Origin: Acidimicrobiaceae bacterium
GTDB taxonomy: Bacteria > Actinomycetota > Acidimicrobiia > Acidimicrobiales > Ilumatobacteraceae
Reading direction: 5' to 3'
DNA length: 64,000 nucleotides
Assembly (NCBI GenBank): GCA_012269985.1
Contig: JAAXJF010000011.1
Coordinates: 1-64,000, forward strand
A model generated the notes under the pieces. That model did not search any database and had not been told where the DNA came from. It worked only from the letters and a program-made list of their open reading frames with translations. Each line of letters starts with the position of its first letter. The first letter of the stretch is position 1. Shown piece after piece: positions 1 through 64,000 of this stretch. The translations under genes and the position numbers were made by a program.

Positions 1-286
1 CGCTGAGCGCGAGTGCAACTAAGAGGGCGCCGGAGTCGAGTAGGTCAACATCACGCTCTCGAGCGTCGATTTCTGAGGGCATCACGATGGCGATTCGACC
101 CGACAACACAATGTGAAGCGAATTAGGTTCATCACCCTCATTGAAGAGCACATCTCCCCGTACGAGTTCTTTCACTTCAGCAGCAGACACCAGACCATTG
201 AGAGTGTCGTCATGCACCTCAGAGAAGATCGGCACACTCTGAAGCGCCGTTAGCGGATCAAGGGGTGGTGTTGGATTCTGAGTCAC
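1..286 (-). CDS. Crp/Fnr-type cyclic nucleotide-binding domain protein (3' end outside window)
   Basis: Only the first 95 codons are inside the window; the gene continues past base 1. The reverse strand is open from a GTG at 286 and reads like the start of a cyclic nucleotide-binding (cNMP) beta-barrel: a short proline-rich N-terminus, LQSVPIF, then ELVRGDVLFNEGD and LHIVLSGRIAIV, which is the usual barrel spacing. Whether a helix-turn-helix or another domain follows cannot be seen. It diverges from ispD, with start codons about 30 bp apart. A TACCAT box lies 9 nt upstream of the GTG. The fold is convincing; the ligand and role are unknown. Confidence 0.75.
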   Translation of the reverse strand, partial: MTQNPTPPLDPLTALQSVPIFSEVHDDTLNGLVSAAEVKELVRGDVLFNEGDEPNSLHIVLSGRIAIVMPSEIDARERDVDLLDSGALLVALALS

Positions 287-302
287 TGTGCCTTCATGGT
301 AC

Positions 303-308
303 TACCCT
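303..308 (+). promoter_or_regulatory. -10 box of a leaderless ispD start
   Basis: TACCCT lies 8 nt before the ATG at 317, leaving no room for a Shine-Dalgarno site. Confidence 0.5.
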
Positions 309-316
309 GCGGCTTA

Positions 317-979
317 ATGACTTCTAGCGAACGAACTCAGCACGGCCATGTCTGGTCGATCGTGGTGGGCGCAGGAAGCGGCGCGCGCTTCGGTGGGATG
401 AAGCAATACGAGATGCTCGGCGACACCCGTGTGATCGATCGGTCGGTGTCGACCGCTCGAGCGGTAAGTGATGGCGTTGTCGTGGTGGTGCCGGCAAGTG
501 ATGTTGAACGAGAAGGTGGTGTTGCGGGAGGGGTTTCGCGAAGCGAAAGTGTCCGCAACGGGCTGGCCCAGGTGCCCGCTGATGCCGACATCGTGTGCGT
601 TCACGATGCAGCTCGCCCCTTTGCATCAACAGACCTTTTCGAACAGGTCATCGCTGCGATTCGAAACGGCGCTGATGGGGCGATCCCGGCGATTCCAGTC
701 ACCGACACCATCAAAATTGTTGCTTCCGACGGCAGTGGCACAGTCGAGTCAACCCCCGATCGGTCAACGCTTGTTGCGGTGCAGACGCCACAGGCATTTG
801 CCGCTTTGGCACTTCGAAGAGCTCACGAATTGGACGAAGGCACTTCAACTGCAACCGATGATGCGATGCTGGTCGAGAGAGCTGGCGGTATCGTCGTGGT
901 AGTTGATGGCGAGAGTCCAAACCGGAAAATCACCACTCAAGACGATCTTGAATGGGCACGGCGAGAGGTTGAAGATTGA
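317..979 (+). CDS. ispD: 2-C-methyl-D-erythritol 4-phosphate cytidylyltransferase
   Basis: Third step of the MEP isoprenoid pathway: transfers CMP from CTP to methylerythritol phosphate in the cytosol. The N-terminal nucleotide loop GAGSGARFGGMKQ is at residues 18-30, VHDAARPF and the DDA motif follow, giving 220 residues, the normal family length. An upstream in-frame ATG at 296 exists, but a TACCCT box 8 nt before the ATG at 317 favours the shorter form. The stop overlaps the TTG start of ispF by 4 nt (TTGA), so the two are probably co-translated. Assignment is firm. Confidence 0.93.
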   Translation: MTSSERTQHGHVWSIVVGAGSGARFGGMKQYEMLGDTRVIDRSVSTARAVSDGVVVVVPASDVEREGGVAGGVSRSESVRNGLAQVPADADIVCVHDAARPFASTDLFEQVIAAIRNGADGAIPAIPVTDTIKIVASDGSGTVESTPDRSTLVAVQTPQAFAALALRRAHELDEGTSTATDDAMLVERAGGIVVVVDGESPNRKITTQDDLEWARREVED

Positions 980-1455
980 TTTCTGACATCCGTGTGGGCC
1001 AAGGATTCGATATCCATCGGTTTGCTGACAAAACAGAACGTCCTCTCATTCTCGGCGGAGTTGAGTTTCCTGGTGAGCGGTCACTCGTCGGGCACTCAGA
1101 TGCCGACGTTCCTGCGCATGCAATTACCGATGCGCTTTTGTCGGCGCTGCAACTCGGCGACCTCGGTGAGCGTTTCCCCGACACCGACCCGCGATGGGCC
1201 GGAGCAAATTCAATCGAGATGCTGCGAGCAGTTGCGTCTGAAGTGGTGTCACTTGGATGGACAATGAGAAATGCTTCAGCTGTAATCGTTTGTGAACGCC
1301 CGAAGATCGCACCAGTGAGAGAAGAAATGCAACGCAATCTGGGGGCGGCATGCGCAGCGCCGGTCACCGTGACCGGTCGACGAGCCGAAGGCCTTGGTGC
1401 CATTGGTCGCTCGGAAGGCATCGCCTGTTGGGCGAGCGTGGTGGTGTCGCGATGA
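976..1455 (+). CDS. ispF: 2-C-methyl-D-erythritol 2,4-cyclodiphosphate synthase
   Basis: Fifth step of the MEP pathway: cyclises CDP-methylerythritol phosphate with release of CMP. The metal ligands D12, H14 and H48 are present, as are GHSDADV, TDALL and the FPDTDP motif; 159 residues is normal. Start is a TTG inside the ispD stop (TTGA overlap). In the region where the E. coli enzyme has the threonine run KATTTE that contacts the CDP phosphates, this protein has TGRRAE (133-138), keeping only the glutamate. The rest of the fold is intact, so it is probably an active lineage variant. Confidence 0.92.
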   Translation: MISDIRVGQGFDIHRFADKTERPLILGGVEFPGERSLVGHSDADVPAHAITDALLSALQLGDLGERFPDTDPRWAGANSIEMLRAVASEVVSLGWTMRNASAVIVCERPKIAPVREEMQRNLGAACAAPVTVTGRRAEGLGAIGRSEGIACWASVVVSR

Positions 1456-2369
1456 ACGCTCGAAGAAATAGCGCTGGAGGTTCGCGCAGCGGTCAACCTC
1501 GAAAGAATGCTCGTAGCGGTTCGCGCCCTTCCGGCAAACGGGGCGAGCGTCAAGGTCCTCGCAGTCGAGGAGCAGGTCGAACTGGAGCGATTCGTCGCGA
1601 CGACGAACCACGCGCCTCGCGACCAAAAACTCTCGGCGGGTCACAGATTGAGGGCCGTCAAGCCGTTCGGGAGTTGCTGCTCGCCCAGCGTCGCAGAGTT
1701 CAAGAGATTTGGATCTCGTCTGAGCTTGAAGGTGACGAAGCACTCGACGACATCGTCGGTCTCGCAAGAGCGAATCGAGTGCCGGTTGCCTACGTAGCCA
1801 GGCGACGCCTTGAAACCGCTGCACGTGCTGAAGCCCCTCAGGGAGTGCTCGCCCGGGCGGCAGAGGTTCCCGAAGTTGATCTTTCGCGTCTGATCTCTCG
1901 ACGCGAGCGCCGCGCCCCATTCCTTATCGCAGTTGATGGTGTGACCGACCCGGGAAATCTTGGGGCAATCATGCGCAGTTGCGAAGGCGCAGGAGTTGAT
2001 GGCATTGTCCTTCCCCGTCACAGAGCTGTCCATATCACTCCGACAGTTGCAAAGGCCGCTGCGGGAGCGGTTGAGCACGTGGCGGTGGCGGTGGTGCCCG
2101 GGCTTCCAGCGGCGTTGTCGCGAATTAAGGATCAAGGCATTTGGGTTGTTGGCCTTGACGACGCGGCCGATCGCAGTCTGTTCGACCTTGGGGATCTTGC
2201 CGCCGAGGGTATCTGTGTGGTGCTCGGGGCAGAGGGGGCCGGACTCTCGCGCCTCGTTCGAGAGCGCTGTGATCTCATTTGTGCAATTCCGATGCACGGT
2301 CGGGTCGAGTCGCTCAATGTGTCTGCAGCAGCGGCACTTGCGACGTATGAAGTTCGTCGACATCGGTAG
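1452..2369 (+). CDS. rlmB: TrmH/SpoU family 23S rRNA 2'-O-methyltransferase (RlmB-like)
   Basis: SAM-dependent 2'-O-ribose methyltransferase of the SPOUT class, most like the enzyme acting on G2251 of 23S rRNA. The 305 residues begin with about 60 basic, low-complexity residues, then the substrate-binding domain (GRQAVRELL), then the knotted catalytic domain with DPGNLGAIMRS, VLGAEGAGLS and ESLNVSAAAA. The ATG at 1452 overlaps the ispF stop (ATGA), completing an ispD-ispF-rlmB unit. In many actinobacteria cysS lies between ispF and rlmB; here it does not. The exact rRNA target is inferred. Confidence 0.9.
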   Translation: MNARRNSAGGSRSGQPRKNARSGSRPSGKRGERQGPRSRGAGRTGAIRRDDEPRASRPKTLGGSQIEGRQAVRELLLAQRRRVQEIWISSELEGDEALDDIVGLARANRVPVAYVARRRLETAARAEAPQGVLARAAEVPEVDLSRLISRRERRAPFLIAVDGVTDPGNLGAIMRSCEGAGVDGIVLPRHRAVHITPTVAKAAAGAVEHVAVAVVPGLPAALSRIKDQGIWVVGLDDAADRSLFDLGDLAAEGICVVLGAEGAGLSRLVRERCDLICAIPMHGRVESLNVSAAAALATYEVRRHR

Positions 2370-2486
2370 TTCTCTCTCAACGCGCATCAACGTGAACGCC
2401 CAACTTGTCGGCTGACGGGAAATCTGGGGTCTTTGTTTCAAGGGTGTGAATCGTGGTGCTCAGTAGTGGTGTCGGGGGGTGACCTC

Positions 2487-2492
2487 TAGCCT
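2487..2492 (+). promoter_or_regulatory. Candidate -10 box for tRNA-Thr
   Basis: TAGCCT ends 27 nt before the tRNA 5' end. No clear -35 is visible. The Glu-Asp-Phe tRNA operon has a similar box at a similar distance. Confidence 0.35.
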
Positions 2493-2519
2493 TACGAGGG
2501 AAATTCAATGAATTGTTTC

Positions 2520-2592
2520 GCCGGGTTAGCTCAGTTGGTAGAGCACTTGACTTGTAATCATGTGGTCGCGAGTTCGATTCTCGCACCCGGCT
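2520..2592 (+). tRNA. tRNA-Thr(TGT)
   Basis: A full cloverleaf can be drawn: acceptor GCCGGGT/ACCCGGC, D stem GCTC/GAGC, anticodon loop CTTGTAA with anticodon TGT, T stem GCGAG/CTCGC with loop TTCGATT, discriminator T. The anticodon stem has one T-T mismatch (28-42). CCA is not encoded. It converges on the oxygenase gene ending at 2602. Confidence 0.95.
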
Positions 2593-2601
2593 CGATTGCC
2601 G

Positions 2602-3540
2602 TCAGTTTTGATGTTGCTCATAGATTGCTCCCAAATGGTGTGCGACGACATCAGCAAAGACAACCGGCTCGAACATTGGCTCACCACCTCCTACGCATGC
2701 AGGAAGCGGTGCAATTTTAGTCAACATATGTGGGTCGCAGAACAAGACGCACGAATACCGGTCGCTGCTGCCACGATTGCGCACCCGGTGGGGCGTCGCC
2801 GTCAGCCGACCGTTACTCCACCGGTGCAGCATTGAACCGGTGTTCATCACGAATGCTCCATCGATTGGCTCGACATCGATCCACTCATCGTCACCCCTGG
2901 CAACCTGCAGCCCACCGGCGGAATCTTGAGCAACGAGAGTGAGCGCACCAAAGTCGGTATGGGGTGCAGAACCAAAAACATCTTCGGGGGCATCAAGCCT
3001 TACCGGTGGATAGTGGAGAAGCCGGAACCATGTGGTCGGAGTTGAAAACGTGTCGATCAGTGCCCCTTTGGCACCGAGCCCGTGATCGATGAGTGTGAGA
3101 ACTCTCAATGCGACGTTTCGCATGGCGTCGTGACAGGTGGTTACCGGCTCGCGGAAGTTGTCGAGGCGAGGCCACTGGTTTGCGCCAGCAAGCGGGGTAC
3201 TAAGCGCAATGTCACGAGAATCTGGAGCGTCTTCGCGCATCATCATGAACGACTCGCTTCGATTTGCGGCGGTCGCCGGCACAACCTCTGATGAACGATC
3301 GACGGCGGTGCCATCTGCGATGTAGCCGCGATGATTGTGGTTGAGCGCAACGGCCATTTTTTCGTCAAGTTCGAGGGCGTGAAAGCGTGCCGATGCATCG
3401 AATGCGGCGCCAACGGTCTGTTGGGCGACACCATGACCAATGATTTGAGCGAACCCGATGTGAGAATACGTCTGGATGATGGATGAGGTGACCACGTCAT
3501 CAGGTTGTTGAAGATCGATGACAGGAATTGATGTGCCCAT
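2602..3540 (-). CDS. Isopenicillin N synthase-like Fe(II)/2-oxoglutarate oxygenase
   Basis: A 312-residue member of the non-heme iron dioxygenase family with an N-terminal DIOX_N region (IPVIDLQQ near residue 5) and the C-terminal jelly roll. The iron ligands are visible as HTDFG and, downstream, the His of ATPHRV; the RYS motif that usually binds the cosubstrate carboxylate follows. Plant and bacterial relatives hydroxylate or desaturate diverse small molecules, so the substrate cannot be named. The ATG at 3540 gives the family-typical N-terminus; longer reading upstream is not protein-like. It stands alone between tRNA-Thr and a divergent lipoprotein gene. Confidence 0.85.
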   Translation of the reverse strand: MGTSIPVIDLQQPDDVVTSSIIQTYSHIGFAQIIGHGVAQQTVGAAFDASARFHALELDEKMAVALNHNHRGYIADGTAVDRSSEVVPATAANRSESFMMMREDAPDSRDIALSTPLAGANQWPRLDNFREPVTTCHDAMRNVALRVLTLIDHGLGAKGALIDTFSTPTTWFRLLHYPPVRLDAPEDVFGSAPHTDFGALTLVAQDSAGGLQVARGDDEWIDVEPIDGAFVMNTGSMLHRWSNGRLTATPHRVRNRGSSDRYSCVLFCDPHMLTKIAPLPACVGGGEPMFEPVVFADVVAHHLGAIYEQHQN

Positions 3541-3610
3541 GGTGAAGTTGACAATATCTCTCTTTCTTTCGCTCTCGTTTGTGCGAGTCGGGTGACCCCT
3601 TTGGCCGCGG

Positions 3611-3616
3611 TACTCT
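3611..3616 (+). promoter_or_regulatory. -10 box, leaderless start of the 3623 gene
   Basis: TACTCT with a 6-nt gap to the ATG at 3623. Confidence 0.5.
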
Positions 3617-3622
3617 AAGGGC

Positions 3623-4186
3623 ATGGTGTTTGAGAAGGTCAACGTGTCGAGCGGAGTTGCGCTCCGCACACGCGCAGCAGTGGCTGTTGCGATATGCGGC
3701 TCAGTCATTGCAGCATGCGGAGGTGACGATGCCGCTGAGGTCGTCACCACGACGAGCGAAGCATCGGTTGAAACAACTGCTGCGCCAGCGGCGACAACAA
3801 CAACTGTCGAGGTAACAACGACAACCGCAGTCCCCGAAATTGTCACCGGCGGAGCGGTTGTTATCGTGGCGAACGCGAGCAGCATCAACGGGTCGGCCGG
3901 TCGAATGTCAGAACTCCTTGCCGCCGAGGGTTTCGATATGGGGACGCCAACAAATTCGACCGAAGGCGCGCTCGGAGCATCCAAGATTTATTACATCGAT
4001 GAAGAAGCAGCCTTGGGGGTCGCAGAGTCCCTCGTTCGGGTATTTGGGGGAGTAATTCAACTCGTCGAGATGCCAACCGTGCCGCCGGTGAGTTTGACAG
4101 AGCTCGGTGACGCTGGTGTGATCGTTGCCCTCGGCGACGACTTTGCAGATCAACTGCTGCCGGGCGTCACCACCAGCACCCCCTGA
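3623..4186 (+). CDS. Lipoprotein with LytR C-terminal (LytR_C) domain
   Basis: Predicted envelope lipoprotein of 187 residues: a basic N-terminus, a hydrophobic segment and a lipobox ending SVIAAC, then a threonine-rich linker (about 40-75) and a LytR_C domain beginning VVIVANASS with the family pattern NGSAGRMSE and GTPTNST. In LytR-CpsA-Psr proteins this domain follows the phosphotransferase domain, but here it stands alone, as in many actinobacterial small envelope proteins. A second copy lies at 5159 beyond the uridine kinase gene. The role in cell-wall polymer attachment is inference. Confidence 0.8.
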   Translation: MVFEKVNVSSGVALRTRAAVAVAICGSVIAACGGDDAAEVVTTTSEASVETTAAPAATTTTVEVTTTTAVPEIVTGGAVVIVANASSINGSAGRMSELLAAEGFDMGTPTNSTEGALGASKIYYIDEEAALGVAESLVRVFGGVIQLVEMPTVPPVSLTELGDAGVIVALGDDFADQLLPGVTTSTP

Positions 4187-4195
4187 GCGCCCCGC

Positions 4196-4816
4196 TTAGA
4201 TCACGATTTCTCGCACGCGAGCGAGCAATACATCGAGCGCCGGTCGATTGAGCCCGCCCTCTGGAATGATGACATCGGCATGGGCGCGACTTGGTTCGAT
4301 GAAGCCTTCGTGGCTTGGCCGAACGGTCGCGAGATACTGAGAAATGATGCTCTCTTGAGTTCTTCCACGCTCGACAACATCGCGTTCGAGACGTCGGATG
4401 AACCTGAGGTCGGCGGGAGTGTCGACAAACACTTTTAGGTCGAACTGGTTACGCAGTTCGGTGTTCCATAGCACGAGAATTCCCTCAACGACCACAATTC
4501 GGGCAGGTTGGACAACATCAACGATGTCGGTTCGGTCGTGGATGGTGTAGTCGTACGTCGGGACAGGCGCTGGACGCCAGTTCAGCAGTTCGTTGAGGTG
4601 CTGGTTGAGCAGATCCCAATCAAAGGCTGAAGGGTGGTCGTAATTTGCTGCGGCCCGTTCCTCCATCGGCTGTTCGGTCCGTGAAATGTAATACGAGTCA
4701 AGTTTGACGAGAGCAAGTTCATGAGCACCCATTGAGTCGGCGAGGCGCTCAGCGATCGTGGTTTTTCCAGATGAAGTACCTCCGGCGACTCCGACGATGA
4801 ATGGTTTGTCAGACAC
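4196..4816 (-). CDS. udk: Uridine kinase
   Basis: Phosphorylates uridine and cytidine in pyrimidine salvage. The P-loop GGTSSGKTT sits near the N-terminus, followed by LDSYY, the NYDHPSAFDW segment that binds nucleoside, and VVEGILVLW. Starting at the GTG at 4816 gives 206 residues, the usual length. The frame is open further up to 4909, but that reading adds a non-conserved tail, and a TATCCT box 8 nt upstream of the GTG supports the shorter form. The gene lies between two LytR_C genes on the opposite strand. Confidence 0.92.
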   Translation of the reverse strand: MSDKPFIVGVAGGTSSGKTTIAERLADSMGAHELALVKLDSYYISRTEQPMEERAAANYDHPSAFDWDLLNQHLNELLNWRPAPVPTYDYTIHDRTDIVDVVQPARIVVVEGILVLWNTELRNQFDLKVFVDTPADLRFIRRLERDVVERGRTQESIISQYLATVRPSHEGFIEPSRAHADVIIPEGGLNRPALDVLLARVREIVI

Positions 4817-4824
4817 GTTTGGAG

Positions 4825-4830
4825 AGGATA
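4825..4830 (-). promoter_or_regulatory. -10 box, leaderless udk start
   Basis: TATCCT on the reverse strand, 8 nt before the GTG at 4816. Confidence 0.4.
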
Positions 4831-4901
4831 ATTCATACCGAATATCAGAAGCTTTTAGATGGTGCTTGTAACTGCACCCTCTGAGCGGTAATCCTTGTGA
4901 G

Positions 4902-5162
4902 GTGATCACAGATCGTCAGCGAGCCATACTTGAGTTTGAACGCACATGGTGGACGCTTGACGACACTCGCGAACGAGCAATTCGGGCGCGATTCCAGTGT
5001 TCAGTTGATGAGTACCATGGTGAGTTGAACGAGTTGTTGGAACTCCCGGAGGCTCTCGAACACGATGAACTTCTTGTTCGTCGACTTGAGCGTCAACGGG
5101 TGATCCGGCGTCGTGAAAGACTAGGAACCGGCACCGATGCATCGGAGGGAATGTCGAAATGA
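4902..5162 (+). CDS. DUF3263 family protein
   Basis: An 86-residue helical protein matching the actinobacterial DUF3263 pattern: ILEFERTWW, a RARFQCSVDEYHGELNEL helix pair resembling a helix-turn-helix, and HDELLVRRLERQR, ending basic. Function is unknown. GTG start at 4902. Its stop overlaps the ATG of the next LytR_C gene (ATGA), so the pair is co-translated; the same pairing is common in actinobacteria, which suggests a shared envelope-linked role (inference). Confidence 0.82.
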   Translation: MITDRQRAILEFERTWWTLDDTRERAIRARFQCSVDEYHGELNELLELPEALEHDELLVRRLERQRVIRRRERLGTGTDASEGMSK

Positions 5163-5809
5163 GCGCTTCGAGAGACTCAAGCGGCGGCGTACCGAGGCGG
5201 GTTCCTCGAAACGAGCCCGCACAGGTAGCCGGCGGACTTGCGATCGTTCTTTCGGTAATCGCAGTTGTTGTCGGATTCCTTATCTTGCGATCGATTTCGT
5301 CAAGCGGCGACGCAGTGCTCGGCGGGCCGGTCGCAACAACCGCAGTGGAAACCACTGTTGCGATCGATGCCTCGTTCACCTCGACCACAGTTGTTATCGA
5401 GACCACTACTAGCGTCGCTGGCCCAGTGACAGAAGGTGCTTCAGTCATCGTTGCGAACGCAAACGGCGTGAGCGGATCTGCAGGGCTCTTAAGTGATCAA
5501 CTCTCCGCAGCCGGGTATTCGGTCGGCTCGCCAACAAATGCGTCGTCGTCGATCGGTGGCCGCCTCGAACTCACCGTCGTGTATTACGACGCAGGGATTC
5601 CAGCTGCGCAAGCGGTAGCAGAATCTGTAGCGGTATCGATGGGTGGCGTGTCGTCAATTGCGCCTGTGCAAACCCCGGCCCCGACGCAAACAGGTTCACT
5701 TGATGGAGCTGGCGTGCTCGTCATGCTCGGTCTTGATAAAGCGGGTCGCACGCTCGAAGAGCTCGTACCGGCAGCAGTGACCGAGGTCGAAGCGGGAACC
5801 TCGGGCTGA
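5159..5809 (+). CDS. Membrane-anchored LytR C-terminal (LytR_C) domain protein
   Basis: A 216-residue protein with one N-terminal membrane segment (about 25-46), a Thr/Val-rich linker and a LytR_C domain starting at VIVANANGVSG. It parallels the lipoprotein at 3623 (NANGVSGSAG versus NASSINGSAG; GSPTNAS versus GTPTNST) but uses a membrane helix rather than a lipid anchor. Probably extracytoplasmic. The start overlaps the DUF3263 stop. Substrate or partner unknown. Confidence 0.82.
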   Translation: MSASRDSSGGVPRRVPRNEPAQVAGGLAIVLSVIAVVVGFLILRSISSSGDAVLGGPVATTAVETTVAIDASFTSTTVVIETTTSVAGPVTEGASVIVANANGVSGSAGLLSDQLSAAGYSVGSPTNASSSIGGRLELTVVYYDAGIPAAQAVAESVAVSMGGVSSIAPVQTPAPTQTGSLDGAGVLVMLGLDKAGRTLEELVPAAVTEVEAGTSG

Positions 5810-5813
5810 CGAG

Positions 5814-6809
5814 TTAGTCGGCGGTAGACGTTGAGAGTATCTCTCTCGACGTCTCGGTTATGAGTCGTCTCGTCTGTGATGTCGCTACGTCAAGACCGTA
5901 GCGCTCGGTTAACGAATACGTCGGAAGACGGTCGGCAACATCATCGTCAGCGAATCCGCAGATGACCGCCACCGGAATGTCATGCTCGCTTGCGATGCGA
6001 GAGACACCGCCAACCACTTTGCCCTCGAAGCTTTGTGCATCGAGGTGCCCCTCACCCGTAATGACCATGTCGGTGTGCTCAATGGCATCGAACAGACCGA
6101 CCTCATCTGCGACGAGATCAAAACCAGGTTCGATGACGCCGCCCAGCGCGACAAGTCCACCAGCGAGACCGCCGGCAGCACCTGAGCCCGACATCTCACT
6201 GACATTGACTCCGTAATCGGTTTCGTACACCTGTGCGAGACGTTGAAGTCGACCGGTGAGAAGATCGACGTGAGAAGGCGTTGCCCCTTTTTGTGGACTA
6301 AACACTCGGGCCGCGTCGACGAAGGTTGTCGTGACATCGCACGCGATTCGAAGATCAATGCCCTTGAGACGACCGGGAGAACCGATGGCCTGCACCGCCC
6401 CGAGCCCTCCATCGGTTGTGGCAGACCCGCCGAGACCAACAATGATTCGACGAGCGCCTCCTGCGATTGCATGGAGGATGAGCTCTCCGACCCCAGCAGT
6501 TGTTGCATCGAGCGGACGGTTCGCATCGGCGCCACCGGCAAGTTCTAGCCCGGCGGCCTGCGCCATTTCGATAATGGCGGTGCGGCCGTTGAGTCGCCAT
6601 CCAGCATCGAGTGGCGTCCCGAGAGGCCCTGTCACCCGATGATGTCGGTTTGCCCCACCAAATACTTCGAGGAGTCCCTCGCCTCCATCAGCGAGAGGTA
6701 ACTCGACGACCTCATGCCCGAGATCCCAGCATGCATCACCGATAGCGGATGCGACCTCGTGGGCAGTTGCGGTGCCACGAAATTTGTCGACGGCGGCAAG
6801 TATTCGCAC
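5814..6809 (-). CDS. glxK: Glycerate kinase (GlxK/GarK family)
   Basis: ATP-dependent phosphorylation of D-glycerate to a phosphoglycerate. The 331 residues show the family's opening AVDKFRGTATAHEVA, the PLADGGEG motif near residue 40, GLGGSATTDGG and GSGAAGGLAGG, and VITGEGHLD near the C-terminus. The GTG start is supported by a TAGGTT box 6 nt upstream. No glyoxylate or glucarate genes lie beside it, so the source of glycerate is not evident. Confidence 0.92.
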   Translation of the reverse strand: MRILAAVDKFRGTATAHEVASAIGDACWDLGHEVVELPLADGGEGLLEVFGGANRHHRVTGPLGTPLDAGWRLNGRTAIIEMAQAAGLELAGGADANRPLDATTAGVGELILHAIAGGARRIIVGLGGSATTDGGLGAVQAIGSPGRLKGIDLRIACDVTTTFVDAARVFSPQKGATPSHVDLLTGRLQRLAQVYETDYGVNVSEMSGSGAAGGLAGGLVALGGVIEPGFDLVADEVGLFDAIEHTDMVITGEGHLDAQSFEGKVVGGVSRIASEHDIPVAVICGFADDDVADRLPTYSLTERYGLDVATSQTRRLITETSREILSTSTAD

Positions 6810-6815
6810 ACCGAC

Positions 6816-6821
6816 AACCTA
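6816..6821 (-). promoter_or_regulatory. -10 box, leaderless glxK start
   Basis: TAGGTT on the reverse strand, 6 nt before the GTG at 6809. Confidence 0.5.
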
Positions 6822-6856
6822 CATGAGCACAAGGTGTTGAAATCCGACTAGTTCGG

Positions 6857-6862
6857 TAGAGT
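6857..6862 (+). promoter_or_regulatory. -10 box, leaderless start of the MoaD-like gene
   Basis: TAGAGT, 6 nt before the ATG at 6869; diverges from the glxK promoter about 40 bp away. Confidence 0.5.
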
Positions 6863-6868
6863 TTTGCC

Positions 6869-7144
6869 ATGGCTGTAACCGTTCGTATTCCAACCACCCT
6901 CCGCCCGCTGTCAGGTGGTGAAAAGCAAGTTGAGGTCGCAGCCGGTGCCCTCTCAGATGTCATCACAGCGCTTGAGAGCGCGCACCCTGGGTTCGCAGAT
7001 CGGCTCCTCGATGAGAGTGGCGACTTGCGCAAGTTCGTGAACATTTTTGTTGATGACGACGATGTTCGGTATCTCGAAGGGCTTTCCACCCCGGTGGCAG
7101 ATGGCGTGACCGTGAGCATCATCCCGGCTGTGGCTGGCGGCTGA
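6869..7144 (+). CDS. MoaD/ThiS-type sulfur carrier protein
   Basis: A 91-residue ubiquitin-like protein ending in Gly-Gly, the carboxy terminus that is adenylated and thiocarboxylated in this family. The body fits the actinobacterial MoaD/CysO group: VRIPTTLRPL, LESAHPGF, FVNIFVDDDDVRYL, then VSIIPAVAGG. The NIFVD segment and length resemble CysO of mycobacteria (cysteine synthesis) more than molybdopterin MoaD, but no cysM or mec gene is adjacent, so the pathway is open. Confidence 0.85.
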   Translation: MAVTVRIPTTLRPLSGGEKQVEVAAGALSDVITALESAHPGFADRLLDESGDLRKFVNIFVDDDDVRYLEGLSTPVADGVTVSIIPAVAGG

Positions 7145-7186
7145 CGCATTCTCGAGACCAACCTGCAGCCATCTGACGTGATTGAG

Positions 7187-8053
7187 ATGGATGCGAAGAA
7201 CATCGCCCTCGTCAGCGCATCAGAACTTTCTCACCCAGACTCCGATCTCCTACCGCTCGTCTCAGCGCTTCAACAACTCAACATCAACGCAGAGGTCGTT
7301 GCCTGGGACGACGACATTGCATGGTCGAACTTTGACGCGGCGATCATTCGATCGACATGGGATTACCATCGCCGGCGCGAAGAGTTCGATCAATGGTTGA
7401 CACGGGTTTCACAGCAAACCCAACTGTGGAATCCTCCAGAGCTCATCCGGTGGAACAGTGACAAGCGTTATCTCGCCGATGTTGCCGCAAAAGGCCTACC
7501 GGTCGTTCCAACGACAGTCGTTGATCGCAACGAACACATGTCGCACCGCCAACTGGCCGAGATCGGCAGCGACATCGTTGTAAAGCCGTCGGTCGGAGCG
7601 GGGTCGCATGGGGTACAGCGCTTCACCGGACAGCATGAGGCGGCACTCAACTACCTGCGCGCCCTTATCGAATCTGGTGAAACCCCTCTCATCCAGCCGT
7701 ATCTGACCAACATCGATACTCACGGAGAAGTCGGACTCGTCACCGCAGTTGGTGTGCTGAGCCACTCCTTTCATAAAGAAGCGATCCTCACCGGCGACGT
7801 TCAGTGGTCAAGTGATGGTCACGTGCTTGAGGTCATTAGCGCCCACACGCCGAGTGAGAGTGAGTTGGCATTGTGTGATCGAGTGCTGGCACTGCTTCCT
7901 GAAACGGCGTATGCCCGTATCGACATGCTGCCCACCGATGATGGGCCTGTGATTTCTGAGATTGAACTCATTGAGCCTTCGCTCTTTCTCGAGGTCGACA
8001 CCGGCGCCGCGTATCGGATCGCAGCGGCCTTCGCCTCACTGGTTCGTCGATAG
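7187..8053 (+). CDS. ATP-grasp domain protein of unknown substrate
   Basis: About 288 residues. The N-terminal third is a Rossmann-like preATP-grasp domain (IALVSASE, IRSTWDYHRR), followed by the ATP-grasp fold with DIVVKPSVGAGSHGV as the glycine-rich loop and PVISEIELIEPSLFLE carrying the metal-binding acidic residues. This pattern resembles DcsG/RimK-like amide ligases. A GTG at 7178 is an alternative start. hemQ begins 11 bp downstream, and the gene's TAG stop is part of the hemQ -10 box. The carboxylate and amine substrates cannot be deduced. Confidence 0.82.
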   Translation: MDAKNIALVSASELSHPDSDLLPLVSALQQLNINAEVVAWDDDIAWSNFDAAIIRSTWDYHRRREEFDQWLTRVSQQTQLWNPPELIRWNSDKRYLADVAAKGLPVVPTTVVDRNEHMSHRQLAEIGSDIVVKPSVGAGSHGVQRFTGQHEAALNYLRALIESGETPLIQPYLTNIDTHGEVGLVTAVGVLSHSFHKEAILTGDVQWSSDGHVLEVISAHTPSESELALCDRVLALLPETAYARIDMLPTDDGPVISEIELIEPSLFLEVDTGAAYRIAAAFASLVRR

Positions 8054-8056
8054 CCT
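8051..8056 (+). promoter_or_regulatory. -10 box, leaderless hemQ start
   Basis: TAGCCT, 7 nt before the ATG at 8064. Its TAG is also the stop codon of the upstream gene. Confidence 0.45.
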
Positions 8057-8063
8057 CAACACC

Positions 8064-8717
8064 ATGCAAATGGACACCGGCGTCTGCGTTCTTCACCTCT
8101 TTTGTTCACCAACTGCGAAAGTTGATCGCGCTGCGCTGACATCCGCCATCGCCGATGCGACCTCAGCGGATTGCCAAGTGATCACGGCAGCAATGCTCGG
8201 TCACAAGGCCGACATCGGGGTGATGGCCATCAGCAACAACATGGCCGTGCTTCACTCGCTGCAAATCAACATGCAGCGAGCCGGTCTCAACATACGTGAC
8301 AGCTACCTAAGCATCACCGAGGTCAGCGAGTACGCCAAAGGCCTTCCAGAAGAAGCCTTACGTGACCGGCTCTATCCGCAACTCCCTCCCGAGGGCAAGC
8401 CTGCGTTCTGCTTCTACCCGATGAGCAAGCGGCGCGAGGGCCATGCCAACTGGTACGCAACTCCATTCGATCAGCGCACAGAAATGATGATGGAGCACGG
8501 GAAAAGCGGTCGAGCCTTCGCCGGAAAAATCGTGCAGCTCGTTACTGCGTCAACCGGTCTTGACTCTTACGAGTGGGGTGTCACGCTGTTCGGCGTCAGT
8601 CTCGAGATCATCAAAGATGTCGTGTACACCATGCGATTCGACAAGGGCTCGGCGATTTACGGAGAGTTCGGAGACTTTTTCGTGGGCTACCTCGCACCAA
8701 TCGAAGATCTGATCTGA
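8064..8717 (+). CDS. hemQ: Coproheme decarboxylase (chlorite dismutase family)
   Basis: Converts coproheme III to heme b in the coproporphyrin-dependent pathway of actinobacteria and firmicutes. The 217 residues carry YPMSK at 118-122, matching the catalytic Tyr and Lys spaced by four in HemQ enzymes, the NWY segment, and H145 in MEHGKSGR as the expected proximal heme ligand; GLDSYEWGV and MRFDKGSAIY follow. The Arg typical of true chlorite dismutases is not recognisable. Heme output fits the oxidase genes at 28-37 kb. Confidence 0.92.
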   Translation: MQMDTGVCVLHLFCSPTAKVDRAALTSAIADATSADCQVITAAMLGHKADIGVMAISNNMAVLHSLQINMQRAGLNIRDSYLSITEVSEYAKGLPEEALRDRLYPQLPPEGKPAFCFYPMSKRREGHANWYATPFDQRTEMMMEHGKSGRAFAGKIVQLVTASTGLDSYEWGVTLFGVSLEIIKDVVYTMRFDKGSAIYGEFGDFFVGYLAPIEDLI

Positions 8718-8745
8718 GCACATTCGGTCTGCCGGTGGCGGCCAT

Positions 8746-10011
8746 TCACGACGAGATTTCGATGCCCACGTCGTTGAAGATGTACTCACGACCAGATTCG
8801 TCAAATCTGAACTCTCGAAACCATGCCCTGCTGAGATCGCCTGTTGACGATAAATCAACTGCACCCGACCGGCCGTTGTAGTCGATCTGCAGGCCTTGAT
8901 CGATAAGCGCGGCGCAGTCTGCATAAGTGGAGCACAAACGTCCACCTGACGACACAGAGGCCATCTGATTGGCAATCGCTCTTGGCGCATCAGTTCCGGC
9001 TTGTCGAGCTGCGAGAGCGATGAGTACGACACAGTCATAGGCGTTCGTTGAGAAGTAGCCGGTAGGTGCATCAACCGTCGTGACGAGTGCTCGGGCCGCC
9101 ACACCAGTTATCTGTTCTCGAAGCCGGTTAGAGATAGTTGCGATGACGTCGGTGGCATCACGAAGGCTGTCATTGACCACTACGAACGGGGGAGAACGTT
9201 CGAGGTTGTTCGGAAGGGCCTTATCGATTGCTGCCAGCATCCGAGCACCATCAGCGGTGTCACCAAGTACGGCAATTATACGTGAACCGGTCTCAACGAT
9301 TTGAAGAGCATCATCATCAAGATCAGGGTCAGCGCCCGAGAATGGCACGACTGAACTCAGCGTCAGGCTCGGCCGACTTTCCACGGCGGTTTCCAACGCG
9401 GCCGCAAGGCCCCGACCGTAGGGGTCGTCGAGATACACGATCGTGAGTGAGCCGCCACCGGTTCGGGCAGCCGTCCGGGCAAGTGCCGCCATTTGCAGGC
9501 TGTCACTGCCAACCGTGCGAAAGAAGAGATTCGCATCTGGAAATCGGTCGAGCAGTAGCGCTGTTGCCGTCGGTGAACACGACAGCACCCCTGACTCCAC
9601 GCTGCTATTCAGCATGCTGAGAGCGTTGAGCGACGATGCCGGACCAACGATTGCGTCGACGTCTGATTGCAAGACGATGTCGAGGTCGTTCGACGTCGAC
9701 TCATCGACAAAGTCAACCTCGATCGGTCCTCCGAGCACCCCTCCAGCTGCGTTGATATCGCTCACGGCGAGACGAACTGCGTCGTTCATCGGAGTGCCAA
9801 TTTGTGCACCCGGCCCGGTCGACGGCAAAAATGCGGCTATCCGAACAACACCGTCCCCAGATTGTTGAACACCAACGGTCGTCGTAGGAAGATTCACCGT
9901 GAGGTCAGGGCTCGAAGCTGATGGTGTTCCACACGATGTTGCGACGACTGCGAAGAGGCCTGTGGTGAGCACAAATTGCGCGACAGCTCGGCGACTCGTG
10001 CGAAAGACCAT
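8746..10011 (-). CDS. Amino-acid-type ABC transporter substrate-binding lipoprotein
   Basis: A 421-residue periplasmic-binding-protein type I fold (LivJ/receptor ligand-binding group). It has a lipoprotein signal ending VVATSC, a short linker, then IAAFLPSTGPGAQIG, AVRLAVSDINAAGGVLGG and VDAIVGPASS, the usual start of this fold, and LTIVYLDDPYGRG in the second lobe. The ATG at 10011 is supported by a TATCGT box 6 nt upstream; the frame is open beyond but not protein-like. No permease or ATPase genes are adjacent, so it may be an orphan receptor or serve a distant transporter. Confidence 0.85.
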   Translation of the reverse strand: MVFRTSRRAVAQFVLTTGLFAVVATSCGTPSASSPDLTVNLPTTTVGVQQSGDGVVRIAAFLPSTGPGAQIGTPMNDAVRLAVSDINAAGGVLGGPIEVDFVDESTSNDLDIVLQSDVDAIVGPASSLNALSMLNSSVESGVLSCSPTATALLLDRFPDANLFFRTVGSDSLQMAALARTAARTGGGSLTIVYLDDPYGRGLAAALETAVESRPSLTLSSVVPFSGADPDLDDDALQIVETGSRIIAVLGDTADGARMLAAIDKALPNNLERSPPFVVVNDSLRDATDVIATISNRLREQITGVAARALVTTVDAPTGYFSTNAYDCVVLIALAARQAGTDAPRAIANQMASVSSGGRLCSTYADCAALIDQGLQIDYNGRSGAVDLSSTGDLSRAWFREFRFDESGREYIFNDVGIEISS

Positions 10012-10016
10012 GACGT

Positions 10017-10023
10017 TACGATA
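10017..10023. promoter_or_regulatory. Overlapping divergent -10 boxes
   Basis: On the reverse strand TATCGT (10018-10023) lies 6 nt before the start at 10011; on the forward strand TACGAT (10017-10022) lies 11 nt before the start at 10034. The two boxes share five bases. Confidence 0.4.
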
Positions 10024-10033
10024 GAAGAGAACG

Positions 10034-10492
10034 ATGGGTGAAACGCCGTCCCCGGTTGACGACCTGAAGCAGATGTTGCATGTGTGCATCCCCCATTGGC
10101 TGGCGGCGAGGATGCTGAGAGTGCTTGAACAGCAGGATGTTTCCACTGATGCCGCAGCTGTAAGCGTGCACGAGGCTGCTGATGTGGTCTCCTCACGGTT
10201 GCTTCGCGACCTTGACCGACTCCTTGAGACCGATCCTGACGACCAGCGGTCAAACCCCTTGGCGCTGATCAGAGATGCGCTCTCTGAGCCGAGCGATGTC
10301 TTGTCATACCTTGGCGCACAACCAGTGCCTAGAGACGAGTTCGCACGCAACGCGAATCCCGGCGACATCTTCGGGATGGCCCCTGCAACGTGGAGCGATA
10401 TCGACGAACGGCTACACGAACCAGGATTGAAATGGGGTGCCTGGAAAGCCGCAACAATTTTGATGCGTCGTCGAGAAGAAGGCCTTCGCTGA
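10034..10492 (+). CDS. Hypothetical protein, 152 aa
   Basis: I do not recognise a family. The protein is soluble and mostly helical by composition, with two Cys early (C18 and none later in a motif), an acidic middle (LETDPDDQ) and a C-terminal stretch PGDIFGMAPATWSDIDERLH followed by LKWGAWKAATILMRRR, which has the look of a conserved helical motif. Open reading throughout and codon use like its neighbours argue that it is real. It shares a divergent promoter region with the substrate-binding lipoprotein and precedes glnD by 39 bp. Confidence 0.6.
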   Translation: MGETPSPVDDLKQMLHVCIPHWLAARMLRVLEQQDVSTDAAAVSVHEAADVVSSRLLRDLDRLLETDPDDQRSNPLALIRDALSEPSDVLSYLGAQPVPRDEFARNANPGDIFGMAPATWSDIDERLHEPGLKWGAWKAATILMRRREEGLR

Positions 10493-10518
10493 CGGCGACG
10501 GTCGGCTGAGATTGCATC

Positions 10519-10524
10519 TACCCT
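10519..10524 (+). promoter_or_regulatory. -10 box, leaderless glnD start
   Basis: TACCCT, 7 nt before the ATG at 10532. Confidence 0.5.
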
Positions 10525-10531
10525 GTCGCAT

Positions 10532-12856
10532 ATGACGAGGCGGATCTCTCCCACTGCACGCAATCGCCTCATCTCATCGTCACCACTCACCGGACGTGAC
10601 TTTTGCCGAGCACTCTCAGATGCGACAGATCGATGGCTCATCAAACTGTTTGATGCTGCACGGGAGCAACACCCGAAATCACCAAAAATCGCGTTAATTG
10701 CAGTCGGAGGCTACGGCCGGGGTGAACTTGCCCCGTTCAGCGACCTCGATGTACTGGTCATCCATCGCAGCAAACCCGAGCGTGTGGAAGCCCTTGCCTC
10801 AGCAATGTGGTACCCCATTTGGGATGCGGGAATCGCTCTCGGGCATGCAGTGCGAAGGGCTGATGAACAAGAGGCTCTCGCAAAATCTGACATTGACACG
10901 GCCTCAAGTCTCGTCACCGGACGATTTCTTGCCGGCGACGAACGAATGGCGAGGCAGGTGATTGACCAAGCACAGGTTGCCTGGCGGCGGCACCGGAAGA
11001 AGTGGCTCGCCGAGATACGTGAAGCTTCCGAAAAACGCCAAGCGTCGGCAGGCGAGGTCGCCTACACCTTGGAACCCGATATCAAGAGTGGTCATGGAGG
11101 CCTTCGCGATGTGCATTCCTTATGGTGGGCTCACGCAGCAGGGCTAGCGATTCCCCCAGCAGACCTCGACATTCTCGACGGCAGTTATGAAACGCTTCTT
11201 CGAGCGCGGGTCGGGCTTCATCGATCAACCGCTCGACGCGGAGAAGTGCTTCGCTTAGAAGATCAGGATGCAGTCGCTGAGATCGCTGGGTTTGCAGACG
11301 CCGATGAGATGATGTCGGAGATTTCTGCTGCGGCGCGTACCATCGCTTGGGTCTCTGATGAAACCTGGTCTCGTCATGGACGCGTTGGCGACGGGCGACC
11401 AGTTCGACTGGCACCAGGTATCAACATCGTCGAGGGTGACGTTGAAGTCGACGATGATGTCGATCTGGCTCATGACCCGACCATCGTGCTGAGAGTCGCT
11501 CAAGCATCCGCACGATCAGGCCATCGAATTGGTCGCCACACCCTCCAGCGGTTCGTTCACGAGATGCCAGACTGGCCTGATCGCTGGCCCCCAGGAGCTG
11601 TCGACGAACTCGTGGCTCTCCTCCTCGAGGGCCATCGTGCGATTCCAGTGCTGGAAAGCCTCGATCAGTACTCGCTCATTGAGCGCATATTCCCAGAATG
11701 GGCGCCAGTGCGAGCTAAGCCACAACGCAACGCGTATCACCGGTTCACCGTTGACCGACACCTGTGGGAAGCCGCAGCAAACTCCGCACAACTCGCGGAA
11801 CGTGTCCAGCGTCCCGATTTGCTGGTGCTCGGAGCGTTGCTCCACGACATTGGGAAAGGGTTGCCAGGAGACCACACCGATGTCGGGATGGACCTTGTGA
11901 AAACATCGATTGGTCCGCGACTTGGGCTCTCCCAACCAGACACTGACGTCATTGTTTCGATGGTGGAACACCATCTCTTACTTCCTGATGTGGCAATGCG
12001 TCGCGACCTCAGCGACCCTGCGACCATCGCTTTGGTTGCGAGCCAGGTTGGTGACGCGCAGCGACTCGAGCTGTTACACGCCCTCACCGAAAGTGATTCA
12101 AAAGCGACGGGGCCATCAGCGTGGGGTTCGTGGAAAGAGGGGCTGGTCAACGATCTTGTGAGCCGGGTTGAACACGTGCTGGGCGGCGGTGATGTTTCGG
12201 ACGCGACGTGGCAGCTGTTTCCAGCTGCCGCAACTCTAGAGCGAATGGCGACGGGCGAAACATCTGTCTTGTTGAGCGAGGAACAGGGGCACGACAGGTT
12301 GACGGTGGTGACCCCTGACGTCCCGGGCGCCTTCAGCAAGGTTGCCGGTGTGCTTGCGTTGCACGGGATTGATGTCACAGGTGCGCGAGCGCACTCCGAC
12401 GAAGCGCAGCCAGGCGTTCAAGCAATGGCAGCGTCTCAGGTTCTCATCATTCGACCGAAAACTGGCGTCGAGTGGCAACCCGTTCTCGACGACCTGCACC
12501 GCGCGCTCCGAGGTGAACTAGCTCTCGAAGCGAGGTTGGCGGAACGGGTGAAACATCAGCGCCGGCGCCGAGCAACGCAGGCGAAAGTACTGAGCGAGCC
12601 GACGGTCATCTTTGATGACGAGGCATCGTCGACTGCGACGGTCATCGAGGTGCACTGTGAGTCAACCCTGGGCGTGTTGCATCGAATTACGAAAGCGTTG
12701 GCCGAACTCGATCTCGACATTCGGCATGCAACGATGCAAACAATCGGAATGGAAGTTGTCGACACGTTTTACGTTCGCACTCGACGCGGAACCCCTCTGA
12801 CAGACGAGTTCCACAGGACCGAAGTTCAACGAGCGGTTCTGCATGTCGTGCGGTGA
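10532..12856 (+). CDS. glnD: PII uridylyl/adenylyltransferase GlnD
   Basis: Nitrogen-sensing bifunctional nucleotidyltransferase that modifies PII (GlnB/GlnK). Domains in order over 774 residues: nucleotidyltransferase with GGYGRGELAPFSDLDVL (59-75), the GlnD linker with SGHGGLRDVHSLWW, an HD phosphohydrolase domain with LLHDIGKG (about 437), and two ACT domains (from about 589 and 703). In actinobacteria the homologue adenylylates GlnK. No glnK or amtB is in this window, but two glutamine synthetases and a GlnR-like regulator are at 58-61 kb. The length is a little short of the proteobacterial enzyme (about 890). Confidence 0.9.
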   Translation: MTRRISPTARNRLISSSPLTGRDFCRALSDATDRWLIKLFDAAREQHPKSPKIALIAVGGYGRGELAPFSDLDVLVIHRSKPERVEALASAMWYPIWDAGIALGHAVRRADEQEALAKSDIDTASSLVTGRFLAGDERMARQVIDQAQVAWRRHRKKWLAEIREASEKRQASAGEVAYTLEPDIKSGHGGLRDVHSLWWAHAAGLAIPPADLDILDGSYETLLRARVGLHRSTARRGEVLRLEDQDAVAEIAGFADADEMMSEISAAARTIAWVSDETWSRHGRVGDGRPVRLAPGINIVEGDVEVDDDVDLAHDPTIVLRVAQASARSGHRIGRHTLQRFVHEMPDWPDRWPPGAVDELVALLLEGHRAIPVLESLDQYSLIERIFPEWAPVRAKPQRNAYHRFTVDRHLWEAAANSAQLAERVQRPDLLVLGALLHDIGKGLPGDHTDVGMDLVKTSIGPRLGLSQPDTDVIVSMVEHHLLLPDVAMRRDLSDPATIALVASQVGDAQRLELLHALTESDSKATGPSAWGSWKEGLVNDLVSRVEHVLGGGDVSDATWQLFPAAATLERMATGETSVLLSEEQGHDRLTVVTPDVPGAFSKVAGVLALHGIDVTGARAHSDEAQPGVQAMAASQVLIIRPKTGVEWQPVLDDLHRALRGELALEARLAERVKHQRRRRATQAKVLSEPTVIFDDEASSTATVIEVHCESTLGVLHRITKALAELDLDIRHATMQTIGMEVVDTFYVRTRRGTPLTDEFHRTEVQRAVLHVVR

Positions 12857-12860
12857 CGGC

Positions 12861-12866
12861 TAGGTT
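12861..12866 (+). promoter_or_regulatory. -10 box, leaderless start of the 12875 Nudix gene
   Basis: TAGGTT, 8 nt before the ATG at 12875 and directly after the glnD stop. Confidence 0.4.
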
Positions 12867-12874
12867 GTCGATGA

Positions 12875-13576
12875 ATGACGTCATCGGTTCCTGATCCACG
12901 CGACCTCGTTCGATGGAGCGATACCCTTTCGGCGATCGCTCGAACCGGTATGGGCTTTACAGCCAGCCTGTATGAACGCGAGCGTTATGAGGAAGTGCTT
13001 CACGTCGCCGCTGATATCAAAGCGGCCGCTCACCATCTTGCCGAGGGAATCGAGACGACTCGAGAAACCGACCATTTTGTTCAAGAGTGGCTCGACAACG
13101 TGGGAGAGGGTGTACCGGGATACGTCACTCCAAAGATTGCGATCGGTGCCGTCGTTGGCAATGATGACGGCGACATCTTGCTGGTGCAGCGACGAGAGTC
13201 TGGAGTGTGGCTTTACCCGACAGGTTGGGCGGACGTGGGATATTCACCGTCAGAGGTAGCGGTGAAAGAGGTCGAAGAAGAAACGGGAATTATCTGTGAG
13301 CCGGTGCGTTTGCTATCGGTGATCGACGGCCAGCGAATGGGATTTTCACGGTTCGGAATGTACATGCTGCTCTTTCATTGTCGGGCTACCGGCGGCACGT
13401 TGGAGGGACATCCGCTCGAGACAAGCGATGTCGGTTGGTTCAGTGAGGACGCTCTTCCTGAGGTCACAGCGGGCGCCCAGTGGTGGGGTCCGATGGCATT
13501 CGCCGCAATACGAGGTGAGCCGGTGGAAGCAGGCTTTGATTCGCCTCGCTCACCGGTGTGGCGAGCTGATTCGTAA
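12875..13576 (+). CDS. Nudix hydrolase with N-terminal Nudix_hydro_N domain
   Basis: Hydrolyses a nucleoside diphosphate linked to another moiety; the substrate is not known. The first ~70 residues match the helical N-terminal domain seen in ADP-ribose-type Nudix proteins (LSAIARTGMGF, YERERYEEVLHVAADI). The catalytic domain follows with IAIGAVV and a Nudix box GWADVGYSPSEVAVKEVEEE, in which the usual Arg of the REUXEE core is Lys, a conservative change. Total 233 residues. It begins 18 bp after glnD and ends 1 bp from the convergent PAC2 gene. Confidence 0.87.
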   Translation: MTSSVPDPRDLVRWSDTLSAIARTGMGFTASLYERERYEEVLHVAADIKAAAHHLAEGIETTRETDHFVQEWLDNVGEGVPGYVTPKIAIGAVVGNDDGDILLVQRRESGVWLYPTGWADVGYSPSEVAVKEVEEETGIICEPVRLLSVIDGQRMGFSRFGMYMLLFHCRATGGTLEGHPLETSDVGWFSEDALPEVTAGAQWWGPMAFAAIRGEPVEAGFDSPRSPVWRADS

Positions 13577-14461
13577 CTAGTTCTCGTTATCGCGTTCGCG
13601 AAGGAACTGTTCGACCTCGTTGAGGAGATCATCTGATTCGGAGAGGTCGATTGGACCACTCGAATCTTCATCGTCATTGATGTCGTCGACAATCGATTCA
13701 AGTTGCTCGATGTGTATCACGAGGTCGTCGTCATCAGAAATGAGGGCTTCGATACGGGCGTCGTAATCATCAATATCGGCGTTAAGGCCACCCGTTGGCG
13801 CCGGGGTTCCCATCATGCCGCTCGCTTTTTCGATGAGAGCGACCGCCGCTTTCGGTGACGGTACCTGGGCGGCATAACCGGGAACGGCAGCCCATAATGA
13901 CGCACCGGAAAATCCAGCGCTGGTGTGGGCATGCGGAACGACTCCGACTATTCCGGTTGGCCCCTCGTAGCGAGAGCGCTCTAGATCGACCCTGGAAACT
14001 TGGTCATCATCGGCAGCGCTACCAAATACGTGCACTGGGCGGGTGTGCGGAACATCCGCAAGCAGCGCTCCGAGACTGATCACAAGCGGGCTTGAGTACT
14101 TCTCAGCGATACCAACAACCTGACTTGCAAAGGTTTTCCAACGCAGTGCAGGCTCTGGCCCGAGCACGAAAATGACATCAGAACCTGGAAGCGACGCGGA
14201 CCATACGCCGACGGTAGGCCACACGATGTTGCGACGCTGTTGCTCATCGAGACGAACGTGAGGTCGTACAGTCGCGAAATCAGTGAAGGCCTCGGGGTCG
14301 ATATCAGCAAGTGCGTTTGCCCCGCTTGTTTCAATGAGAGTTCGAACAGCGGTCGATGCAGCATCACCGGCATCATTCCAGCCGGTGAAGGCAACGACGA
14401 TGACCGGATTGGTGAGCTCGGGTTCAGCCTGCCAGCGGATATGTCTGGTGTTGGATTCCAT
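13577..14461 (-). CDS. PAC2 family protein (proteasome assembly chaperone-like)
   Basis: A 294-residue member of the PAC2 family, abundant in actinobacteria and archaea. Recognisable blocks are VVAFTGWNDAGDAAS, RPHVRLDEQQRRNI, DVIFVLGPEPALRW and GIVGVVPHAHTSAGF; the C-terminal 60 residues are very acidic with a helical repeat. Eukaryotic PAC2 assists proteasome assembly, but the bacterial role is not settled and no proteasome genes are nearby. ATG start at 14461. Confidence 0.85.
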   Translation of the reverse strand: MESNTRHIRWQAEPELTNPVIVVAFTGWNDAGDAASTAVRTLIETSGANALADIDPEAFTDFATVRPHVRLDEQQRRNIVWPTVGVWSASLPGSDVIFVLGPEPALRWKTFASQVVGIAEKYSSPLVISLGALLADVPHTRPVHVFGSAADDDQVSRVDLERSRYEGPTGIVGVVPHAHTSAGFSGASLWAAVPGYAAQVPSPKAAVALIEKASGMMGTPAPTGGLNADIDDYDARIEALISDDDDLVIHIEQLESIVDDINDDEDSSGPIDLSESDDLLNEVEQFLRERDNEN

Positions 14462-14490
14462 GGCAATACAGAGGCTACCGCTGGCGTGAG

Positions 14491-14958
14491 ATGTCAGATA
14501 CCGTTATCGAGGTGTCAATCTCTGTAAAAGCGGCGACCGAAGTCGATGATGGGCTTGTTGAGGCGTTTTCTCGTCTTATTCCGCAGCTGTCGTCATCATC
14601 ACCTCCGCCAACGGCAGCCGAATTGTTGTCGATCATCGATAATCCCAATTCGGTGCTGTTCATCGCTGAGCTCGACGGCGACGATGATGCGCGGTCTGTG
14701 GTGGGGAGTTTGACGCTTGCGTTCTATCGAATCCCAACCGGTCTGAAGGCGTGGATTGAAGACGTCGTTGTCGATGAATCAGCCCGGGGGCTTGGTGTTG
14801 GTGAGGCGCTCAATGTTGCAGCGATCGATGAGTCTCGGCAGCGGGGAGCGAAGAACGTGAGCCTCACGAGTAGGTCTTCGCGCGAAGCGGCAAATCGCCT
14901 CTATCAACGGCTCGGCTTCGAGCCTTATGAGACCAACCTGTATCGATTCGGACTGTAA
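14491..14958 (+). CDS. GNAT family N-acetyltransferase
   Basis: A 155-residue acetyl-CoA-dependent N-acetyltransferase. The acetyl-CoA-binding motif A is visible as VDESARGLGVGEALNVAA (Q/RxxGxG/A with the first position R), with motif B (NRLYQRLGFEPYETNLYRF) at the C-terminus. The substrate cannot be told. It diverges from the PAC2 gene, with starts 29 bp apart, and lies 9 bp ahead of the DUF554 gene, probably co-transcribed. Confidence 0.88.
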   Translation: MSDTVIEVSISVKAATEVDDGLVEAFSRLIPQLSSSSPPPTAAELLSIIDNPNSVLFIAELDGDDDARSVVGSLTLAFYRIPTGLKAWIEDVVVDESARGLGVGEALNVAAIDESRQRGAKNVSLTSRSSREAANRLYQRLGFEPYETNLYRFGL

Positions 14959-14967
14959 GCGTTTGCC

Positions 14968-15711
14968 ATGACCGGCCTTGGAACGATGATCAACATCGTT
15001 GCGGTCCTCGTTGGAGCGACCGTCGGAATGTTGATCGGCAATCGATTTTCTGAACGCACGCGCGAAACGACAACCAACGGTCTCGGGCTCATCACGCTTG
15101 TCGTTGGCGCATTGAACATAGGGGCGATTGGAGATCGCGCATTTGCTGATGCCGTTGGCGCCGATTGGACTCTCATCGTGGTGCTCGGCGCCGTTGTTCT
15201 CGGGGGCATCCTCGGGTCACTGGTTCGTGTTGAAGATCGTCTCAACAACATCGGCGGGCGCCTGCAAACAAAATTCGGTGGTGAGACAGGTAGCGATGAT
15301 CGAGCCCGATTTATTGAGGGCTATGTGAGCGCGTCACTGCTGTTTTGTGTCGGACCGCTCACCATTCTCGGATCACTCAGTGACGGGCTGGGAACAGGAA
15401 TCGACCAACTCGTCTTAAAGTCATCACTCGACCTCTTTGCGGCAATGGCGTTTGCGGCTTCGCTCGGGTTTGGTGTGATGTTTTCAGCACTCACGGTTGC
15501 CGTCGTTCAGGGTGCGCTGACCATCTGTGGTGTCGTGTTCGGAAGCTTTATGCCCGATTCACTCATTGCCGCCATGACAGCGGCCGGCGGGGTGCTCTTG
15601 CTGGGGATTGGCATTCGGCTGCTGCAACTGAAAGAAGTTCGTGTTGCCGACATGCTCCCCGCTCTTGTGGTCGCTCCGCTGCTCACCCTCATCATCGACT
15701 CTTTCCGATAA
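14968..15711 (+). CDS. DUF554 family integral membrane protein
   Basis: A 247-residue inner-membrane protein with about seven hydrophobic segments. It matches DUF554 (YdfK/YqgA): GTMINIVAVLVGATVGMLIG at the start, GLGLITLVVGALNIG, EGYVSASLLFCVGPLTILGS and an MLPALVVAPLL ending. A transport role is likely from topology alone; the solute is unknown. Confidence 0.87.
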   Translation: MTGLGTMINIVAVLVGATVGMLIGNRFSERTRETTTNGLGLITLVVGALNIGAIGDRAFADAVGADWTLIVVLGAVVLGGILGSLVRVEDRLNNIGGRLQTKFGGETGSDDRARFIEGYVSASLLFCVGPLTILGSLSDGLGTGIDQLVLKSSLDLFAAMAFAASLGFGVMFSALTVAVVQGALTICGVVFGSFMPDSLIAAMTAAGGVLLLGIGIRLLQLKEVRVADMLPALVVAPLLTLIIDSFR

Positions 15712-15769
15712 ACCACGCAGATCGAACCTGTTACGTTTCAGGTTTATCACTCGATGAGAGGGGAATGGA

Positions 15770-16906
15770 GTGGCAGAAATACAGGGGGTGTGCGACACGC
15801 GCTTTGAGGCCGTTTATCAACTTCTGCAGAACAACCTTGACTCAGGTGCCGACACCGGTGCGAGCGTCGCAGTCATGTTGGGCGGAGAGCTTGTTGTCGA
15901 TCTATGGGGTGGTTCAGTGGCTGCGAACGATGCAACCCCATGGCAGCACGACACGATCGTGAATGTCTGGTCGACCACGAAGACGATGATGGCGTTGAGC
16001 GCCTTAGTGCTCGTCGATCGAGGTTTGCTCGACGTTGATGCTCCGGTGAGCACGTACTGGCCAGAGTTTGCTCAAAATGGCAAAGAGCAGGTGCGAGTTC
16101 GCCAGTTTCTCGGCCACACCTCAGGCGTCTCGGGATGGGAGAAACCAATCACTCTTGACGAGGTGTTCGACTGGGAACTCAGTACCGAGAAACTCGCTTC
16201 CCAGGCACCCTGGTGGGAACCCGGAACACAATCGGGTTATCACGCAATGAACCAAGGACACCTTGTGGGTGAGGTTGTGCGAAGAATCACCGGCATGAAG
16301 CTCGGCGAGTTTTTCCGCAAAGAAATTGCCGAACCATTCGACATTGACTTTCACATCGGTCTCTCAAAAGATGACTTCGGACGAGTCGCAACGTTGACGC
16401 CGCCGCCACCACCTTCTGGAGAGCTTCGTGCCCTCGGTCGTGAACATCCTGCAATCAAGACCTTCACCGGGCCACTCATCCTCGCCAAATATGCAGCATT
16501 GCCTGAATGGCGGGCGGCTGACATCCCGGCCGCAAACGGCCACGGAAATGCACGAAGTGTTGCTCAGGCTCAGAGCGTGATCTCCACGATGGGAAAGATC
16601 GGTGACACCCGGGTGATGTCCCAAGAGGCGGTTGAAGAAATTTTTAGAGTGCAGGCCGACGGCTTTGACCTCGTGTTGCAGATTCCTGTCACATTTGGGC
16701 TGGGGTATGGGCTACCAAACGAGACAACTCCATATCTTCCCGATCGCCGCGTCTGCTTTTGGTGTGGTTATGGGGGCTCGATGATCGCGAATGATCTAGA
16801 CAATGAGATGACCGTTGCATATGTGATGAACCGGATGGACGAGGGTCTCTTGGGTGATGCTCGCGGACACTCAATTGTCGCTGCCGCCCTCGCCGCAGTC
16901 GCCTAA
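15770..16906 (+). CDS. Beta-lactamase-fold serine hydrolase (class C/EstB-like)
   Basis: A 378-residue serine beta-lactamase-like protein without a signal peptide, so probably a cytosolic esterase or lipase rather than a periplasmic penicillin-binding enzyme. The catalytic SxxK is VWSTTKTMMAL near residue 67, with LGHTSGVSGW and a GYHAMNQGHLVGE segment supplying the second-motif tyrosine. GTG start at 15770 with GAGGGGA upstream as ribosome binding site. The last 4 nt overlap the end of the convergent EamA gene. Confidence 0.87.
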   Translation: MAEIQGVCDTRFEAVYQLLQNNLDSGADTGASVAVMLGGELVVDLWGGSVAANDATPWQHDTIVNVWSTTKTMMALSALVLVDRGLLDVDAPVSTYWPEFAQNGKEQVRVRQFLGHTSGVSGWEKPITLDEVFDWELSTEKLASQAPWWEPGTQSGYHAMNQGHLVGEVVRRITGMKLGEFFRKEIAEPFDIDFHIGLSKDDFGRVATLTPPPPPSGELRALGREHPAIKTFTGPLILAKYAALPEWRAADIPAANGHGNARSVAQAQSVISTMGKIGDTRVMSQEAVEEIFRVQADGFDLVLQIPVTFGLGYGLPNETTPYLPDRRVCFWCGYGGSMIANDLDNEMTVAYVMNRMDEGLLGDARGHSIVAAALAAVA

Positions 16907-17811
16907 TCGTTCGGGGTTCGTGAAGCTGTTCGGGTGACGAGTGCAACCCCAACGATCGCCGTGGCAAAGCCCGCAACCGTCGTGACGTTGAGCTGCTCGT
17001 CAAATAGCACCGCTGCTTCGATAGCGGACAGCGCCGGCACGAGGAAGAACAAACTCGACACGCTCGCTGCAGCACGATGTTGAAGGAGCCACAACATGGT
17101 GAGCACAGCAGCAATCGAGAGCACACCAATCGACCACACCAGCGACCAGATCGTGCTCGAAGTGAATGACAACTTGGTCTGGCCCGACAGCACGGCAAGA
17201 ACGACGAGCGCAATTGCCGAACTTGCATATTGAATTGCTGAGCCCCACAGCAGTGGAGTTGCAGCACAGCGTTGACGCTGAATGAGCGTGCCGATCGACA
17301 TACCAAGGGTGGCGAGTGACACCGCAATCACGGCGCGAACCGGAAGGTTGAGCGTGTCATCGGTAAGGCGGTTAATGACGACGAGAACAACACCGGTGAA
17401 GCCAAGAATGACACCGCCCCATTGACGGAAATTCAGATGCTCGCCGAGCATTGCCCCGCCAGCCACCGCGGTGATCACCGGGTGGAGGCCGACAACAAGA
17501 GCGCCAACACCGGAAGGCAAACCAAGGTCAATCGCAATGAAGACACCACCGAGGTATGTCGCATGAATTCCGAGACCCACCACGATGGACCATCTCGATT
17601 CATGTGCAGTCGGCCGAGGCGCATTCGACAGATGCGCAATGGCCGCGAGGATGAGTGACGCAACAATGAGCCGTGCTGAGAGAAAGGCCATCGGGTCCGC
17701 ATCATTCGTCGCATAGCGGGCAACGATGAACCCGGTGCTCCACAAGAACACAAAGAGCCACGGTGCGACCGAGGCAAATGTCTGTTGGGCGTCGAGCCGG
17801 TCCTTGGTCAC
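16903..17811 (-). CDS. EamA/DMT family transporter
   Basis: A 302-residue membrane protein with ten hydrophobic segments in two EamA repeats, typical of drug/metabolite exporters. WSTGFIVARYA near the N-terminus and VGLHPVITAVAGGAMLGE at the end of the first repeat are diagnostic, with LFDEQLNVTTVAGFATAIVGV closing the second. GTG start at 17811. Solute unknown. Confidence 0.9.
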   Translation of the reverse strand: MTKDRLDAQQTFASVAPWLFVFLWSTGFIVARYATNDADPMAFLSARLIVASLILAAIAHLSNAPRPTAHESRWSIVVGLGIHATYLGGVFIAIDLGLPSGVGALVVGLHPVITAVAGGAMLGEHLNFRQWGGVILGFTGVVLVVINRLTDDTLNLPVRAVIAVSLATLGMSIGTLIQRQRCAATPLLWGSAIQYASSAIALVVLAVLSGQTKLSFTSSTIWSLVWSIGVLSIAAVLTMLWLLQHRAAASVSSLFFLVPALSAIEAAVLFDEQLNVTTVAGFATAIVGVALVTRTASRTPND

Positions 17812-17820
17812 AGAGAGTGT

Positions 17821-18204
17821 CTACTCGTTTGGCGTTGAAGATCCCATCATCCAACGATGTGGGGTGATTTTGATGAAGATCAATTCGCCAACATCGGGGT
17901 CTGGACCCAGCCCCGGGTACCACTGATATTTTGCACCAAACATCTCGAGCACATCGGTTGGGGCCCCGTCGTGAAGAGTGGCGGTGCCAATTGCCACCGC
18001 ATCTCCATTCCGGTCGCCCTCGGCTGGGACACCAATTGAGACTCCGCTGTTCTTTGCAATGTTCGTGACCTTGGTGCTGTGACGCCCCGTCGCAATCCAC
18101 ATCGAATCAGCTCGCGTCGCCACAAACCAGATCGGAACAAGATGTGGTGAACCATCGTGGTTCTGAGTCGCAAGCCAGGCGTCGCGAGCCGAGAGGTTTG
18201 CCAT
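17821..18204 (-). CDS. PPOX-class (pyridoxamine phosphate oxidase-like) flavin/F420 protein
   Basis: A 127-residue split-barrel protein. The opening ARDAWLATQNHDGSPHLVPIWF is the classic PPOX start, followed by MWIATGRHSTKVTNIAKN and the C-terminal ITPHRWMM segment. In actinobacteria such proteins often use F420 rather than FMN. The ATG at 18204 is 1 nt beyond the stop of the dehydrogenase gene upstream, implying co-translation. Substrate unknown. Confidence 0.85.
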   Translation of the reverse strand: MANLSARDAWLATQNHDGSPHLVPIWFVATRADSMWIATGRHSTKVTNIAKNSGVSIGVPAEGDRNGDAVAIGTATLHDGAPTDVLEMFGAKYQWYPGLGPDPDVGELIFIKITPHRWMMGSSTPNE

Positions 18205-18205
18205 C

Positions 18206-19144
18206 TCAGAATGTGATGACGCAGCGGCCTCGAGTTCCGCCGGCTTCGAGCACTCGGTGAGCTTCAGATGCTTGATCAGCGGGGAAGGTTGCGGCAACTC
18301 GAAGGGTGACACTGCCGCTCTCAGCGAGCGCACGCAGCTCGTCAAGTTTTTCGAGTTCTGTTTTGTATTCGCGAACCCATACCTGATGCAAGGTGATGCC
18401 CCGCTCACTTGGGCCCTGAAAGCCGCGAACAGTCGCAAAGCCGCCGCCGTCTCGCACTGCCGGCAAGAGGAGTTCATTTTGGATGGAACCATCAGCGAGA
18501 CCGTCAACGCCGTCGGGCACGAGGGCACGAATGCGGTCGGCAATGTCATCACCCCGGCGAATGACCTCGTGGGCACCGAGTGAGCGGACAAGGTCTTCAT
18601 CGGCCGCAGACGAATCTGCGATAACCCGTAACCCCCGATGCACACCGAGTTGCACCATGTAGCCACCGAACGCCCCAGCAGCTCCCGTGATGGCAAGAGT
18701 TGCACCCTTCGGAAGATCGAGAAGATCGAGCGCGTACTGAGCTGTAAGCCCGTTCATCGGAAGAGTGCATGCCTCGACTGCAGATGACCCCTTCGGTGCG
18801 CGCGCAACAGAACGTGCCGGAAGCACAATCGATGACGAATATCCGCCGTGTGAGGCCGTGGGGGCAACTATTCCCATTACCGCGTCGCCAACTGCGACAT
18901 GGTCGACTCCCTCGCCGATCTCGTTAATCACACCAGCGATATCCATGCCAGGCACATAGGGAGGTGGATCTTGCTCTAAGAGTTCTGCCCGACCACCTGA
19001 GCGATGAATGGTGTCGGTGGGGCTCACTGCCGCCGCAGCGACATCAACTCGAACGTGACCACTCCCCACGGGTTGGGCAGGAATATCAAACGCTTTCAAC
19101 TTCTCGGGTCCGCCGAACTCGTCGACGCCGATCACCGTAACCAT
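18206..19144 (-). CDS. NADP-dependent alcohol dehydrogenase/quinone oxidoreductase (MDR family)
   Basis: A 312-residue zinc-independent medium-chain reductase: GroES-like N-terminal domain (SPTDTIHRSGG, VPGMDIAGVI, GDAVMGI) and a Rossmann domain with ITGAAGAFGGYMVQLG near residue 150. Structural zinc cysteines are absent, as in quinone oxidoreductases. The ATG at 19144 has a good AAGGAG site 9 nt upstream. It heads a two-gene unit with the PPOX protein, so the two may act on the same compound (inference). Confidence 0.87.
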   Translation of the reverse strand: MVTVIGVDEFGGPEKLKAFDIPAQPVGSGHVRVDVAAAAVSPTDTIHRSGGRAELLEQDPPPYVPGMDIAGVINEIGEGVDHVAVGDAVMGIVAPTASHGGYSSSIVLPARSVARAPKGSSAVEACTLPMNGLTAQYALDLLDLPKGATLAITGAAGAFGGYMVQLGVHRGLRVIADSSAADEDLVRSLGAHEVIRRGDDIADRIRALVPDGVDGLADGSIQNELLLPAVRDGGGFATVRGFQGPSERGITLHQVWVREYKTELEKLDELRALAESGSVTLRVAATFPADQASEAHRVLEAGGTRGRCVITF

Positions 19145-19193
19145 GTGTGAACTCCTTACTGAGTGGTGCAGAGTCTGGTGACGCTGCACTGTT

Positions 19194-19742
19194 TCAGTGT
19201 TGCTTACGGGCGCACTTCTCCATGCGTCCGAGCGCCCAGCCGAACAGAGCCGCGCTGATGGTTCCGGTGAGCGAACTCGCAAATCGTGGAAGCCGACGAA
19301 CCGTCACGTTTTCATGCCAATGAATGGACGTCGTCCCTGCGACCTCACCCGGTGAAACGGTGAGTTCAGCTACGCCTTTGAGCGATGGGCCGAGTTTGTG
19401 CACGACACAGCGGCCGTAGCCACCCTCGTAGTCGACAACGACGGCCTCCATGCGATCTTCAAGGGCGAGACGGCGCCCCCAACCTGAAGCGCCTGGCCCT
19501 GACCATGCAGTAAAGACGTTGGGGTTCGAAGCGTCGACATTGACGTGGGTGAGCGGCACCCAGTCGCTGTGGGCGGCCCAATCGATGAGTGCCTCCCATG
19601 CCACATCAGGTTCGAGAGCAACGTCACGATGCACGTCGAATATGACCCGAGCGCCCTTTCCTGAAGGAGGTGTCGTGCGGTCAGTTTCTGCTGTGGTCAC
19701 GATTTGTATAACGCCCGGGAGCGCCCTGGCATTCCTCACCAC
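19194..19742 (-). CDS. SRPBCC (START/Bet v1-like) family protein
   Basis: A polyketide-cyclase/START-like helix-grip protein of up to 182 residues. The block VIFDVHRDVALEPDVAWEAL is the typical strand-helix start of the family, followed by WGRRLALEDRMEAVVVDYE and SIHWHENVTVRRLP with a hydrophobic C-terminal helix. The start is uncertain: GTG at 19742 is the longest option, and a GTG at 19700 would trim 14 residues. Ligand unknown. Confidence 0.75.
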   Translation of the reverse strand: MVRNARALPGVIQIVTTAETDRTTPPSGKGARVIFDVHRDVALEPDVAWEALIDWAAHSDWVPLTHVNVDASNPNVFTAWSGPGASGWGRRLALEDRMEAVVVDYEGGYGRCVVHKLGPSLKGVAELTVSPGEVAGTTSIHWHENVTVRRLPRFASSLTGTISAALFGWALGRMEKCARKQH

Positions 19743-19802
19743 GAGGTTTTGAATGGCGTGCGATTACGGTGAAGTCACCACTAGCGAGCATTGGAGGCGG
19801 TA

Positions 19803-20570
19803 ATGGATGATCGGTTTGATCTCAGTGGGAAGGTTGCTCTCGTAACCGGTGGTAGTCGAGGACTCGGTCGTGAAATGGTGCTTGCGTTTGCGGAGCACGG
19901 CGCAGACGTGGTGATTGCCAGCCGCAAACTTGACGCGTGCGAAGAACTCGCGCATGAGGTGACTGAACAGACCGGTCGCCGTGCGGTTGCCTCTGCGTTC
20001 CACGCTGGCAAATGGGAGCAGGCTGATCAGCTAGCGGAACTCGTGTACGCAGAATTTGGACGCTGTGACGTGCTCGTCAACAACGCCGGCATGTCGCCGC
20101 TCTACCCGTCGCTCCCGGAAGTGAGCGAGGAGCTATTCGACAAAGTTGTCGGCGTAAATTTCAAAGGACCGTTTCGACTTGCATCGCTCATTGGTACTCG
20201 GATGGCTGAGGGTGCGGGAGGATCAATTATCAACGTGTCGTCGATTGCAGCGGTCGCGCCGACACCACACGAATTGGTGTACGCCGGAGCGAAAGCTGCG
20301 CTTGATGCGATGACCTCGGGCATGGCGCGAGCTTTTGCGCCGAAGGTTCGCTGCAATGTCATCATGCCCGGGCCATTTCTCACCGATATTTCAAAAGCGT
20401 GGGACCTTGACGCGTTCAATGATCGAGCAAAAACAGAGATTCCGTTGCAGCGAGGCGGTGAAGCCCATGAAATCGTCGGCGCTGCGCTCTATCTCGCAAG
20501 CGATGCGTCGAGCTACACCAGCGGGGCAACGATTCGCATCGATGGGGCGATGGCATACACCGCTGGATAG
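19803..20570 (+). CDS. Short-chain dehydrogenase/reductase
   Basis: A 255-residue classical SDR. The cofactor loop is TGGSRGLG (near residue 16), with NNAGMSPLYP in the middle and the catalytic Ser, Tyr and Lys in INVSSIAA and YAGAKAALDAM; VRCNVIMPGPFLTDI is the typical tail. The ATG at 19803 follows a GGAGG site, which selects it over a TTG at 19791. It diverges from the SRPBCC gene. Substrate unknown; likely NAD(P)-dependent oxidation or reduction of a lipid or carbonyl. Confidence 0.9.
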   Translation: MDDRFDLSGKVALVTGGSRGLGREMVLAFAEHGADVVIASRKLDACEELAHEVTEQTGRRAVASAFHAGKWEQADQLAELVYAEFGRCDVLVNNAGMSPLYPSLPEVSEELFDKVVGVNFKGPFRLASLIGTRMAEGAGGSIINVSSIAAVAPTPHELVYAGAKAALDAMTSGMARAFAPKVRCNVIMPGPFLTDISKAWDLDAFNDRAKTEIPLQRGGEAHEIVGAALYLASDASSYTSGATIRIDGAMAYTAG

Positions 20571-20628
20571 ACCTCGCTGGTTCAACAGATTCTCACGAAC
20601 AAACTCACGACTTGTTGACGGAGCGACC

Positions 20629-20634
20629 TAACCT
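20629..20634 (+). promoter_or_regulatory. -10 box, leaderless TerC start
   Basis: TAACCT, 6 nt before the ATG at 20641. Confidence 0.5.
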
Positions 20635-20640
20635 TTACTC

Positions 20641-21405
20641 ATGAGTTGGCTGAGCGACCCCTCGGCATGGAGTGCTCTCGTTGCACTCCTTGTGTTGGAA
20701 ATTGTTCTTGGCGTTGACAACGTCATTTTCATCTCGATTCTGGCAGCCAAATTGCCTGCAGATCAGCAAGATCGGGCTCGCCAGATCGGTCTGCTTGCAG
20801 CGGGAGGAATGCGTCTTTTGCTGCTGTTCAGCGTTGGGTGGATCATCTCGTTGAAGGATGAGCTGCTCGGATTCACGTTGTTGAGTCGCGATTTCAGTTT
20901 TTCTGGCAAAGAACTCATCTTGTTGGCTGGTGGTGTGTTTCTCATTTACAAAGCAACGAAAGAAATTCACCACAAACTCGAAGGTGAAGACGACGCCCAT
21001 GGTTCGAAGGCTGTGTTGACATTTGGTGCAGTCATTGCACAGGTCATGTTGCTCGATGTGGTGTTTTCGCTTGACTCGGTGTTTACCGCAGTGGGCATGA
21101 CGGAGTACATCCCGGTGATGGTCATTTCGATCGTGACGGCAGTCATCATCATGCTGGCCGCGTCGGGCCCGATTTATTCCTTCGTCAACCGCCACCCATC
21201 GGTGAAGATGTTGGCTCTCGCATTTCTGCTTCTCATTGGATTTACCCTGGTTGTTGAAGGATTCGGTGAGCACATCCCGAAGGGCTACATATACGCAGCA
21301 ATGGCGTTTTCTGTGTTCGTTGAAACTCTCAACATCGGAACCCGTCGACACAGCAAAGGCCCGGTGAAACTCCGCGAGCAGCCTGATCCGGTTGACTCGA
21401 AGTAG
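20641..21405 (+). CDS. TerC family integral membrane protein
   Basis: A 254-residue membrane protein with seven hydrophobic segments. The paired motifs EIVLGVDNVIFISI (about 20-33) and DVVFSLDSVFTAVGMT in the second half carry the conserved acidic residues of the TerC superfamily; SLDSVF and FVNRHPSVKMLALAFLLLIG are typical. Relatives are linked to tellurite resistance or to manganese export and metalation of exported proteins; which applies here is unknown. No other ter genes are near. Confidence 0.88.
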   Translation: MSWLSDPSAWSALVALLVLEIVLGVDNVIFISILAAKLPADQQDRARQIGLLAAGGMRLLLLFSVGWIISLKDELLGFTLLSRDFSFSGKELILLAGGVFLIYKATKEIHHKLEGEDDAHGSKAVLTFGAVIAQVMLLDVVFSLDSVFTAVGMTEYIPVMVISIVTAVIIMLAASGPIYSFVNRHPSVKMLALAFLLLIGFTLVVEGFGEHIPKGYIYAAMAFSVFVETLNIGTRRHSKGPVKLREQPDPVDSK

Positions 21406-21486
21406 TTCGCTCCCATCGCGAGTGGTCGTGTGAATCAACGACTACGATCAGAGTACGTTCCGTCCGGGCAGTAAAGGAGCGTACGC

Positions 21487-22767
21487 ATGCCTGTCACCGT
21501 CGTCGTCGGCGCCCAGTGGGGTGACGAAGGCAAAGCCAAAGTCATCGATCTATTGGCGAAAGAGCACCCAGTGGTCGCCCGCTATCAAGGTGGTCACAAT
21601 GCAGGTCACACCGTTGTCGTTGGCGATGAAAAGTACGCGCTGCAACTCACGCCATCAGGCGTGTTTTACGACACCGTCACGCCAGTCATTGCGAACGGTG
21701 TGGTCGTCGATCTGCCAACGCTGTTCAACGAGATCGATATGTTGACCGCCCGAGGAATCAACTGCGACAAGTTGCAGGTGTCGACACGAGCCCATCTCAT
21801 CTTCCCGTGGCATCAGAGTCATGATGCGCTCGCCGAGGAAGGCCGCGGCGATAACAAGATTGGAACAACCTTGAAAGGTATTGGGCCGGCTTACGCCGAT
21901 AAGGCCCGTCGAGTCGGAATTCTCGCCGGGGCAGTTGCCGATATTGATTCGTTCTCCGCTGCAGTTCGAGAGCGATGTGAGGCAGAGAACGTCCTCATTA
22001 CTCAAGCGGGCGGCGAGGCGGTGAACGTTGATGAGACGGTTGCGACATTCACCGAGCTTGGCCTTCGGTTACAGCCGTATCTGTGCGACACCGTGAATTT
22101 CCTTCATGATGAACTTGCCGCAGGTTCACCAATTTTGCTCGAAGGCGCGCAGGCAACATTCCTTGATCTCGACCACGGAACGTACCCGTATGTCACCTCA
22201 TCCAACCCGACTGCCGGTGGTGCGTGTGCCGGAACAGGAATCGGTCCGCGCAACATCGATCGGGTTGTCGGTATTTCGAAGAGTTACACAACCCGAGTCG
22301 GAGCCGGCCCATTTCCTTCCGAACTGACCGATGAGTTAGGTGATCGACTTGTTGATATCGGACGTGAGTTTGGAACGGTCACGGGGCGGCGCCGTCGAGC
22401 CGGCTGGCTTGACTGCGTCATGTTACGACACGCAGTGCGTCTCAACAGCCTGACTGAGCTTGCGGTGACAAAACTTGATGTGCTCGACACTTTTGAGACC
22501 ATTCGTGTCTGCGTCGGCTATCGAATCGATGGCAACGATGTTGAGAACTACCCAGATCTGCCAGAAGTTCTCGAGCGTGCTGAGCCGGTGTATGTCGATC
22601 TTGAGGGCTGGCAGTCTGATTCCACTGCAGTACGAATGCCCGCAGATCTTCCACCGCAGGCTCAGGCGCTGATCAGGCTTATTGAGGAACAAGTTGGTGT
22701 GCCGGTGCGCATCATCGGCGTTGGCGCTGAGCGAGACGATTATGTGCTGTGGGGTTCTTCGTCATGA
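21487..22767 (+). CDS. purA: Adenylosuccinate synthetase
   Basis: First committed step from IMP to AMP: GTP-dependent ligation of aspartate. The 426 residues show QWGDEGKAKVID at the N-terminus, GGHNAGHT, GIGPAYADKARR, TGRRRRAGWLD and a TKLDVLD guanine-binding segment. The phosphate loop normally reads GDEGKGK; here the second glycine is alanine (residue 17), an uncommon change in an otherwise orthodox protein. Start has AAAGGAG 8 nt upstream. purB follows with an ATGA overlap. Confidence 0.94.
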   Translation: MPVTVVVGAQWGDEGKAKVIDLLAKEHPVVARYQGGHNAGHTVVVGDEKYALQLTPSGVFYDTVTPVIANGVVVDLPTLFNEIDMLTARGINCDKLQVSTRAHLIFPWHQSHDALAEEGRGDNKIGTTLKGIGPAYADKARRVGILAGAVADIDSFSAAVRERCEAENVLITQAGGEAVNVDETVATFTELGLRLQPYLCDTVNFLHDELAAGSPILLEGAQATFLDLDHGTYPYVTSSNPTAGGACAGTGIGPRNIDRVVGISKSYTTRVGAGPFPSELTDELGDRLVDIGREFGTVTGRRRRAGWLDCVMLRHAVRLNSLTELAVTKLDVLDTFETIRVCVGYRIDGNDVENYPDLPEVLERAEPVYVDLEGWQSDSTAVRMPADLPPQAQALIRLIEEQVGVPVRIIGVGAERDDYVLWGSSS

Positions 22768-24071
22768 TCGACCGGTATCAGACTCCCGAGATGGCTCTGG
22801 TGTGGTCTGACGTATCGCGAATAGGCCGTTGGCTTGAGGTCGAGTTGCTGGCAACCGAGGCGCATGCGACTCTCGGAATTGTTCCCCACGACGATGCCGT
22901 GGCCTGCCGGTCATCCGCCCCGACCGTCGATGAGGGTTTCGTGGCATCAGTTATGGCTCGCGAAGAAATCACCCAGCACGACGTCGCCGCGTTCGTCGAT
23001 GTCGTGCAAGAGGCGATCGGCGGTACCGCCGGACCCTGGATCCATTACGGTCTGACATCCACCGATGTTGTCGACACCGGTTTGTGCTGGGCGATGCGTG
23101 ACGCCGCAGATCTTTTGCTTTCTGCAATTGATGAACTCATCGATCAACTTGTGACGACTGCGAAGACCCACCGTGAAACGGTGATGATCGGTCGAACTCA
23201 TGGTGTTCATGCGGAGCCGACAACGTTTGGAGCGAAGGTTGCGTTGTGGGCGTTGCAGTTTGACCGAGATCGCCATCGACTTCGGGCCGCTCGTGATGCG
23301 ATTGCCGTGATGAAGTTGTCGGGAGCGGTTGGAACGTACTCGAATGTTCCTCCTGAGGTGGAGGCTCATGTGGGGCAGGCCCTCGAACTCAAACCGGTTC
23401 CCGCCACACAGGTCGTTGCCCGTGATCGTCATGCCGAGTTTCTGTGGGCGTGTGCATCGATCGCATCAAGTTGTGAACTCGTTGCCGTCGAGTTGCGACA
23501 TTTGCAGCGAACCGAGGTGAGCGAGGTGCGAGAAGGTTTCGCTCCTGGCCAAAAGGGCTCTTCGGCGATGCCGCACAAAAGGAACCCCATCTCGGCTGAG
23601 ACGATCTCTGGGCTGTCGCGTGTGGTCCGATCGAATCTGTTAGCCGGTTTGCAGGACGTTGCGCTTTGGCACGAGCGAGATATTTCGCATTCGAGTGTCG
23701 AACGCGTGATCTTGCCTGATTCATCAATGCTCGTGCATTACATGTTGAGACGGCTTCGTCGGCTTATTGAACGCCTTGAAGTGGATGCCGCACGCATGGA
23801 GCAGAATCTCCACTCAAGTCATGGAGTTGTGTTTTCGCAACCGGTCTTACTTGCGTTGGTGGCTTCGGGTCTCACACGCGACGACGCCTATCGGATTGTT
23901 CAACGCAATGCAATGAGTGCGTGGGAACAAGGCATCCCCTTCCGCGACGAACTCGCTGCTGACCCAGAAGTGTCATCTCGTCAACCCACAATCGATCTCG
24001 ATGCGGCGTTCGACCTTCGATCATCACTTCAGCATGTAGCTGCAACGTTTGCTCATCTTGATGCCCTTTGA
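22764..24071 (+). CDS. purB: Adenylosuccinate lyase
   Basis: Cleaves adenylosuccinate to AMP and SAICAR to AICAR, acting directly after PurA. The 435-residue protein has TSTDVVDTGLC, the GRTHGVHAEPTTFG catalytic-base region and the superfamily signature GSSAMPHKRNP. The ATG at 22764 overlaps the purA stop (ATGA), so the two are co-translated. Confidence 0.95.
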   Translation: MIDRYQTPEMALVWSDVSRIGRWLEVELLATEAHATLGIVPHDDAVACRSSAPTVDEGFVASVMAREEITQHDVAAFVDVVQEAIGGTAGPWIHYGLTSTDVVDTGLCWAMRDAADLLLSAIDELIDQLVTTAKTHRETVMIGRTHGVHAEPTTFGAKVALWALQFDRDRHRLRAARDAIAVMKLSGAVGTYSNVPPEVEAHVGQALELKPVPATQVVARDRHAEFLWACASIASSCELVAVELRHLQRTEVSEVREGFAPGQKGSSAMPHKRNPISAETISGLSRVVRSNLLAGLQDVALWHERDISHSSVERVILPDSSMLVHYMLRRLRRLIERLEVDAARMEQNLHSSHGVVFSQPVLLALVASGLTRDDAYRIVQRNAMSAWEQGIPFRDELAADPEVSSRQPTIDLDAAFDLRSSLQHVAATFAHLDAL

Positions 24072-24159
24072 CCAAGGGCTTGTGAATGGAGAGGCATTGA
24101 TGCCTTGTGCCTTCTAGGTTGAGACGGGAGTTCAGTCTGAATATTGGTTGAATGGAGCA

Positions 24160-24978
24160 ATGTTCGAACTCACCCCGCACGGTCCCGACACGTTTGTCGG
24201 GACTGGCCCGAAGTACCCGTGGGGTGGCCTCTATGGTGGCCAGATTGTTGCTCAGGCCTTACGTGCGGCGACGTTGACAGCGGAACCTGAATTTCGGCCC
24301 CATTCGATTCGCGCGTATTTCATCCGTCCAGGTGACCACCTCGAACCAATTCGCTATGAGGTTGACCGCATCAGAAATGGGCGTTCGTTCCTCACCCGAC
24401 GAGTTGTTGCTCGGCAAGCAATTGGCGCAATTCTCAATGCCGAGTGTTCGTTTCAGCGATCGCACGCTGCGACCGACCTGCAAACGGTTGAGATGCCCCG
24501 TGTTCCTGGGCCAGAATCCTTGGAGGAAAGTTCGTTCACTCGTCGTTTTGACCGATGTTTCGTGCCCGAAGAAGCCGTTGACGGTGCAGTTCGAACTGGT
24601 GCTGGCCGGGTCTGTGCATGGATAAAAGTCAATGACTACGACCTAGTGAATTCTGTCTCTTCAGATGCAGAACTCATGCACCAATGTTGGCTCGCATATA
24701 CCTCAGATGATCTTGCGACCGACACCGTTCGAGCGGCTGCTATCGAAGGCACGGGGGTTGAGCGCGAACACTGGAAAGGTGTCAGCCTCGACCACACGAT
24801 TTGGTTCCATCGCCCGATGCGATCAGACATCTGGCACCTCCACGATTTCACCTGTCATCACTTCACTGCATCACGCGGTCTTGCGGTCGGTCACGTGTTC
24901 ACCCAAGAGGGTGAACACGTCGCAACGGTGGCTCAAGAGGTGCTACTACGTGATACCCGTGCGAAACCATCGTCGTAA
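24160..24978 (+). CDS. tesB: Acyl-CoA thioesterase II (TesB-like)
   Basis: Double-hot-dog thioesterase of 272 residues that hydrolyses acyl-CoA. Typical blocks are YGGQIVAQALRAA, FRPHSIRAYFIRPGD and, in the second hot dog, SLDHTIWFHRP with the catalytic Asp and LAVGHVFTQEGEHVATVAQE carrying the catalytic Gln. A TTG at 24148 is an alternative start. It stands alone after purB. Confidence 0.9.
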   Translation: MFELTPHGPDTFVGTGPKYPWGGLYGGQIVAQALRAATLTAEPEFRPHSIRAYFIRPGDHLEPIRYEVDRIRNGRSFLTRRVVARQAIGAILNAECSFQRSHAATDLQTVEMPRVPGPESLEESSFTRRFDRCFVPEEAVDGAVRTGAGRVCAWIKVNDYDLVNSVSSDAELMHQCWLAYTSDDLATDTVRAAAIEGTGVEREHWKGVSLDHTIWFHRPMRSDIWHLHDFTCHHFTASRGLAVGHVFTQEGEHVATVAQEVLLRDTRAKPSS

Positions 24979-25051
24979 AACTGTCGTCGTGCTGTAGGAA
25001 ATGCAGATGTGTGAAACAGAGTACGTCGGTCCGAGCTGAGGGCCGGGGCCG

Positions 25052-25990
25052 CTACCCGAGCAACGATGCGATGAGATCGAGGTGGTCAAGATCGGAAAGA
25101 TCGAGAATCTGGAGGTAGATCCGCTCCGCCCCCGCTTCACGCCATTTCTCGATCGTGTCGATGAATTGCTCTGTCGACCCGGCAGCGCCGTTCTGTCGTA
25201 ATTCGTCAGGCTCTCGGCCGATTGCTTCTGCTCGACGAGTGAATTCATCTTCGGTGCTCCCCACACAGGCGACGAGCGCAGCTGACCACGCAAGGTCGTT
25301 GGGTGACCGACCGATCGCTTCACAAGCACCCCTGACGACTGCTGTTTGCGCAGCGAACGTTGAGAGGTCGGTGAACGGCATATTGAACTCAGCTGCGTAT
25401 GCAGCTGTCAATGCTGGAGTTCTTTTTGCACCCCGGCCGCCGATAATGATCGGTATACCACCCGATTGCACAGGCTTGGGAAGAGCCGGCGAGTCGGTGA
25501 GTGACCAGTGATCACCGGAGTATGAAAAGGTTTCACCAGCGGGGGTTTGCCACATCCCATCGATGATTACGAGTTGCTCGGTGAAGCGATCGAATCGCTC
25601 GCCAAGAGCCGGAAATGGAATTCCGTATGCCGAGTGTTCAGCCTCGTACCAGCCCGCACCAAGACCGAGTTCAACCCGTCCTCCCGACATTTGGTCAACG
25701 TTCGCCACCGAAATAGCGAGCGGCCCCGGGTGTCGGAAGGTGGCGGCGGTCACCAGTGTGCCAAGTCGAATTGTTGTCGTGTCTCGCGCAAGCCCACCGA
25801 GCGTCACCCATGCGTCGCTCGGGCCTGGCTCACCACTGACGGAACCCATTTTGAGGTAGTGGTCAGAACGAAAGAATGCACCGAAGCCAAGCGACTCGGC
25901 ACGTAACGCCACGGCGAGCAGGTCGTCGTAGGTGGCGCCCTGCTGAGGTTCAGTAAAGATGCGATACGGGGTGAGAGCGGTTGTTGTCAC
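25052..25990 (-). CDS. LLM-class (luciferase-like) F420-dependent oxidoreductase
   Basis: A 312-residue TIM-barrel oxidoreductase of the bacterial luciferase superfamily. Recognisable parts are AVALRAESLGFGAFFRSDHYL, TIRLGTLVTAATFRHPGPLA and GRVELGLGAGWYEAEHSAYG, the usual F420/FMN-binding pattern in actinobacteria. The GTG at 25990 is preceded by TATGTT at 6 nt; upstream codons do not look coding. It diverges from pyrE with starts 45 bp apart. Substrate unknown. Confidence 0.9.
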   Translation of the reverse strand: MTTTALTPYRIFTEPQQGATYDDLLAVALRAESLGFGAFFRSDHYLKMGSVSGEPGPSDAWVTLGGLARDTTTIRLGTLVTAATFRHPGPLAISVANVDQMSGGRVELGLGAGWYEAEHSAYGIPFPALGERFDRFTEQLVIIDGMWQTPAGETFSYSGDHWSLTDSPALPKPVQSGGIPIIIGGRGAKRTPALTAAYAAEFNMPFTDLSTFAAQTAVVRGACEAIGRSPNDLAWSAALVACVGSTEDEFTRRAEAIGREPDELRQNGAAGSTEQFIDTIEKWREAGAERIYLQILDLSDLDHLDLIASLLG

Positions 25991-25996
25991 AACCCG

Positions 25997-26002
25997 AACA
26001 TA
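25997..26002 (-). promoter_or_regulatory. -10 box, leaderless start of the LLM oxidoreductase
   Basis: TATGTT on the reverse strand, 6 nt before the GTG at 25990. Confidence 0.5.
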
Positions 26003-26022
26003 GAGGTTGAGGCGAAGACACG

Positions 26023-26028
26023 TAACCT
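26023..26028 (+). promoter_or_regulatory. -10 box, leaderless pyrE start
   Basis: TAACCT, 7 nt before the GTG at 26036. Confidence 0.5.
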
Positions 26029-26035
26029 CGGAGAT

Positions 26036-26605
26036 GTGACACAACTTCCCGAGCTCTCCTCAACCGGCGCTGCGTTACGGGAGCACGTGCTGACGCACTC
26101 GGTAAAACGCGGCGAGTTCACACTGAAGAGTGGAGCGAAGAGTTCTTGGTTTCTTGACACCAAGCAGACTGCCTGCCGGCCAGATGGAATCGTCTTGGTC
26201 GCAGAGGCGTTGCTCGACATTCTTCCCTCAGATGCCACAGCTATTGGTGGTCTGACGATGGGTGCTGACCCTGTTGCCTTTGGCGTTGCAGCCGTTGCGG
26301 CAACGAAAGGACGAATGCTGAGGAGTTTCAGCGTTCGTAAAGAAGCCAAAGATCATGGAGTCACCGGCCGACTCGCTGGCGCATTGCTTCCCGATGATCG
26401 CGTTGTCATCGTTGAAGACACCACAACACGAGGTACAAGTTTGCTTGAGGCGGTTGAGGTTGTTCGAGCGTTTGGGGCATCGGTGGTGCTCGCAAGTGTG
26501 ATCGTCGATCGAGGAACGACGTGCGCTGACCTTTGTGCGGCGGAAGGTGTCGAATATCGCCCGCTTCTCACCGCTACCGACCTTGGTTTTGACCCCGGCA
26601 CGTAG
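26036..26605 (+). CDS. pyrE: Orotate phosphoribosyltransferase
   Basis: Joins orotate to PRPP in UMP synthesis. The 189 residues show FTLKSGAKSSWFLDTKQTA, the flexible-loop KEAKDHG segment and the PRPP-binding motif VVIVEDTTTRGTSLLEA. GTG start, leaderless by its -10 box. No other pyr genes adjoin it. Confidence 0.93.
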   Translation: MTQLPELSSTGAALREHVLTHSVKRGEFTLKSGAKSSWFLDTKQTACRPDGIVLVAEALLDILPSDATAIGGLTMGADPVAFGVAAVAATKGRMLRSFSVRKEAKDHGVTGRLAGALLPDDRVVIVEDTTTRGTSLLEAVEVVRAFGASVVLASVIVDRGTTCADLCAAEGVEYRPLLTATDLGFDPGT

Positions 26606-26706
26606 TCAACCATCACCATCGCTCTTGAGAACGTCCACACAAGTCGGCACGAAACGCTGCGCTGATCGGCCATCATTCCGTCAAGGTGGGAGGCCAAATA
26701 ACGACA

Positions 26707-26728
26707 ACAGGCGCCCGCAGGCGCCTGT
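26707..26728 (-). terminator. Terminator of the tRNA Glu-Asp-Phe operon
   Basis: Perfect 9-bp inverted repeat ACAGGCGCC/GGCGCCTGT with a 4-nt loop, just downstream of tRNA-Phe on the reverse strand, followed there by TGTCGTTATTT, a weak T-rich tail. Confidence 0.7.
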
Positions 26729-26730
26729 GG

Positions 26731-26803
26731 TGGTCGAGACCGGCGTCGATCCGGTGACCTTCCGCTTTTCAGGCGGACGCTCTGCCAACTGAGCTACTCG
26801 ACC
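26731..26803 (-). tRNA. tRNA-Phe(GAA)
   Basis: Acceptor GGTCGAG/CTCGACC, D arm GCTC/GAGC, anticodon loop CTGAAAA with GAA, T loop TTCGA-type, discriminator A. No encoded CCA. Last gene of the Glu-Asp-Phe cluster, 73 nt. Confidence 0.95.
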
Positions 26804-26867
26804 GAGTGCGACATGGAACGGGATGCGCACCACATACGCAACGAGGCCGCCAAGTGGCAGCCCCGAG

Positions 26868-26941
26868 CGGTCCCGACGGGACTCGAACCCGCGACCTCCG
26901 GCTTGACAGGCCGGCGTGAACTCCAACTTCACCACGGGACC
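26868..26941 (-). tRNA. tRNA-Asp(GTC)
   Basis: Acceptor GGTCCCG/CGGGACC, anticodon loop CTGTCAA with GTC in a GCCGG/CCGGC stem, T arm CGGGTTCGAGTCCCG, discriminator G. 74 nt, no encoded CCA. Confidence 0.95.
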
Positions 26942-26962
26942 AGGAGTTCTATTTATATCTAG

Positions 26963-27035
26963 CACCCCCAACGGGATTCGAACCCGTGCCGTCACCTTGA
27001 AAGGGTGATGTCCTAGGCCGCTAGACGATGGGGGC
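26963..27035 (-). tRNA. tRNA-Glu(TTC)
   Basis: Acceptor GCCCCCA/TGGGGGT with a G1-T72 wobble, anticodon loop CTTTCAA with TTC, T arm CGGGTTCGAATCCCG, discriminator G. First gene of the cluster; the Glu-Asp-Phe order is usual in actinobacteria. Confidence 0.95.
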
Positions 27036-27063
27036 TTGGCCTCATCTCGTTGAAGGCGCCGTC

Positions 27064-27069
27064 ACGTTA
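27064..27069 (-). promoter_or_regulatory. Candidate -10 box for the tRNA Glu-Asp-Phe operon
   Basis: TAACGT on the reverse strand, 28 nt upstream of the tRNA-Glu 5' end. No clear -35. Confidence 0.3.
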
Positions 27070-27078
27070 GCACCCTCT

Positions 27079-27618
27079 TCACGACGTTCCACCCTCACGA
27101 GGGAGTGTTTCCGCAAGAGCGCCGACGACCCACTCCAACATCCAGCCTGACCACACATAGAGGTGTTGTTCAGGGCTTGCATCTGATTCGTCATCGGCGT
27201 CTGCCGCAGAGTCATCGTCGACGATGCCCAGAGCGCTTGCCAACGTGACTCGAAGGGCATTCAACGTTTGAAGAAATGCGGTGAGTTGCCCATGGCTCAT
27301 CGTGATGTCGCCACCCTCTGCCGAATCAAATGTGCTGAGCACCTCAGAAATCGCCGTGCGCCGAGCGGTGATTAGCTCATCACGCATGAGGCGCTGGTAC
27401 TCCTCATCGAGTTGCTCGTGTTGAGCATCGTGATGGGTAAATGCAGGCGGAAACAACCTGTCGACAAGCGCACTCTCGCTACCTGTCTGCGCGTTCTCGA
27501 CGAGTTCATCGAGTTGGTTCATGATGTGGGAGAGCACTTCTCGTTCATCGGCTTGGAGACGAACAATCCATGAGTCGTCATCGAGTCGCTCGACCGGTGG
27601 TTTACGTCTAAATGCCAT
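27079..27618 (-). CDS. DUF2017 family protein
   Basis: A 179-residue actinobacterial protein regularly found beside clpS. It has the family pattern RLQADEREVLSHIMNQLDEL, RLFPPAF, EYQRLMRDELITARRTAI and LTAFLQTLNALRVTLASALGI, then a C-terminal WSGWMLEWVVGAL helix. Function unknown; its constant pairing with ClpS suggests a link to regulated proteolysis (inference). The ATG overlaps the clpS stop as TGATG. Confidence 0.87.
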   Translation of the reverse strand: MAFRRKPPVERLDDDSWIVRLQADEREVLSHIMNQLDELVENAQTGSESALVDRLFPPAFTHHDAQHEQLDEEYQRLMRDELITARRTAISEVLSTFDSAEGGDITMSHGQLTAFLQTLNALRVTLASALGIVDDDSAADADDESDASPEQHLYVWSGWMLEWVVGALAETLPREGGTS

Positions 27619-27935
27619 CACCCAGCCTCTTCAAGAGTTGCCCAGAGGCCGTGTTCATGGAGTCGGAACACATGCATCTCGCACTGTTCTCGATTTCCGC
27701 TTGCGACGTTTGCGCGACCTTCGTGGTGAACCGCAAGCATGAGCTCGGTCGCTTTCTCGGTGGAGTAGCCGAAAAGTTTTTGCAACACATAGGTGACGTA
27801 ACTCATCAAATTCACCGGATCGTTCCACACGATGACAATCCACTCGCGGTCGTGCTCGACCCGTTCAGTGACATCGGTGTCGGGCGCAGTGATTGTGTCG
27901 GATGACGCCGAAATAGGTAACAACGAATATGTCAC
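27618..27935 (-). CDS. clpS: ATP-dependent Clp protease adaptor ClpS
   Basis: Delivers N-degron substrates to the ClpA/ClpC unfoldase. In 105 residues it shows the ClpS core: [33 protein letters not shown] (substrate-pocket region) and [12 protein letters not shown] start at 27935 leaves a flexible acidic N-terminus of about 28 residues, as expected. Translationally coupled to the DUF2017 gene. Confidence 0.92.
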
Positions 27936-27982
27936 ACCACACAGTCTGCCGGATGGCGTTGGTCAGCACATCGGCTCGGTCG

Positions 27983-27988
27983 TACGAT
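27983..27988 (+). promoter_or_regulatory. -10 box, leaderless ctaB start
   Basis: TACGAT, 7 nt before the ATG at 27996; it overlaps the alternative ATG at 27987. Confidence 0.45.
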
Positions 27989-27995
27989 GAGGTCT

Positions 27996-28931
27996 ATGTC
28001 CATCGGCAGTCGCCCCCTCGTGCCCTCACGCGTGGCCTCCGGTGGAGTTGTTCACGGGAGCCGTGAACCTCGAAGTCGAGTCGGCGCGTTCGTTGCATTA
28101 ACAAAGCCTCGAATCATTGAACTTCTCCTTATAACAACCGTGCCCACGATGGTGCTGGCTCAGAACGGATGGCCGTCAACAACATTGGTGATCCTCACGC
28201 TCATCGGCGGCGCTCTCGCAGCGGGTGGGGCAAACACCATCAACATGTACGTCGATCGCGACATTGACGCGCTCATGGAACGCACTCGTCATCGGCCGCT
28301 CGTGACCGGTGTCGTTAAGCCGAAAGAGGCATTGATCTTTGCGCTTGTTCTCGAGTCGGCTGCCGTTGCGGTGTTGTGGGCGTCGGCAAACCTGTTATCG
28401 GCTCTCCTCGCGCTCTCTGCAACGGTGTTTTACGTCGGTGTGTATACCTTGTGGCTCAAGCGGACGAGTAGGCAAAACATAGTCATCGGTGGCGCAGCCG
28501 GCGCAGTTCCTGTTCTCGTCGGATGGGCCGCAGTGACCAATGGCCTGACGTGGGAGCCAGTTGTGCTCTTCGCTGTCATCTTCTTTTGGACGCCACCACA
28601 TTTCTGGGCGCTTGCACTTCGTTATGCCGACGATTACCGCTCGGCAAACGTGCCGATGCTGCCGGCGATCGTCCCTTTCCGGGCTGCCCATGTGCAGATG
28701 ATTGCTCACACGGTTGCGCTGGTGGCGTCGAGTGTGCTCGTCGCTTTGGTGTCATCGAACCTTGGCGTTGTTTATCTCGTCTCGGCTGGCGCACTGGGGG
28801 CAGCGTTTCTTGCTGGAACGATCCGTCTCGGCAGAAATCCTTCCGAGTCTGCCTCGATGCGTCTTTTTGGTTTCTCGATCACTTACATCACTCTGCTGTT
28901 TGCTGCATTGACAATCGACGTGTTGCTGTAA
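27996..28931 (+). CDS. ctaB: Protoheme IX farnesyltransferase (heme O synthase)
   Basis: UbiA-family membrane enzyme that adds a farnesyl group to heme b, giving heme O for aa3-type oxidases. About 311 residues with nine hydrophobic segments. The two Asp motifs are NMYVDRDIDALMERTRHRPL and the loop near YADDYRSANVPMLP; FWTPPHFWALALRY is diagnostic. An ATG at 27987 would add three residues, but the -10 box overlaps it. It sits just ahead of the oxidase gene run. A heme A synthase (ctaA) is not in the window. Confidence 0.93.
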   Translation: MSIGSRPLVPSRVASGGVVHGSREPRSRVGAFVALTKPRIIELLLITTVPTMVLAQNGWPSTTLVILTLIGGALAAGGANTINMYVDRDIDALMERTRHRPLVTGVVKPKEALIFALVLESAAVAVLWASANLLSALLALSATVFYVGVYTLWLKRTSRQNIVIGGAAGAVPVLVGWAAVTNGLTWEPVVLFAVIFFWTPPHFWALALRYADDYRSANVPMLPAIVPFRAAHVQMIAHTVALVASSVLVALVSSNLGVVYLVSAGALGAAFLAGTIRLGRNPSESASMRLFGFSITYITLLFAALTIDVLL

Positions 28932-28984
28932 TTGACGTCGTTGACGCAACAGTGGGAATTTCGGTTGCGAGGCCCTCACCGAGG

Positions 28985-28990
28985 TAGTCT
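28985..28990 (+). promoter_or_regulatory. Candidate -10 box for the oxidase operon
   Basis: TAGTCT about 70 nt ahead of the first gene of the eight-gene run. The region 28932-29060 holds no gene; this is the only promoter-like element I see there. Confidence 0.3.
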
Positions 28991-29060
28991 GGGCGACGGT
29001 AGTTTCGAAAGAAGTGTGCTCGCGCGGGCGCGACTGAAGCAGAAGTGAGTCAGATCTGAG

Positions 29061-30656
29061 ATGACGACGTTGGAACAATCGGGAACCGGAGCAGGAGCGG
29101 GTTCAGCGCTCCTTTCTGACGGTCGTATTGGTACCGCTGTTGGGGCAACTGTCGATTGGGTTACATCTACCGACCACAAGAAGATTGGGCGCCTGTTTAC
29201 AGGGTTCGGAATCCTCGGAATGATCGCAGTGTCGGTGATTGCGGTGATCCGGTCGCTTGAGTCAGTTGCCGATCTCGGAGCATTCAACGCTCAACAACTC
29301 GATCAGCTCACTCAACTGCATCACTTTGGTCTTGCGTTGATGGTGGCGCTGCCGTTGACCCTCGGTCTCAGCATTGCGGTCGCACCGATACAGGTTGGTG
29401 CTCGAGCGATTGCATTTGCTCGTCTCGCCCTCACGGGTTTCTATATGTGGCTTGCAGGAGCGGTGTTGACCATCGTTGCCATCGTCAACGGTGGGGGCAT
29501 CGGCGGCGCAGATAGTGACATGGTTGATCTGTTCCTCGCGGCGATGGCCCTCATGATGTTCGGTGTCATCGCCTCAGCGATCAGCGTTGCGACGACCATC
29601 CTTACCTCTCGTGCCCCCGGGGTCACGATGCGTCGTGTCCCGTTCTTGACATGGACGGCGTTGGTTCAGTCGTTGGCACTCATCATCACTGCGCCAGTAG
29701 TGGTCGGTCTCATTATTTACCTATTTGTTGACCACCGGAATTCAGCCCTTGCGTTCGGTGCCGCAGATGGCCTTGCCGATTGGCTTCCGAGATTCTTCAC
29801 CGCCCCGGTCGTGTACATCTTTGCGATTCCGGCGCTGGGGGTCTTCGCTGAGTTGCTGCCCGTTTCAATGAGCCGACGGCACCCCATGCGCCAGTTGGTG
29901 TTCACCGGTGCAGCCTTGGTCGGAGTCGCATCATTTGCCGGCGTCACCATGCAAAAGGCGTTCCCGGTTGACTTCTCCGAATCAGGCCAAGATGTCGTGA
30001 AGTCGCTTGTCGTGATGGCGTTCTTTGTTGGTCTTCCATTGCTCGGTATCGCAATCACGTTGCTCACCTCGTTGCTTGTTGCGAAACCTGATGGCTCCGG
30101 TGCGCCAAAGCCTCGAATTCTTAGCCCATTGCTGTTCGGGCTTCTTTCGATCCTTCTTCTCCTTCTTGGTGCTGGGGTCGGTGTGCTCACCCAGATTGTT
30201 GATCTCGAATTGAGCGGAACCGCAGCGGTCGAAGGCACGGTTGCGTTGATCTGTCTGGCTGCCGCTCTCGGAACGTTGGGTGGCCTCGTGTTTTGGGCTC
30301 CAAAATTTTCCGGCACTAAGCCTGACGAGAAAAAAGTTCTTCCTCTGGCTCTTCTCGGCGCTCTCGGTGTGGTTCTTGCCGGAGTTCCTGGTGTGATCGC
30401 TGGTCTTGCCGATTCAGATAGCTCTCTGTTCTCGACGTTGACCCTCATTGGGTACGCATTGATGGCTCTTACCGGTCTCGCCTTCGTCGGTGCGACCCGT
30501 GGCGGAACATCTGACGGAACCAACAACCCGTGGTGTGCTCACACCCTCGAATGGTCAACTGCATGCCCGGCTCCAGCCGACAACTACGAAGCTCTTGCCA
30601 CCGTTCGATCAGCAGAGCCCGAACTCGACCAACTTCCAGAAGGGAGCCCCTCGTGA
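29061..30656 (+). CDS. Cytochrome c oxidase subunit I-like protein lacking nearly all metal ligands
   Basis: A 531-residue polytopic membrane protein clearly homologous to CtaD, encoded 4.6 kb downstream: STDHKKIGRLF versus TIDHKKLGIMY, QVGARAIAFAR versus QIGARDVAFPR, APVVYIFAIPALGVFAELLP versus HPEVYILVLPSFGIVSEILP, and NPWCAHTLEW versus DPWDARSLEW. Of six metal-binding His in CtaD (98, 276, 325, 326, 411, 413) only the first aligns with a His here (H87); the others align with A248, T296, M297, G392 and V394. It therefore should not bind CuB or heme a3. The tyrosine of HPEVY is kept (Y252). The frame is intact with no stops, and its end overlaps the next gene (GTGA). Probably a structural, assembly or regulatory partner of the oxidase (inference). 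Confidence 0.85.
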   Translation: MTTLEQSGTGAGAGSALLSDGRIGTAVGATVDWVTSTDHKKIGRLFTGFGILGMIAVSVIAVIRSLESVADLGAFNAQQLDQLTQLHHFGLALMVALPLTLGLSIAVAPIQVGARAIAFARLALTGFYMWLAGAVLTIVAIVNGGGIGGADSDMVDLFLAAMALMMFGVIASAISVATTILTSRAPGVTMRRVPFLTWTALVQSLALIITAPVVVGLIIYLFVDHRNSALAFGAADGLADWLPRFFTAPVVYIFAIPALGVFAELLPVSMSRRHPMRQLVFTGAALVGVASFAGVTMQKAFPVDFSESGQDVVKSLVVMAFFVGLPLLGIAITLLTSLLVAKPDGSGAPKPRILSPLLFGLLSILLLLLGAGVGVLTQIVDLELSGTAAVEGTVALICLAAALGTLGGLVFWAPKFSGTKPDEKKVLPLALLGALGVVLAGVPGVIAGLADSDSSLFSTLTLIGYALMALTGLAFVGATRGGTSDGTNNPWCAHTLEWSTACPAPADNYEALATVRSAEPELDQLPEGSPS

Positions 30657-31231
30657 CGCTCGCTCTACCATCCGGTCCTGCACCAGCACCTCGCCGCCAA
30701 CTGCTTGTTGGGTCCGCTCTCGCGGGGCTCGCCGGCACCACTCTCATCGGTGGAATGCTCGCCGTTTGGCTTCTTGAGCGTCAGCACGCTGTCGATGCTG
30801 GTGAGCGGTTCCCGATGAATTACATCATCCCCGAGGTTGCGACGAACGTCATGTTGATCACGCTCTTCGGGCTTTGTTTCTTTGCCCAGTGGGCGGTCTA
30901 CGCAGCCCGCCGGCAAGACCGTGGGCACACCGGACTTGCTCTGTCAGTTGTCATTATTCTCGGTTTGGCCTTCGTCAACGCTCAAGCGTTTGTCTACAGC
31001 CAAATGGAAGTCGAGATTGCCGACGGAATCTACGGCGCCCTGTTCTACGCCCTCACCGGCACGATGATGGCGATCGTGATTGCGGGGCTCATCTTTACTG
31101 TGGTCGCAGCCTTCCGCACGCTTGGCGGTCGCGACTGGCAGTCCGAGATTGTCTCGGCGAATGCTTTGTATTGGTACTTCGCCGCTGTGGCCTATGCAGC
31201 GGTGTGGTTTGTCGTCTACGTCACGAAGTGA
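30653..31231 (+). CDS. Cytochrome c oxidase subunit III-like protein, degenerate
   Basis: A 192-residue protein with five or six membrane segments that aligns along its length with CtaE at 35674. YGALFYALTGTMMAIVIAGL matches SSSFYTLTGFHGVHVSVGII, and NALYWYFAAVAYAAVWFVVYV matches GLYWHFVDVVWILIFTLVYL. The HGxHV and YWHFVD histidines and acid that mark true subunit III are gone. GTG start overlaps the preceding stop (GTGA), so it is coupled to the subunit I-like gene: the two degenerate proteins mirror the I-III pair of the real enzyme. Confidence 0.8.
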   Translation: MTLALPSGPAPAPRRQLLVGSALAGLAGTTLIGGMLAVWLLERQHAVDAGERFPMNYIIPEVATNVMLITLFGLCFFAQWAVYAARRQDRGHTGLALSVVIILGLAFVNAQAFVYSQMEVEIADGIYGALFYALTGTMMAIVIAGLIFTVVAAFRTLGGRDWQSEIVSANALYWYFAAVAYAAVWFVVYVTK

Positions 31232-31244
31232 GGTCAGAGATCTG

Positions 31245-32372
31245 ATGTTCACCACCGGTTCAAAACTTCTCTTTGGAGCGAGCGGGGTTTCCCTCGTTGG
31301 AACGTTGCTGTACGGCATTCTTGTCGGCGGCATCATGGGCACGGTCGGTTTGGTGTCACTCACCACCGGGCTCATCTTTATCGCCGGTATTAATGCGTTT
31401 ATTCGCGATGCGAACGTTGCGTCAGACGATGTCTCACAGTTCTCTGGGTCGGCTGCCGCAGCACCTCGCCCAGGTTCATCGGTCTGGCCGCTCGTTGTTG
31501 CAGTTGGTGGCGCTCTGATCGCTCTCGGAGTTGTCATTCACGAAGTGCTGACTATTACAGGTCTGGTCGTTGTGCTAGCAGCATCTGCTGAGTGGCTGTT
31601 GCAGGGCTGGGCAGAAAGTGCCTCATCCGATGAAGTGCATAACCGTGAGGTACGTGGCCGCCTTGCGTACACCGCAGAGATGCCGGTTGCCGCAGCGATT
31701 GGGCTCGGTCTTATCGTCTTTATGTTCAGTCGGGTGATGCTCGGCGTTCCGACGAAAGCGTCCACCATCATTGCGTTCTCGATCGTTGCGACGATTGTGC
31801 TCGTTGCGGGAGCGGTGATCAGCCGTGCTCGTTCAATGTCGGCTCCCCGAATGTTCGGGCTCTTTGCCGTTGTGAGCGCGGTACTGCTCGCCGGTGGTGC
31901 TGTCGCCGGATTCAACGGCGAACGCGAAATCAAAGAGCACAAAACCACGGCCTATTACGCCGCAAATGATAAGTGTGGCGAGAAAGAGATCTCAGCCGAC
32001 GAGCACGCAAGTCAGACCGTTGCAGGCAAGGCAAATTCATCAGCCGAAGTCACGCTTGACGAAAACGGGCTGTCGTATACACGACCGGGCCTCAATATGG
32101 TGCAGAGCGGAGTAATTCAGTTGCCCCGTTCAAATGCGAACAACATTTTGTTCCGCAACGAAACATCTGAGCCTCGGCGCTTCATCGCAGAGATGGCTAA
32201 CGTCGATGGTTCCCCCGCACGAATCTGCACGGCGCTCGTCGAAGAAGGTGGCGTACAACTGCTTACCGTGAACTACTCGGCGCCAAGTTTTGACCCCGTA
32301 GTTGAAGAGTTAGGTGGCTACGCATTCGTGGTCGCTGGGCTTGACGACCGGATTGAGGTGATTGTGCCATGA
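31245..32372 (+). CDS. Membrane protein with C-terminal cupredoxin-like domain, third member of the shadow oxidase set
   Basis: 375 residues, not assigned to a family I know. The N-terminal 225 residues hold six or seven hydrophobic segments (about 10-52, 80-118, 147-166, 172-193, 203-222). A soluble domain of about 150 residues follows, probably outside the membrane, with beta-strand-rich blocks ILFRNETSEPRRFIAEM and GGYAFVVAGLDDRIEVIV that resemble a cupredoxin in layout. The His/Cys/Met copper set is missing; C244 and C328 could form a disulfide. The gene starts 13 bp after the III-like gene and its stop overlaps the ctaC start (ATGA). It could stand in for subunits II/IV in a complex with its two neighbours (inference). 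Confidence 0.65.
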   Translation: MFTTGSKLLFGASGVSLVGTLLYGILVGGIMGTVGLVSLTTGLIFIAGINAFIRDANVASDDVSQFSGSAAAAPRPGSSVWPLVVAVGGALIALGVVIHEVLTITGLVVVLAASAEWLLQGWAESASSDEVHNREVRGRLAYTAEMPVAAAIGLGLIVFMFSRVMLGVPTKASTIIAFSIVATIVLVAGAVISRARSMSAPRMFGLFAVVSAVLLAGGAVAGFNGEREIKEHKTTAYYAANDKCGEKEISADEHASQTVAGKANSSAEVTLDENGLSYTRPGLNMVQSGVIQLPRSNANNILFRNETSEPRRFIAEMANVDGSPARICTALVEEGGVQLLTVNYSAPSFDPVVEELGGYAFVVAGLDDRIEVIVP

Positions 32373-33667
32373 GTCACGAGAAGGTTCACTATCGCACCAT
32401 CTGTAATTCTGAACACGCGACTTCTAGTCTTGAGAATATGAGTTCTCGCGGCTTCAGAGTAGCGACGACGGTTGCAGGAGTAGTGGCGACCACCGTGCTC
32501 GCCGGATGCGCATCCGATGCCCCTCAAGACACCTGGAAACCGGCCGGTCCAAACGCTCAAAAGATCCAAGATCTGCAGTGGCCAATCTTCCTCACGGCCG
32601 GCGTTGTCGGCGTCATTGTGATGGCGTTCATTGCGTTTTGCGTCGTCAAGTATCGAGATCGTGGCCAAGCAATCCCCGATCAGGCCCATGGCAAGGCATG
32701 GCTTGAATACCTGTTCATTGCGATTCCGGCGGTCATTCTGACTGCGATTGCAATCCCAACAGTGGGTGTCGTGATGGCATTGAACGACACCGATGACACC
32801 GAATGTGTTATCAACGTGACAGGTCAGCAGTGGTGGTGGGAGTACGACTACGAGGTTGGTGCCGACGGCACGATTTGTGGCTACGCCCCGTCAGAAGTTG
32901 CGGCAAGCCCGATTATTACGTCTGGCCAGTTGGTGATTCCCGCAGACACGAAGGTGTTGTTGCGAGGCACCAGTCGTGACGTCATCCACAGTTATTGGAT
33001 TCCTCGTTTGAACGGCAAGCGCGACATGGTCCCAGGCCGTGTGCACTTCCTCCGCCTCGAATCTGACACACCAGGCATTTACGCCGGTCAGTGCACTGAG
33101 TTCTGCGGCCTGTCGCACGCAAACATGCGCATGGAGACTGTCGTTCTTGAGTCGGCTCATTTCCAGCAGTGGATTGATAACGAACTTGAGCCGTATCAGG
33201 CCCCAGCCGAAGGCAGCCTTGCGGCCGAAGGCGAGACAACCTTCATTGCCCAGTGCTCGCGATGCCACCAGGTCAACGGGCTGGTCGATCCAGGTAATGG
33301 CAATCTTGTGGTCTCGTATCCAGATCAATTTGTCTACTCAGGTGCTGCGCCAAACCTCACCAACTTCTTGGGTCGCAATACCTTCGCTGGAGCAACGTGG
33401 GATCTTCTCACCCCCGAGTGCCGCACCGATGTGTGGGAGTCAAGCCCTGGAGAGTTTGGCGACAAGTACCTCGCAGGTGTGTCACAAGACTGCCTCAACG
33501 AGATCGACCTTCGCGAATGGTTGCGGAATGCTCCAGCGAAGAAGCCGATGTATGCCGATCCAGCGATGCTGGAACAGAGTGACGGCAAGGTTCGTGGTAT
33601 GCCGTATCTCGGTCTGAGCGAAGACCAAATTGACCAACTAATCGCCTACCTCCTTGAGCGGAAGTGA
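32369..33667 (+). CDS. ctaC: Cytochrome c oxidase subunit II with fused cytochrome c
   Basis: Electron-entry subunit of a caa3-type oxidase. Two membrane segments (about 72-93 and 112-136) precede the CuA cupredoxin domain with ligands H207, C242, E244, C246, H250 and M253 in GQCTEFCGLSHANM. A C-terminal cytochrome c domain has CSRCH at 296-300 and a likely axial Met in GMPYLG. The ATG at 32369 overlaps the upstream stop and has GAGGTGAT 6 nt before it. An in-frame ATG at 32438 would begin exactly at a lipoprotein signal ending VLAGC and may be the true N-terminus. 432 residues from the first start. Confidence 0.93.
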   Translation: MSHEKVHYRTICNSEHATSSLENMSSRGFRVATTVAGVVATTVLAGCASDAPQDTWKPAGPNAQKIQDLQWPIFLTAGVVGVIVMAFIAFCVVKYRDRGQAIPDQAHGKAWLEYLFIAIPAVILTAIAIPTVGVVMALNDTDDTECVINVTGQQWWWEYDYEVGADGTICGYAPSEVAASPIITSGQLVIPADTKVLLRGTSRDVIHSYWIPRLNGKRDMVPGRVHFLRLESDTPGIYAGQCTEFCGLSHANMRMETVVLESAHFQQWIDNELEPYQAPAEGSLAAEGETTFIAQCSRCHQVNGLVDPGNGNLVVSYPDQFVYSGAAPNLTNFLGRNTFAGATWDLLTPECRTDVWESSPGEFGDKYLAGVSQDCLNEIDLREWLRNAPAKKPMYADPAMLEQSDGKVRGMPYLGLSEDQIDQLIAYLLERK

Positions 33668-33674
33668 GTAACTG

Positions 33675-35681
33675 ATGGCAATCATTGAACGCCCTTCAGA
33701 TGCAGTCGAAGTCGTTGACGAGACAACCCCTTCGGTAGCGACCCCTGAATCTTCTTACGGTGTGTTCCGCCGTCCCGTTGAAACGACCGGTTGGAAGTCG
33801 TGGCTCTTCACCATCGATCACAAAAAGCTCGGCATCATGTATGGCGTTGTCGCCATGTTCTTCTTCGTTGTCGGCGGCATTGAGGCGATGCTCATTCGTT
33901 TGCAGCTCGCAGGCCCTAACGGCACAGTGCTCTCGGCAGACAAGTACAACCAGATGTTCACGATGCACGCCACAACCATGGTGTTCCTCTTCGTCATGCC
34001 AATGGCTGCAGCGTTTGCGAACTATTTTGTTCCTCTGCAGATTGGTGCACGCGACGTTGCATTCCCCCGCATCAATGCGTTCGGATTCTGGGCGTTCCTC
34101 TTTGGTGGACTGTTCCTCAACACCTCATGGTTCTTGGGCGGCGGTGCCGACGGTGGATGGTTTATGTACGCACCAAACTCATCGGTAGCGTTCTCTCCGT
34201 CAAACGGCGTTGACTTCTGGGGACTCGGCTTGCAGATCACCGGTGTCGCCTCCCTAACCGGAGCGATCAACCTCATCGTCACCGTCATCAACATGCGGGC
34301 ACCGGGCATGAGCCTGATGAAGCTCCCGATCTTTACCTGGATGGTGTTGGTTGTGCAGTTCCTCTTGCTCTTCGCAATCCCAGTGATCACCGTTGCACTG
34401 TTCATGTTGATGTTCCAGCGCAGTTTCGATGCGACGTTCTTCAGCGTCGAGGCTGGAGCCGACCCACTGCTCTGGCAGCACCTGTTCTGGATCTTCGGTC
34501 ACCCCGAGGTGTACATCCTTGTTTTGCCAAGTTTCGGCATCGTCTCCGAAATCCTTCCGGTCTTCTCAAAGAAGCCTCTGTTCGGTTACCCGCTCGTCGT
34601 GTTCTCGGGCGCAGCTATCGGCTTTGTCGGTTGGGGCGTCTGGGCTCACCACATGTTTGCCTCGGGTCTCGGCCCGATTTCGGTTGCAGCCTTCTCGGTC
34701 GCAACCATGGCAATCGCGATTCCGACCGGTGTGAAGATCGTCAACTGGACCCTCACCATGTGGGGCGGAAAATTGCGATTCACTGTGCCGATGCTGTACT
34801 CCGTTGGCGTCATCGTGCAGTTCACCATCGGTGGTCTCTCCGGTGTCACGCACTCGGTTGCACCATCTGACACTCAGCAAACCGACACGTATTACATCGT
34901 CGCTCACTTCCACTACGTCATCTTTGGTGGTGCCGTGCTCGGGTTGTTTGCAGGCATGTACTACTGGTGGCCGAAGATGTTCGGAAAGATGCTCAACGAG
35001 CGTCTGGGACGAGTCAATTTCTGGCTCACGATCATTGGCATGAACCTCACCTTCGGACCGATGCATATTGTTGGTCTTCAAGGTCAGCCACGCCGTATGT
35101 ATGTATGGACGGAGAACCGTGCCGGTGACGGCTTCTTCAACATCGGTTTCTGGAACCTCATTGCCTCAATCGGATCATTCGTCTTGGCTCTCGGAATCTT
35201 GCTGTTCTTCGTGAACATTTATGTTTCACATCGAAAAGGCACCGAAAAAGCTCCTCTCGACCCATGGGATGCCCGCAGCCTCGAATGGATCACGACGAAC
35301 CCGCCGAAAGAACACAACTTCGATCGCCTGCCTCAGGTGGGTCACCTCGATGAGTTCTTCCACCGGAAGTATGAAGACCGTGGTTCAGATGGCCATCACG
35401 AGTTCCATCAGATCGCTACAGCTGAAGAGGTTGTCGCTGAAGAAGAGAACAACGCTGACGGGCACATTCATTTGCCGTCACCGTCGTACTGGCCAATTCT
35501 TCTGGCCTTCAGCCTTCCGATCATGGCTTACGGTGTGATCTACAACGTGTTCCTTCTCATCGGAGGGGCCGTACTTGGTCTGGTCTCGTTCTACGGATGG
35601 GGTCTTGAGCCTCACACTGCGCCAGAAGATGATTACGATCCGCCAACCGGCACAGCGATGGAGGTTGCCGCTCATGGCTGA
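33675..35681 (+). CDS. ctaD: Cytochrome c oxidase subunit I
   Basis: Catalytic heme-copper subunit (type A) reducing O2 in the membrane. All ligands are present: H98 and H413 for heme a, H411 for heme a3, and H276, H325, H326 for CuB, with Y280 positioned for the His-Tyr crosslink. D-channel (D127, E278) and K-channel (K354) residues are also in place. Twelve core helices are followed by an extension from about residue 540 that includes an acidic/His-rich linker and two further hydrophobic segments, giving 668 residues; similar extensions occur in actinobacteria. It follows ctaC by 7 bp and overlaps ctaE by 8 nt. Confidence 0.96.
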   Translation: MAIIERPSDAVEVVDETTPSVATPESSYGVFRRPVETTGWKSWLFTIDHKKLGIMYGVVAMFFFVVGGIEAMLIRLQLAGPNGTVLSADKYNQMFTMHATTMVFLFVMPMAAAFANYFVPLQIGARDVAFPRINAFGFWAFLFGGLFLNTSWFLGGGADGGWFMYAPNSSVAFSPSNGVDFWGLGLQITGVASLTGAINLIVTVINMRAPGMSLMKLPIFTWMVLVVQFLLLFAIPVITVALFMLMFQRSFDATFFSVEAGADPLLWQHLFWIFGHPEVYILVLPSFGIVSEILPVFSKKPLFGYPLVVFSGAAIGFVGWGVWAHHMFASGLGPISVAAFSVATMAIAIPTGVKIVNWTLTMWGGKLRFTVPMLYSVGVIVQFTIGGLSGVTHSVAPSDTQQTDTYYIVAHFHYVIFGGAVLGLFAGMYYWWPKMFGKMLNERLGRVNFWLTIIGMNLTFGPMHIVGLQGQPRRMYVWTENRAGDGFFNIGFWNLIASIGSFVLALGILLFFVNIYVSHRKGTEKAPLDPWDARSLEWITTNPPKEHNFDRLPQVGHLDEFFHRKYEDRGSDGHHEFHQIATAEEVVAEEENNADGHIHLPSPSYWPILLAFSLPIMAYGVIYNVFLLIGGAVLGLVSFYGWGLEPHTAPEDDYDPPTGTAMEVAAHG

Positions 35682-36288
35682 TACCGCAGTTCACGCCGAC
35701 GAACACGTCGATCACGGAGGCCATTACTCATCGACCGGCTTGTCGAACAACAAGCTGGCAATGTGGATGTTCCTCGGTTCAGAGTGTTTGCTGTTCGGAG
35801 GCCTCATCTCGACGTACATGCTGTACCGCGGACGCCACTCAGAAAACCTTGGGCCTGACCAGGTGTGGGACATTCCGTTCACATCAGCGTCGAGTTTCGT
35901 GTTGCTGATGTCGTCTCTCACGATGGTGCTCGCAGTGTCGTCGGCCGTACGCGACGATGACCGAAATACCAAGGTATGGCTGTCGGTGACGGCTCTACTC
36001 GGCGCACTATTCGTCGCTGGTCAGGTTTACGAGTTCACCACCTTCTATCGCGAGGGCCTCGGTTTCACGACCAGTCTCTTCTCATCGAGTTTCTACACCC
36101 TCACCGGCTTCCACGGTGTTCACGTGAGCGTCGGCATCATCATGTTGATGTCGTTGGTTGGAATGATTTCAAAGAACAAAGTCGTCGGTGACAAGAAAGA
36201 GACCGTCGAACTCTTTGGCCTCTACTGGCACTTCGTTGACGTGGTGTGGATCCTCATCTTCACCCTTGTCTACCTGATCCCGGCCTGA
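35674..36288 (+). CDS. ctaE: Cytochrome c oxidase subunit III
   Basis: A 204-residue, five-helix subunit III. A His-rich N-terminus (HADEHVDHGGH) precedes LAMWMFLGSECLLFGGLIS; FYTLTGFHGVHV and GLYWHFVDVVWI are the family hallmarks. The ATG at 35674 lies within the end of ctaD and has GGAGG 9 nt upstream. It is the intact counterpart of the degenerate protein at 30653. Confidence 0.94.
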   Translation: MADTAVHADEHVDHGGHYSSTGLSNNKLAMWMFLGSECLLFGGLISTYMLYRGRHSENLGPDQVWDIPFTSASSFVLLMSSLTMVLAVSSAVRDDDRNTKVWLSVTALLGALFVAGQVYEFTTFYREGLGFTTSLFSSSFYTLTGFHGVHVSVGIIMLMSLVGMISKNKVVGDKKETVELFGLYWHFVDVVWILIFTLVYLIPA

Positions 36289-36304
36289 TAAGAATCGAGT
36301 TGAC

Positions 36305-36634
36305 ATGAGCACCGTCACAGAACAGCACGACACCCACGGCGATGAACATGCCGACCACGGCTTAACCGATCTGGGTTATATCAAGATCGCTATATTCCTC
36401 GCGGTCGTTACCGCTGTCGAGGTCGTCTTCAGCTACACCCAAGATCAGTTGGGTGCAGCATTCCTGCCTGGCTTGCTCATTTTGATGGCGGTCAAATTCT
36501 TCATGGTGTTGCTCTACTTCATGCACCTGAAATTCGACTCAAAGCTGTTCAGTTTGATGTTTTATATCGGGCTTGTTCTCGCTGTCGGTTGTTATGCAGT
36601 GTTCTTGGCAACCCTGCATTTCTTCCAGAGCTGA
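36305..36634 (+). CDS. ctaF: Cytochrome c oxidase subunit IV family protein
   Basis: A 109-residue protein with a His/Asp-rich N-terminus and three membrane helices, matching the small CyoD/COX4-type subunit: YIKIAIFLAVVTAVEVVFSY, MAVKFFMVLLYFMHLKFDSKLF and a final hydrophobic helix. It stabilises the oxidase core in related systems. Located 16 bp after ctaE. Confidence 0.88.
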   Translation: MSTVTEQHDTHGDEHADHGLTDLGYIKIAIFLAVVTAVEVVFSYTQDQLGAAFLPGLLILMAVKFFMVLLYFMHLKFDSKLFSLMFYIGLVLAVGCYAVFLATLHFFQS

Positions 36635-36637
36635 GGT

Positions 36638-37579
36638 GTGGTTGACATGATGTTGGCGCAGGTCGACATCGCTACTGATCCGTGGAAGTTTGTCCCACAC
36701 CCTGAGGTGTGGCTCCTCACTAGCTTTCTGACGATCGCCTACATCTACACAGTGCGTGTCATCGGGCCGAAAGCCGTGGCGCCTGGCGAATCAGCTCTGA
36801 GCCGTTCACACGTCGTGTCGTTTGTGGCGGCCATCACGGTGCTGTGGGTTTCAAGTGACTGGCCGATCCACGACATCAGCGAGGATTACCTCTATTCGGT
36901 GCACATGGTGCAGCACATGGCGCTGTCGTTCTGGCTCCCACCGCTCGCTCTGCTCGCAACCCCCGCCTGGCTGATGCGCGTGCTCATCGGATCGGGTTCG
37001 ACGTATCGAGCGATGCGCTTCCTCACTCGCCCTGTCATCGCAGCATTGCTTTTCAATGGTGCAACACTGCTCACCCACATGCCATCGCTGGTGAATGCGT
37101 CGGTTGGCGACGGGTACTGGAATGGGGCTCTGCACTACCTGCTTCACGTCCTGGTCGTTGCGTCAGCGCTGTTGATGTGGATGCCCGTGGTTGGTCCGAT
37201 ACGTGAATTCCAGCTCGGTCCATTGGGCAAAGGCATTTATCTCTTCGCACAATCGATCATTCCAACGATTCCAGCTGCCTTTCTCACCTTTGCAGAATCT
37301 GCGGTGTACGAGGCGTACGCCCGTCCGGTTCGACTCTGGGGTCTCTCGCTCGCAGAAGACCAGCAACTCGCTGGGGCGATCATGAAAACAATGGCGGGCA
37401 TGTTCTTGTGGGCGCTCATCATTGGCTACTTCATCCAATACGCAAAGCAATTCCGCAATAGTCACGACTACCGGCGAAACTCCTCCAACACGCCTGAAGA
37501 GGCTGACGAGGGGCCGCTGACGACCGCCGATGTAGAAGCGGCGTTTGCACGCACAGCTCCTGCCCGCGAAGAAGACTAG
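36638..37579 (+). CDS. ctaG: CtaG-type (caa3_CtaG) oxidase assembly membrane protein
   Basis: A 313-residue polytopic membrane protein of the caa3_CtaG family, linked to copper delivery to oxidases. Blocks: PHPEVWLLTSFLTIAYIYTV, SVHMVQHMALSFWLPPLALLATP (His/Met-rich, plausible copper contact), LLTHMPSLVN and LHYLLHVLVVASALLMWMPV. GTG start at 36638 is 3 bp after ctaF; an ATG at 36647 is an alternative. It closes the operon that began at 29061. Confidence 0.88.
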   Translation: MVDMMLAQVDIATDPWKFVPHPEVWLLTSFLTIAYIYTVRVIGPKAVAPGESALSRSHVVSFVAAITVLWVSSDWPIHDISEDYLYSVHMVQHMALSFWLPPLALLATPAWLMRVLIGSGSTYRAMRFLTRPVIAALLFNGATLLTHMPSLVNASVGDGYWNGALHYLLHVLVVASALLMWMPVVGPIREFQLGPLGKGIYLFAQSIIPTIPAAFLTFAESAVYEAYARPVRLWGLSLAEDQQLAGAIMKTMAGMFLWALIIGYFIQYAKQFRNSHDYRRNSSNTPEEADEGPLTTADVEAAFARTAPAREED

Positions 37580-37583
37580 GCGG

Positions 37584-37589
37584 TAGCCT
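37584..37589 (+). promoter_or_regulatory. -10 box, leaderless serS start
   Basis: TAGCCT, 7 nt before the GTG at 37597. Confidence 0.5.
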
Positions 37590-37596
37590 CGGCACC

Positions 37597-38910
37597 GTGA
37601 TTGACGTTCGCCAGCTCCGAGAACACGCTGATGAAACGTGCTTAGCACTTGCGCGCCGGGGCGACGTGACTTGCGATGGCCAGGTCAAAGAGCTTCTTGA
37701 ACTCGACCAACAGTTGAGAGAGATCACGGCGCGGCGAGACGAGGCTCGAGCGAAGATCAATGAACTCTCTCGTGAAGTAGGACAACTTCGCCGTGATGGA
37801 AACGTCGAGCACGCCGAGGCGGTACAAGCAGAAAGTCGGGCTCTCGGAGACGAAGTAGGCCGAATCGAGGGCGAGCACGAAACAGTCTCAGCAAAGATGC
37901 ACGATCTTTTGCTGCACATACCGAACGTCCCGCATCCCGATGTGCCCGCTGGTGCGAGTGACGATGACAATCCGGTTGTCAATGGACCATTTCTTCCCGA
38001 CGGCGGCATCGATGGTTTCGCTGCGCACCAACGAGTTCCACATTGGGAGATCGGTGAAGCCCTCGGAATTCTCGATAATGAGCGCGCCACAAAAATTGCG
38101 GCCTCGATGTTTACCATGCAGCGTGGAGCTGGCGCAACGATGGCTCGAGCACTCTGCCAGTACGCGCTCGACAGCAACGCCGATGAGTTTGAAGAGATCC
38201 GCCCCCCTTCGCTGGTGTCGACAGCAACTCTGACATCGACTGGGCAGCTGCCGAAGTTTGCCGATGACGCCTACGCAATCGAGCGAGATGACCTGTGGTG
38301 TATTCCAACTGCTGAGGTACCACTTACGTCGCTGTACGGAGGCGAAATTCTTGATGCAGGCGATCTACCGGCGCGCTTCATGGCATACAGCCCGTGCTTC
38401 CGTCGAGAGGCGGGCTCTGCAGGGCGAGATACTCGAGGCATGCTTCGAGCCCACGAGTTTGACAAGGTTGAAATTCTTGCGCTCGCAAACCCGGAGCAAG
38501 CCCCCGGTCTTCTGTCTGACATGGTGGAGCGAGTCGAGCGCATGATTTCTTCACTCGGTTTGCATCATCGAGTGATCGAGATTTGTACTGGCGATCTTGG
38601 TCAAAGCCATCATCGATCATTCGATATCGAGGTGTACGCACCTGGTTGCGAGCAGTGGCTCGAGGTGTCATCGGTGTCATGGTTCTCTGATTACCAAGCC
38701 CGTCGGGCAGATATCCGGTATCGCCAGGTAGATGCCGACGGAAAGCCGGTCAAGGGCACCGTTCTCGTGCATACGTTGAACGGTTCGGCTCTTGCGGTGC
38801 CGCGGGTGTGGGCGGCGATTCTTGAAACCCATCGTCAGGCTGACGGCACCGTGGCAATTCCTGAGGTGTTGTGGCCATATATGCGCGGCCTCACCGTGCT
38901 CGGCGGCTGA
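37597..38910 (+). CDS. serS: Seryl-tRNA synthetase
   Basis: Class II synthetase of 437 residues charging tRNA-Ser. The N-terminal coiled-coil arm (about 30-105) binds tRNA; the catalytic domain has motif 2 FRREAGSAGRDTRGMLRAHEF and motif 3 NGSALAVPRVWAAILE. The usual SSCSNFxDFQARR block reads SSVSWFSDYQARR here. GTG start. pdxH follows after 1 bp. Confidence 0.94.
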   Translation: MIDVRQLREHADETCLALARRGDVTCDGQVKELLELDQQLREITARRDEARAKINELSREVGQLRRDGNVEHAEAVQAESRALGDEVGRIEGEHETVSAKMHDLLLHIPNVPHPDVPAGASDDDNPVVNGPFLPDGGIDGFAAHQRVPHWEIGEALGILDNERATKIAASMFTMQRGAGATMARALCQYALDSNADEFEEIRPPSLVSTATLTSTGQLPKFADDAYAIERDDLWCIPTAEVPLTSLYGGEILDAGDLPARFMAYSPCFRREAGSAGRDTRGMLRAHEFDKVEILALANPEQAPGLLSDMVERVERMISSLGLHHRVIEICTGDLGQSHHRSFDIEVYAPGCEQWLEVSSVSWFSDYQARRADIRYRQVDADGKPVKGTVLVHTLNGSALAVPRVWAAILETHRQADGTVAIPEVLWPYMRGLTVLGG

Positions 38911-38911
38911 T

Positions 38912-39562
38912 ATGGCAGACGACAACGATCTGGTTCGAAATCGGCGGGTGCAGTACGAGACCGCTGGGCTTGATGCCTCAGATGTTGATCCGTCCCCGGT
39001 CGCTCAATGGCACCGTTGGCATGAGGAAGCTGCCGAGGCGAGTCTCGTGGAACCGAATGCAATGACGGTTGCCACGGTTGATGCATTCGGCGTGCCCGAC
39101 GGACGTATTGTCCTTGCACGCGAGGTGTCTGATGGTGGTATCACGTTCTTCACTAACTTCAATTCGGCAAAAAGCGAGCAACTCAATTCCTCAAGCAGCG
39201 CAACAGGTGTCTTCGGTTGGTTGGCGCTGCACCGGCAAGTTCGAGTTACTGGCACCGTTGAACGAATTTCTGATGAAGACAGCGACGCATACTTCGCGAG
39301 CCGCCCGCGAGGCTCCCAGATCGGTGCGTGGGCCTCGCCGCAGTCAGAGGTGATCGAAAGCCGGGTGGTTCTCGAAAATCTCGTTGCTGACGTCGAAGCT
39401 CGGTTCGCTTCGAGTGAAGTTACACGGCCACCGTTTTGGGGTGGCTGGCGCATCATTCCTGTGAGATGGGAATTTTGGCAGGGCCGCCCGAGTCGTCTTC
39501 ATGATCGTGTGCAATATGTGCGCTCGGGTGACGGCTGGCTTCGCCAGAGACTCGCTCCGTAA
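38912..39562 (+). CDS. pdxH: Pyridoxamine 5'-phosphate oxidase
   Basis: FMN enzyme making pyridoxal 5'-phosphate. In 216 residues: MTVATVDAFGVPDGRIVLAR, FFTNFNSAKSEQL, VRVTGTVERIS, SRPRGSQIGAWASPQS and the terminal FWQGRPSRLHDRVQY, all diagnostic. ATG 1 bp after the serS stop, so probably co-transcribed with it. Confidence 0.94.
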   Translation: MADDNDLVRNRRVQYETAGLDASDVDPSPVAQWHRWHEEAAEASLVEPNAMTVATVDAFGVPDGRIVLAREVSDGGITFFTNFNSAKSEQLNSSSSATGVFGWLALHRQVRVTGTVERISDEDSDAYFASRPRGSQIGAWASPQSEVIESRVVLENLVADVEARFASSEVTRPPFWGGWRIIPVRWEFWQGRPSRLHDRVQYVRSGDGWLRQRLAP

Positions 39563-39598
39563 GCCACGGCTACGACCTGCTCGTAGACTTGTCATGTC

Positions 39599-40576
39599 AT
39601 GAATACGCAATCTCCAGTGGGCTCTCTTCAGGCAAACGATCCGTGTTGGTGCGGGAGTGGACGGAAGTACAAGCGATGCCATCGCAACACTGAAGGTCGA
39701 GTTCATCCGGGTGAAATCTCGCCGATGAGAACAGTTCCAGACACGATCCCTCGACCGTCCTACGCCGATACTGGTGTGGTTGAGCATTGGGATGAGCCAC
39801 TTGTGAAAAGCCCTGAAATCATCGATCGCATGCGGTACTCAGGAAAGATCGCAGCCGAGGTTCTTCGCCTTGCCGGTGAATTTCTTGAGCCCGGTAAGAC
39901 AACCGACGAGGTTGATGCCTACGTGCACGATTTATTCATCGAGCGTGGTGCCTACCCGAGCACGCTTAACTACCACGGCTATCCGAAGAGCTTGTGTTCA
40001 TCGGCCAACGAAGTCATTTGTCACGGCATTCCTGATTCAAGGGTGATGCGTGATGGAGACATCATGAACCTTGATGTCACCGGGTTTGTCGGTGGCGTGC
40101 ACGGCGACACCAATGCAACCTTCTGTGTTGGTGAGGTTGACGAGGCGAGCCGTGATCTCATCCGGGTGACCGAAGAATGCACCTGGCTTGGCATTGAAGC
40201 TGTCAAACCGGGCCGACCGGTCAGCGATATCGGTCGAGCTATCGAGAACCACGCAAAAGAACGTCGCTACGGAGTGGTGAAAGCATTCATCGGTCACGGC
40301 ATTGGCGAGCAATTTCACACCGATATCCAGATCCTTCATTATTACGACTCTCGGTCAACTCTGGAGATGTTGCCGGGCATGACGTTCACGGTCGAGCCGA
40401 TGATCACAATTGGTGATTGGCGTCACCGAATGTGGGATGACGGATGGACAGCAGTGACCGCTGACTGGCAGCGAACCGCACAGTTTGAGCACACCTTGCT
40501 GGTTACCGACGACGGTGTTGAAGTGCTGACTGGTGGAGACGGAGCTGTGTCGCCAACAGCGCCGTGGAACCGGTGA
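39599..40576 (+). CDS. map: Methionine aminopeptidase with N-terminal SEC-C zinc motif
   Basis: Removes the initiator Met from nascent proteins. A SEC-C motif, CWCGSGRKYKRCH at 16-28, precedes the type I peptidase domain, in which metal ligands are seen in LDVTGFVGGVHGDTN (two Asp), GHGIGEQFH (His), FTVEPM (Glu) and AQFEHT (Glu). SEC-C extensions are thought to bring the enzyme to the ribosome. 325 residues. A TAGACT box lies 9 nt before the ATG. Confidence 0.93.
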   Translation: MNTQSPVGSLQANDPCWCGSGRKYKRCHRNTEGRVHPGEISPMRTVPDTIPRPSYADTGVVEHWDEPLVKSPEIIDRMRYSGKIAAEVLRLAGEFLEPGKTTDEVDAYVHDLFIERGAYPSTLNYHGYPKSLCSSANEVICHGIPDSRVMRDGDIMNLDVTGFVGGVHGDTNATFCVGEVDEASRDLIRVTEECTWLGIEAVKPGRPVSDIGRAIENHAKERRYGVVKAFIGHGIGEQFHTDIQILHYYDSRSTLEMLPGMTFTVEPMITIGDWRHRMWDDGWTAVTADWQRTAQFEHTLLVTDDGVEVLTGGDGAVSPTAPWNR

Positions 40577-40606
40577 GCACCTTTATGGTCGCTCATGTTC
40601 GACCGG

Positions 40607-40612
40607 TAGTGT
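40607..40612 (+). promoter_or_regulatory. -10 box, leaderless PCuAC start
   Basis: TAGTGT, 7 nt before the ATG at 40620. Confidence 0.5.
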
Positions 40613-40619
40613 TCGGCAT

Positions 40620-41102
40620 ATGAAATTTGGTGCGGCCTTTGCCTCCTCGTTTGTGTTGATACTGGCGTCGTGTGGAGGAAGTGACCCCGTGACGGTTTCT
40701 GATGCGTGGGCACGAAGCAGTCCGTCAGGTGTCACGATGGGGGCGGCCTACTTCGACATCACTTCCGTTGATAATGATTTGCTTGTGGCGGTATCTGTGT
40801 CGAGCGATGTCGCTGCTCGCGCCGAGATCCATGAGGTCGTGAAGGCCATGGACATGGGTGATGATGAGATGCACGATCACGACTTGGGTGATGACGGGAT
40901 GCATGATGATGCAATGTCGATGCAAGAGATGGATGCGCTTGATCTACCAGCCGGCACGCTGGTGCAACTCGTCCCTGGGGGCTATCACATCATGCTGATT
41001 GATCTCGCTAAATCTCTCGTCGTTGGCGAAACCTTCGACCTCACCCTTGACTTTGACCAAGCCCCTGACCTCACGGTGACCATTGAAGTGAGCGACCGTT
41101 AA
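40620..41102 (+). CDS. PCuAC-type periplasmic copper chaperone lipoprotein
   Basis: A 160-residue lipoprotein (lipobox LILASC) of the PCuAC/DUF461 family, which carries Cu(I) to the CuA site of oxidases. AWARSSPSG and GAAYFDI open the domain; the copper set appears as the His of IHEVVKAM plus Met, and GGYHIML downstream. Between these the loop is expanded into a Met/His/Asp-rich stretch (about 77-103) unlike the compact family loop. The oxidase and Sco genes lie on either side. Confidence 0.88.
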   Translation: MKFGAAFASSFVLILASCGGSDPVTVSDAWARSSPSGVTMGAAYFDITSVDNDLLVAVSVSSDVAARAEIHEVVKAMDMGDDEMHDHDLGDDGMHDDAMSMQEMDALDLPAGTLVQLVPGGYHIMLIDLAKSLVVGETFDLTLDFDQAPDLTVTIEVSDR

Positions 41103-42143
41103 CTACGCCTGACGAGGCGATGGCCGATTCGCGTTCGCAATCTGCCAGAGCTCTACGAGTGCATAACCGGCAGCAGTACACGCACTGATACCAATTACAG
41201 TGGTTCCTGCTCGATCGACCCAATAGGGCAGCGAGGTGGGTAGCAGGGCCGCATCGAGCACGGCTTTTCGTATCAACACCCAAAGCGCAAGGAAGATGCC
41301 GCTCATGAGTTGCACCCCATTTCGTTGAATCGATGATTGTGGATTGAACACGAGGGCCGACCCGCTCAACACAGTGGCCAACAATGGGAGCGCAAACGAT
41401 GTGAGTTGTGGGCCCGTTCCGGGAGCCGCCCACAGATACTGAGCGCCGCCGATCACCAGCCCAAGTAGAGATACCGCCACCATCAGTCTCTGAAGCGCCG
41501 CAGATGTTCGACTGATGACCCCCACGACAAGAAGTAATGCACCGGCGGCGGCGACGATTGGGGCGAGCAGAGACGGTCTCTCAACCAGAGAACTTTCGAT
41601 GCGCACAGCCACGGGAATACCGTCGACGGTGAACGGGATCGAGTCAGCAACGATCACGTCGCCCGGCTTGGCATTGACTGGCGGTTTCGGTGACATGTAG
41701 TGAATACGATGGTCGTGCCATGCAAGCGTGCAGTTCGAAGCAATCTGCAACCACTCGGGGGCAGCATCGTGATCTACGACGTCTGCTCGGACGTTTGATC
41801 CGTAACGCTCTTTGTTGTACCACGTTGACATCGAGCGCTGGTTCTCATAGGCGGTGCAATCGGATTCGATCTTGAGGTACTCCTCTCCTTCATATCCGGG
41901 GACCTTGACGGTGGTTCCACGTGCAACAGTCACTGAGAGAAATGAGTCGTGTCCTTCGATCGTGATCGCAACATCAGCTGCAAGTGGAAGAGACTCAGGT
42001 GTGGTCACCTCAACGATCACCGATGAATAGTCGGTGGGCCCAGGCGCGTCGGCGTGAGCGAATCCAGCAGGCGTAGCAGTCAAGATTGCCCCTGCAATAA
42101 CCGCCCACCAGACGCGGTGTTGCCGAAGTTTATTGAACGTCAT
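41103..42143 (-). CDS. Membrane protein of a copper/oxidase assembly operon, function unknown
   Basis: 346 residues: signal peptide (cleavage near AGFAHADAPG), an exported domain of about 160 residues with WxxH-type residues (TLAWHDHRIHYM), then four or five membrane helices (about 195-325). It has the general plan of CopC/CopD-like fused copper proteins but lacks a motif I can name. Last gene of a five-gene unit; its start overlaps the cupredoxin stop by 4 nt. A role in copper handling is inferred from its neighbours. Confidence 0.7.
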   Translation of the reverse strand: MTFNKLRQHRVWWAVIAGAILTATPAGFAHADAPGPTDYSSVIVEVTTPESLPLAADVAITIEGHDSFLSVTVARGTTVKVPGYEGEEYLKIESDCTAYENQRSMSTWYNKERYGSNVRADVVDHDAAPEWLQIASNCTLAWHDHRIHYMSPKPPVNAKPGDVIVADSIPFTVDGIPVAVRIESSLVERPSLLAPIVAAAGALLLVVGVISRTSAALQRLMVAVSLLGLVIGGAQYLWAAPGTGPQLTSFALPLLATVLSGSALVFNPQSSIQRNGVQLMSGIFLALWVLIRKAVLDAALLPTSLPYWVDRAGTTVIGISACTAAGYALVELWQIANANRPSPRQA

Positions 42144-42523
42144 TCGAGAACCTGGAGAGTGAATTCACCACCGGGATGAATAGAGCAACCACCGGAGAGA
42201 GTGCCGGTACTGGTGAATTCTTGTGAAAGTGTTTCACCTGCGCCAACGAAGAACACGCCGACGACATGTCCACGGTCATCATCGTTGATGATTCTGAGTG
42301 ATTCACCGACGCGCACCATGAGTTCTGCCGGGATGATATTGATCGACTCACCGGCCTCGATCTTTGCACCAGCCCCAAGTGGGATGATGTATTCATAATC
42401 GGAGTCCTCTGAATTGGCGATCGTTTGAAACTCAGGCTCATCGCCGCCGGAGACAATGACAACGACAGCAATGATTGCTCCGGCGAGAGCAATGAGCGCC
42501 AATGCGACTCCACGCTGCTTCAC
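42140..42523 (-). CDS. Membrane-anchored cupredoxin-like protein
   Basis: 127 residues with one N-terminal membrane helix (about 5-26) and a plastocyanin-like domain. Likely copper ligands are H86 (GHVVGVF), C113 and H116 (GCSIHPGGE). The axial Met expected a few residues later is absent; E120 or backbone may replace it. Start overlaps the Sco stop by 4 nt (ATGA). Probably an electron or copper carrier at the outer face of the membrane. Confidence 0.8.
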   Translation of the reverse strand: MKQRGVALALIALAGAIIAVVVIVSGGDEPEFQTIANSEDSDYEYIIPLGAGAKIEAGESINIIPAELMVRVGESLRIINDDDRGHVVGVFFVGAGETLSQEFTSTGTLSGGCSIHPGGEFTLQVLE

Positions 42524-43104
42524 GCCCGTCGCCCATCAAGAAGTTCGTTCAAGTCAGCAGAAATATCAGACGAAGGCACGCCGAACGGCCACGTGAGTAG
42601 CAGGGTTCCTTGGTCATCGACAACATACAGCGACGTCGAGTGTGCAACTTCGATGTCGGCGCCCACATTCTCGACAAGATAACTCGCACCAAACGGTTGA
42701 GCGGCCGCGGCTAGTTCGGATTCGTCGGTCGTACCGAGAGCGATCGCAGTTGGGATGAAGCTTTTGACGTAACCGTCGAGCACGGCGAGGTCGCGATCAG
42801 GATCGACCGTCACCATTGCGACCTCGACGCGAGATGCATCATCGAGACGGCGAAGTGCGACCGTGAGGTCTTGAAGTGTTGTTGGGCAGATATCCGGGCA
42901 ATTCGTGTAGCCGAAATAGATTGCGAGCAGGTTGCCGCTGCTGGCAACGAGTTCGCGCGACGACTCCCCACCGATGACCGGAAGGCTGATCCCCTGAGAC
43001 GATGGCGCGGGAGTTCTCACATACCCTGAGAACTCTCGGGTACCGCCACAGCTGGATGCAATCGCCAACACCGCACACGAGACGGCAAGCAAGCGGCGCG
43101 TCAT
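42520..43104 (-). CDS. SCO1/SenC family copper chaperone lipoprotein
   Basis: 194-residue thioredoxin-fold protein that assembles the CuA centre. Lipobox IASSC at 16-19/20, YTNCPDICP with C69 and C73, and the distal copper ligand H155 in VAHSTSLY. It shares 4-nt overlaps with both neighbours. All residues needed for copper binding are present. Confidence 0.9.
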   Translation of the reverse strand: MTRRLLAVSCAVLAIASSCGGTREFSGYVRTPAPSSQGISLPVIGGESSRELVASSGNLLAIYFGYTNCPDICPTTLQDLTVALRRLDDASRVEVAMVTVDPDRDLAVLDGYVKSFIPTAIALGTTDESELAAAAQPFGASYLVENVGADIEVAHSTSLYVVDDQGTLLLTWPFGVPSSDISADLNELLDGRRA

Positions 43105-43505
43105 GGCAATGGCATCTCTTCGATGAACTGTGCGACGAGGTCTGCTTGTTCAGCCGTCAGACCGTTCTGCGGCATCTTGATGTTGTAGCCCGCAACGAGC
43201 TGTGCCTGGGGAAGAAGTATCGACTCAACGAGGTACTCGCGATCGGCGAGCACCGATGAACCATCGCTCAACGCAACCGTAGAGCCAGCATGGCCAGCCA
43301 ACGTCGGGCCGACCCCACCACTACCGTTCGCTCCATGACATGCTGCGCAACCGTTGTTGTCGTAGAGGGTCTTTCCCTCCCGTGCGCCGTCTGAAAGAGA
43401 AAGTTCAGGCTCGGTTGAACACGCACCGACTCCGATAGCTAATCCGATGACGGCAGTCAGCCGAACCCAGAAGATCGATCGATGGCCTCGCACACCTACA
43501 GTCAA
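43101..43505 (-). CDS. Lipoprotein class I cytochrome c
   Basis: 134 residues: signal with lipobox GVGAC (29), heme motif CAACH at 53-57, and likely axial Met 111 in IKMPQ. TLYDNNGCAACHGANGSGG and GPTLAG are typical of small cytochrome c domains. TTG start overlapping the methyltransferase stop (TTGA). May pass electrons to the oxidase or serve its assembly. Confidence 0.88.
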   Translation of the reverse strand: MTVGVRGHRSIFWVRLTAVIGLAIGVGACSTEPELSLSDGAREGKTLYDNNGCAACHGANGSGGVGPTLAGHAGSTVALSDGSSVLADREYLVESILLPQAQLVAGYNIKMPQNGLTAEQADLVAQFIEEMPLP

Positions 43506-44920
43506 TCAACGCTTGATGGGTTCTTGCCTATAGGAGAGGCTCTTTTCCGGCGTGGTTGACCGGCGGTACGCCACCATGCCGTAATCATTTCGGCTTCATC
43601 TCCGGTGACCCCGAACGCTGCACACATTTCGATGCCGAATGCGTGTTGTTCGCCGTGCGCAAGTTGTGACACGACCTCTACGTTGAACCGATGTTGCGGC
43701 CAAGGCAACTCAAGAATCGACGTGGGAGAAAGGCGCAGCGAGGTTGGTGAGAGCCCAGTACCGGCCCGTTCGTGCCAGGCGATGAGCGCGGCGATCGGCG
43801 AGTTGATGACTGCGGTAAGTGGCAGAAGGTCATCGACTTCAGATGGGATCACGGTGGTCACCGGCACCCCGGGCAGCCATTCGCCCTTTTCGTCGGCCAC
43901 CGCCTCGATCGTTCTGGTTTGGGCCGCAACGAGCACCTTCGGTCGCAACATTTTGTGTGCCCACTCATTGAATCGGCCAGTGAGGAGCGCAACATCAACT
44001 CGCGGAGCCGCAAAGAGTTGGTGGGCGAAGCGAACCGGATGCGTTCCCCAAAGGCAGAGACCGGGATCAATGAGACCAGATGTCACGAGAGGTGGACCGT
44101 CGTAATGATCCGCAACCGCTGGAACGAGGGCGTAGTACTCGTCACGAAAGTTGGCGGTAGCGGTCGCTCGATCGCTGACCACCCCGGAGGTGTCGAGGGT
44201 TGGAATCGGTGGAATCCCGAGCGCAGTAGTGATCGCAGACGTCCAGGGAGCGTCACTTCCCACGACAGATGCTTTGCGGCGCTCAAAGATGAGAACCGCC
44301 ACGGTCACATCAGCATCAAATTGAGGGGATGATGACCACCATGACGTCACAGGAGTCGCAAGCGACGTGACGCGCGATCTCAACTCAGCGGTATCTCGCG
44401 AGGCGAGCACTGATTGAGGCAGCACGATTGCAAGGCGGCCACCTGGTCGAAGCGCCTCGACGCCAGCAAGGCAGAATTCCATTGCGCTATTTGCGTATGG
44501 GCCTCCACCCCGCTTGCTTGCACCTTTGCGAGTCGTGGACGCAGATAACTGTGACAGAAATGGTGGGTTTGAAATAACGAGATCGAATCCGTGCTCACTA
44601 TGAAACGCAGCCCAGTCGATGTCGAGTCCATTGGCCTCAACAAATTCGATGTCGTGTGCCTCATTGCTCTCTCGCGTCTGTGGATTGACATCGCAGCCGA
44701 CGAGTGAGCATCTTCTGGGCACTCGTTGCTTCACTGCGAGGAGCAGTCGTCCATCGCCGCATGAAGGGTCAAGGATTCGCATTTTGTCAGATGTCGGCCC
44801 TATGGGCCAGCCATCGCGGGTGAGGAGATCGAGCATCTGTTCGATGAGTGCCGGAGGCGTGTACCACGAGCCAAGACGGCGGCGCTCTTCGCTGTTGGCC
44901 ACCGATTGTTGATCCGACAC
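43502..44920 (-). CDS. N6-adenine DNA methyltransferase-like protein
   Basis: A 472-residue class I SAM-dependent methyltransferase of the TaqI/N6_Mtase type. The N-terminal [14 protein letters not shown] (motif X-like), the SAM loop DPSCGDG at 51-57, a CDVNP acidic strand and the catalytic NPPF at 118-121 are all present; a C-terminal region of about 250 residues could recognise a target. No restriction endonuclease is adjacent. It is the first gene of a five-gene unit otherwise devoted to copper and cytochrome proteins, joined by 4-nt overlaps. GTG start, 23 bp from the divergent coaA start. Confidence 0.82.
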
Positions 44921-44930
44921 ATTTCCAGCG

Positions 44931-44936
44931 TAGGGT
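44931..44936 (+). promoter_or_regulatory. -10 box, leaderless coaA start
   Basis: TAGGGT, 7 nt before the GTG at 44944. Confidence 0.5.
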
Positions 44937-44943
44937 CACTGCC

Positions 44944-45858
44944 GTGCCAAGTGGGTACATCGAATTCGACAGGGCCGAATGGGCCGCACTTCGCGCCGCG
45001 ACACCGTTGACGCTGGCTGAGGCCGATCTCGAACAACTACGAGGTATCAACGAGCAGATTGATCTTGAAGAGGTCGCTGCCGTGTATCTCCCGTTGAGCC
45101 GCCTGCTCAACCTCTATGTGAGTGCGGTGCAAGATCTACACCGAGTGTCCGCAACTTTTCTCGGAGCGTACGCACCGAAGGTGCCTTACGTCATTGGAGT
45201 GGCTGGATCGGTTGCTGTTGGGAAGAGCACATTCAGTCGAATCTTGCAGGCATTGCTCTCGCGCTGGCCAGACCATCCAGCGGTTGATCTCGTGACCACC
45301 GATGGGTTCCTCTATCCGAACGCAGAACTTCAAGCCCGCGGCCTCATGGAGCGCAAAGGTTTTCCAGAAAGCTATGACACCCGTGCGCTCATCGAGTTTC
45401 TGCGCAATGTGAAGAGTGGAGCGACAGCATCAGCCCCGGTTTACGACCACATCACTTATGACATTGTTTCTGACGAACGGGTTGTTGTCGAGTCACCCGA
45501 CATTGTCATTGTCGAAGGCATCAATGTGTTGCAGGTTGGTGGCGACGAGTCAGAATTTGTGTCCGACTACTTCGATTTCTCTATTTATGTCGATGCGGAT
45601 GAACTACATATTCAAGAGTGGTACGTCGAGCGATTCTTAGCGTTTAGAGAGTCAGTGTTCCAGCGTGAAGACAGCTTTTTCGCGCACTATGCGCACCTCA
45701 GCGACGATGAAGCAGCGGGGATGGCAAAGTCAATCTGGCAACGAATTAACGGGGTGAACCTCAGCGAGAACATCATGCCGACCAGAAATCGAGCCTCGCT
45801 CGTTGTGCGAAAGGGCCTAGACCATCGCGTATCTGAGGTCCGACTTCGGCGGCTGTGA
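44944..45858 (+). CDS. coaA: Pantothenate kinase, type I
   Basis: First step of CoA synthesis. The 304 residues show the P-loop [12 protein letters not shown] (85-96), [33 protein letters not shown] and [13 protein letters not shown] start chosen from the -10 box and the family length; an earlier start at 44848 would run into the divergent gene. Ends 4 bp from the convergent HAD gene. Confidence 0.94.
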
Positions 45859-45862
45859 CGGT

Positions 45863-46573
45863 TTAGGACGGGTTCTCGGTGGCGAGCCACTCGACGACGT
45901 CTGAGATGGAGGCAACGGTGTCGAAGGTCCCTTTAGGGGCATCGACAACCTCATGGTCCCATGTGACGTGGTACGGGATATGAAGGCCGAAACCTCCAAG
46001 TTCGACGACGGGCAGGATGTCTGAACGAACCGAGTTGCCGACCATAAGAAATGTCGATGGGTTGATACCCCACTCGTTGAGAATTGCTCGGTAGGTCGAC
46101 ACATCTTTCTCGAGAACGATTTTGATGTGCTCGAATACATGATGCAGACCGGAGGTTTGGACTTTGCGCGTTTGGTGAACGAGATCACCTTTGGTGATCA
46201 TCACTACCCGGTGGGTTTGAGCAACAGCGTGCAGGGCGTCAGCGACGCCATCGAGAAGTCTTACGGGCTCTCGCAGCATGTCGTGAATGTGATCAACGAG
46301 AATGCCAATGTCTCGAGAGGGGACGGTGCCCGCCGACGAGGTCACCGCTGCTTCGATCATCGAAAGGCCAAATGCTTTGACGCCATAGCCCGATATTGCA
46401 AGGTTGCCGAGCTCGGTGGCACGAAGTGCATCTTCGAGATCAACTCCTGGCGAGGCATATGGGCTCACCGTGTCAACAAAGAGCCGTTCAGCCTCGTCGA
46501 ATCCGTCTTGGCATTGCCATAAGGTATCGTCGGCATCAAAGCCGACCACCTCGATCATGTCACCGCGCCGCAT
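45863..46573 (-). CDS. HAD family hydrolase
   Basis: 236 residues. The nucleophile motif is GFDADDTLW near residue 12, motif II VVMITKG, the motif III Lys in the KIVLEKD region, and FLMVGNSVRSDI in place of the usual GD..DI. Most like phosphatases of the YjjG/Gph type; substrate unknown. An ATG at 46558 would remove five residues. The start overlaps the regulator's stop (TGATG), making the third gene of a unit. Confidence 0.85.
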   Translation of the reverse strand: MRRGDMIEVVGFDADDTLWQCQDGFDEAERLFVDTVSPYASPGVDLEDALRATELGNLAISGYGVKAFGLSMIEAAVTSSAGTVPSRDIGILVDHIHDMLREPVRLLDGVADALHAVAQTHRVVMITKGDLVHQTRKVQTSGLHHVFEHIKIVLEKDVSTYRAILNEWGINPSTFLMVGNSVRSDILPVVELGGFGLHIPYHVTWDHEVVDAPKGTFDTVASISDVVEWLATENPS

Positions 46574-46938
46574 CAGCGATGAATTGCATTGAGATAGTTG
46601 TACACCGTGATCCGGCTCACTCCCATTGCATCGGCAAGGTCTTCGACGGCTCGTCGTAGCGTGAAGGCGCCTCGTTCATCGAGGAGCCTCACCGCGCGCT
46701 GTTTGTCCTCGCGTGACATGTCGGCAAGCCGCCCGCCGATTTCACTTTCTACCGACTCGATCATGCGATCAAGGGCACCGTGTAACTGTGGAAGCCGAAC
46801 CGCTGCAACAATCTCGCCATTGGCCTCTAGAGAAATGTCTGACGGCAGAGCGGCGGCCGGCTCGACTGCAGTGGCGCCAATCGCGTCGAGCAGAGGTCGG
46901 ATCGTGGAGACCAGTGGGTGTTGGTCGGAGGGGTTCAT
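46573..46938 (-). CDS. DNA-binding protein with DauR/YheO-type helix-turn-helix
   Basis: A 121-residue putative regulator. The C-terminal 50 residues match the HTH_22 domain: LLDERGAFTLRRAVEDLADA then MGVSRITVYNYLN. The N-terminal half is unlike the PAS-type YheO domain that usually precedes it, so the sensing part is different or lost. It overlaps both neighbours by a few nt, and may control this operon (inference). Confidence 0.78.
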   Translation of the reverse strand: MNPSDQHPLVSTIRPLLDAIGATAVEPAAALPSDISLEANGEIVAAVRLPQLHGALDRMIESVESEIGGRLADMSREDKQRAVRLLDERGAFTLRRAVEDLADAMGVSRITVYNYLNAIHR

Positions 46939-47174
46939 GTTGTGGTATCTCCAACGACGTCAACATTCACCCGAGTGGCCCCGTGTGCAAACGCCGCTTT
47001 GAGAACCGCAGCAACGACGTTGGGGATGTCCTCCTCGTCAGCGTCACAACTTGAGCCGAAGGCTCCAAACTCAGCGGTGATGCCAAGCGAGGCGAGTACC
47101 GCGATGGGTTCGGTCACATGAGCACCGGGTTGGCCCTCAACGAACGGCTCAATAGTGAAATCAATTCGTGCCAC
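46935..47174 (-). CDS. Small YkoF/thiamine-binding-like protein
   Basis: 79 residues with a ferredoxin-like alpha-beta pattern, FTIEPFVEGQPGAHVTEPIA and VVAAVLKAAFAHGATRVNVD, resembling the YkoF/MTH1187-type thiamine-binding group. The match is by pattern only. GTG start with TACACT 6 nt upstream, marking it as first gene of the three-gene unit with the HTH and HAD proteins. Confidence 0.65.
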   Translation of the reverse strand: MARIDFTIEPFVEGQPGAHVTEPIAVLASLGITAEFGAFGSSCDADEEDIPNVVAAVLKAAFAHGATRVNVDVVGDTTT

Positions 47175-47180
47175 GAGTCA

Positions 47181-47186
47181 AGTGTA
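47181..47186 (-). promoter_or_regulatory. -10 box, leaderless start of the YkoF-like/HTH/HAD operon
   Basis: TACACT on the reverse strand, 6 nt before the GTG at 47174. Confidence 0.5.
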
Positions 47187-47216
47187 CGAGAGTTACTGAG
47201 GTGCTGGAGATGCGGG

Positions 47217-47473
47217 TTAGCCGCCCACGACTCTGAGTAGTTCCTCAGATCGAGCAATACAGTCTCGACCCGCCGACCCAAATGCTTCATCGAGACGATG
47301 GAGGGTCTGTTTGAACGAACCTTTCCATTCCTGCTCAAAGCGTTGGCGTGCTGGGCCCTGCCATGTGGTTGATCTGATCGTGCGATCGACGGTCGACATC
47401 AGTTGAGCGATCACCGACATCGTGGTTCGTGAAGCGTTCGTCTGAGTTGCTCTGGATTGGCTCCGTACATCAT
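47217..47473 (-). pseudogene. WXG100 (ESX-type) protein, frameshifted
   Basis: The ATG at 47473 has GAGG 8 nt upstream and reads MMYGANPEQLRR, a usual start for actinobacterial WXG100 proteins, but ends at a TGA at 47411. From about codon 11 the frame shifted by -1 continues as QTNASRTTMSVIAQLM and on to a WQG motif with QRFEQEW downstream, ending at 47217. Joined, the product would be about 85 residues with the WxG near residue 39, as expected for the family. One nucleotide appears to be missing between 47430 and 47450. No slippery heptamer is visible, so mutation or sequencing error is likelier than programmed shifting. An ATG at 47420 could still express the second half alone. Confidence 0.65.
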
Positions 47474-47538
47474 TGCGTAACCTCGTTTTGATTTAGAGGG
47501 TCGCAACAGAGTGCGGAGCGTCGTGTGCTCGCCGCAAA

Positions 47539-48120
47539 TCAGTCGCCGGTGAGCGGCCAGGAGCGGACTCCTTCGGCCAAGCCTTCGATAAGACTTTCCG
47601 TGTGGGGCGTCAAGCCCCCCTCCCAGTCCCACCACATCGGTGATGTTCCCCTCACACGTGGAGGGAGTTCGATCTGAACGCCACCATGTTTTGGAAGGTT
47701 GACAGGGTTCTTGGGGTGAAGCCCTCTAAGGTATTTGGGGATGTCGTCGACGTCGTCGATGAGGTTGTACGCCGGCAAGTGTGGCTGAAGCACAGACCTT
47801 AAGTGTTTGGCTAGCGGTCGGTTTGTACCCCCGAGTAGTAGGGACGAGAAGAGACCTCGCCTTCCGAAGCCGTGGATGGTGATGACGACATCGACGTGTT
47901 CAAAAAATGAGCGCATCGTGGGAGATTCATCTGGTTGAAAACGCGTTGATGGCAGATGAGGGGGGTCTCCGTCTGGATGAATGACCGCGTAGTACGACGC
48001 ATTCGACTGGGCTGCTGCTTCACGAGCCACGATGTCGGTTAAGGCTTCGAGACCGCCTCCGTGAAATGCCATAAAGCCAAACGTTGACCGCAGGGTCAAC
48101 TCTTCATGAACACCGTCCAT
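47539..48120 (-). CDS. Poly-gamma-glutamate hydrolase-like (PghP/DUF867) protein
   Basis: About 193 residues from the ATG at 48120. It matches the zinc-peptidase-like family first known from phages that degrade poly-gamma-glutamate capsules: FMAFHGGGLEALTDIVAREAA carrying HGG and Glu, then HLPSTRF, and VVITIHGFGRRG carrying a later His. No signal peptide is evident. The frame is open to a TTG at 48210, which would add 30 residues and almost meet orn. No phage genes accompany it. Confidence 0.75.
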   Translation of the reverse strand: MDGVHEELTLRSTFGFMAFHGGGLEALTDIVAREAAAQSNASYYAVIHPDGDPPHLPSTRFQPDESPTMRSFFEHVDVVITIHGFGRRGLFSSLLLGGTNRPLAKHLRSVLQPHLPAYNLIDDVDDIPKYLRGLHPKNPVNLPKHGGVQIELPPRVRGTSPMWWDWEGGLTPHTESLIEGLAEGVRSWPLTGD

Positions 48121-48226
48121 TTGGAGGAGTTCAGCGAAGGTTGTCGGAGACACCTCTACATCGTGGCAGATCGACCGGATCAATGTCGCCTGCTCCTGCG
48201 GTCTACCCAAAACTGTCGACGCCCCG

Positions 48227-48232
48227 TAACAT
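48227..48232 (+). promoter_or_regulatory. -10 box, leaderless orn start
   Basis: TAACAT, 7 nt before the GTG at 48240. Confidence 0.4.
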
Positions 48233-48239
48233 CAAGGGC

Positions 48240-48815
48240 GTGCTGGTATGGATGGACCTAGAAATGACAGGACTCGACCACATGAGTGATGTCATCGTTG
48301 AGATTGCGACGATCATTACCGATGATGAGCTCAACATCATCGCAGAGGGCCCTGATCTGGTGATTCATCAACCAGAAGAAGTTCTTAACAAGATGAACGA
48401 GGTCGTCACTAACATGCACACCGAGTCAGGCCTGCTCAATCAGATCACAGCATCAACGTTGAGTCTCGATGAGGCGGGACGTCTCACCCTTGACTTCATT
48501 AAAGAGCACTGTCCGGAGGCAGGAACCGTGCCACTTTGTGGCAACTCGATCGGCACCGATCGCAGATTTCTCGCTCGTTATCTGCCCGAAATCGAGAACT
48601 ACCTCCACTACCGGAGTGTTGATGTGTCAAGCATCAAAGAACTTGTTCGGCGCTGGTATCCCGAGGCAAATGCACGCCGACCGTGGAAGCCAAATTCTCA
48701 TCGAGCGCTCGATGACATCAAGGAGAGCGTGGCCGAACTGCAGCACTACCAGCGGGTTGTATTCCGGTCGCCAGGCGAGGTGACCAAGTTGTTGTCTGAC
48801 GACCCACCGTCGTGA
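48240..48815 (+). CDS. orn: Oligoribonuclease
   Basis: DEDDh 3'-5' exonuclease that degrades very short RNA and pGpG. In 191 residues: WMDLEMTGLD (first DE), CGNSIGTDRRFLARY (Asp), HYRSVDVSSIKEL and SHRALDDIKESV (His, Asp). The GTG at 48240 puts the catalytic motif at the extreme N-terminus, normal for the family, and is supported by the -10 box; an ATG at 48183 would add 19 residues. Confidence 0.92.
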   Translation: MLVWMDLEMTGLDHMSDVIVEIATIITDDELNIIAEGPDLVIHQPEEVLNKMNEVVTNMHTESGLLNQITASTLSLDEAGRLTLDFIKEHCPEAGTVPLCGNSIGTDRRFLARYLPEIENYLHYRSVDVSSIKELVRRWYPEANARRPWKPNSHRALDDIKESVAELQHYQRVVFRSPGEVTKLLSDDPPS

Positions 48816-48855
48816 ACAATTGACGTGGGGGTGCTTCGCAGGCGACACTCGTCAG

Positions 48856-49830
48856 ATGCGAGCAGCAGTTGTAGAACAGTACGGAGGACCCGACGCCATC
48901 GTGGTGAAAGAGGTCGCAGACCCGACGCCGGGCCCAGACGAGATTCGCGTCGCAGTGTCGTACAGTGCCTGCAACCGCGCCGACACGTTGCAGCGCCAGG
49001 GCGCGTACCCAGACCCCGTCAAACGAGAGCACGAAATTCTCGGTCTTGAGTACGCAGGTGTCGTCGAGTCGATCGGATCTCGGGTCACTCAATGGTCGAT
49101 GGGCGATCGAGTCATGGGAATTGAGGCGGGGGCGTGCAACGCTGAACTCGTTATCACTCACGAACGCATGGCGATGCCAGTTCCTGAGTCGGTCGCCGAT
49201 GCAGAGATGGCAGGCATTCCAGAGGTCTTTATCACGGCGTGGGACGCGCTCGTGGCCCAAGGCGGCCTCACCTCTGGCTCCTGGGCTCTTGTCCATGCGG
49301 GAGCGAGTGGGGTTGGCACGGCCGCAATTCAGATCGCGAAATCGATTGGAGCGAAGATCGCAGTGACGTGTTCCGCAGGCAAAGCCGACGCATGTCGCGA
49401 CCTTGGCGCAGATCTCGTGCTTGAGCGTTCGCCGGCTGACTGGCTGGCAGCACTCCAAACCGCAGTGCCCCAAGGGATGAATGTGGTACTCGATGTCATC
49501 GGAGGCGAAGAATCAGACCGGAATCTCCGAGCACTCGCCTCCCAGGGTACTGTCATGCAGGTTGGCCTGATGGGCGGGGCATCGTCATCGGTTACGACGG
49601 GGCTCATTCTCGCAAAGCGCGCAACATGGATTGGCACCACCCTTCGTAACCGGCCTATCGAACAGAAAGTGTTGGCCGTTCAGGGCTTCGCTTCCCAGAT
49701 GCTGCCGAGGTTCGACTCCGGTGATTTGCGACCTGTGATCGATACGACGTTTTCGTTAGATGACATCGCAGATGCGCATCGGCATATGGAAGCTGACAAA
49801 AATGTCGGAAAAATTCTGCTGAAAATCTGA
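48856..49830 (+). CDS. NAD(P)H quinone oxidoreductase (zinc-independent MDR)
   Basis: 324 residues, PIG3/quinone-reductase type: RAAVVEQYGGPDAIVV, CNRADTLQRQGAYP, GLEYAGVVESIG and the cofactor segment LVHAGASGVGTAAIQIAKSIG. The ending ADAHRHMEADKNVGKILLK is typical. The ATG at 48856 gives the family N-terminus. Lies 40 bp downstream of orn. Confidence 0.9.
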   Translation: MRAAVVEQYGGPDAIVVKEVADPTPGPDEIRVAVSYSACNRADTLQRQGAYPDPVKREHEILGLEYAGVVESIGSRVTQWSMGDRVMGIEAGACNAELVITHERMAMPVPESVADAEMAGIPEVFITAWDALVAQGGLTSGSWALVHAGASGVGTAAIQIAKSIGAKIAVTCSAGKADACRDLGADLVLERSPADWLAALQTAVPQGMNVVLDVIGGEESDRNLRALASQGTVMQVGLMGGASSSVTTGLILAKRATWIGTTLRNRPIEQKVLAVQGFASQMLPRFDSGDLRPVIDTTFSLDDIADAHRHMEADKNVGKILLKI

Positions 49831-49849
49831 AAATATGTGAGATGTTGCA

Positions 49850-50212
49850 ATGTTCGCGCTCTTGAAGAGCATGAGCATTCAACTTGACATTCCAGAATTC
49901 CCCGTAACTCCGCCGTTGCCGCTCGACCGGGCGCGTTGTTCAGATGGAGAAGGTGGGCTTGCCCATCTGTTCTTTTCAGATCATGCCCATGAGCTGGCAC
50001 GAGCAAAGGCGATCTGCAGTCGATGTCGGCTTGCCGACGATTGTTTAGAGGGAGCTCTGCAACGTGGTGAGTATTACGGCGTGTGGGGCGGGCAACTTCT
50101 CATGGAAGGCGCGATCGTCGAAGACCGCCCTCGGCGGGGACGGCCACCAAAAGAACAGCGAGAGATGCTTGTTGCTGATGAGGTGCCCGTGCCGCCGCAC
50201 CTCGTTGCCTAA
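49850..50212 (+). CDS. WhiB family iron-sulfur transcriptional regulator
   Basis: 120 residues with the four [4Fe-4S] cysteines C30, C56, C59 and C65, the GVWGG turn at 77-81 and a basic tail (RPRRGRPPK) that binds DNA. WhiB proteins are found only in actinobacteria and their phages, which is strong taxonomic evidence. Subtype not assigned. It precedes a thiol-redox pair by 12 bp. Confidence 0.93.
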   Translation: MFALLKSMSIQLDIPEFPVTPPLPLDRARCSDGEGGLAHLFFSDHAHELARAKAICSRCRLADDCLEGALQRGEYYGVWGGQLLMEGAIVEDRPRRGRPPKEQREMLVADEVPVPPHLVA

Positions 50213-50218
50213 TAGCCT
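50213..50218 (+). promoter_or_regulatory. -10 box, leaderless TlpA start
   Basis: TAGCCT, 6 nt before the GTG at 50225; its TAG adjoins the whiB TAA stop. Confidence 0.45.
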
Positions 50219-50224
50219 GCAAGG

Positions 50225-50824
50225 GTGAACCGAAATGTTCGTCTGCGACTCTTTGCGGTGGCCATGGGCCTTGTGATGGTTGGTCTTATCGCAGTCGGGG
50301 CGCCAGAGGTGCGTGATGCCATTGTCAACGACGAAACTGACGCGGTTTTGTCAAACCCGGGTGAGTATCAGTTGTCAGAGGAAGGCGAAGTTGCAACGCG
50401 CTCGGTATTTCCATCGGCGGAAGTTATTGATGTGAACGGAGCGACGGTCGATTCTGCGGAGTTCATTGGCGCGCCGATGGTGGTCAATCTGTGGTTCGCA
50501 GCGTGTCCTCCCTGTCAGCGTGAGATGCCGGACTTCGCAGCAGTTCATGAGCGTGTTGGCGACGAGGTCAGGTTTGTGGGAATTAATCCCATTGACTCCG
50601 CATCAGCGATGACGGACTTTGCCGATCGGATGGGCGTTAAGTACGAGCTCTACCGTGACCCACTTGCAGAACTCACTGACGCGTTAGGAACACTCGGGTT
50701 TCCATACACCGTGTTTGTCGATGCTGATGGTGTCATCGTTGGAGATGCGGGCGTTCTCACCGAAGAAGAACTCGTCGGGTTCATCAATGATTATTTCGAT
50801 ATCGAAGGGGGATCCGACATATGA
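50225..50824 (+). CDS. TlpA/ResA-like membrane-anchored thioredoxin
   Basis: 199 residues: one N-terminal membrane helix (about 8-26), a linker, then a thioredoxin fold with LWFAACPPCQREMP (C94, C97) and the cis-Pro loop GFPYTVFVD. Such proteins reduce apocytochrome c or Sco/CuA cysteines outside the cell. The ccdA-like gene overlaps its stop (ATGA), giving a matched electron donor. Confidence 0.9.
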   Translation: MNRNVRLRLFAVAMGLVMVGLIAVGAPEVRDAIVNDETDAVLSNPGEYQLSEEGEVATRSVFPSAEVIDVNGATVDSAEFIGAPMVVNLWFAACPPCQREMPDFAAVHERVGDEVRFVGINPIDSASAMTDFADRMGVKYELYRDPLAELTDALGTLGFPYTVFVDADGVIVGDAGVLTEEELVGFINDYFDIEGGSDI

Positions 50825-51675
50825 CGCTTTCGTTTCTTCGGGGGCTCGTTGCTGCGGTGAATCCTTGTGGGTTCGTCCTGCTGCCGACGTACCTCATGTT
50901 TTTCCTTGGTGCAGATACATCTGAAGCGGCATCTGGTCTTGGGGTTCGTCGAGCCAGTATCCGACGAGCACTCACCGTGAGCTCAGCACTCACCGCAGGG
51001 TTCATGACTGTGTTCATTGTTGTTGGCATCGTCACCTACAACTTCACATCTTGGATTCAGCAAAATGCTCGATACGCAACAATCGTGATCGCGGTAGGCC
51101 TGATTGGTCTCGGAATTGCGATGCTCAGCGGGCGCTCTGTAGGGCTTGCCTTGCCGCGACTCGACGTCGGCGGGCGTGATCGCGGTGGCCGATCAATGTT
51201 CCTGTTTGGCGTGGCATACGCAGTTGCCTCATTGGGGTGCACGATTGGTCTTTTCTTGCCGACGCTGATCGCAGTTCGAAATGACGGATTTGTCGGGGCG
51301 ATCGGCAACGTTGCCGCCTACGCGGCCGGCATGGGTCTGCTGATCACGGCGCTCACGGTGTCGCTCGCAGTAGCAAAAATCGGCCTCCTTGGGGTGCTGC
51401 GTCGAGGGATGCACCGCGTGGAGCAGATTGCTGGCGGATTCGTTTTGCTGTCAGGTATTTATCTCGCGTATTACTTCTGGATGGTTGACATCAATAACCA
51501 AAGCGACCCGATCACGGTTGCCGTCGAGAACTTTCAGCGCAGGGTCATCACCGGTCTCAACAACAACTGGCAACTTGTCGCCATCGTTCTTGGAGGCATC
51601 GTTGTTGTCTCCGGAATGTATGTGCGAAGTGGTCGAGATGCACGGCAGAAAGTTGATGTCGAGTCGGGGAGTTGA
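50821..51675 (+). CDS. ccdA: CcdA-like transmembrane thiol electron carrier
   Basis: 284 residues, six core membrane helices with the two conserved cysteines in VNPCGF (C16) and SLGCTIGLF (C140), plus extra C-terminal helices. It moves electrons across the membrane to extracytoplasmic thioredoxins such as the TlpA protein encoded just upstream, supporting cytochrome c maturation. Confidence 0.9.
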   Translation: MTLSFLRGLVAAVNPCGFVLLPTYLMFFLGADTSEAASGLGVRRASIRRALTVSSALTAGFMTVFIVVGIVTYNFTSWIQQNARYATIVIAVGLIGLGIAMLSGRSVGLALPRLDVGGRDRGGRSMFLFGVAYAVASLGCTIGLFLPTLIAVRNDGFVGAIGNVAAYAAGMGLLITALTVSLAVAKIGLLGVLRRGMHRVEQIAGGFVLLSGIYLAYYFWMVDINNQSDPITVAVENFQRRVITGLNNNWQLVAIVLGGIVVVSGMYVRSGRDARQKVDVESGS

Positions 51676-51701
51676 CCTCGGTAGAAACTTTGTGAGCGAG
51701 G

Positions 51702-51707
51702 TACGGT
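51702..51707 (+). promoter_or_regulatory. -10 box, leaderless start of the 51714 Nudix gene
   Basis: TACGGT, 6 nt before the ATG at 51714. Confidence 0.5.
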
Positions 51708-51713
51708 CGTCGT

Positions 51714-52604
51714 ATGGCTAGCGACTCACCAACTTCGACCACACCTCAAGAGCAACCCGAACGCCTTCTCGCTGCTGATATTCCTGTTCGGCCTGCTGCC
51801 ACGGTGATGTTGGTGCGAGATGGCGATGAGGGACCAGAAGTATTCATGTTGCGTCGCACGCTGTCAGCGGCATTTGCAGGTGGTCAGTATGTGTTCCCAG
51901 GTGGCAAAGTTGACGGCACCGACCATGCCGATGAACTCGAAGCGATTTGCGACGGTCTTGATGATGCCGAAGCCTCAGCCCGCCTAGGTGTTGAAAGCGG
52001 CGGGCTCGCATGGCTCGTCGCAGCGATACGGGAAAGCTTCGAAGAAGCGGGAGTATTGCTTGCCCGACGAGCCGATGAGACGGAAATGATTCGATTTGAG
52101 GGCGACATCGTTGCTCCGATGAGCGAGTCCCGTGAAGCTATCTACAACGGGACAGAGTCGTTGTCTGAGCTTTGTGCCCGTCACGACCTCCGTCTGGTGA
52201 CCGATGCGATCGGTTTTGTGAGTCATTGGATTACTCCGTTAGGAGAGGCTCGGCGCTTCGACACTCGGTTCCTTCTTGCTCGTGCTCCTGAAGTGCAAGA
52301 ACCATTGCACGATGGTGGGGAGACGATCGACAGTTTGTGGGTACGGCCACAAGATGCGTTACAGCGTTGGAAAGCCGGAGAGTTACAGATGTTTCCGCCG
52401 ACCGTCGCCAATCTTGAATGGTTAAGCAACTTCTCGACCGCCGATGACGCACTTGCTGGTGGAGAGGCAATGGGGCTTCCCGAGACGATCCTCCCTCGAA
52501 TGAAAAGCGACGCAGAGGGAAACGTTGTTGGAATCGCGGTTCCAGGAGATGCCGACTACGACTCGGTGCCGCCGCCAGAATTCGTATTTGCCAGATTCCG
52601 CTGA
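51714..52604 (+). CDS. Nudix hydrolase, NUDT7/NUDT19-like
   Basis: 296 residues. The domain starts PAATVMLVRDGDEGPEVFMLRR and has FPGGKVDGTD, then an insertion of about 30 residues before RESFEEAGVLL. This split Nudix box and the long C-terminus with WITPLGEARRFDTRFLL are typical of CoA/acyl-CoA-type Nudix hydrolases. Substrate is inferred by similarity. The last 49 nt overlap the end of the convergent mrp gene. Confidence 0.85.
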   Translation: MASDSPTSTTPQEQPERLLAADIPVRPAATVMLVRDGDEGPEVFMLRRTLSAAFAGGQYVFPGGKVDGTDHADELEAICDGLDDAEASARLGVESGGLAWLVAAIRESFEEAGVLLARRADETEMIRFEGDIVAPMSESREAIYNGTESLSELCARHDLRLVTDAIGFVSHWITPLGEARRFDTRFLLARAPEVQEPLHDGGETIDSLWVRPQDALQRWKAGELQMFPPTVANLEWLSNFSTADDALAGGEAMGLPETILPRMKSDAEGNVVGIAVPGDADYDSVPPPEFVFARFR

Positions 52605-53791
52605 TCTTCAGCCGCAAAAGCATCGTCGAACGCAGCAAGAATCTTCGTTGCGCACCCATCAAGTTCATCGGCCACGGCAACCGGTGGCGCAACATCGGTC
52701 ACGATGCGATCGACAATGGATTGCATCGACGCAGCAGCGGCACCAGTGCCGCTGAGAATGACGGGCTCACCACAGTCTCCACACGCTGCTACAGACGTTT
52801 CGATGGGAATCGACCCAAGTAGCGGTACATCGACCGCTTCGGCGAGCGCCTGACCGCCGCCTTGCCCGAACACAGGGTGTAAGTCGCCGTGTTCGCAGAT
52901 GAAGCCACTCATATTCTCAATCACTCCGAGCACCGGGAGGAACGACCGTTGCGCCATATCGGCTGCCCGTTGCGCCACTCGTTGAGCCGCAGTCGCAGGA
53001 GTTGTTACCACGAGAAGTGACGTCCGTGGCAGAAGTCGGGCGAGACCCATCTGCACATCACCTGTGCCGGGAGGCATATCGATAAGGAGGTAATCAAGAT
53101 CCCCCCACGCAACATCTCGAAGGAACTGTTCGACCGCTTTCGTCAACATCAAACCACGCCACATGAGAGCGGTTGACTCTTCAACCAAGAAACCTGTCGA
53201 AACAACCTCAAGTACCCCTTCACCGATTGTTTTGCGGTTCGGAATGATGTGTGGTCGACCGTCGACCTCATGTGCATCGAGTCGGTCGCTCATTCCCAGA
53301 AGGCGAGGGACTGAGAAGCCCCAGATGTCGGCATCAAGTACACCGACGGTGAACCCCTTCTCTGCGAGACCGGCGGCAAGATTGACGGTGACGGAACTTT
53401 TGCCGACCCCGCCTTTACCGCTTGAAATCGCGAGCACCTGACAGCGTTGGCCGATTGCGGTTTCCGGCGCCCGGTCGCGGGCGGCTGCCCTCGCTGTCGA
53501 CATCGCAGCAGAGCGTTCGTCGGAGTCCATTTCTGACCATTCGAGGCGTACTTTCGTGACACCGGGATGAACGAGAAGGCGTTGCTCCACCATCTTCTTG
53601 ATCTCAGCCCTCATTGGACAACCCGAAATGGTGAGACGAACTTCGACAATCACCGCCCCGTCTGGAGAAATTTCGGTACGTGGAATCATGCCGAGAGAAA
53701 CGACGTCACTGCCAAGCTCGGGGTCGATAACCGTTGACAGCACGTCAGTAACTTCCTCAACGGTCGGGGGAGCCGTTCGTTCTGCCGACAT
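52556..53791 (-). CDS. mrp: Mrp/NBP35 family Fe-S cluster carrier ATPase
   Basis: 411 residues: an N-terminal MIP18/PaaD-like domain (VIDPELGSDVVSLGMI, SGCPMR with C58) and a P-loop ATPase domain with SSGKGGVGKSS (123-133), DADIWGFSVPRLLG and DMPPGTGDVQ. The cluster-bridging CxxC is ACGDCGEP. It holds and transfers [4Fe-4S] clusters. It diverges from erpA, with starts 74 bp apart. Confidence 0.92.
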   Translation of the reverse strand: MSAERTAPPTVEEVTDVLSTVIDPELGSDVVSLGMIPRTEISPDGAVIVEVRLTISGCPMRAEIKKMVEQRLLVHPGVTKVRLEWSEMDSDERSAAMSTARAAARDRAPETAIGQRCQVLAISSGKGGVGKSSVTVNLAAGLAEKGFTVGVLDADIWGFSVPRLLGMSDRLDAHEVDGRPHIIPNRKTIGEGVLEVVSTGFLVEESTALMWRGLMLTKAVEQFLRDVAWGDLDYLLIDMPPGTGDVQMGLARLLPRTSLLVVTTPATAAQRVAQRAADMAQRSFLPVLGVIENMSGFICEHGDLHPVFGQGGGQALAEAVDVPLLGSIPIETSVAACGDCGEPVILSGTGAAAASMQSIVDRIVTDVAPPVAVADELDGCATKILAAFDDAFAAEDQRNLANTNSGGGTES

Positions 53792-53797
53792 AAGGTC

Positions 53798-53803
53798 AGA
53801 TTA
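53798..53803 (-). promoter_or_regulatory. -10 box, leaderless mrp start
   Basis: TAATCT on the reverse strand, 6 nt before the ATG at 53791. Confidence 0.5.
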
Positions 53804-53864
53804 TCTATGAGTGGCGTTCAGGTCACGTTGGCATATAGGATTTCTAGAGGTTTAGGAGGTTTCC

Positions 53865-54197
53865 ATGATCACGCTCACTGATACAGCAGCATCAAAAGTT
53901 CGCGATCTTCTCGACAGCGAAGGCGCGGAAGAACTGGCATTGCGAGTGGCCGTTCGTCCCGGTGGGTGCAGCGGATTCTCGTATGAAATGTTTTTTGACG
54001 GTGACATTGCATCAGACGATGAGCAGGCAATGTTTGGTCAAGACCTCCGTGAGGTAAAAGTTGTTGTTGACCCGGCATCGGCTCAGTTGCTCGTTGGCGC
54101 CACTCTCGACTACAAAGACGGCCTCGACCAATCAGGATTCGCAATAACGAATCCGAACGCAAGCCGTACCTGCGGTTGCGGGCAGAGCTTCTCCTGA
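53865..54197 (+). CDS. erpA: Iron-sulfur cluster insertion protein (ErpA/HesB family)
   Basis: 110-residue A-type carrier with cysteines C35 (GGCSGFSYE), C103 and C105 (TCGCGQSF) that hold the cluster. It has the strongest ribosome binding site in the window, AGGAGG 6 nt before the ATG. Divergent from mrp, which works in the same process. Confidence 0.93.
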   Translation: MITLTDTAASKVRDLLDSEGAEELALRVAVRPGGCSGFSYEMFFDGDIASDDEQAMFGQDLREVKVVVDPASAQLLVGATLDYKDGLDQSGFAITNPNASRTCGCGQSFS

Positions 54198-55711
54198 CAT
54201 CTGCATCGCTCCGAAAGAAAACCGTAACGGTTGCCGCCGTCACTGGCTTTGCAACACTCTTAGCTGGAGTTCCGCTTTATCTCTCTTCGATTGAGCAAGA
54301 TTTAGGAACCCGTACCCTTGAGCGAGCTCGACAGCTCGATCCTTTGGTGAACGGGGTGAGTTTCTCCGGTCAGGATGGCACCATCTTTTGCGCTTCCCCT
54401 GTTGAATATCCAGCACAACTCCTTCTCGGTCTGAGTGCCGTTGATGGCGTGCGTTCTGTAGTTGTGGATCGATCATGTCGTGTGTTGCGAGCACCTACAG
54501 TCGGTGGCGCTGGCACCGCCTCGATTCCTTCGACGACCGAGGTTCCGCAACCAACTGCCACCTTGGGCTCGATCGTCAAAGAGACCACGACGACGGAGTC
54601 ATTGCCCGTCAGCAATGATGAGCTACTTCTTTCCGTCCTTGAAAGCGACCCTGAATTAACAACGATGGCTCGGCTTGTAAGTTCCGCTGGGCTCGAAAGT
54701 CGGCTTGGTGAAGTCGTGATTGTTCTCGCACCGGTTGACGGTGCGTTCGACGAGTTTGGAGCCGACCTCCTCGCAGAGATTGAAACTGACGTGGCATCAA
54801 CGATCGCGCTCGTTGACATGCACGTACTCGAATCTGCAAACTCACCCCGTATTGAGACGTCCGACGATGTGACGACGGTCGATGGTTATGCGCAGGTCAT
54901 TGAGGTGCTCAATGTTGGGGATCGCCAAGTGTGGTTGCTCGATTCGGTCTTGCAGGCAGATGGAACCGGTGTCTTCCCTCTCCTCGAAATCGAGCTCACC
55001 AACAGCACCTTGCAAGTCGCAGGCTCAAATGTGAGCGAGGAAGTCCTTGATTCGGTGACATCTATCGCCGAAGAATCCAATCGAACCGTTCAGCGCAGAT
55101 TCGGGTCGACGAGCGATGACACCATGCCCGACGACGCACAAGTGATTACGTTGAACGCAATCGAACGGTTGTTGCGAGCAATGATTTTTTCACTCGATAC
55201 CGGCGTTTTGACGATTGCGGACACCGGCACCAGCCTTGCCGGGTCGTATCTCGATGAGAGTCGAGCGGCAACGCTTACTGCGGTCGCCCGATCGGTAGGA
55301 GCAGAGGTTTCCCTTGCGCCGCCTGCGCCCCTCGGGTCGGCCGAAGTTGATGCCCTCAACGATGACATCGTCGAACTCCTCATCGGTAATCCAATCAGTT
55401 TTATTTCAGGAAGCGCCGAATTTGTGTGGGGGAGTGACGGCGTGCTTGATGAGATCGCACAGTTGCTTGTTGACGTCCCGGGCATTTCTGTCGTGGTTCG
55501 AGGTCATACCGATAGCGACGGGGTTCCCGAATCGAATTTACAACTCAGTACCGATCGCGCAGCGATGGTCGCGGTGGCTCTCGTCGACGGAGGACTTGAG
55601 CGTTCGTCGGTGAGTTGGGAAGGTGTCGGATCCGCTGAGCCGGTGATCATTGGAGGTGTTGAAGACAAGGTGATGAGTCGGCGAGTGGAAATTTTTGTGT
55701 TGGCCGCGTAA
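54176..55711 (+). CDS. Envelope protein with BON, fasciclin and OmpA domains
   Basis: 511 residues from a TTG that overlaps erpA by 22 nt (no better start is visible). Order: one membrane helix (about 17-37), a BON-like domain (about 55-105; AVDGVRSVVV), a Thr-rich linker, a FAS1 domain (about 148-265; VIVLAPVDGAFDEF, DMHVLES), a second BON-like segment (about 266-380) and an OmpA peptidoglycan-binding domain (about 395-510; VVVRGHTDSDG, LSTDRAAMVAVAL, MSRRVEIFV). The frame resembles mycobacterial OmpATb/ArfA with a fasciclin domain inserted. Likely anchors or senses the cell wall. C72 and C101 may pair. Confidence 0.8.
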   Translation: MRAELLLTSASLRKKTVTVAAVTGFATLLAGVPLYLSSIEQDLGTRTLERARQLDPLVNGVSFSGQDGTIFCASPVEYPAQLLLGLSAVDGVRSVVVDRSCRVLRAPTVGGAGTASIPSTTEVPQPTATLGSIVKETTTTESLPVSNDELLLSVLESDPELTTMARLVSSAGLESRLGEVVIVLAPVDGAFDEFGADLLAEIETDVASTIALVDMHVLESANSPRIETSDDVTTVDGYAQVIEVLNVGDRQVWLLDSVLQADGTGVFPLLEIELTNSTLQVAGSNVSEEVLDSVTSIAEESNRTVQRRFGSTSDDTMPDDAQVITLNAIERLLRAMIFSLDTGVLTIADTGTSLAGSYLDESRAATLTAVARSVGAEVSLAPPAPLGSAEVDALNDDIVELLIGNPISFISGSAEFVWGSDGVLDEIAQLLVDVPGISVVVRGHTDSDGVPESNLQLSTDRAAMVAVALVDGGLERSSVSWEGVGSAEPVIIGGVEDKVMSRRVEIFVLAA

Positions 55712-55754
55712 GAAACCTCGCTTCGGGGACAACTTCTGAAAAGATGGTCATTCG

Positions 55755-56408
55755 ATGCCATACACGTTGACGATGGGATTTATCTGGTTTGCACTTGCTG
55801 CGATGATCGGTCTTGTCGTTGGCTGGGTTCTGCGAAGCGCCACCGCAAGTCGCCAGGTTGCTCGAGGCCGCAAGCAGGTGCGGAAAGAACTGGCATCTGA
55901 AATTGATCATTTACGAGAGCGCGTCACGACATTGGGTAGATCTGCCGAGGAGCGCGACCGTCTACAGGTCGAACTTGAGTCGCTGAAAGAACTGCATCTG
56001 GCGTTCGAGGGCTCTCCTTCTGGCGCGGCCTCTTCAGATAGCGACGACGTCGTTTTCGAAGGCGATGAGGGAACAGAAGAGGCCGGTGCGACCGCAACGT
56101 CATCGCTTCCCGATGTCGCCCTCGGGTCATCGGTGCTTGGTCGTCGCATCGTGCAAGATGACCTCAAGGCAGTCGTTGGCATTGGGCCTGCGATTGAACG
56201 GCTGTGTCATGGTGTAGGAATTCGCACCTGGTGGGATCTCGCCGGCGCAGAAAGTGACACCTTGACATCGATGCTTGCGGACGCTGGCCCTCGTTTCGGA
56301 CGGCACGATCCATCGACTTGGTCTGAGCAGGCAAAGCGGTTCGCTGAAGGCCGTTGGGCCGAGGCACGCGCATTCGAAGCGGCGACCGGCGAGCCACAGA
56401 GGCGGTAA
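55755..56408 (+). CDS. Membrane protein with coiled coil and helix-hairpin-helix domain
   Basis: 217 residues: one N-terminal helix (about 8-27), a basic coiled coil (about 33-80), an acidic disordered stretch, and a C-terminal HhH domain with DLKAVVGIGPAIERLCHGVG and TWWDLAGAE, a fold that binds nucleic acid or proteins. Lies 43 bp after the OmpA gene and may be co-transcribed. A membrane-tethered HhH protein could touch the nucleoid, but that is speculation. Confidence 0.75.
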   Translation: MPYTLTMGFIWFALAAMIGLVVGWVLRSATASRQVARGRKQVRKELASEIDHLRERVTTLGRSAEERDRLQVELESLKELHLAFEGSPSGAASSDSDDVVFEGDEGTEEAGATATSSLPDVALGSSVLGRRIVQDDLKAVVGIGPAIERLCHGVGIRTWWDLAGAESDTLTSMLADAGPRFGRHDPSTWSEQAKRFAEGRWAEARAFEAATGEPQRR

Positions 56409-56430
56409 GTCACTGTGGCACTCCGCCACC

Positions 56431-56436
56431 TAAGGT
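56431..56436 (+). promoter_or_regulatory. -10 box, leaderless ridA start
   Basis: TAAGGT, 6 nt before the ATG at 56443. Confidence 0.5.
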
Positions 56437-56442
56437 ATAGCT

Positions 56443-56793
56443 ATGGCTACACCAATCGGACCGTATTCACCTTCTGTTCGAGCAGGAGATTTCATCATCG
56501 TCTCGGGTCAATTAGGTGTCGTTGACGGTGCTCTTGTCGACGGCGTGACGGCGCAGACCACTCAAGCCGTCGCCAACCTCGCCGACCGATTGGCGGAATA
56601 TGGTGCAGATCTAAGCGCGATTTCGAAAACCATGTGTTTTCTCACCGACATGTCAACCTTCGGCGAGTTCAACGATGCCTATGTCGCTGCATTCGGCGAT
56701 CATCGCCCAGCGCGATCAACTATTGGAGTCGCAGCGCTTCCTCTGAATGGCGCCGTCGAAATCGAGGCTTGGGCCTATTCCCCTGAGGGCTAG
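56443..56793 (+). CDS. ridA: RidA family reactive enamine/imine deaminase
   Basis: 116-residue YjgF/YER057c protein: PIGPYSPSVRAGDFIIVSGQLG, FLTDMSTFGEFNDAY and the pocket Arg in PARSTIGVAALPLNGAVEIE. Removes reactive 2-aminoacrylate and related imines in the RidA subgroup. Confidence 0.92.
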   Translation: MATPIGPYSPSVRAGDFIIVSGQLGVVDGALVDGVTAQTTQAVANLADRLAEYGADLSAISKTMCFLTDMSTFGEFNDAYVAAFGDHRPARSTIGVAALPLNGAVEIEAWAYSPEG

Positions 56794-56833
56794 CAGCTTG
56801 GGTGCTGAGGCTGCTCTTTCGGTCCCAGCGAAC

Positions 56834-56839
56834 TACACT
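56834..56839 (+). promoter_or_regulatory. -10 box, leaderless start of the 51-aa gene
   Basis: TACACT, 6 nt before the ATG at 56846. Confidence 0.5.
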
Positions 56840-56845
56840 GATCCC

Positions 56846-57001
56846 ATGGCAGGCGCAATTGCGATCATCGCGGTTCTTGCGATTTTCCCCGTCCTCATTG
56901 CAATGAGCGGCGGCGTAGCAAGCGCGATTCTCGGCGCCGTGCTGCAACGCGACGGAGAGCGTCGCTTCGAGGGCAGTGAACTGCTCGATATCGACGACTG
57001 A
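56846..57001 (+). CDS. Single-helix small membrane protein, 51 aa
   Basis: A short gene with one membrane helix (about 4-31, AIIAVLAIFPVLIAMSGGVAS) and a charged tail ending SELLDIDD. I do not recognise it. Support comes from the -10 box at leaderless distance, a protein-like composition, and the fact that it fills the space between ridA and the deaminase. A longer frame from 56747 overlaps ridA and is unlikely. Confidence 0.6.
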   Translation: MAGAIAIIAVLAIFPVLIAMSGGVASAILGAVLQRDGERRFEGSELLDIDD

Positions 57002-57061
57002 GAGGCTCAAGGCTGATCTTTGTGACGCTGAAAGAGTCTCGTTTGTTGATCTTGTATTGAT

Positions 57062-57067
57062 TAGCGT
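57062..57067 (+). promoter_or_regulatory. -10 box, leaderless start of the deaminase gene
   Basis: TAGCGT, 6 nt before the ATG at 57074. Confidence 0.5.
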
Positions 57068-57073
57068 TACCGC

Positions 57074-58435
57074 ATGGTAGATCTCGTCATTCTCAACGCC
57101 CGACTGGTGGCAACGATGGATGATCAACGTCGCGAACTTCCCGGCGGTTGGGTGTCGGTGACAGGTGGGCTCATAGAGGGGGTAGGTATCGGTGAGCCAC
57201 CGTCAGCGTCGACAACGATCGATGCGTCGGGTTGTCTGGTCACCCCTGGTCTCGTTAACACGCATCATCACCTCTACCAGAACCTGACGCGGGCGTATTC
57301 AGAGATGACTGATAAACCACTGTTCGGTTGGTTGCAGTCGCTGTACCCGCTTTGGAAGGCGCTCGACGAAGAAAGCATCTACCTGTCGGCATGGATTGGA
57401 CTCGGAGAACTTGCGTTATCAGGTTGCACCACCTCAACCGATCATCTCTACGTGCATCCTCCCGGGTCAGGCGATCTGCTTGCTGCAGAAATTTCCGCCG
57501 CTACCGACATTGGAGTTCGTTTTCATCCGACCCGGGGTTCGATATCTCTCTCGGAGAAAGATGGTGGGTTGCCACCTGACGATGTGGTCGAAGATGACGA
57601 CGACATTCTGGCTGCTTGCGAAGAAGCAGTGAACAGACACCACGACCGGTCGTGGGGTTCGATGACGCAAATAGCGCTTGCTCCGTGCTCACCGTTTAGC
57701 GTCACCGAAGAACTACTCGTTCGCACGGCCGAACTTGCAGATCGTCTAGAGGTTCGCCTCCACACTCACTTCGCCGAAAATTATGAAGATGATGAGTTCA
57801 GCGTTGCTCGCTTCGGCTGTCGTCCGACCGAATATTTGGAGCGCACTGGTTGGGCAAGCCCACGAAGTTGGGTTGCCCATTGCGTCATGCCGAAAGGTGA
57901 TGAGATCAACCGACTTGGCGCTGCCGAAGTTGGCGTTGCGCACTGCCCAAGTTCCAACCTGATTTTGTCGTCGGGTATCGCTCCGGTGACGTCGCTTCGT
58001 GCTGCAGGATGCCCGGTCGGACTTGGAGTTGATGGTTCGTCATCTGCGGATTCAGCATCGATGTGGTTAGAGGCTCGCCAAGCCCTATTGTTAGCAAAAC
58101 TTAACGACGGGGCAGACGCAATGACAGCGCGCACCGCGCTGGAGATGGCAACGCGTGGCGGGGCGGCCTGCCTCGGTCGTACCGGCGAATTGGGAACCCT
58201 CACGGTGGGTGCCGTAGCTGACATCGCAGTCTGGGATCAAACGGGAATTGCTTACGCCGGAGCAGTATCTGATCCGATTGAGGCATGGTTGCGATGCGGG
58301 CCAACCGGTGTTCGAAACACCATCATCAATGGCAGAGAGGTCGTCAAAGACGGCTATCTCGTCTCGGCTGCAACCGAAGAAATGTTGGCTGCTCACGCTG
58401 TGGCATCAAAGCGTGTACAACGACTCGTTCAGTGA
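57074..58435 (+). CDS. 8-oxoguanine deaminase-like amidohydrolase
   Basis: 453-residue metal-dependent hydrolase of the TrzN/AtzB deaminase group. Metal ligands: NTHHHLYQNLTRA near residue 62, the His of RLHTHFAEN, and DGSSSADSAS. The SGCTTSTDHLYVHP segment is shared with characterised 8-oxoguanine deaminases, which convert 8-oxoguanine to urate. Related enzymes act on other amino-purines or triazines, so the substrate is a family-based inference. A xanthine dehydrogenase-type gene lies 3 kb away. Confidence 0.85.
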   Translation: MVDLVILNARLVATMDDQRRELPGGWVSVTGGLIEGVGIGEPPSASTTIDASGCLVTPGLVNTHHHLYQNLTRAYSEMTDKPLFGWLQSLYPLWKALDEESIYLSAWIGLGELALSGCTTSTDHLYVHPPGSGDLLAAEISAATDIGVRFHPTRGSISLSEKDGGLPPDDVVEDDDDILAACEEAVNRHHDRSWGSMTQIALAPCSPFSVTEELLVRTAELADRLEVRLHTHFAENYEDDEFSVARFGCRPTEYLERTGWASPRSWVAHCVMPKGDEINRLGAAEVGVAHCPSSNLILSSGIAPVTSLRAAGCPVGLGVDGSSSADSASMWLEARQALLLAKLNDGADAMTARTALEMATRGGAACLGRTGELGTLTVGAVADIAVWDQTGIAYAGAVSDPIEAWLRCGPTGVRNTIINGREVVKDGYLVSAATEEMLAAHAVASKRVQRLVQ

Positions 58436-58436
58436 T

Positions 58437-59135
58437 TCACGCTTTCCCGCGTGAGCGGGCAAACCTGTAGCCCTCCGCCCGCACGGTCTGAATGAGATCA
58501 GCATGTTCTTCGCCGAGTTTTGCGCGAAGACGACGAACATGTACATCGACCGTTCTTGCGCCGCCGTAGTAGTCATAGCCCCACACCCGGCTGAGGAGCA
58601 TTTCCCGAGAAAACACTTTGCCAGGATTTTGCACGAGAAATTTCAGCAACTCGTATTCCATGTAGGTGAGGTCGAGTGGTTGATCTGAAACCGATGCTTG
58701 GTAGGTCTCCAAATTGAGCGCGAGGTTCTCGTACATGACGACTTCAGATTTAGTGGCAACTGGCCCGGCCGATGCGAGTAGATGGGCCACTCGAGCCTCA
58801 AGTTCGGTTGGGTGAAACGGGGTCAGGCAAAAGTCATCAAAAAGGTCGTCGCGGTGTTCGAGTTCTGAAAGCTGAGCGCCGCTCACCAATACGAGCGTTC
58901 TTATCGGATCGCGATCTGTTCGACGAAGGTTTCGTGCAACCGACCAGCCCGCCTCGGGGTCGGCGGAAAGATCGATGATGGCCCCAACCCAGTGGCCATC
59001 AGGAATTGTTGAGAGCGATTGATCTGAGAAACAGATGCCATGCCATGTACGCCCTGAGAGGTCGAGCGTGCGCGCAAGTTCGGTGGAAATCTGATCGCCA
59101 ACGACGAGGAGGGTCCCGCTCTCAGATTGGGTCAC
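58437..59135 (-). CDS. GlnR-like atypical OmpR-family response regulator
   Basis: 232 residues: a degenerate receiver domain and a C-terminal winged helix (LTYMEYELLKFLVQNPGKVFSRE, WGYDYYGGARTVDVHVRRLRAKLG). D55 is at the usual phosphorylation position, but the acidic pair at the start is reduced (VVGDQ) and the conserved Lys of the KPF motif is Thr (LTPFHP), as in phosphorylation-independent GlnR proteins. GTG start overlaps the glnA stop (GTGA). Being coupled to glnA and one gene from glnII supports a role as nitrogen regulator. Confidence 0.82.
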   Translation of the reverse strand: MTQSESGTLLVVGDQISTELARTLDLSGRTWHGICFSDQSLSTIPDGHWVGAIIDLSADPEAGWSVARNLRRTDRDPIRTLVLVSGAQLSELEHRDDLFDDFCLTPFHPTELEARVAHLLASAGPVATKSEVVMYENLALNLETYQASVSDQPLDLTYMEYELLKFLVQNPGKVFSREMLLSRVWGYDYYGGARTVDVHVRRLRAKLGEEHADLIQTVRAEGYRFARSRGKA

Positions 59136-60469
59136 AGCGTCCCCAAATACCTGTCAATCTCAAATTGGCTGACGTGGGTTTTGTAGTCCATCCACTCGCG
59201 GCGTTTATTTCTCACGTACCACTCAAAAATGTGTTCGCCGAGTGCCTCGTGGACAAGTTCTGAACGTTCCATTACGTGAAGTGCCTCAGAAAGTGACTGG
59301 GGCAGTTGGCCAATTCCCAGTTTGCCGAGCGCCTTATCATCGAGTTCGAACAGGTTTGCATCGGCCTCGGCTGGAAGCTCGTAACCCTCTCGCACCCCCT
59401 TGAGTCCGGCGGCAAGCATGAGGCTGAAGGCAAGGTAGGGGTTACAACTCGGATCAGGCGAACGGTATTCGAGTCGGGTCGCGAGCGGATTACCCCGTTT
59501 AGGGATGGGCACCCTAATGAGGCCTGACCGGTTGTTACGTGCCCAACTGAGGTGCACCGGGGCTTCGAATCCCGGCACGAGTCGCTTGTACGAATTCACT
59601 GTCGGATTTGTGATGGCTGTAATTTCTGCAGCGTGTTGTAGGAGACCGGCCATAAATGATTTTGCGAGGGGTGACAGGTTGTACTCATCGGCCTCGTCGT
59701 AGAACGCATTTTCATCGCCGGTGAAGAGCGACAGGTGAGTGTGCATACCTGAGCCCTGCACTCCTTCGAGCGGCTTGGGCATAAACGTTGCGTATACACC
59801 GTGTGCCGCCGCAACCTCTCGCACGACGTGACGGAATGTCATCACCGAGTCGGCAATGGTGAGAGCATCGTCGTGACGAAGATCGATTTCCTGTTGGCTG
59901 GGAGAATCTTCATGGAATGAGTACTCAACCGGGATCCCGATTTGTTCGAGGGTGCGAATCGTTTGTTTGCGGAGGTCGCCAGTGACGTCTCGGGTGGTGA
60001 GGTCAAAGTAGCCCCCGAAATCGAGAGGGGTTGGTCGCTCGCCAGGTTGCGGAGGTGTGAAGTAGAAGAACTCGATGTCAGGCGCAATGTAAAACGTGAG
60101 ACCCTCACCGCGTGCTGCTTCAACATGTCGTCGAAGCACTTGGCGTGGATCGCCAGTGAACGCAGAGCCATCAAGGTGGTGTATGTCGCAGAACACTCGC
60201 GCTTCGGCAGCATCCTTGTCGCCAAATGGAAGAATTTGAAACGTGTCCGGATCTGGAATGGCGAGTACGTCAGATTCTTGAACCCGTGAGAACCCGTCGA
60301 TTGATGACCCATCAAAGGTCATTCCATCGTTGAGTGCATTTTCGAGTTCGTTTTGACTGATGGCAAAACTCTTCAGATTGCCCAGCACATCGGTAAACCA
60401 CAGACGCACCATGCGAACGCCGCGCTCCGACGCGGTTTTCAGCACATAGTCGCATTGCTGTTCACGCAT
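59132..60469 (-). CDS. glnA: Glutamine synthetase type I (GSI-alpha)
   Basis: 445 residues: ammonia assimilation by ATP-dependent amidation of glutamate. Signatures are FDGSSIDGF, YSFHEDSPSQQEIDLRHDDA and MPKPLEGVQGSGMHTHLSL. Length and lack of the GSI-beta insertion place it with GSI-alpha. The adenylylation-site tyrosine region reads NLFEL, with Phe, so GlnE-type control is unlikely. Good GGAGGA site 4 nt before the ATG. Translationally coupled to the GlnR-like gene. Confidence 0.93.
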   Translation of the reverse strand: MREQQCDYVLKTASERGVRMVRLWFTDVLGNLKSFAISQNELENALNDGMTFDGSSIDGFSRVQESDVLAIPDPDTFQILPFGDKDAAEARVFCDIHHLDGSAFTGDPRQVLRRHVEAARGEGLTFYIAPDIEFFYFTPPQPGERPTPLDFGGYFDLTTRDVTGDLRKQTIRTLEQIGIPVEYSFHEDSPSQQEIDLRHDDALTIADSVMTFRHVVREVAAAHGVYATFMPKPLEGVQGSGMHTHLSLFTGDENAFYDEADEYNLSPLAKSFMAGLLQHAAEITAITNPTVNSYKRLVPGFEAPVHLSWARNNRSGLIRVPIPKRGNPLATRLEYRSPDPSCNPYLAFSLMLAAGLKGVREGYELPAEADANLFELDDKALGKLGIGQLPQSLSEALHVMERSELVHEALGEHIFEWYVRNKRREWMDYKTHVSQFEIDRYLGTL

Positions 60470-60501
60470 GATTCCTCCTCAAGGTATTCATTCTGGCAGT
60501 G

Positions 60502-60544
60502 AAAAACGGTGAAGGGGACCTCGTACACACGAGGCCCCCTTCAC
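60502..60544 (-). terminator. Rho-independent terminator of glnII
   Basis: Reverse-strand hairpin with 15-bp arms (60509-60523 and 60530-60544, one A-C mismatch) and a 6-nt loop, followed by a run of five T. It separates glnII from glnA. Confidence 0.85.
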
Positions 60545-60573
60545 TAAGACGTCACCAAGTGACGCTGAACTTG

Positions 60574-61602
60574 TTAGCGCTTCTTGGAACCCTTCGTTGC
60601 AGCCGAGCACACGGTGTCCGTGATGAGCTGCGCAACGGTGTACGGATCGCAGTTGGCATTTGGGCGACGATCTTCTGCGTACCCCTTGCCATCTTTCTCG
60701 ACCTGCCATGGAATACGGATTGATGCACCGCGGTCTGACACGCCGTAGGAGAACTTGTTCCATGGGGCTGTCTCGTGGTCACCGGTGAGGCGATCTGCAA
60801 CACCATCGCCATAGTTCTGAACAAGGTTCATGTAGTTCTTGCCGATGGCTTCACATGCCGCAGTGATGGCCTTGTAGTTGTCACGCATAGCAGCCGTTGA
60901 GAAGTTGGTATGACAGCCAGCGCCGTTCCAGTCGCCCTTCATTGGCTTCGCATCAAAGCTGATGACGACGTCGTAATCTTCGGCAATGCGGTGTAGGAGC
61001 CACCGGGCGACATACATTTGATCGCCAACCGCGGATGGTCCAAGTGGTCCAATTTGGAATTCCCACTGTCCGGGCATGACTTCTGCGTTCGTGCCAGAAA
61101 TGGAAAGTCCGGCATCGATGCATGCCTGGGTGTGCTCTTCGACAATTTCACGTCCGATGACACGACCAGTTCCAACGCCGCAGTAGTACGGGCCCTGAGG
61201 AGCGGGCTGTCCGCCACCGGCAGGGAAGCCGAGGGGTGAGCCGTCAGGGCGCATCATCGTGTACTCCTGCTCTAATCCAAAGAGCATCTCGTCGTCTTTG
61301 AACTTCTTTTCGATACGAGCACAGGCGGCGCGAGTATTAGTCGGGTGGGCACGCATATTTGATGCGAGGAGCACTTCGCACATCACCAAAACATTGCGGC
61401 CTCCACGAATGGGGTCAGGGCACACAAAGGTCGGGCGAAGGACGCAGTCAGACTTGTCGCCGGTGGCCTGCTGAGTGGAGGAACCATCGAAGCCCCAGAT
61501 GGGGGGATCGGTGACCTCGTCAGCAAGAACTTTGGTCTTTGAACGGAGGAGTGGAGTGGGCTCATGGCCATCAATCCAGATGTATTCAGCTTGGTACGCC
61601 AC
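60574..61602 (-). CDS. glnII: Glutamine synthetase type II (GlnII, eukaryote-like)
   Basis: 342 residues matching GSII enzymes of Streptomyces, Frankia and rhizobia: AEYIWIDGHEPTPLLRSKT, WGFDGSSTQQATGD, GLEQEYTMM and NANCDPYTVAQLI. The GTG at 61602 has AAAGGA 6 nt upstream and gives the family length; the frame is open to 61644 but without a comparable ribosome site. GSII is often the heat-labile, nitrogen-starvation enzyme. A GlnR-like site precedes it. Confidence 0.92.
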   Translation of the reverse strand: MAYQAEYIWIDGHEPTPLLRSKTKVLADEVTDPPIWGFDGSSTQQATGDKSDCVLRPTFVCPDPIRGGRNVLVMCEVLLASNMRAHPTNTRAACARIEKKFKDDEMLFGLEQEYTMMRPDGSPLGFPAGGGQPAPQGPYYCGVGTGRVIGREIVEEHTQACIDAGLSISGTNAEVMPGQWEFQIGPLGPSAVGDQMYVARWLLHRIAEDYDVVISFDAKPMKGDWNGAGCHTNFSTAAMRDNYKAITAACEAIGKNYMNLVQNYGDGVADRLTGDHETAPWNKFSYGVSDRGASIRIPWQVEKDGKGYAEDRRPNANCDPYTVAQLITDTVCSAATKGSKKR

Positions 61603-61671
61603 GGGATTCCTTTCGGCGGTAATCGCAGTTGTAGGGGTCTTCACACTGTGTCAGCAGGCGATTTCTCGTCC

Positions 61672-61687
61672 GTATCTCAATTGTTAA
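61672..61687 (-). promoter_or_regulatory. Candidate GlnR box upstream of glnII
   Basis: Reverse strand TTAAC-N6-GATAC, matching four of five positions in each half of the actinobacterial GlnR consensus (GTnAC-N6-GnAAC). It lies 70-85 bp upstream of the glnII start. Short motifs of this kind occur by chance, so support is only moderate. Confidence 0.35.
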
Positions 61688-61709
61688 CGGAGTGTGAACT
61701 ACGCCGGCG

Positions 61710-64000
61710 TCACTGGCGGCGCATCGGCAGTGTACGGCGTCGCTCGCCATCAAAGTCATAGAGCGCCGCTGCGACGGCGGGTGCGGTCGGCACAAGGCCG
61801 ATCTCGCCAACACCTTTAATGCCGTACGGCGAGCGTGGCTGCGGCACTTCCACCACTTTCACATCGATCTTTGGGATGTCTTTTGCGCGAAGGATTCCCA
61901 ATTGCCGAAGTGTTTCGACAGCGGGCATTCCTGTTTCGTCGCTGGGGAAATCTTCTGTGAGGGCATAGCCGAGCCCCATGTGAACAGATCCTTCGATTTG
62001 CCCTTCAACGAGAGTCGGGTTGACCGCCTTACCCACATCGTGAACAGCAAGCACGCGATCGATAGCGCCCGCCGCGTGATCGATCTCAACGAGTTGTGCG
62101 GCATAGGAGAAGCACGAGTGGATGGTCGGGTTTGGGTGCTCGGGATCACCGAGGTGATGCGTCCAGTCGACGACGTACTCCCCGCGATGATCGACACCGA
62201 CCTCACAGTTGGCAGCAAGCGCAACTTGGCAGGCAGCTGCAACAGATCCGGCGGTCATCAATGTGCCACGACTTCCAGTGGTTTGCCCAAAGCCGAGTTC
62301 TCTGGTGGTGTCAACGATGACGTCGATGCGTTCAGCATCAACGTTGAGTTCTTGAGCGGCAACCTGAAGTGCCACGGTGTGAACCCCCTGTCCCATCTCG
62401 GTCCAGCCATGTCGCACCTCAATTCGGCCGTCGTCACGGAAATGAACAACCGCTCCACATACCTCCCGGAACCCGTTTCCGAGGCCGGAGTTCTTCATGC
62501 CGATCGCAAGACCGACTGATCGCCCTTCAGAGCGGGCCCGGTCGTAATCGGGTTTGATGGCATCGAGGCATTCACGTGCGCCGCCAGCGCCGTCATCCAT
62601 TACTTGGCCGGGCCCCCAGGTGTCTCCCGGGGTAATCACGTTCTTGCGACGAAACTCCCACGGGTCGATGCCTGCAAGTTCGGCCAGACGGTCGATGACA
62701 CCCTCGGTTGCGAATTGGGCTTGGTTGGCACCGAAACCTCTGAATGCGCCGCAGATCGGGTTGTTTGTGCGCACCGCAGTCGCTTCGATATCGAGCGACT
62801 GCCAGCGGTAGGGGCCGGCAACATGGCCGGCAGCACGTTCGAGCACTTTCATGCCGACGCTTGCGTAGGCCCCCGAGTCTCCGATCGCCCTCACGTGCAG
62901 ACCGGTCAGGACCCCATCGGCATCGCAGCCGGCCCTAACGTCAAGAGTGATCGGATGACGTTTTGCATGCATCCGGAAACTTTCAACGCGGCTCAAGGTG
63001 CACTTGACGGGGTGGCCGAGCAGCCACGCAGCGAGTGCAGCATGGCCCTGGTTGCTCATGTCTTCTTTGCCACCGAATGCTCCACCATTTGATACGAGCT
63101 CGACCGTTACTCGCTTGCGTTCGACACCAAGAATTGCGGCGATGTCGTTGCGGTCATCCCAAACACCCTGACCGCCTGAGTACACATGTAAGGTTTTCTC
63201 TTCGCCGTCACCTGAGGGCACTGCAAGCGTTGACTCGGGTTCAAGAAATGCGTGCTCGATGCGTTGGGTGGTGAAGGTTTCAGACACGACATGAGCACTT
63301 GATGCCAGTGCGTCCTCGATGGAGAGTCCTTCATCGCGCTGATACGCGCTCACCGACAGCACATTTGAGTCGGTGCCCCACACCGCAACAGGAGAGTCAG
63401 AGGCAAGAGCCGCCTTCGCATCTGTGACAGGCGAGTGGACGGTGTATTCCACCTCAATGAGGTCTGCGGCCGCTCGTGCATGCTCGCGCGTGTCGGCAAC
63501 GACGACCGCAAGAACGTCGCCACCAAACGAGGTCGTGCCGCCCACAGGAATCATGAGTGGCCAATCCTTGTGAATGAGGCCTGATCGCAATTCACCAGGA
63601 ATGTCAGTTGCGGTGAGCACGCTGACGACGCCCGGGGCAGCGATGGCGTTTGCAACATCAATGTTTTTGATGCCGGCACGGGTGTGATCGGTGAGGTGGA
63701 GTGCCGCGTGAAGCATCCCGGGCACCCGGATGTCATCGATGTAGGGGCGATCCCCGAGCGTCAACGGATGCGCCTCGTATTTCATGCCTCGTGCACCGAC
63801 GCCGCTTTTCACCGATGGCGGTTCGACAGGAGTTCCATGGGCAACCGCCTCAATCGCGTCGAGAATTTTGACGTAGCCGGTGCACCGGCAGAGGTGTGCT
63901 CCGAGGTGAGGGGCCATCGACTCTCGAGTCAGAGACGAGCCTTTCTTTGAGATTTGGTAGTGCGCTCGCATCACGATGCCCGGAATACAGAAGCCGCATT
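61710..64000 (-). CDS. Xanthine dehydrogenase-family protein, Fe-S/molybdopterin fusion (5' end outside window)
   Basis: The visible 763 codons start inside a [2Fe-2S] domain, with CGFCIPGIVM and LCRCTGYVKI giving the second cluster's four cysteines, and pass straight into the molybdopterin catalytic chain (YIDDIRVPGMLHAALH, GGAFGGKED, AFRGFGANQAQF, GWTEMGQGVHT, and the active-site Glu in KGVGEIGLVP). No FAD domain lies between, unlike eukaryotic XDH. The fusion resembles E. coli XdhD-type oxidoreductases. The N-terminal ferredoxin half lies beyond base 64000. Substrate (purine, aldehyde or N-heterocycle) is unknown. Confidence 0.88.
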   Translation of the reverse strand, partial: CGFCIPGIVMRAHYQISKKGSSLTRESMAPHLGAHLCRCTGYVKILDAIEAVAHGTPVEPPSVKSGVGARGMKYEAHPLTLGDRPYIDDIRVPGMLHAALHLTDHTRAGIKNIDVANAIAAPGVVSVLTATDIPGELRSGLIHKDWPLMIPVGGTTSFGGDVLAVVVADTREHARAAADLIEVEYTVHSPVTDAKAALASDSPVAVWGTDSNVLSVSAYQRDEGLSIEDALASSAHVVSETFTTQRIEHAFLEPESTLAVPSGDGEEKTLHVYSGGQGVWDDRNDIAAILGVERKRVTVELVSNGGAFGGKEDMSNQGHAALAAWLLGHPVKCTLSRVESFRMHAKRHPITLDVRAGCDADGVLTGLHVRAIGDSGAYASVGMKVLERAAGHVAGPYRWQSLDIEATAVRTNNPICGAFRGFGANQAQFATEGVIDRLAELAGIDPWEFRRKNVITPGDTWGPGQVMDDGAGGARECLDAIKPDYDRARSEGRSVGLAIGMKNSGLGNGFREVCGAVVHFRDDGRIEVRHGWTEMGQGVHTVALQVAAQELNVDAERIDVIVDTTRELGFGQTTGSRGTLMTAGSVAAACQVALAANCEVGVDHRGEYVVDWTHHLGDPEHPNPTIHSCFSYAAQLVEIDHAAGAIDRVLAVHDVGKAVNPTLVEGQIEGSVHMGLGYALTEDFPSDETGMPAVETLRQLGILRAKDIPKIDVKVVEVPQPRSPYGIKGVGEIGLVPTAPAVAAALYDFDGERRRTLPMRRQ

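Follow-up and report, generated by a model that had tools for sequence, protein, structure and literature searches.

A copper-less, mostly haem-less set of oxidase-like subunits joined to the caa3 operon of Acidimicrobiales, probably a structural part and not an enzyme

Few enzymes of aerobic life are as conserved as subunit I of complex IV, and its six histidines are taken as a diagnostic mark. The locus described here was compared with the III2IV2 bcc-aa3 supercomplex of M. smegmatis, whose complex IV contains CtaD, CtaE and CtaF together with its own CtaC carrying CuA; with the caa3-type cytochrome c oxidase (CtaC-cytochrome c, CtaD, CtaE, cox4 and CtaG); and with TM-anchored cupredoxin proteins whose genes lie downstream of ctaG in the caa3 operons of genomes outside the order (L222 5159-5944, L223 3949-4632 and L224 4996-5772). 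In the M. smegmatis supercomplex the main contacts between complexes III and IV are made by CtaE and CtaF (PMC8361435). A search of the open-access part of PMC turned up no account of an oxidase operon with a subunit I that lacks its ligands, which is weak evidence of absence.

The window, which is the whole stretch of 64,000 nucleotides analyzed, contains an oxidase operon in which the gene D' is the first of a three-gene module, D'E'F'; like D', the E' and F' genes that follow encode degenerate oxidase subunits. The genes after the module (ctaC, ctaD, ctaE, cox4 and ctaG) encode an ordinary caa3 oxidase. The features are as follows.

27987..28931, plus strand: ctaB, haem O synthase, upstream of the module and beside the divergent clpS (TIGR01473, 322 bits); it flanks the module in all informative loci.
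29061..30656, plus strand: D', ligand-depleted homologue of CtaD (subunit I) with 12 TM helices (PF00115, 109 bits; Z 37 to 6adq_F; ligand table).
30653..31231, plus strand: E', CtaE-like homologue of subunit III, 192 aa (PF00510, E 4e-10; NF050119, E 7e-12; placed within actinobacterial CtaE by the tree).
31245..32372, plus strand: F' (PF12270 below cut-off, E 0.006; matches over one half each to CtaF and TM-cupredoxin proteins; Foldseek matches to 4hcf and auracyanin).
32369..33667, plus strand: ctaC, genuine subunit II with the CuA motif and a fused cytochrome c, caa3 type (TIGR02866, 177 bits; COX2 and Cytochrom_C).
33675..35681, plus strand: ctaD, genuine subunit I of caa3, all ligands present (TIGR02891, 687 bits; HHEYHHHHK).
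35674..36288, plus strand: ctaE, genuine subunit III (COX3, E 3e-18).
36305..36634, plus strand: cox4-type small subunit (PF03626, E 2e-11).
36638..37579, plus strand: ctaG, caa3 assembly factor (PF09678, E 2e-39).

The start of E' overlaps the stop of D' (GTGA), ctaC can start within the stop of F' (ATGA), and the start of ctaE was set at the ATG that overlaps ctaD. The genuine caa3 CtaD (33675-35681) is extended at its C terminus by a segment like subunit IV of actinobacterial cytochrome oxidase; the match to PF12270 (E 2e-5) falls just short of the cut-off. In comparison with the bcc-aa3 oxidase, the module has homologous subunits: D' and E' group there in trees, the same fold is predicted, and residues 1-121 of F' match CtaF. 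However, the module is without all of the CuB ligands and, in most lineages, without the haem ligands; a CtaC with CuA is absent from it, and the ctaC that follows is of the cytochrome c-fused caa3 type; its F' has an extra TM-cupredoxin half; and it is encoded within the operon of a caa3 oxidase, the genomes having a bc complex with short cytochrome b.

The open reading frame of D' is intact and encodes 531 amino acids. The match to PF00115 (COX1; E 4e-31) was over the curated cut-off of 34.8 bits, the match to NF050116 (actinobacterial CtaD) reached 147 bits, and phmmer aligned M. smegmatis CtaD with D' over residues 30-522 (E 5e-33). The structure predicted for D' alone has 12 helices and matched 6adq_F at Z 37 with an rmsd of 3.0 over 450 residues; the alignment behind this model contained genuine CtaD rows, which biases it to the canonical fold. 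With both the family-level similarity and the 12-TM fold of COX1, D' is a true member of that fold family.

The metal ligands of this fold were located in a family-wide alignment with genuine CtaD. The column of the first haem a histidine holds H87 in D', the CuB columns hold A248, M297 and Q298, the haem a3 column holds T393, and the column of the second haem a histidine holds A395. An earlier sequence-only reading had described D' as an intact, ligand-depleted homologue of subunit I, and the profile matches, phmmer, the model and the ligand table bear this out; of its positions, T296, G392 and V394 were each one residue off (CuB reads A248, M297 and Q298 and not A248, T296 and M297, haem a3 reads T393 and the second haem a histidine A395), which leaves its conclusion unchanged. 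The three CuB histidines were kept in none of the 94 D' proteins. The haem a3 histidine and the pair of haem a histidines are likewise incomplete in D', and the proton-channel columns (D- and K-channel) have changed from E286 to V250 and from K362 to T333. Even at the H87 column, only 8 of the 23 D' proteins of the window's family have a histidine. The sole invariant histidine among these 23 proteins is H39, in the N-terminal DHK motif; no compensating histidine is conserved besides it, so that other histidines were rejected as substitute ligands and the six were not restored elsewhere in D'. The conserved residues of D' are scattered across the helices and form no single patch. Loss of the oxygen-reducing function of D' is well supported by these sequence data, because D' has no CuB ligands, no haem a3 histidine and no proton-channel residues. 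The genuine CtaD copies checked all had HHEYHHHHK, except for frameshifted or partial copies and one K-to-V variant; the latter (L210 4864-6735) is the CtaD of a module-less family in the order, with all metal ligands present and a valine at K362 of the K channel.

F' is composite. Residues 1-121 are CtaF-like, residues 126-228 are homologous to the TM part of the membrane-anchored cupredoxin proteins of caa3 operons, and residues 265-375 have a predicted cupredoxin fold (pLDDT 70-86; Foldseek 4hcf, E 2e-4, and auracyanin 6kol, E 5e-4) from which the copper ligands are absent. F' looks, by sequence, like a fusion of CtaF with a TM-cupredoxin protein. The proteins of L222-L224 share homology with residues 126-228 and have a C-terminal cupredoxin-like domain, but they are encoded by separate genes with no CtaF fusion, and their copper-site motif has been lost in the F' of the window. 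The type-1 copper ligands His/Cys/His/Met, absent from the window's F', are present in the F' of L027, L032, L036, L037, L040, L183-L186, L214-L217 and others. Two cysteines in or near the cupredoxin domain, C244 and C328, are invariant in the F' proteins of the window's family (31245-32372 in the window), and possibly form a disulfide that replaces the copper site.

Intermediate states of haem and copper loss were found within the order. All three haem histidines were kept in 10/94 D' proteins and both haem a histidines in 25/94, and the rest, including those of the window's family, were without at least one of the pair. The sequence-only reading had also proposed a single-haem module; this fails for the window's family, in which H87 is not conserved and the second ligand is absent, but it fits other families, in which the haem a pair is intact. 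In 17 of the 94 cases F' had the full type-1 copper motif (H...C-D-x-H...M); both haem a histidines were kept in 16 of these 17, in comparison with 9 of the 77 without the motif. The haem- and copper-keeping forms are early branches of the D' tree, and most other lineages, including the window's family, have neither the haem ligands nor the blue-copper site. The D' tree requires 4 changes of the copper state and 6 of the haem state, and with these 4-6 contrasts the association of haem with copper was not significant once relatedness was counted; joint retention is suggestive only. In some operons of the diheme-type D' families, a TlpA/ResA-like thioredoxin reading frame, identified by eye from its CxPC motif, lies between F' and ctaC (L032 7591-8229, L036 about 7500-8134 and L037 7555-8100).

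The ancestry of D' and E' was examined in trees rooted with CyoB, QoxB and proteobacterial, archaeal and Paenibacillus subunits. D' was the sister of actinobacterial bcc-aa3 CtaD (support 98/94), and E' was placed within actinobacterial CtaE (support 98/97); the shapes of the two trees are parallel. Clades of D' with caa3 CtaD (p-AU 0.023) and of E' with its caa3 counterpart (p-AU 0.025) were both rejected, values that need caution given the long D' branches, although the two genes agree. On their sequences, D' and E' are of the bcc-aa3 CtaD/CtaE lineage. The caa3 oxidase shares its operon with the module and co-occurs with it near-universally in the order, but its catalytic subunits are neighbours of D' and E' and not close paralogues, and an origin of D' and E' as duplicates of them was rejected by the rooted trees. 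The word 'paralogue' in the sequence-only reading therefore holds for homology with CtaD and not for duplication of the adjacent gene. The window's genome encodes a bc complex whose cytochrome b is of the short type (L147) and not the mycobacterial QcrB, together with a Rieske protein and c-type cytochromes; thus one cannot take the ancestral docking surface for granted. In the bc-complex operon of this genome, the gene immediately upstream of the short cytochrome b (L147 3353-3766) is small and ferredoxin-like, with two CxxCxxC-type clusters.

The gene order clpS (divergent)-ctaB-D'-E'-F'-ctaC-ctaD-ctaE was the same wherever a module locus of the family or the taxonomic order was informative. 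The named records among the nearest matches were Ilumatobacteraceae and other Acidimicrobiia or Acidimicrobiales MAGs. With an E-value limit of 1e-5, the F' profile matched 188/248 genomes of the order, of which 24 were weak half-matches by the table count, which leaves about 164/248 genomes with the module. Across 296 genomes of the phylum, matches to the full-length F' profile were confined to this order, and the module was not seen outside it among the sampled genomes. D'-like candidates outside the order (G133 and G044) and in its module-less families (G096 and G084) all had CuB motifs and were rejected as genuine CtaD; a separate CtaF-like sequence was found nearby in both groups. An assembly artefact was also rejected, since genomes assembled as one contig, G026, G042 and G066 among them, carry the module. 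In one MAG, D' is read in two overlapping frames (L073 1960-3551), by sequencing error or frameshift.

A caa3-like CtaD was found in about 155/248 genomes of the order, and only G159, G287 and G347 had it without an F' match; in each of these, a different contig carries D' as a copy or fragment. The listed module-less genomes had only a more distant CtaD score, in the bcc-aa3 range. Where F' occurred without a full caa3 CtaD match, the module was mostly at a contig end or CtaD was split. In the sampled genomes of the order, the module accompanies caa3 almost without exception. The only clear module genome without a nearby caa3 CtaD was G158 (L211 10922-14121; 6% estimated contamination), in which F' is truncated; this one case suggests decay after loss of caa3.

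Selection was estimated by the Nei-Gojobori method. The dN/dS of D' between the window and close relatives was 0.06-0.10, similar to that of ctaB (0.05-0.10) and above that of genuine ctaD (given as 0.00-0.02 and as 0.00-0.06); against the more distant G014 it was 0.17, with dS near saturation. D' is under purifying selection and is not decaying. The earlier proposal of a non-catalytic partner kept by selection is supported by the missing catalytic ligands, by orthologues upstream of ctaC across the order with the same or related losses, by the conserved synteny and by dN/dS values that show no relaxed selection. The module thus consists of known oxidase subunits that fail the defining ligand tests of their family across the order, yet are under selection.

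We give an about even chance to the reading that D'E'F' are docking subunits of a bcc-aa3 oxidase kept as a non-catalytic accessory membrane module for caa3. D', E' and F' would be the subunit I, subunit III and CtaF part of an actinobacterial bcc-aa3-type oxidase that has lost O2 reduction. They would be produced together with the caa3 oxidase and act as a structural or docking partner that stabilises it or ties it to an electron donor complex. At an early stage, represented by the basal families, D' would have had haem ligands but no CuB, most often beside an F' with a blue-copper cupredoxin, and such a module could have relayed electrons; the window's family has lost the conserved metal ligands of D' and F', and there the scaffold alone would be left. 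Homologues of CtaE and CtaF are among the subunits kept, and a subunit II gene of its own is absent from the module. Counted in favour of this docking reading are the loss of catalytic and proton-channel residues, the fixed gene order, the D'/E' and F'/ctaC overlaps in the window, the co-occurrence with caa3, the dN/dS values, the rooted trees and the graded ligand series. Against it count the short-cytochrome-b type of the bc complex, the non-significant haem/copper association and the bias of the D' model. From the sequence data we infer that D'E'F' would be members of the caa3 complex, and the scaffold or docking role would follow by analogy with the mycobacterial subunits; the scaffold or supercomplex subunit suggested by the sequence-only reading would fit the subunits retained. 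The partner surface may differ from the ancestral one because the bc complex differs. More tentatively, and with doubt outweighing confidence, the haem-copper superfamily could contain, alongside the O2 and NO reductases, a third functional class, an oxidase-derived complex without CuB. It would have begun as an electron relay with haem and blue copper and, across most of the order, turned into a pseudo-complex IV that has no cofactors and belongs permanently to the caa3 assembly, each stage being represented by living intermediates.

An assembly or maturation factor for caa3, such as a template that passes haem a or copper to CtaD or a chaperone for the insertion of CtaC and CtaD, would suit the position of the module between ctaB and ctaC with ctaG downstream, the haem and blue-copper ligands kept in the ancestral forms, and the thioredoxin gene of some diheme-type operons. 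Nevertheless, most families have lost all cofactor ligands while the genes are still under selection, so cofactor hand-off cannot be the general role, and caa3 operons of other classes manage without the module; we consider this explanation unlikely. It is rather improbable that D'E'F' form a complex of their own that serves in transport, sensing or as a channel and is tied to caa3 by co-regulation only: the three membrane subunits are co-inherited, with parallel D' and E' trees, and the residues conserved in D' are dispersed among the helices and not gathered in one patch, but the co-occurrence with caa3 is near-exclusive, the codons of F' and ctaC overlap, and F' is truncated in L211, the one clear module genome that has no caa3 CtaD nearby. 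A D' that still acts as a redox or gas-binding haem protein, with one or two haems and no copper, is plausible by sequence in some families, with bis-His haem a positions in 25/94 and the haem a3 histidine too in 10/94; in the window the second haem a histidine and the haem a3 histidine are absent, H87 is a histidine in 8/23 and no other TM histidine is conserved, which makes this very improbable. That D' is a decaying, functionless leftover, as its faster evolution than genuine CtaD and the stepwise loss of catalytic residues might suggest, is scarcely credible given frames that are open in almost all loci, single-contig genomes included, a dN/dS of about 0.06, and a single origin with long retention across the order, and the pseudogene reading was rejected on dN/dS and breadth of occurrence.

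As a caution for annotation pipelines, a match to PF00115 over its cut-off need not mean an oxygen reductase, so the numbers of terminal oxidases counted in Acidimicrobiia are inflated. Most sampled bacteria of the order carry a copper-less, mostly haem-less oxidase-like set joined to a working oxidase operon, probably as a structural or adaptor part and not as an enzyme. An oxidase core kept by selection after the loss of its histidines, together with the surviving intermediates, would provide a natural series that separates the structural from the catalytic roles of subunit I, subunit III and CtaF, and the same series would also serve to test what holds respiratory supercomplexes together.
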